A stretch of 24,678 nt of DNA from Pleurotus djamor (Eukaryota; Basidiomycota; Agaricomycetes; Agaricales; Pleurotaceae), in contig JAPEVF010000676.1 in the NCBI GenBank assembly GCA_029747585.1, forward strand, positions 1 to 24,678. Direction: 5' to 3'. Shown in pieces: positions 1 through 24,678 of the stretch. The notes under the pieces are model-generated. The model made no database searches. It was not told the DNA's origin and saw nothing but the letters and a program-made list of their open reading frames with translations. Numbering within the stretch: the first letter of the stretch is position 1; each line of letters begins with the position of its first letter. The translations under genes and the position numbers were made by a program.

Positions 1-109
1 CCTGCGAGCCCCAAAACAGGATGATGCTGGGTCGATGTTGGGTGTACTTAACATTCCCGGAAGTAGGTTTCATAGACATACACACAAGAAGACAAGACTT
101 AAGCTCCAA

Positions 110-1216
110 TTACCAAGCACAGTGTCCGCCATCGACCTTGATACTGTGGATGGCCATAAATTACTGCTTTACAGGTGAAGTGATGGTTGACTTACTCGCT
201 TCCCGTGCAGAATGAGGAGGCATCACTTGCAAGCCACAGACAAGCACCGCGCAGCTCATCAGGGCGTCCGAGCCTGCCTATTGGGTTCATACCGGACCAC
301 TCCTTCCGCAGCTTGGGCTCTTGATTCAAGAATGCACCAGCCATCCTGTATGAACGAGGCAAACACCAGACCCTGGTTAGCGTGGACTTTGGGACACAAA
401 GAGGAAGCGCGGGCACTTGGTTTCGATGAATCCGGGACTAAGAGTATTGACACGGATACCTTTGACGCCGAGTTCGCAAGCCATCGACCGAGCCATCTGG
501 AGCACAGCGGACTTGCTGGTCTGATACGCAAGCCAGTGTTAATTCTGTCGCACATCAGTTTCCGTTGGGTACATTATGGTAGAATCGCAGTGCTCACCTT
601 GATTGTAGTGCTACCACATATACTCGCTGTCATGATGATGCTTCCTGGGATGCCCAACTTTTCCATTTGACGTCCAGCTGCTTGCGCGGTATACAGAACG
701 CCATTTACATTGATGGACATGAGCTATGCTCAAAGGCACATATGTAAGCACCAAGTAATTTTACGTGGTTTCTGTGCAAGAAGGCACCTTGGTGAAATCG
801 TCGGCAGGAAATTCCAGGCTGGTAGCACCGTTCACTATGCCGGCATTGGCAAAGCAGATATCCAAACGTCCTTCCTTGGCGACGATATCTTCGGCGATCT
901 CCCACATTTGTGACTGATCACTGACATCACCACTGACATACTCCAGTCGTCCGTTCTCTACACCAGGAGCCGAGGGAGGAAGTGCTAAAGCGTAACCCTG
1001 AGCAAGCTTAAAGTCGTTGTCGGGATCTGTGGGAAGGTCGAGACAGTAGACGACTGCGCCAGCTTCAGCAAATCCAAGGGCGACTTCCAAGCCGATCCCG
1101 CGTTGACCACCGGTGACAAGGGCAACTTTCTTTTCCAAGGAGAACTGGTTGAAGACGGAGCGACGCGGAGTCTCGCCGGAGAGTGCAGCAGACACGCCAA
1201 CGAGCGGGTTCGCCAT
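110..1216 (-). pseudogene. Short-chain dehydrogenase/reductase, copy 1, broken by a nonsense codon
   Basis: Classical NAD(P)-dependent SDR, the diverged twin of the gene at 19583-20691. Exons on the minus strand: 1216-788, 723-598, 544-417, 345-196, 143-110, the same lengths (429, 126, 128, 150, 34 nt) as the intact copy. The cofactor motif TGGQRGIG and the NAG motif are present in exon 1. Exon 3 begins AAT TAA CAC TGG where the twin has AAC CAA CAT TGG, so Gln187 has become a stop (TAA, plus positions 539-541). The stop lies just before the catalytic YxxxK. A downstream AG could skip the stop in frame, but that would remove the catalytic Tyr. All other splice signals are intact, which suggests recent inactivation or an assembly error. 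The likely product is a truncated protein of about 186 residues. Confidence 0.82.
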
Positions 1217-2021
1217 GGTAGTTGGTGATACGGAGAATTCCTCATATAACCTGGGTATAAAGGAGGTGGGAATCCTACGTGTGACTTGTAAATTGTGCTT
1301 TGGAAGGAGCTAGGCGTATCCCCGGCTGGGCTTTTGTATTGGTGGGAGGTTCTTCTGTCCCCCTTTATCGGACACCAGATACAAGGCAAATCGTTACGAT
1401 ACTACCCGAGGTGGAGCCTTGAAAAGATAGAAATTAGTTGAAGAAACCAATGACAAGTGATCAGCGGAACAAACCACATGGGCGACGCGACTCCTGCGCG
1501 TTAGAGTGCATCTCAAGCAACTCGTAAGTTTGATGCGCAAATATCCGAAAGATGAGTTCGCGTAGCATAGCATTGTCAATCTACCCTTGATGTATAGAAG
1601 AGAATACGGTATGGTTGACTCATAGTCACCCGTTGCTTTTGAGCTTGGGGGCGCCCTCCAGAACCCAGAGTCAACCCAGAGTTGGCAGAATTTTTGAGGT
1701 TGAAACCGAGAGCTTTGTTGAAAGACAGTTCGATTGCATTCCTGAGAGAGCTGCTGGAGGAAATTGAGCCTATAAAGCCATCCCGGCGTAAACCAGCTAA
1801 TGACTTAGAACGTACTTCAAGTGTGTCCGTCGTCCGATGAGAGAATGCCAGATATGCAGAATCAGATATCAGAGTTTTCTAGCCAATGTTTTCTCGAGAG
1901 TGAGGCGCAAATAATTCCGGTAAAAGGTTCGAAGCTGTTCGAAGGGAAGAACACTCAACATGAGCGCTTGAGCTCAGACTCGGAAACTTGCCAGGTTCGC
2001 TTCAAGGGTTCTCCTGTTAGA
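1217..2021. other. Upstream region of SDR copy 1
   Basis: No convincing gene is seen. The stretch is alignable in patches with the upstream region of SDR copy 2 (18775-19582) in opposite orientation, so it holds the old promoter of copy 1 plus about 500 bp of further duplicated non-coding DNA. Short open frames here have no recognisable protein features. Confidence 0.6.
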
Positions 2022-2033
2022 ACGTGATCACGT
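2022..2033. promoter_or_regulatory. 12-bp perfect palindrome ACGTGATCACGT
   Basis: Perfect palindrome about 0.8 kb upstream of the SDR copy 1 start. The same 12-mer is found at 18763-18774, about 0.8 kb upstream of copy 2. It looks like a binding site for a dimeric transcription factor, but no factor can be named from the sequence. Confidence 0.35.
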
Positions 2034-2074
2034 GCAGGAACGCGTCGCTGCGTGAGCTTTCGCGATTTCCCCGT

Positions 2075-2374
2075 TACTGTCCGTGCATGTAGGGAGGCAA
2101 CCGGCCGCGCAGCGTTACCCAAAAAATAGTTTCAACGTTGGCGACGGGGCGAAAAATTGCGTTACACAGACAATTTTAGGCAACAACCCGGCGGAAAAGG
2201 GCACTTTTTTCTTGCTTTTTTCGGCGTTTGATTGTGTTTTCAAGGAAGTTTCGGGGGAGGTAACGATTTGGTTGAGCAACCAGCCCCGCGTTACGCGTTA
2301 CAATGCGCACTTTTGGCGACGCAACCGGTACCCCGTTACGCGTTACCGTTGCCTCCCTACATGCAAGGACAGTA
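2075..2374. mobile_element. MITE-like element with 27-bp terminal inverted repeats
   Basis: The left end 2075-2101 (TACTGTCCG then TGCATGTAGGGAGGCAAC) is the inverse of the right end 2348-2374 with a single mismatch. If the outermost TA on each side is a target-site duplication, the element proper is 2077-2372, as in Tc1/mariner-type MITEs. The inside is GC-rich on the left, T-rich in the middle and carries TTACGCGTTA palindromes near 2291 and 2337 as sub-terminal motifs. It has no credible transposase frame, so it would be non-autonomous. It sits within about 20 bp of the inner edge of the left inverted arm. The superfamily is an inference from the TA flank only. Confidence 0.72.
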
Positions 2375-2881
2375 CTTGCCTGACCATCATTCGACCATCA
2401 TCGAAGGCCACAGTACATCCAACTTTCAAGGGACTTATCTTGAGCATCGATTATAATTCGAAAACTTTCTTGTCATTCTACATTCCTCCTTACGCCATGG
2501 TCCCAAACTAGCTCACCATGAATAATTCCCAATGGCTTGGACAAGAGGGCATCGTCACAGTGACCTTCGAGCAGGAAACACGAACTCTGAGACAATCTTA
2601 GTTTCGCTCTTTCAGTTGCTCTCAGGCTCCACTTCTGATGCATGATGGTCTACAATGCGTTAGTAGCGTTCTGAAACCAGTACCGTGTCAAACCCAATAA
2701 TGAAGGCTTTGTTCACCACATATGTGGAGCTGCGATCAGCCCGGAGTGCCTGCGCCCTGGATTTCTATCTCACGATGCCTTATAGACGTTACGCCTCCAA
2801 CCAGATGACGCACGTTTGTCCGATAAAGGTATGTTTTTGATCCGTTCATTATTCTATGTGAGATAAACAGCGCCGTACGCG
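2375..2881. other. Intergenic, upstream of the GTPase gene
   Basis: About 500 bp without a supportable gene, RNA or repeat. It presumably holds the promoter of the gene that starts at 2940. Confidence 0.5.
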
Positions 2882-2889
2882 TATAAATT
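2882..2889 (+). promoter_or_regulatory. Candidate TATA box of the GTPase gene
   Basis: TATAAATT lies 58 bp upstream of the ATG at 2940, a spacing that fits fungal TATA promoters. Confidence 0.45.
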
Positions 2890-2939
2890 GAAAGTCGTGG
2901 GGTCGTCGCTCTGATTCCTCGATATCTAGTCCCCTTACT

Positions 2940-5900
2940 ATGGCCTCCTCGGACGATACCACGCTCGATACTGGCTTAGGCGGCGTCAAATTCCGAGTGC
3001 TTATCATTGGTAAAGCCAATGCTGGCAAAACTACCATTCTCCAAAAAGTCTGCAACACCACCGAGCAGCCAGTTGTGATGGATTCCAAAGGACAATTGGT
3101 GCGTTCCTCACACGACTTGTCGCTTGTGTCCAAGAACCTGAGCAGTTGGACAGTTGGATCCCGCCATCCTTGAGCCATCCAAAGGGGTAGTTGGTATGAC
3201 TGATAACGAGTCAACGTAACTAAAGAGCGGCTATATAGCGCGGCGAACATGACATCAACTTGCAGTATGTATTCAAAAGCCAGGATCGCTTTGTATTCCA
3301 CGATTCGCGTGGGTTTGAGGCTGGTAGCACCCAAGAGCTGGATGCTGTGAAGCAGTTCATTGCCGAACGCGCGAGCCATCCTCATCTCAACCTCCGTCTC
3401 CACGTAGTCTGGTACAATGCTCTTCACCTGATCGTGTCGCCGGTGATTTCCATACGTATAGGTTTTGCATTCCTACGGACACACCGCGTATTCTCCTTGA
3501 GGGCGAAACGAGCTTCTTTGAAGAATGTCGGAAGAGCCACGGTTCGTCAAGCCTCCCGTTCTCCATGTCGGTTCATTCACCTTGCCGTGGTAGTTCCCGT
3601 TGTCGCCATCTTCACAAAATTCGATTTTCGCCATCACGAGGCTATCGCGGCGCTTCTCGACGAAGGGCTTAGTCGTCCAGATGCTCGACGCGCAGCACCT
3701 GAACGAGCAAAAACGGATTTTGAGAAAATCTACATGGACAGATTGTACTCGCGCGCTCATCCCCCATCGTCCCATGTTTTCCTCTATGGTTAGTTACCAT
3801 GAAACTCACTCCTTCAGAGCCTCTTTTGACAGCATAACAGGAATGCAGAAGCCATCCGCAGATTGCACGGACTTGATTCGTGCAACAGCCGCGTCTCTCA
3901 AAGGATCAAACCTCCAAAGCCTTCTCATTTCCACGCAGATGAACCGCATCCACCTTTGTGTCGAGTACGCCTTGCGTCAGTGAGTTATCTGCTCCGTTTT
4001 TCTTTTTAACCACACGTTCACGCTATTTCAGCATCCTTGAGAATATTCAGCGCAAGACAGGGGACCTCCGCCGTCACGAAATGAAGGACATAGTTTTCAA
4101 CTGCATGATATGGTTCCCCCTCGACCAGGTGCGCCCATTCTAAATTTCTTGACACTCTAACCGCGAAAGGACGCATTGAAAAAACAGACGGTATTCCCTT
4201 TGCCCACATTATGAACAGCTATTAATTATCCTTCTAGGATGTACGTATGATACTCACACAGCTTCACAAACATTCATCCTTGGATTAATCATCTTTCAGT
4301 TGGTATGTTGCGATTTCGTGTATCTGGCTAAATGACTTACACCCTTCATTAGGTGGTAAGTACTTGCGTTTTGTATCATTGATGATCCTCGATTTTATGA
4401 GATCCTTATAGAAAGTAAGTTGTACCCACTTCACGCACTTTCGCATGCTGACGCTGTCCTGTCAGGCCGTAACTGTGCGTTTAAACCTGATTTCCTCGAG
4501 ACTTGGCCCTGACAGTTGGATTACATCCTCCAGAAACTTGTAGGTTTCCGTCCCTTTCTCCTTTACTTCGCTGACGCTTCTATAGAAAGTACGTACACTA
4601 TAACTTCTGAATATCCCCGCCCATACTCATGACACCCAAACGCAGGAAGAAACGGTCGATACTGTGAGCATTCCTCTTCATCGACTCAGCAAAGATAATT
4701 CTCATGCAGTATTTTGGTATTCAGGAAAGAGAATATGTAAGTCACCGCAAATTGGTGGAAAGACTTAATCACCTGGAAGGCTCACCAATTGGCTAGGATA
4801 TAGTGCGTCGCCATCTGTGTCCAGAATTGACGGCGTTCAATTCTTAGATGTCTAGAACAAGGTTTGATTGATTTCATGTGTGCATGGCGAAATATATTGA
4901 CTTCCGCTCGTAGCGCAAGGTTACATACTTCCATTTCTCTGAGAGCTTCTCTTTCTGATCTGTACTATTTGTGAGGGCAGTATGTAAGTGGATCAATTTC
5001 CTCGATGACCCTTCCCCTAACTATGTTCTTGCCCCTGTCAGGTTGTGAGTACCTAAGTTCGCCTGTTTGCGAAGTCGATGATTCATTCTGTCCATAGAAA
5101 GTACGTCCCCCATTGGCACACTGTCTACCTCCGTGACTTACAAGAGATCCCCTCGTAGTCCGTAAGTAAATTGTATTGATAAACCACCATATCCTCAGTC
5201 TCGGCCATAGGTTGTCAGTGCATGCATAACCCAATGCTCCCTACCCATTACTCACGCTTCGACTTTCCCGATCTACGAAGCATGTGAGTTTGATCATATC
5301 TTGCATCAGCATCAGTATCATGACTCAACGGTGACATAGCCTGTGAGTTCGAGTCAAATCCAGATTGTTCTCAACTCTTGACCTGAATAAACATATCCTC
5401 TCATCAGTGGGTAAGTTGTTGTTTCTTCTTCTTTTCCCCCTCGGACCACCACGCTCATCTATAAATAGGAAGTGAGTGAGACTGTCGCTGACTCAGTACA
5501 TACTCTGATCTCCCGCCTCCGTTTGGTGCAGCATGTAAGAACCCCCTCTCATCAATTGTTCTCCCCTTGCTGACATCCTCCCCCAGTGGGTTCGTTACCT
5601 CATTCCTTCTCATCGGACTCGGCTAACGAAGTCTTTTACCACGCAACTAGTGGGTGAGTGATATAATCTCCCCCTCTTGTCGTCATCTTCTTGTTTTTAA
5701 TGTCCTTGTCCAGAAAGTGAGCCCGCTCAACCTACCAGTGTGTTGCTCATGCTAACCTCGCCTAGTGGGTAAGCGATATGTTCCTCACGCTACTCATGTT
5801 CCTTCATGATCCGCTAGGATGTATGTTTCCTTCCGTTCCTTCTTGAGACCTCTCTGACTACTCGTGATTGATCGATTAGTCTGTGCGTACAAACCGTTGT

Positions 5901-7420
5901 TACCCTTCGCGCTCAAACTCAAATCCATGGGAATACCATCTCGTAGACTCCAGTGCGTGGTATCTAGGGTCACCTCGCTCTCGTTCCTGCCTAACTATAT
6001 CTCAGGACTCGGTCAGCCTTTCCCACTTTCCCTCGGTCACGCTTATCAACCTTAACGACCCCATTTTTAATAGCAAGTACGCGGCTTCTTTCCAATCTAT
6101 ATAACGTACACTAAGCACGGATAAAATGTAGTGGGTATGTACTCCCCTCTCACCTTCTGCGAGAGAAGATCAGACGTCCACTCTCTCCACCTTAGGCAGT
6201 AAGTTTGATCGTTCTAAAAGTTTGACCTTCTCCTGATTTTCTGAATTAGACAGTAAGCTCGGTGCTACCTTCAAGCTATTTGAACCTTTTTCACCCTTTT
6301 CACCATACATAGCCAGTGAGTCTTCGAACGCTCGCGAATCCTTAATATTGTGCTAATTTTCGTCATTAGTGGGTAAGTAATGTACCCGGCGCTCTAGCAG
6401 TTGGCAAGTATTGATAGGGCTCTTCCATCCTTTAGATCGTAAGTCGCTTCCATTGTCATTTCCATCGCGCTGATTGTTCGACTTGACAGCACGTGAGGCT
6501 TTTACTCTACTTTATGTCACTCGTCTAGACGAGAGAATTGGTTCTAGGAAGTAAGTTACCGTCGTTTCCAACATCCCATTTTGCATCTGAGCATCCACTA
6601 GACCGTCAGTATTTTACCACTTCGAATAAGACGTGTTGACCCCCACGGTCGTCTCACTGAGATTCGATGAATAGCTCGTACGTTATTTGCCTATCGCGTC
6701 GACAGCTTTTTTTTAGCCGAAATGTTTCAGTTTGTAAGTCACTTAAACGATCGGATTGTTTAAGCGTCCTCATGTCTCCCATAGAACGTACGTCCAGTCA
6801 TTCATTTTCTCGCTGTCATTGGCTCGACTTACTGTTTCGTGCACAATCTAGGATGTACGTGGTCCCTGATCCACTGGTAAAATTCACGGCTGAATGATTG
6901 ACGATAGGCGTACCTCGAGAAATTGGTACAGCTCTTGCTCATCGCCTCTCAGAATCCTGATACCGTGATCGATTTGTATAGGCTGGTCAAGACACCCAGG
7001 ACCAACGTCCACCTCCATCCCCGAAAGTAATGCAGCGAAAGGTAAATATATCTCCCCGCAACCTATGTTCTTCTTGAGTTACGGAATCAAATGGCAGGGC
7101 TCCATCCACCAACTTCAAACAAAGGATCAACTTGCACGCGTTGCCACTTGTTTGTTACCCATCTGGCCAACTCCATCGCGGTCCCTAACATGTTGATGTC
7201 AGGCACCGTCGTTTTACTCGCCTTTATCTGCAAGCCAGAAAACAAGCACGTGAATCTTGAGAAGAAGCTCCATGCCTTCTTCAAGGGCGAGAGCGCAGAA
7301 CTCGAGAAGATAACCCAAGCGATTGATAAAGTCGTAGAAGACAACTTCAACGACCCCAAGGAACTGCTCGTTGGTCTCACAAAAGTTGCGTTAGACCCGG
7401 AGTATGCCCTTTCCATGTAG
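2940..7420 (+). CDS. P-loop GTPase (G-domain protein), 56 exons with a central array of single-codon exons
   Basis: Predicted 479 aa. Exons: 2940-3098, 3154-3186, 3239-3411, 3462-3541, 3594-3788, 3841-3979, 4032-4128, then 45 tiny exons (separate entry), 6908-6985, 7036-7041, 7098-7149, 7203-7420. G1 is GKANAGKT (residues 24-31), G3 is DSRG (86-89, in FVFHDSRGFEAGS) and G4 is TKFD (156-159, in VVAIFTKFD). These three motifs in this spacing define a TRAFAC-type GTP-binding domain common in Agaricomycete G-domain proteins; its cellular role is unknown. Residues 293-362 come from the micro-exon array. The C-terminus (363-479) is helical-looking, with AYLEKLVQLLLIASQNPD and a hydrophobic patch TVVLLAFI, and it ends in LDPEYALSM. 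Every exon joins in frame across 55 introns and no motif is lost, so I take the gene as live. The start is the first ATG, with a TATA-like box upstream. Confidence 0.85.
4129..6907 (+). other. Array of 46 tandem introns separated by 45 micro-exons, 37 of one codon
   Basis: Introns of 46-70 nt follow one another, each starting GT (mostly gtaagt, gtgagt, gtacgt, gtgcgt) and ending AG, many with CTAAC/CTGAC 10-30 nt before the AG. Exons by first base: 4188 ACG, 4238 GAT, 4300 TTG, 4353 GTG, 4412 AAA, 4466 GCC, 4516 (24 nt), 4586 AAA, 4646 (18 nt), 4710 (27 nt), 4797 GATATA, 4856 AACAAG, 4914 CGCAAG, 4981 TAT, 5042 GTT, 5098 AAA, 5159 TCC, 5211 GTT, 5281 CAT, 5340 CCT, 5408 TGG, 5469 GAA, 5532 CAT, 5587 TGG, 5651 TGG, 5714 AAA, 5766 TGG, 5818 GAT, 5880 TCT, 5947 ACTCCA, 6006 GACTCG, 6074 CAA, 6132 TGG, 6196 GCA, 6250 ACA, 6313 CCA, 6370 TGG, 6436 ATC, 6490 CAC, 6548 GAA, 6602 ACC, 6675 CTC, 6731 TTT, 6785 AAC, 6852 GAT. 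All are in phase 0 and none is a stop. The weakest calls are the donor at 4469 (gtaact), the acceptor at 5280 (aag) and the six-base exons. Confidence 0.82.
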
Positions 7421-8117
7421 AACTGTTATCTTGATGCGCCGGGATGTCCAGCGCTTCGTTCAGCGTCTGTACCAACACAGTTCGCTTCCGTTTCGACCAA
7501 TCCGTGCATCTGAGAAAGTCCAGATAACATTCATCGCCGCACAGCCTCCCTTCATCAATATTCAATGCCCGTCTGCTGACCCTACGTCCCAAGCTTTCGG
7601 ATCCTTCTTTCATCAGACACTTGCCATCAGCATCCTGCACCCCCTTAAGAAAGTCGCGATTACTTGCCTTCTCTGACCTATTTTAAAGGTGACCGGAAGC
7701 TCCCTTCGTCTTAGCATCACATCTCCCGATCGGTCACGAGGAGCCTATATCGATGTGTCGAGCACGAGAAAGGCCGTTGGAAGTTCGTAGAATGGCATGG
7801 ACAAATTGGGACAAAGGAATCTCCGTTCGATGATCAACTGAAAGTAGCCCGTTAAGGCCTGGAGGCCTAGCTCCCCATGCTCCCTGAGAAATACAGAAAA
7901 GGCAAGTAGTCCGAAGTCATAAAGGTGCTTTCAAAAGAAGGAAGAGCGCGAAGGTTTACTCGACTCCGAGGCAATGTTGCATGACCCCTGCGTGGCCATC
8001 AGATCGGGGCTGGATCTCGATGTTGGTTGTCACGTACCTTTGATTATGTAATTCAGGGAAATATGAAGCCGGCGGTAAATGGACGTTAAAAAGGGAAGAG
8101 TTTGGTAAACATCAACC
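7421..8117. other. Intergenic between the GTPase and TUP1
   Basis: No supportable gene. The frames seen here have no family features and no consistent splice structure. It contains the 3' end of the GTPase gene and distal TUP1 upstream DNA. Confidence 0.5.
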
Positions 8118-8165
8118 TTTTCTTCCCCCTCCCTGTCCCCACGAACCCCCTTCTCCTCCTCGACA
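8118..8165 (+). promoter_or_regulatory. Pyrimidine-rich tract before the TUP1 start
   Basis: A C/T-rich run (TTTTCTTCCCCCTCCCTGTC and following) ends about 35 bp before the ATG at 8200. Such CT tracts commonly mark core promoters of highly expressed fungal genes. This supports 8200 as the start in preference to the ATG at 8737. Confidence 0.4.
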
Positions 8166-8199
8166 TCCACAAAATATCGACGAAGGCACCAACTCGGGG

Positions 8200-11100
8200 A
8201 TGTCTTCGAGTACAATATATAACGTGAGTAAGGGTCCTGTGGGCAGTTACTTGTGGCACAAAATCGAGGCTGGTGGCGGGCGAAGAAACGGACAATATGG
8301 TCCGTGCGTTGGATTGGTTCCCTGTAGTGTGGCGTATCAATGTCGTTTGCGGTTGGACGCAGCTTCGACGCAGCTTCGGCTATGAATTCTCAACGATAGC
8401 GCCCTCGGCGGTGCGCTGGGGTCGTTCGGTTTGGATTACGAGACTGCGTTGCAATTGCACTACGCTGCGGATACGAACGTCCCAGATGCAGGCAGGGCAC
8501 CAGAATAGCTGTGGGCAACATATTTCTAGGATGAACTTGGATTTCTCAAGTTATACCCAACGTCCCGAAACGCCTTGCCAAACTTAGTGAGGGGGAAATT
8601 CCAAGCACAAGTTGGGCTTCTCACATGTTGTGAAAACGGCGACGCGGGACTATGAGAGCGGCGATGATGCGCGGGTTGTCACGTTGGAATACCTTTGTGC
8701 ACGGATTCCGCTTGGTGCCTAGCGTCGGGGGTATTGGCAATGTCTTCATCCTTCTACGATTTCACATCTCTATTGGGCGGGCGCGAAGGCGTCGCCCCCT
8801 TCTTATTCGTTCTTTGCTTCTATTGCCCGCAAGCTGACTTAATTGTCGACTTAGCACAGGAGTTTGCAGCCTACGGGCCCTCCAGTACCAGGACCTAGTC
8901 AGCAACACAGTCATGCGAGACTTAACGAATCGTTCGAAACCATTCGACAAGAGTTTGACCTTCTAGCACAAGAGATTGGGGCTGTTAGAGCGCAGAGAGA
9001 TGACTACGAAAACAAATGTGCGCTTCATTCCTACTGGTACACAACACCTTGCTCACCCAAACCTTGTCAACATAGTGGCGGCTCAAATAAATGAAATCGC
9101 TTCATTCCGCCAGCAACTCGTCGACCTCGAGGGTAAGCACGCCAAGGTTCGTCAACAATACGAAGACGAGCTGGCACGGATGCGGAATGAACTCGTCGCA
9201 ACTCGGCAATCCCTGCCCAATGTCGGGATACCCCCTCAACCCCAAGTTGGCCCGGGTTCAGTTGGTATACCAGGGGGTGCTGTCCCCCCAGGACCTCCTC
9301 CGCCTGTCAGTCATTCAGGCTCCGCGGTGCCAAGTTATAGCGAACCGTATTATCGCGACGGCATGCCTGGGAGGGATAGAGATAGATTAGTGGAAAGGGG
9401 TGGAGTTGATCGTGCTGAGCGTGTTGAGCGTGAGCGGCTTTCCGAGAGGGACCGGGACAGAGGAGACAGGGACAGGATGGATAGAGACCGTGATCGAGTT
9501 GTCGACCAACGAGATCCCAAACGTCTCAAACCAGACCGTATTAAATCCGATCGTCCAGGTAAGTTTTGTTTTTTTTGGTCACTTTCAACAAGTGAATAAA
9601 CTTCTTCAGATCCGTACAGCCCGTCGCTAGGCCACGGACAAACGCCGAAGCTCCAACACCCACCTGCACCAGGCGTAGGACCTGGGCTTCCACCACCACC
9701 ATCTGCTCATGGTCCCTATCAAAACTCGGGCCCAAGTAATCCTCCCGGCCCCCCGCCTCTGAGTGAACCTAGCAATGGCCCAGGCGCCCTCGTCCCGATA
9801 GGACCAGCCAGTTTTCCGGACGATCTTGATCCTCACAATGTTCCACCAGAGTACAAGAAAGAAGCATCCGATTGGTTTGCCGTTTTCAATCATAAGGTCA
9901 AGCGTGTGCTTGATGTCAACCTTGTCCACACCCTTATGCATGAGAGGTTCGTTGTATCTGTGTCTTCCACCATGCTTGAAAGCTGAGGATGGACATGAAG
10001 TGTGGTGTGCTGTGTCCGATTTTCTGCCGATGGAAAATATCTTGCAACAGGATGCAACCGTACCGCTCAAATTTTTGACACGAAAACCGGTGCGAAGACG
10101 TGGTATGTTTCATGTGATTTGAGCGCCTAAAATAACTCACGTTCTTTTCCAGTGTGCTTGCAGATGAAGGAGCTGGAAAAGCCGGCGACTTGTACATTCG
10201 CAGCGTCTGCTTCAGCCCTGATGGAAAATATCTAGCTACTGGAGCCGAAGATAAGCAGATCCGAGTGCGTCGCATCCTCATACGTTCTCTCTGTGTCTCT
10301 GACCACCTTTCTAGATCTGGGACATCAACAAGCGACGCATTCGAAATGTCTTTGATGGCCACCAGCAAGAAATCTACTCGCTCGACTTTTCCCATGACGG
10401 GCGGCTCATCGTGTCCGGGTCTGGCGACAAGACTGCGCGTATCTGGGATATGGAGTCTGGGTCGTCGAAAGTACTCACAATCAACGATCCGGATTCTCTG
10501 AACAATGATGCCGGTGTGACTTCTGTGGCAATGTCGCCGAATGGTCAATTCGTTGCCGCTGGCAGCCTTGACACGGTGGTTCGGATATGGGATGTCGCTA
10601 CGGGTCTGCTCGTCGATCGACTGCGTGGACACCGTGATAGTGTGTACAGCGTTGCTTTTACACCTGACGGGAAGGGGTTGGTCAGTGGTAGCTTGGACAA
10701 GACGCTGAAGTACTGGGACGTCAGCGCCTTGAATTCGCCTGGACTAAAAAGCAAGAAAGAAGGTGCGAACGGCGGTCCTCTTAACGTTCCTAGTGCATTG
10801 ACGCGGAAGGAAGGAGATAAGCAAAGTCCATGTACGATGAACTTCACCGGACACAAGGTATGTCCGAGTCGCACTAATGGTGGTGGCGAGGTGCTCACTG
10901 GCGTTGTCAGGATTATGTGTTGTCCGTCGCTGTCTCTCATGACGGACAATGGGTGGTCTCGGGTTCGAAAGACCGAGGCGTACAGTTCTGGGACTCACGA
11001 ACGGCGACCGTTCAGTGTATGCTCCAAGGACACAAAAACTCAGGTGGGTTCACGTTGCCTCGTTCTTGTTGTCATGTACTTACCTTTCACAGTCATCTCC

Positions 11101-11240
11101 ATCGACCTCAGTCCTGCTGGAAGTATTCTTGCCACGGGCAGTGGTGATTGGCAAGCGAGGATATGTATGTTCTCCCATATCTTGACGCCAATAGTGACTG
11201 ATGATACACCTGTTCCACAGGGAGTTACAACCCGATATAA
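8200..11240 (+). CDS. TUP1: Tup1-type WD40 transcriptional corepressor
   Basis: Predicted 657 aa from exons 8200-8223, 8870-9017, 9076-9558, 9610-9946, 10001-10102, 10153-10264, 10315-10857, 10911-11043, 11093-11164, 11221-11240. Tup1 works with Ssn6/Cyc8 as a general nuclear corepressor brought to promoters by DNA-binding proteins. The N-terminal coiled-coil (tetramerisation, Ssn6-binding) domain is visible as [20 protein letters not shown] followed by [16 protein letters not shown] proline-rich linker and a repetitive Arg/Asp segment (about residues 155-210) follow. The signature [17 protein letters not shown] then leads into seven WD40 blades, ending in [10 protein letters not shown] and a short SYNPI tail. 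All seven blades are complete, so the propeller looks intact. The start exon encodes only MSSSTIYN and needs a 646 nt intron; this is the least certain part. An ATG at 8737 (MSSSFYDF) is a weaker alternative, because its only donor would be gtcgcc. Confidence 0.92.
8224..8869 (+). other. Long first intron of TUP1 (inferred)
   Basis: A strong gtgagt donor at 8224 and the acceptor tttgcag ending at 8869 give a 646 nt intron, about ten times longer than the others in the window. No alternative coding exon with family features is visible in it. It could hold regulatory sequence or an unrecognised small exon. Confidence 0.5.
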
Positions 11241-11711
11241 CGAGCGTGCGGACACCCCTACTACCTACACCCATGTTGTTTTTGCTTTTGTGTACGCCTA
11301 TACCTATATAACCTTACATATATCAAGTTGTTACCCCCCGTCGCATATGTTCCATATGTTCTTANNTCCGCTGTGTTACGTGTATTTAGTTCTCTTATCC
11401 CCACCAGCTTTCTATCCCTGGGACTGTACTCATGACGGCCTTATGCATGGCCCTATCCACAAATAAGGCTACTTTCCGTGTGCTAGCAGTGGCGATGTAA
11501 GGAGGTGCGTTTTCATTACCTTGGTGGTCTTATCCTGATGTTTGCTGGTTTCGCGCTTTCTCAAGGAACTCGTGTCAGACATCTCGCCTTGAATGTTTAT
11601 GGTTCCCCGCCCATGCAAAGTCTGCAATGAAGCTATCATAGACCCCTTGGAAGCATCACAAGCATGCACCGTCTTACCCAATCTCGACATCGTTTTCGAT
11701 AGGAATGACTA
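11241..11711. other. TUP1 3' region and intergenic
   Basis: AT-rich 3' region containing ACATATATC near 11316 and two undetermined bases (11365-11366). No supportable gene: the long open frame that crosses the TUP1 introns and continues here is a read-through artefact. Confidence 0.5.
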
Positions 11712-11718
11712 TATAAAT
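11712..11718 (+). promoter_or_regulatory. Candidate TATA box of the secreted-protein gene
   Basis: TATAAAT lies 69 bp upstream of the ATG at 11781. Confidence 0.45.
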
Positions 11719-11780
11719 CGTGTACTTTCAAGCATCCTTCCTCCAGCAAAGTGCTCTACCCAGGTCCTTCGTAGTCAACG

Positions 11781-12411
11781 ATGCAACTTCAGTTCAAAGC
11801 TATTCTTCTTGCATCACTCACTGCACTTTCCTCCGGAGTTCTTGCGACGCCCGCTGGTACGGTAAGCCCTCAGTTGACTGCTTTATGACCCTGCTATTCA
11901 TCTGTTTTATTCTCAGGGCTACGAACTACAGCGCCGCGTCCTAGCTCCGAAGTTCACTTTTGCTGAAAACTTGGCGGATTTCCCTGTACCCCCTGCGGCA
12001 GCTCCAGGAGACAAGAAGGCTGAAAAAGCTGAAAAGGCATATAAATATAAACAGCCAGACCGCGTGAAATGCCAACAAGCTGCTGGCGTGGCTGTTACAG
12101 CCCTCTTGAAAGCCGCCCAGGTTCCGCTTTCTATCCCAGATGACGTCGCCGTATATGTTTTCTGCGATTTTCATACCAGCAAAGCAGAACCGACCGAGCA
12201 TGTCACCTTCCGCTTCAATGGTCCAAAGTGTGGTGCGGCGTGCCTCGGACACGCTTTTGACGTGGCCTCGGCAGGGCGTCCAGGTGATGTAGGTTTTCCT
12301 CCTTGAGTCCTCCAATTCAGGTCATGCATAACTCAACCATTTTATGTAGATCTTTGCCAGCACTGGTGTGAAGGTCTTCCCGGTGCGGGTCGNTTTTTCC
12401 AGAGCGTTTGA
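11781..12411 (+). CDS. Small secreted protein of unknown function
   Basis: Predicted 169 aa from exons 11781-11861, 11917-12283 and 12350-12411. The first 22 residues (MQLQFKAILLASLTALSSGV, then LA) form a clear signal peptide, and an Arg-Arg pair about ten residues later could be a Kex2-type processing site. A Lys/Ala-rich charged stretch (GDKKAEKAEKAYKYK) follows, then a compact domain with VKCQQAAGVAVTALL, VAVYVFCDFH and GPKCGAACLGHAFDVAS. Cysteines come in spaced pairs (C..C and CGAAC, plus CQHWC in exon 3), which suits a disulfide-bonded extracellular protein. I do not recognise the family. The last intron (12284-12349) is a judgement: without it the protein would end GDVGFPP at 12306. 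One N at 12393 falls in a third codon position and leaves Arg. Confidence 0.7.
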
Positions 12412-12936
12412 GACCTCATCTTAACTCTTATCACAGTGATTCGTGATTGAAGACGTTTCCTTGGTGGAGACGATCTAGAAAGCTTTAGGGTACCGCGTCT
12501 CTCACTGTACTTACTCGAAGTTTGTGACTGTGGGAAACACCGTTCACACAATCAATACAATTGGGTGTACACTAGCAAAGACTAGCAAGGACTCAAATTT
12601 CAGGTTTGAATTCGAGCTCAAGTTCCAACGTCGAACATTGAACAATTCAACGTTGCTCAACCTCGCTCAACTTTCAAATCTCAACGTTTAACAGCCACGC
12701 TAATCCAACGGGCATCATTCTTTGCATGATTCCATCTTCTTGCTATAATAATGCACGCCACGCCTCAGCTGGTTCCGTGGATGTACGCTAGTCGAAGTTT
12801 GGAAGGGTGGTTGAAGATGGACGGATGCTCGACGTTTCATATGAAGGCGACCGCAGGAGTTAAATTCGCTAGTTGGTCCTGAGAACTGTCGCTGGAGCTG
12901 AGCCCACGAGGAGTCTACAAAGCTAAATACCCAACA
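12412..12936. other. Intergenic upstream of the TRK gene
   Basis: No gene seen. Around 12590-12690 the sequence is rich in short imperfect CTCAAC/CAACGTT words, giving a low-complexity, weakly palindromic patch. TATAATA at 12744 is far (about 190 bp) from the ATG. Confidence 0.45.
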
Positions 12937-15900
12937 ATGGCCCACATCCACCGTGTTCTTCGTTCTCCCCTACAGTCATCCTACAACTCCGAGAGACTTT
13001 CAAGTAATTCTTCCCCCGGCGACGAGGACATGAAGGACAGTGTACTTGGTCTTGCACCACAAGCTTTAGATTCGTGCGCATCGCAATCCCAAACGGTCAT
13101 TGCTGACGCACCGCGTCAAGGCCTCTGGCATACAATTAAGAAAGAGAGCACTTTCTTTCGCATTCACTTACTCTCATTCGCCTTTATTCCTCTCATCGTA
13201 TCGGGCGTGTTTTACGCATGCAATGGGCGGTTTCACATCAGCTATCTGGACTGCTTGTTTCTTTGTTATTCATCGATGACGGTGACTGGCTTGTCGACAG
13301 TGAATTTATCGACGACAACGGCGTTGCAGCAAGTCATCCTGTATTTCTTGATGATGATTGTGAGCTCCTTCCTTTTCATTACGGACCTGCGCTGAGATGG
13401 GCGTTATAAGGGCGATATTTCAATGGTATCGTGGGTCATGGTTCTGGTCCGCAAGTGAGCATCTTGACTAGTTCTACATGACCTCCCCGATTCATGGACA
13501 GAATAAAGGAACTACTTCCGTACACGATGCAAGTATGTTGCTCTCCAACATCGCCCCAATCGGCGTGGCACCCTGCTATCCATCAAGCGCACTAGAACAA
13601 TGTTGTTAAATTCAATCTCCTCGCCTATCCACGCTTTCCGGTTAGGTCAAGAGGTTCCGAACCCCCATCCTGGTCCGGATGATATGGAAAAGGGTATCAC
13701 AGACTCGCCAGCTGTCCCATCTTCTGCCAATCACCCCGGTGTCGGCGACGTTGCGGCCCCACCAAGCCTGATAATTGTGATTGACCAACCAGCACAACAG
13801 CCAACGCGATCGACATCAGACAACGCATCCCCAGGTTCTAGCTTAAGATCGCCTGTCCTCGCGGATGCTAGACGGAGTCCGCATAGTAAGAATAAGCCTC
13901 AGGAGGTAACACTCAATATACGAGAAGCCAAGAGCGTCACTGGCTCTCCCAAAGCAGCTAGCACGGCTTTGACCCAGTTACCCCTCAATGTCGAGGACTT
14001 ATCTCCACAAACAGCGTCTTTGACTTCGTCCCTTCGTCCACCACCTGTACAACGAAGTGAGTAACCTCGAACTCTTCATGCACGCTAACTTATTATCGAG
14101 TAGCCCCTACCCGATCTCAACCTCGCCAAGGAGTGACGATGCTAGCCTCCCATCAGCGGACCTTGAGTGTCCACGGCGCACCTCAACTTGGTGACCAAGC
14201 AAAGTTTCAGAACTACGGCGGGTTTCCGGGACCCCTCAACGTCACTCAGAAGGCTATTCAGTATATATCCCCGAAGACCTATGCCAAGCTTGAACGCACC
14301 CTCACCATATCTTCGACTCAAACTATCACTGGCGTCAATGAAAACGGAGAAACAGCTCTCACTCCCATATCTGGAGGTGGACCTTCTCCTCACACCGTGA
14401 GGCGACCTGGATACCCTTCACCTTTACATGACGGACAACCTCGCATAAGCGAGGAGGGAAATGCTATGGATCGGTTCATATCCGGCATGAACGCAAAGGT
14501 CGTTTCCTGGCTTTCCTTCCCACTCACTGTCGGGAGAAACTCTGATATACACGTGGAGACGCTTACGGATGAACAAATCGAAGAAGTCGGTGGCGCGGAA
14601 TATCGTGCGTTGAGGTTGTTGAGTTATCTCGTCCCTTCAGTAGGACCATATCTTCTACATTTTGATGGACTTGGCTAACGTTGGTTGGCGCAGTATTTCG
14701 TCCTCACTCAACTATTCGCGTACCTACTGTTCGCTCCGTGGTTGTCCGTCACGCACACATACGATGGAGTGTTTGAAGCCCAACCTAGGCTCGTTCAAAA
14801 GCCTTGGTTCAGTGTTCCCCTACTTCTCTTTCGCGGCACCATGCTCAATTGCTGATACAGGTTTGCGTTGTTTCAAGTGATGGGCGCTTACACAGGAGGC
14901 AGATTGTCGCTGGTCGACTTGTGCGCAGAGGCCTTTTCCTCAATACATGGATGCAGCCTGACAGCCTCTTTCCTCTAGGGGGATGGTGCCGTTTCAGTCG
15001 GCGTATCTAATGATGGGTTTGTACACCTCAAAACTTCTTTCCGAAACTTCATATGAACGACATGGTGCAGTTGCCTTGATGTTCGTCATCCTAGCGGGAA
15101 ATAACGCTTTGGTGTGTTCCAACCCGCATCCCGACTCACTATCATTGAACCTGTTCCTTCTAGCCTATCTTGTGCGTCTATCACCCTTCGGTTGGCTTTT
15201 CCGCTCTCAACAGATGACATATCTGAATAGTCTTCGCTTTACTATGTGAGCATGACATCGCTCACCATTACCTTACCATGCTTAATTCGCGTTTCTTTCC
15301 CTACGTACAGCTGGATCGGCTATAAAGTCACGCGCATCGAATCAGACATACATAAAGCCTTGGAATTCCTGATAGACCATCCTCGCAGGTTTGTTAAGTT
15401 GTCAGGAATATCACGGAGCGTCGGCTCACTCCATGCGGCAGATGTTTCATATACCTGTAAGCTACTTACCCAGTGGTGCAGGGAAGATCCTTCAATTAAG
15501 CACCTCCATTCCTCTAGATTCCCGAGTCACCAAACGTGGTTTCTCCTCATATGTCTCATCCTCTTCAGGTCCGCCCTCTGTGACTTTCGGAGTCGCTGAA
15601 CTTTCTCTGATACTTTCCCACCTAGTGTCATCGAATGGGTGGCCTTCGAAGTTCTGAGTAAGCTTCTCCTCAAAGCCTCCTAATGCCGGGGTTAGCCTCA
15701 CCCGTTCATTAGATATTGGTCTTCCCGCATTTGAAGCGCTCAGTGTCGGACCTCGCACGATCGCAGGGTTGTTCCAAGGGCTTTCTGCACGTACCTCCGG
15801 GTTTGCCATCGTACCCATCGCAAACCTGGCACCAGCAGTTCAGTCAGTTGTACGATTCACTCCACCCTCCTTCAACTCATCTTCCCCGCAGGTTCATGTA

Positions 15901-16742
15901 CGTCATCTTGATGTATATTGCTGTAAGCAACTGCACTTGGTCAGCCTAGATGTTATATTAACTCTAAGTTTAGGTTTATCCGGTATGTCTCGAACACTTT
16001 AGCCACCGTACTAGATTCTGACCGACATATTAGGTCGCCCTGAGTATTCGTTCCACCAATGTGTATGAAGAAAAGTCCCTTGGTATATTTCAAGTTCCCC
16101 CGGACGAGAAAGATCAAGAGCCCACAAACTTGGAGAGTCTTCCACCTCGTGAGCGGGTCGGAAAGTACCTAGATTGGCATCTTCGAAGACAGGTGTCAAA
16201 CGGTTCGTCCCCTTTCCCCTAAATCAACTGTCACTGGCTATCTAAGTTGTCTGAATAGATATGTGGTGGTTGGTTTGGTCCGTGTTCTTCATCGCAATCA
16301 TCGAGAGGGGCTCGATTATGGACGAGAATAAGAAATGGTTTGACATGTTTCGAGTCCTCTTTGAGCTTGTCTCGGCCTTTGGTGGTATCGGCTTGACTCT
16401 GGGGGTCCCCTACGTCAGTCTGAACAACTTTATACTGCTACGCCATGACTTACGCTTCGTGATCTAGGATAACTTCTCGTTTTGTGGTGCTATGAAGCCA
16501 TTATCCAAGTTGATCATCATCGTTGTAATGTGCGTGGACGGTTTGATGATGATGTTGCCCACGTATGGTCGCTGATATGATTCATGAAACTCAGGGTTCG
16601 CGGGAGACATCGTGGCCTACCTCTCGCTGTTGACCGCGCAATCTTGTTGCCGACAGAGTTGAATAGACACGATGTATGTACAACGCCCTCTCANCCCAGA
16701 CGCCTCCACCCCCATCAACTTGAACCCCCCTGGCGCTCCTGA
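12937..16742 (+). CDS. TRK1: TRK-family potassium transporter
   Basis: Predicted 901 aa in 21 exons: 12937-13359, 13411-13454, 13509-14056, 14104-14639, 14694-14806, 14861-14920, 14979-15016, 15071-15111, 15164-15171, 15231-15245, 15311-15388, 15442-15456, 15518-15568, 15626-15657, 15713-15842, 15892-15922, 15974-15982, 16034-16202, 16259-16413, 16468-16529, 16595-16742. It is a plasma-membrane high-affinity K+ uptake protein with four M1-P-M2 units. The pore glycines are visible in TVTGLSTVNLS, YTGGRLSLVDLGMVPFQ, SARTSGFAIVPIANLAPAVQ and VSAFGGIGLT. A long hydrophilic loop (exons 3-4, residues about 160-510) separates units 1 and 2, as in fungal TRKs. The signatures KALEFLIDHPRR, FPSHQTWFLL and VRGRHRGLPLAVDRAILLP are also present. 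Several exons are tiny (8, 9, 15, 15 nt), yet all join in frame. The third residue of YTGGR is Arg where I expect Gly. The C-terminus is uncertain: a gtatgt donor at 16674 may add another exon. There is an N at 16694. Confidence 0.9.
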
Positions 16743-17206
16743 AATGGGATAGCAGCACTCAATCCAAGACACAAGTTATTTCCGTTCATGACCTTCGTTC
16801 AATCCTTCTATTCGCATCGCGTCCAAACTTGCCGTCGAGTTGGGGACTGTATTCTATAGCTATAAGATAGTGTAGATTCATTGTTATTATTGTTGCGTAT
16901 TTTCTTGCTCGCATATTTAATAATTGCATGTCCCGAGTGGTAGGCCGGGGTAGAGTGATTATCGTCCTGGTTGATTCTCATTGATCATTACTCTACACGT
17001 TCGTTTGATACAAGTGTACGCCCCTCTTGAAGATAAGGTAACCATCATCACTAGCACTACACTTGGATTCTGTCCCCTCACCAAACGACCTCCTCCTCTT
17101 TATACTCCACAGAAATGGACCAATTCATGTTTTTTATCCGGGAAAGCTGCATATCCATCATTTTTTGAGCTTTCTCGACCTGGGCTTGTACTCTATAATA
17201 AACATC
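16743..17206. other. Intergenic between two convergent genes
   Basis: 3' regions of the TRK gene (+) and the F-box-like gene (-). AT-rich around 16860-16930. No gene or repeat seen. Confidence 0.5.
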
Positions 17207-18429
17207 TCAGTATCGGTCCAAGTCATCGATGAACATGTCCTCTATATCCTCTGGGTCGGTATGACGCTCCATTTCCAGCAATTCTTCATCGGGTTGGTGA
17301 GGCTCACGCCACTGGCTGATTTGGAAGACAACTGATATGATATCAGTGGGGCACAGTCCGAGGACGCAGAGACGGAGCTGTGAAGCGACACGATCCATCT
17401 CTCGTCATCCCAGAGTTCTTCGGCCATAACCCCAGCATCAATTACGAAGACAATGGTGAGGCAAGTGAGAGCGGAAGAAGCGAAGGTGTCTTGGAGGTAC
17501 TCCAAGGTGGATATAGTGTGCTCTTCAGAGCACCACGCAATTATTGAGAGGGTCAGATGTTGGATTGAAGCGATTATTTCATTTGAGAGGGAGCGACACG
17601 GAGGCGCACTCTCGTGACCGATGTCTAGTATTCTCCGTTAGTGTACGTCATTCGGATAAATATGAAGATACATACAAGATGAGCCAACGAACAGAGTCCA
17701 GCGCAACTGAAGCCCACAGAAATCGGAGAGAACTTTGGTAGCATGGCAATTCTCATGGCCATGGCCAAAATGAAGGGGCCATTGTATCCGCTGAAGGCGT
17801 GGAGATTTGAACAAGCCGAACGGAGGTTGGCGGAAGTGGTACAACTCCGCTAGTTCCGGGAGCTCCAGTCGCTCGCTGATGACCTCGGTTGGCGTAGAAA
17901 AATCGGTGTCAAGCCAAAGCTTTCGTAAGGTGGTAGCACACGGTGCCAATACAAGTGCGATCAGGTCACTTGCGTCGTTTTTCCACGAGATGATTTCCAG
18001 TGTTTCTAAGGACGAAGATCCAATCATTTCCACAACAGAAGCATGGTTACTTGGAAGGAAGAGTGTGTAGATGGGACCGCTGCATTTGATTGTGAGGGAT
18101 TTGACACAACGAAGCTTCGGAAGTAACTGAGACAAAAGGTCGCTCTCGACCACACCAGATCTTAGGATGATGTTCAGGACGACCTTCCGGAAGTGAAGAG
18201 CGAGGTGCGGGGAGGACCGTATGATTTCCAATAGTTTACGACACAGCGGGATGTCGTGTGTGTGGTCGTCATCTCTTCAAATGATAAACTCAGCAAAAAG
18301 ATATTTCTGGGTGAACGGTAGAAAAGAGGTATGAGCGAGCGAGCATGCCTTCAGTGAGTCGATATCTGTCGCAATATGACTCAGAATTTGCCCCGCAATT
18401 TCGACGGGGAGGATACTATTCCCTGGCAT
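17207..18429 (-). pseudogene. F-box/LRR-like protein with an in-frame stop
   Basis: The N-terminus, from the ATG at 18429, reads MPGNSILPVEIAGQILSHIA and then SLKACSLAHTSFLPFTQKYL, the usual Agaricomycete F-box pattern (LPxE...I, SLxxCSL...W/FLPxxQ), which in intact proteins binds Skp1 in SCF ubiquitin ligases. The same frame is cut by TGA at plus 18277-18279 and then continues without a break: RKLLEIIRSSPHLALHFRKV and further leucine-rich segments. A 51 nt intron (plus 17625-17675, branch CACTAAC) joins to the exon with SIIAWCSEEHTISTLEYL. The 3' end is ambiguous: either a stop at 17242, or a second 47 nt intron (17399-17445) leading to an acidic tail that ends at 17207. With the stop the product is only about 50 residues. 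A pseudogene or a sequencing error is likelier than readthrough. Confidence 0.65.
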
Positions 18430-18762
18430 CGTGGGTGAGCAAGTGACAGGTCCCACTGGGAAGAAGTTCAAAAGACCAACAATTTGGCATACTATTGGTA
18501 TAAATCAGTGTCTGAGGGGACATAGATAGTTCATTGGAGGTTAACCACCAATTAAGCCTGGAGGAAAGGAAGAGCAACGATATGTCCCTCAAGTTCCCAA
18601 CAAGTTCAATGAAAGTTCCCAAATTTGCTGGGGATGAATGTATGTACTAGATGACAACAAGGCTTTCAGTTATATTCAATGAGATATCTTGGAGCAGTGG
18701 ATATTGGAAGTGCTGGGGCGTACGATGGAGGACGCGATGAGTGATCTCGCATCACGCGACAA

Positions 18763-18774
18763 ACGTGATCACGT
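18763..18774. promoter_or_regulatory. 12-bp perfect palindrome ACGTGATCACGT (second copy)
   Basis: Identical to 2022-2033 and at the equivalent distance (about 820 bp) from the SDR start, while the surrounding sequence has diverged strongly. Either a conserved binding site or a chance survivor of the duplication. Confidence 0.35.
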
Positions 18775-18894
18775 GTTGATAGGCAGCTCCGAGTCCCAGG
18801 TTCAAGTTGGTTCTCAAGTTGAGTCTTCCGACCTCTGCGTTGTACCGGATACATTGCTTCCGCGCTCTGGAGTCTAGAGAGCGTTACTCGAATC

Positions 18895-18938
18895 CTGCTA
18901 TCTGCTATCTGCTATCTGCTATGTATCTGCTATCTGCT
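18895..18938. repeat. TATCTGC heptamer tandem repeat
   Basis: About six units of CTATCTG with one interruption (TATG). The corresponding spot in the left arm (around 1852-1872) has only one or two related TATCTG words, so the repeat expanded after the duplication, or contracted in the other arm. Confidence 0.7.
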
Positions 18939-19582
18939 TCTCGCAATGCCTTCAGCAACCGGAATCCACGCCTCCGTCATTTATTGATTGTCTCGTCGGA
19001 CACGCTTTCGTTAGTCAGTCGGGTTGCCTCAGAGTAGCCCTCTCTTATGAATGTGGCGACTCTTCCTTCAATAAGACTTCCGATTTAGACCTCAAAAATT
19101 CCGTTAACTCTAGACTCTGGAGCGCGGCAAGCTCCAGCTCAAGTTGGACCAACGGGCGAATGTGCTTGAGTACTAAATACTAAGGGCTAACCATATCGTC
19201 TCGAAGATCAGATCGACAACTTGATGCTACGACAATCCACTGCCCAGATATCTACGTATCAACCCATGGGTGTTGCTAGAGATGTAGCACGTCTTCATGC
19301 CGCATCATACGGTTCGTTCAGTTGATCTCTTTTCATTGGTTACATCAACTGATTCCTATTTTAATCAAGGCTCCACCTCGGGTAACATCGTAACAATTCA
19401 ATTTGTGAATGGTGGCCGACAAAGGCCACAGAAGAACTTCTCACCAACACAAAAGCCCAGTCGGGGATACACCGAGCTCCTTCCAAAGCAAAAGTTTTGA
19501 GTCACAAATCCATCGCGCTTGAGAGTGGATTCCCATCTCTCTTATACCCAGACTATGTGAGGAATTCTATGTATCAACTATC

Positions 19583-20691
19583 ATGGCGAATCCTCTCGCT
19601 GGCACGTCTGCTGCACTCTCCGACCAGACTCTGCGTCGCTCCGTCTTCAACCAGTTCTCCTTGGAAAAAAAGGTTGCCCTTGTGACAGGTGGTCAACGCG
19701 GGATCGGCTTGGAAGTCGCCCTTGGGTTCGCTGAAGCTGGCGCAGTCGTCTACTGTCTCGACCTTCCCACAGATCCCGACAACGACTTTAAACTTGCTCA
19801 GGATTTCGCTTCAGCACTTCCCACTTTGGCTCCTGGCGTCGAGAACGGACGCCTTGAATATGTCAGTGGCGATGTTACTGATCAATTACAAATGTGGAAG
19901 ATCGCCGAAGATATTACCGCCAAGGAAGGCCGCTTGGATATCTGCTTTGCCAATGCAGGTATATTGGCCGGCGCTGAGTGTTTGAAGTATCCTGCCGACG
20001 CGTTCAACAAGGTGCATTTTCCCATGCCGAGTTAATTTGACTACCTGGGCTCATACTGGAGGCTTGATTGAAGGTCATGACCATCAACGTCAACGGCGTT
20101 TTGCACACCGCGCAGGCGGCTGGGCGTCAGATGGAAAAGTTAGGCATCCCAGGAAGCATCATCATGACAGCGAGTATATGCGGTACCACTACGATCAAGG
20201 TGAGTTTCTCCTGCTGTATATATTACACGGAATCTCATGTGACTGGTGTTTGACAGAACCAACATTGGCTCGCGTATCAGACTAGCAAGTCTGCTGTGCT
20301 TCAGCTGGCTCGATCGATGGCTTGCGAACTCGGCGTCAAAGGAATCCGTGTCAATACTCTCAGCCCCGGATTTATCGAAACCAAGTGCCTGCGCTTCTTT
20401 TTTGTGTCCAATAATCCACACTAACCAGAACTTCGCATTTTGCTTGTTAATACAGAATGACTGCTGCCTTCTTGGATCAAAACCCCGAGGTGCGGAAGGA
20501 GTGGTCCGGTATGAACCCAATAGGCAGGCTCGGACGCCCTGATGAGCTGCGCGGTGCTTGTCTATGGCTTGCAAGCGGTGCCTCCTCATTCTGTACGGGC
20601 AGCGAGTAAGTCATCCATCAGTTCACAGGTAAATCAGTAATGTATGGCCGTCTACAGTATCAAGGTCGATGGCGGACACTGTGCTTGGTAA
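19583..20691 (+). CDS. Short-chain dehydrogenase/reductase, intact copy
   Basis: Predicted 288 aa from exons 19583-20011, 20074-20199, 20257-20384, 20456-20605 and 20658-20691. It is a cytosolic-type classical SDR that transfers hydride between NAD(P)H and a carbonyl or alcohol. Visible: TGGQRGIG cofactor loop (35-42), a CLDLP segment after the second beta strand, NAG (124-126), the catalytic Ser in IIMTASICG (177), YQTSK with Tyr192 and Lys196, and the NTLSPGFIETK motif. The C-terminus DGGHCAW is typical of the polyol/sugar SDRs (mannitol dehydrogenase, L-xylulose reductase-like), but the substrate cannot be read from sequence. There is no signal peptide or targeting sequence. It is the working member of the inverted pair; the other copy carries a nonsense codon. 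The start is the first ATG of the frame and matches the start of copy 1. Confidence 0.92.
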
Positions 20692-20850
20692 TTGAAGCTT
20701 TGTGCTGTCTTCTGGTGTATACTGGGTGTATATGTATATGAACGGTACTTCCGCGAATGCTCAGTGCATTGTCCCAGAGTTGTTCCAACATCGTCCTGCT
20801 TTTGGGTTGGTTCGCAGGGTGAGCACCAGGCTCCGACAACGAAGCCCCTC

Positions 20851-21270
20851 CAACTATGGCCAATGAATGGCTTTTCCGAAGGTCTCACCCCACACCTTCA
20901 TTTGAATTGTCGCTCGCCAAATTCCATTGTGCCTGTGTCTCGGCTATCAATGGCTCTTTGGAGGGTACGCTCATCCCCGTTAGGATAATGTTCTGACTCT
21001 CAACATCGTTTCAACAGTTTAGCGTCGGTAAACTTGGTTTAGCAAAATCCAAATGTGGGACACGAGCCACCTGTACGGCGACTCGAGACGAACTCAACCC
21101 ACACGAAATGCTCATCTTGTCAAATCCACATTTTGGAGTGTGACAACCGATCATATCCACGTCGCGATGTGCTTCTCGTCATTCGCGCCTTTGGTCTGGA
21201 AGCGGGAGGCCAGTGGGTAATTGACGTAGAACCCACTGTCGCGTGTTCATCTAGGAGACATCCTTCATTG
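20851..21270. other. Intergenic upstream of the FAD oxidase
   Basis: Beyond the end of the inverted arm. No gene or RNA seen; it holds the upstream region of the gene that starts at 21337. Confidence 0.5.
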
Positions 21271-21277
21271 TATAAAA
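21271..21277 (+). promoter_or_regulatory. Candidate TATA box of the FAD oxidase gene
   Basis: TATAAAAAG begins at 21271, 66 bp upstream of the ATG at 21337. Confidence 0.5.
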
Positions 21278-21336
21278 AGAGATATCATGGACGGAAGTCG
21301 ATTTTTCACCACGCAACTACTCAACTCTTTCTCGAC

Positions 21337-23031
21337 ATGCCCTCTTCCTTTTCATCTCTCCTTCTCTTCGCTCTCATCGCTTCATCACACGCAGCTACCA
21401 TCAGCAATGAACTCAGAAGGCAAATCATCGCCAGTAACAACTGTGTAAGTCACCTACCTGCTTCGATTGAGGCTATTTCTGATTGTGTATCCAATTCCAG
21501 TGTCAGGAACTGCTGACGAAGCTCGGTAGCGACAAGGTCATGCTGCCTGGCTCTGCCGGTTTCCAGGAGCTCAGCGCATCATACTACACCCCTCAGGAGT
21601 CGGAGCTCGTAGCACAATGCCGAGTGGCTGCTACCAACGCAGAAGATGTATCCGAGGCGGTCAAGATTGTCAAGCAAGGCGAATGCCCGTTTTCTGTACG
21701 ATCTGTTGGGAACATGCCTTGGGCCGGTGCAGCCAATATTGCCAGCCCCGGTATTGCTATTGATCTTCGACTCATCAATGCAACGACGCTGTCTGCAGAC
21801 AGGAAAGTTGCAAGCCTTGGTCCTGGAGGGACATGGGGTGCGGTATATGACACCCTCGACCCGTTTGGAGTCACAGTCGTTGGTGGTCGCTCAAACATCG
21901 TCGGTGTTGGCGGATTCATTCTTGGAGGTAACTGGATGTCTCCTATCAAACGCCGCGGAAGTCTGAGAGCGCTGATCACTTTGACAGGTGGATTCTCAAA
22001 CCTATCGCCCGAACATGGATTTGCCTCAGACAATGTCGTCAACTATGAGGTCGTACTCTCTGACGGACGCATCGTCAACGCGAACGCAGCCTCGGAACCT
22101 GATCTCTTCTGGGGTCTCAAGGGCGGGAGCACCAACCTCGGCATCATCACTCGCTTCGATGTCAAGGCATACCCGCTGACCCCCAAGTGGGGTGGATCCA
22201 GAGGACATACGATTTCTACTGGTCCCGCGATATTCGATGCCATGACACGGATGATGGTGAAGCTAAGGAACGATCCCCATGGTGGAGGCTCTGTTGTGTG
22301 GGGCTACAACGAGATCATGCAGAACGACACGATCTTCTCTTCGTATGCCTACCTCGGTGCCGACGTCTCGCAAACAGATCTTTTCGACGATATGTTGGCA
22401 GTCCCTTCCATTCCTGGCACTGATTCCATCCGCGGAAATACCAACCAACAGTCGTTGAGTGGAGAGGTCGACGATGCCTTCCCTTCTGGACTGCGGCGTA
22501 TATTTTCGACGGTCACGTTGAAGATCGATCTGGACATGGCAATTGGTATCTACGAGAAATGCCATGAACTCTTCGCCCCCCTCGTTGGCAAGCCTCAAGT
22601 CCAATGGTCTGCGTCATTCCAGCCCATTGCCGTCACACATCTCCACGCTACAGCTGCCAACGGTGGCACTCCCCTTGGACTCTCCCCTGCGGATGGCGAC
22701 CTCATTCGTGAGTCTCTCCCTGTTCATCCTTACGCACGCACCACTGACCATTTTTGTAAATGTAGTTCTTAACCTCAATACCGTGTGGGCATCCACGTCT
22801 GATGACGCTGCCATGGAGAGTGCTGTTCGTGGAGTGATCGCATGGGCTACTCAAGAAGCCAAGGCACGGAATGTACATCATCCCTGGTTGTACTCGAACT
22901 ACGCCCTACCTGAGCAAGATGTCTACACGTCCTACGGTACCGCCAACCATCTTCGCCTGAAGGGTATCCAGAGCGTCTACGACCCAGACAACACCTTCGG
23001 TCGCTTTTGGAAGGGTGGCTTCAAGCTGTAA
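21337..23031 (+). CDS. Secreted FAD-binding (PCMH/BBE-type) oxidase with an altered FAD-anchor motif
   Basis: Predicted 506 aa from exons 21337-21444, 21501-21927, 21988-22707 and 22766-23031. A signal peptide (MPSSFSSLLLFALIASSHA) sends it outside the cell. The FAD-binding 4 (vanillyl-alcohol-oxidase type) domain is seen in AIDLRLINATTLSADRKVAS, GPGGTWGAVYDTLDPFGVTV, GGRSNIVGVGGFILGGGFSN and LSPEHGFASDNVVNYEVVLS, then DLFWGLKGGSTNLGIITRFD. The C-terminus YDPDNTFGRFWKGGFKL is the berberine-bridge-enzyme-type end. Such enzymes oxidise sugars, alcohols or secondary metabolites and make H2O2. The motif that normally reads RSGGH, whose His is bonded to FAD, is RSVGN here (Asn107), and no Cys of a second bond is present. 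The cofactor may therefore be non-covalent, or the activity changed. The intron 21928-21987 is 60 nt, in frame and stop-free. Confidence 0.88.
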
Positions 23032-23836
23032 TTTCGTGATCGTTTTCTTGTCCCATTTATCATTATTCTAACGCTCTAGAAGGCCTTGTTCCCCTTTACT
23101 GTAATCCAGCTTGTATAATCAGATTTATCTAGGTATCTGTACTTTACGCCCTCGTCTAATACTTTCCCCGAATTCAATATGACCAATGACGGCCAATACC
23201 ATGATCTTGCTGAAAGCAACGCTCAAATTACTTATCACCGGCCGATGCCAGGCTCGCACTCAGGCGACTTGAGGTTGAAACTCCAGCGCGCTTTCAGGTG
23301 GCCACAATCGATTCTAAGCAAACCTTCTATAGCCCATGGCTAGGAAAAAGTCGCCCACTTGTCAACAAGTACCGCGGTTGTAACCTGTACTGAGTGACGG
23401 GGAGCGCGATGAACAGTCTTAGTTGGGAATGACGGGGGGGAAGGGGGCGAGAGAGGATGATGAGCTCAGTGCAAATTTCTGGAGCCGCTTTACGTTGTTC
23501 ATCACTCAGCCTTTGTTTGTTAAGGTATAACGCGTTACGATCAATTGACAAGAAGTGCGGAAGGCGCGAATGTGACTTGGCCTAATCGCGTTCTGGTCAC
23601 GATGACTTGCCCGCCCGCCACCAGAGCAGCCACCCGTAGCGAGCTTACTGACTTGCGACAAGGCGAGTCGTAGATCAACTTGAACAGGAAGGTACGCCGA
23701 CGCCTACTCACACCGAACCGGGAAGAAGTCGCCCCTCAGACTCCTGACTCCTCCCTGAAGCTCTCGTTGACTTCCCACGTTCGAGTTCTCCCTCCAATCT
23801 CCGTCCAAGTTCACAAGTTGTTCCGTCCTCGCCACA
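23032..23836. other. Intergenic between the FAD oxidase and the alpha-galactosidase
   Basis: 3' region of the FAD oxidase, then about 700 bp without a supportable gene. A purine-rich G run is seen near 23430-23460. Frames on the minus strand here lack family features or splice support. The last part is the promoter of the gene at 23837. Confidence 0.5.
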
Positions 23837-24678
23837 ATGGGTCAATACACCATTCATACAGATCGCGCGCATCGTACGCGGTCGTTTCCATGTACTCGTC
23901 TCCAGCGGGTGATTGTCTCGATCGTTGTTCTGACACTGGTGGCCTGTTTGCAACTTCGTGGACCCTCGAACTGGTTTAGTACCACGCTACATGAACAACT
24001 GACTGACTCAAGTCTACAAGTGGGCCGTTTGCCTTGTGCGTCTCAGTACTCATGCTTGGGACCGTCATACTTACTCTCTCACTAGTCATGGGTTATAACA
24101 GTAAGTAAGTAGCATTGGTCTCCAAGTTCACGGTTTACCGGTTGGACAAGCTTGGAACGCGTTTCATGTACGTCATGGTTATATACCTTCAATGTATGAA
24201 CAGAATCGACAATGTTTCTCAGTGCAATATAAACGAGACCGTTGTCGCACACGCAGCTTCGCGATTGAAAGCCCTCGGTCTAGCTGTGCGTACCGTAAAT
24301 TTCACTCTCTGACCGTTGATTGACCATGCAACTTACCGTAGGATGTGGGCTACAACTTTGTCAATATCGACGATTGCTATTCTGAGAAAGAAAGAAACGC
24401 CGATGGTGATATTGTGGCTGGTTGGTATCTTTGTTTCCATCATACCAGCGAATTCTCATTAGCCTCTGACGATCACAAATGATAATATCATGCTCAGACC
24501 CGGTGCGATTCCCCTCTGGCATGCAAAATTTGACGCGTTTTATCAAATCCCTTGGCCTGTAGGGCTCCTCACTCATACAGTAGAAATTCGCGTTGACCTG
24601 TCATCAGGAAAGCCGGCATTGTATGACACGTTACCCTGCCCTTGTCAAGATTCTGACGGCCACGTTCTCTGTCCCTAG
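23837..24678 (+). CDS. GH27 alpha-galactosidase, 5' part (runs off the window)
   Basis: Exons seen: 23837-24035, 24086-24100, 24151-24167, 24223-24285, 24342-24420, 24498-24558, 24608-24620. The last intron ends exactly at the window edge. The enzyme removes terminal alpha-1,6-galactose from oligosaccharides and galactomannan. The family pattern is clear: GRLPFMGYNTWNAFHCNINE, AASRLKALGLADVGYNFVNI followed by DDCYSEKERNADGDIVA, DPVRFPSGMQNLTRFIKSLG and the start of LKAGI(YSDAG). The catalytic Asp residues of GH27 (YDNC and the later acid/base) lie beyond the window. The N-terminus has a basic, Arg-rich start, then a hydrophobic stretch (VIVSIVVLTLVACL, about residues 25-38). This could be an uncleaved signal anchor, so the enzyme may be membrane-bound or slowly released. 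Exons 2, 3 and 7 are very small (15, 17, 13 nt), yet the reading frame is kept. Confidence 0.85.

Follow-up and report, generated by a model that had tools for sequence, protein, structure and literature searches.

In the schistosome micro-exon genes (MEGs), the coding region is described as consisting mostly of very small symmetrical exons, from which alternative splicing produces a pool of similar proteins (PMC4350168). Exons of a single codon exist in Ncam and in Drosophila TnT and can be skipped (PMC8042270), and in RPS24 three successive micro-exons of 3, 18, and 22 bp combine into differing isoforms (PMC11162997). Plant micro-exons of 1–15 nt are reported to have been overlooked by annotation, which left truncated or altered predicted proteins (PMC8831610). 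Among fungi, P450 genes of the basidiomycete Phanerochaete include exons as short as 6 bp, with introns measuring 45–55 bp (PMC1184071), and Xlr2 of Trichoderma contains a micro-exon switch; according to the Trichoderma study, functional micro-exons were previously undescribed in filamentous fungi (PMC11121469).

Like the MEGs, a GTPase gene of Pleurotus djamor (contig JAPEVF010000676.1, 2940..7420, + strand, in a window comprising the whole analysed stretch of 24,678 nt) has a series of very small symmetrical exons: 45 in a run, 3–27 nt long, all multiples of three and all in phase 0. Unlike the MEGs as they are described, it belongs to another kingdom and encodes another protein, its small exons are mostly single codons between introns of 46–70 nt, and they are restricted to one loop of a GTPase that is ordinary elsewhere. 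The other cases are smaller in scale in the cited accounts. Ncam, TnT, and RPS24 have one to three micro-exons, in contrast to 45 here, and plant micro-exons occur singly or as two adjacent ones rather than in a long array; the shortest Phanerochaete P450 exon is 6 bp, and neither that report nor the one on Xlr2, as far as they were consulted, describes arrays. Stwintrons and other consecutively spliced fungal introns are removed by successive splicing reactions, as is proposed for the array; stwintrons are described as nested, whereas the array introns are adjacent, with coding exons of at least 3 nt between them, and the stwintron class was rejected for them. No comparable array of single-codon exons was among the matches listed from open-licence PubMed Central papers. 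It is quite likely that 45 micro-exons, of which 37 are single codons, encode the variable loop of this GTPase and are joined serially across 46 short introns. The predicted features, all on the + strand, are as follows.

2940..3098, +, exon 1, start codon and P-loop of the G domain, matched by the annotated homologue P0001
3239..3411, +, exon 2, G domain
3462..3541, +, exon 3, G domain
3594..3788, +, exon 4, G domain with the TKFD motif
3841..3979, +, exon 5, end of the G domain
4032..4128, +, exon 6, terminating in ...FNCMIWFPLDQ and followed by a phase 0 intron
4129..6907, +, micro-exon array, 46 GT-AG introns (46–70 nt) and 45 micro-exons
4188..4468, +, six 3-nt exons (TDLVKA): 4188–4190 ACG, 4238–4240 GAT, 4300–4302 TTG, 4353–4355 GTG, 4412–4414 AAA, 4466–4468 GCC
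4516..4919, +, mixed micro-exons in a part with more than one possible in-frame parse: 4516–4539 (LDYILQKL), 4586–4588 (K), 4646–4663 (EETVDT), 4710–4736 (YFGIQEREY), 4797–4802 (DI), 4856–4861 (NK), 4914–4919 (RK)
4981..5882, +, sixteen 3-nt exons (YVKSVHPWEHWWKWDS) starting at 4981, 5042, 5098, 5159, 5211, 5281, 5340, 5408, 5469, 5532, 5587, 5651, 5714, 5766, 5818, 5880
5947..6011, +, two 6-nt exons: 5947–5952 (TP), 6006–6011 (DS)
6074..6854, +, fourteen 3-nt exons (QWATPWIHETLFND) starting at 6074, 6132, 6196, 6250, 6313, 6370, 6436, 6490, 6548, 6602, 6675, 6731, 6785, 6852
6908..6985, +, first ordinary exon 3′ of the array, AYLEKLVQLLLIASQNPDTVIDLYRL, phase 0
7036..7041, +, extra 6-nt exon (RK) between introns 6986–7035 and 7042–7097
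7098..7149, +, exon opening the C-terminal helical domain, followed by intron 7150–7202
7203..7420, +, last exon with the stop, carrying the family's C-terminal helical domain

The model describes a multi-exon GTPase of 468 aa with one stop. A preliminary description had placed the array between the G domain and the C-terminal domain; this holds, and the gene is longer than was then given, gaining the 6-nt exon at 7036–7041 and a last exon that runs to 7420. An initial 3′ model with a stop at 7196, in whose last exon two differences between the genomic copies (see below) lay, was dropped, and the stop at 7420 is preferred because its frame holds the C-terminal domain of the family. Upstream of the array, four of the six exons have lengths not divisible by three, and the introns occur in all three phases; the eight non-array introns of the gene measure 50–140 nt.

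Re-counting gave exactly the numbers of introns, micro-exons, and size classes claimed at first. Of the micro-exons, 37 are 3 nt long and five are 6 nt long, and the other three measure 18, 24, and 27 nt; together they make up 210 nt, with a predicted coding capacity of about 70 amino acids; the introns average 55.8 nt, all 46 are GT-AG, and the units follow each other about every 59 bp. In one region, 4415–4980, parsing is ambiguous, with in-frame alternatives of GCC plus 24 nt versus 9 plus 6 nt, and of 27 versus 12 nt. The uniform phase 0, the exon lengths divisible by three, and the lack of stops were likewise borne out, and stop absence taken by itself is weak, having a chance of 0.18 over 37 codons.

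The array is not due to chance. AG-N3-GT occurs 49 times in its 2.78 kb (17.6 per kb) versus 3.9 per kb on the remaining + strand; AG-GT gaps of 0, 1, 2, 4, and 5 nt occur 6, 3, 6, 4, and 7 times within the array. Under a strict definition (YAG-NNN-GT, the donor being good), the array has 34 junctions, against a mean of 0.72 and a maximum of 5 in 300 dinucleotide shuffles. The longest chain of evenly spaced junctions has 14 members versus at most 2 among 500 shuffles, in which nothing comparable to the array was found. When the frame rule was lifted and exon lengths of 1–60 were allowed, the best chain again comprised 46 introns, and 44 of the 45 internal exons were divisible by three, the sole exception resting on a weak GC donor. 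Four control stretches of 10 kb, each with 1 to 98 masked bases, reached chain scores of at most 2.8, versus 26.4 for this array and 9.4 for a second one (see below); one control locus, L030, had one isolated AG-TGG-GT junction.

At the sequence level, the array introns share with short fungal U2-type spliceosomal introns the GT-AG ends, a GTRNGT donor, and a pyrimidine before AG. G stands at donor position +5 in 43/46 and a pyrimidine at −3 in 45/46, and five donors depart from the consensus (4191 GTATTC, 4469 GTAACT, 4862 GTTTGA, 4920 GTTACA, and 5590 GTTCGT). Branch sites had been claimed for many introns. The signal is only moderate: YTRAY is found in 27 of the 46 introns, where 14.8 would be expected and up to 28 were reached among 500 mononucleotide shuffles, and CTRAY in 15, where 7.6 would be expected and up to 20 were reached. 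The regular spacing of about 59 bp could also be taken to indicate a decayed tandem repeat or a burst of introners, whose boundaries merely resemble splice sites. This is very improbable, as the introns resemble each other no more than shuffled sequences do (mean all-against-all similarities of 6.59 and 6.51, maximum 14 in both; 6.31 for neighbours), and Tandem Repeats Finder reports within the array just one 21-bp repeat of period 9. An origin by introners or recent tandem duplication was thus rejected. Since donor and acceptor signals are kept in introns that are otherwise dissimilar, the signals have outlasted the sequence between them.

Furthermore, a second copy of the gene, probably the other haplotype, is found on contig C732. 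The array is kept there at 98% identity with every exon length unchanged, and its donors are GT in 45/46 and GC in one, at site 4589. None of the 111 positions in 3-nt exons differs between the copies; the low rates of change in 3-nt exons and in splice sites are not significant (p = 0.40 and 0.46, respectively). The exons after the array have 0/354 differences versus 6/159 in their introns (p = 0.0008, a value that is not fully independent because the 3′ model was altered after the differences between the copies were known).

A paralog on contig C1181 has its own shorter array of 9–10 introns at the same position of the protein, after WFPYDL, with micro-exons of 3, 3, 12, 6, 6, 3, 3, and 3 nt. 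Its best chain of six introns gives the score of 9.4 mentioned above, compared with a maximum of 2.5 in 500 shuffles. The loop peptides predicted from the two arrays share short local matches only, the best of 10 residues with E 0.15. A P. ostreatus model, P0021, reads WFPYDL-N-VR, its first codon agreeing with that of the predicted C1181 array (AAC, N). Three further G-domain loci (C1371, C223, and C144) have no array within the 7–9.9 kb examined, and arrays were found in one genome only.

One AG|GT junction in the C1181 array would be either a zero-length exon or part of a 111-nt intron. Such a junction would suit a different course of events, in which the whole 2.8 kb is excised at once as a single intron, or recursively in a small number of steps, the inner sites serving as ratchet points that assist a spliceosome adapted to short introns and the codons being mostly or always skipped; and since the other introns of the main gene are so short, an intron of 2.8 kb might require stepping stones. 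Stepping stones, however, need neither 3-nt exons nor a reading frame, yet 44 of 45 exons of the unconstrained chain are multiples of three. Zero-gap AG-GT has a density of 2.2 per kb within the array, below the 3.6 per kb of the + strand elsewhere, and both a donor and an acceptor are retained at each unit. We consider this course unlikely.

The G domain matches PF01926 with 26 bits, above the cut-off of 21.9, and 885 homologues were found at E <= 1e-5, the best 120 of them listed, which places the protein in an Agaricomycete family of MMR_HSR1-like G-domain proteins. The overall fold of a G domain plus a helical domain was also compared with that of the immunity-related GTPases (IRG), and kinship with them is no more than possible. 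The annotated orthologues P0001, P0002 (P. pulmonarius), and P0003 (Hohenbuehelia grisea) all end near the exon with the WFP motif, P0001 directly behind the sequence of exon 6. This agreement would fit a relic gene, whose functional product is the annotated protein of 296 aa running into the first intron while the array and the C-terminus decay. Against such a relic, which seems slightly less probable still than the single long intron, stands the contrast between exons and introns after the array, with the above reserve on its p value, and neutral decay would hardly leave 46 intact introns while their interiors diverge. In addition, the tails of the annotated proteins resemble failures of annotation: among 68 homologues with the WFP motif, 45 have V[SRC] just after it versus 5.5% of background windows, so that the protein seems to read on through a splice donor just behind the motif. 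In frame 3′ of the array, the match to the C-terminal domain is the best of 541 window frames, by a weak profile match (E ~0.001).

The stretch encoded by the micro-exons had been called ordinary protein, which it does not resemble. In the AlphaFold model of a full-length relative, P0017, the array position (residues 304–337, behind the WFP motif at 298–300) is a loop with pLDDT < 50 between confident domains, and the array sits at a variable, low-confidence loop of the family. No contiguous homologue of the micro-exon peptide was found among annotated proteins, a query with the initial 3′ model matching only the G-domain end of P0001; the C-terminal part of P0017 as query matched only itself, and viral contigs yielded no relatives. 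A spliced series of single codons, as first proposed, is partly supported, namely by the two copies, the array of the paralog, the position inside one protein family, and the lasting splice signals.

In the preferred reading, serial joining of micro-exons, each array intron would be recognised singly, that is, by intron definition, in agreement with published micro-exon work in animals (PMC8378409). Because introns 3 nt apart cannot host two spliceosomes simultaneously, removal would be stepwise: the introns would be spliced out in turn, every round appending one codon to the lengthening upstream exon, and the appended codon would then abut the next donor. As the micro-exons all consist of whole codons and lie in phase 0, the frame would survive the loss of any one, and the gene would tolerate, or exploit, a set of loop variants.

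The 45 tails that appear to read through a donor suggest that gene finders fail at such arrays and have thereby left many annotated proteins of this large Agaricomycete GTPase family without a C-terminal domain, and similar structures may be common in the family and missed by annotation. More tentatively, mushroom-forming fungi could possess an immune-type GTPase family whose loop is written as single-codon exons, frame-safe dropping of codons giving a combinatorial pool of loops that has been hidden because gene finders halt at the first tiny exon; we regard this as possible rather than likely. If transcribed and spliced as predicted, the gene would be an extreme of serial small exons, with 46 rounds of splicing over 2.8 kb at sites 3 nt apart, and about 70 residues of one protein would be assembled nearly one splicing step at a time. 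The array would then be a natural substrate for testing in what order and how faithfully intron definition works, and where its steric limits lie.

A scripted parse of the array in the GTPase gene, at 4129-6907 of the window, resolved 46 GT-AG introns, 46-70 nt long (mean 55.8 nt), and 45 exons. Of the exons, 37 have 3 nt and five have 6 nt, and the remaining three measure 24, 18 and 27 nt; these are exactly the counts claimed in the preliminary description. The micro-exons add up to 210 nt without a stop codon, and the predicted peptide is TDLVKA-LDYILQKL-K-EETVDT-YFGIQEREY-DI-NK-RK-YVKSVHPWEHWWKWDS-TP-DS-QWATPWIHETLFND; alternative in-frame parses exist at 4415-4980. The codon that most often stands alone as an exon is TGG (6 of 37, located within 5408-6372), whereas Trp accounts for 2 of 281 codons before the array and for none of the 118 after it.

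This arrangement is far from what chance produces. The array contains 49 AG-N3-GT motifs, a density of 17.6 per kb; the remainder of the + strand has 3.9 per kb and the - strand 4.5 per kb. AG and GT separated by 0, 1, 2, 4 and 5 nt are found there 6, 3, 6, 4 and 7 times, respectively, and a second peak at a gap of 7 nt (n = 40) is what a GTRNGT donor would produce. There are 34 strict junctions, compared with a shuffle mean of 0.72. Furthermore, a chain finder without the frame rule again gave 46 introns, with 44 of the 45 internal exons divisible by 3. By a local chain score, the array reaches 26.4, whereas none of 500 dinucleotide shuffles exceeds 3.3 and neither strand of any of four 10-kb control stretches from this genome exceeds 2.8. 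In one control stretch (L030, - strand, about 421-553), a pair of short introns may enclose a lone 3-nt exon, TGG, and the surrounding reading frames give no decision either way.

Exons upstream of the array encode the G domain (PF01926). Among the matches listed, the best homologue is Pleurotus djamor ONZ45_g11110, with 96% identity across the covered 69% of the query; its annotated protein ends ...WFPLDQVRPF and thus extends into the array's first intron. Behind the array, the gene model continues as follows.

6908 to stop at 7420, + strand: post-array frame, giving a spliced protein of 468 aa
6986-7035, 7042-7097 and 7150-7202, + strand: predicted introns behind the array
7036-7041, + strand: predicted further 6-nt exon

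A C-terminal profile was built from 12 relatives, taking the last 100 residues of each. Among the 541 open frames of the window, its best match is the post-array frame (E 0.0011; next frame, E 2.2), and the spliced protein of the main gene gives E 0.0012. The top score belongs to the peptide of a paralog on contig C1181 (E 4e-7), which is closely related to one profile member. Compared with a second copy on contig C732, the post-array exons show 0 differences in 354 nt and the introns among them 6 in 159 (p = 0.0008, a value not fully independent because the 3′ model was fixed after the between-copy differences were known). From the profile match and these differences, the array sits within one gene that seems constrained on both sides.

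The C732 copy (17044-19806) contains the entire array at 98% identity to the window. Four introns differ in length, one of the changes including a masked base; one donor is changed from GT to GC (4589), and acceptor position -3 is changed twice, remaining a pyrimidine both times. The 3-nt exons, 111 nt together, are unchanged, a low rate that is not significant alone (p = 0.40); the longer micro-exons (99 nt) have two changes, one replacing L with F.

The window also holds two similar frames in opposite orientation, 761-1309 (-) and 19523-20035 (+), which we take from their motifs to be short-chain-dehydrogenase-like. The frames at 8967-11466, 12883-16467 and 21483-23031 are presumably a Tup1-type WD40 repressor, a potassium transporter and an FAD-linked oxidase, respectively.

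The C1181 paralog (- strand) carries a second array. An exon of this gene ends in VLVWFPYDL, nine residues that also occur in the P. pulmonarius homologue P0012, and is followed by 9-10 introns. The exons between them are AAC, GAT, CGGGCATCTGAG, TATTCT, AAACAT, GGA, GGA and TAC, all multiples of 3. At one place, either two introns meet in an AG|GT junction with a zero-length exon or these two introns are a single one of 111 nt. Exons behind this array match P0012 residues 416-484 (42% identity, E 1.3e-5), and the loop peptide shares only short local matches with that of the main gene. Judged from the predicted exons, the two arrays are at the same position in the protein and differ in content. 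No array was found in the stretches taken from three further G-domain loci (C1371, C223 and C144). The extracted C1181 stretch (L022) has a 760-bp inverted repeat at the contig end (3324-4083 and 5166-5925, 99.9% identical) covering the C-terminal part of the paralog; the + copy overruns the contig end, the - copy contains the entire array, and the repeat is either a true palindrome or an assembly fold-back. What looks like a truncated copy of the paralog's G-domain exon lies at the start of contig C754 (L023, 1-420) and, by eye, diverges soon after.

The homologue search gave 885 matches, and the family counts rest on the best 120 of them. A recognisable WFP-like motif is present in the expected zone in 68 of these 120. 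A V with S, R or C as the next residue begins at residues 2-6 behind WFP in 45 of these 68 homologues, compared with a background of 5.5% of 8-residue windows; given the relatedness of the rows, the binomial value is indicative only. Because GTRAGT, GTRCGT or GTATGT translated in phase 0 gives such a pair, many homologue models seem to run into a splice donor behind WFP. The other 23 include full-length proteins, and four of them (P0017, P0045, P0049 and P0065) lie on short contigs (1.35-2.6 kb) that may be transcripts. In P0017, P0045 and P0065, the protein passes through WFP into the C-terminal domain. P0017 and P0049 are 70% identical overall, and by eye their segments after WFP are unlike. 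An AlphaFold model of P0017 (32 sequences) has a confident G domain, a confident C-terminal helical domain and, directly behind WFP at 298-300, a loop at 304-337 with pLDDT < 50. Given the unlike segments and this loop, the array most likely encodes a variable loop. After WFP, P0017 and P0049 have odd low-complexity runs (REEEEYHHHHHYLEYEEYL; EELNKHARARAREELREEL), which may be remnants of repeated single-codon units. The top structural matches of the P0017 model (m7fcb9e3f1314), with high rmsd, are immunity-related GTPases (IRG), offering a lead towards a defence-type role.

Single 3-nt exons are known (PMC8042270), RPS24 has three consecutive micro-exons (PMC11162997), plant micro-exons have been overlooked by annotation (PMC8831610), exons of basidiomycete P450 genes are as short as 6 bp (PMC1184071), and a micro-exon switch occurs in Trichoderma (PMC11121469). 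Nearest to the array in working are the schistosome micro-exon genes (PMC4350168). Among the matches listed from open-licence PubMed Central papers, our literature search found no array of comparable length.

Upstream of the array, four of the six exons have lengths not divisible by 3, and introns occur in all three phases, in contrast to the uniform phase 0 of the array. This uniformity could have arisen if the array grew as a single phase-0 unit was copied, or through selection for exons whose skipping preserves the frame. The 46 introns are no more similar to one another, neighbours included, than shuffled ones, so any copying of an intron-plus-codon unit would have happened long ago. Exons of 3 nt would be too small for definition across the exon; intron definition has been proposed for micro-exons (PMC8378409). 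As splice sites are 3 nt apart, neighbouring introns would have to be removed in turn, every ligation bringing a single codon up to the following donor. With a skipping chance of 1% or 5% for each micro-exon, simple arithmetic gives 36% or 90% of mRNAs lacking at least one, and all of these would still be in frame.
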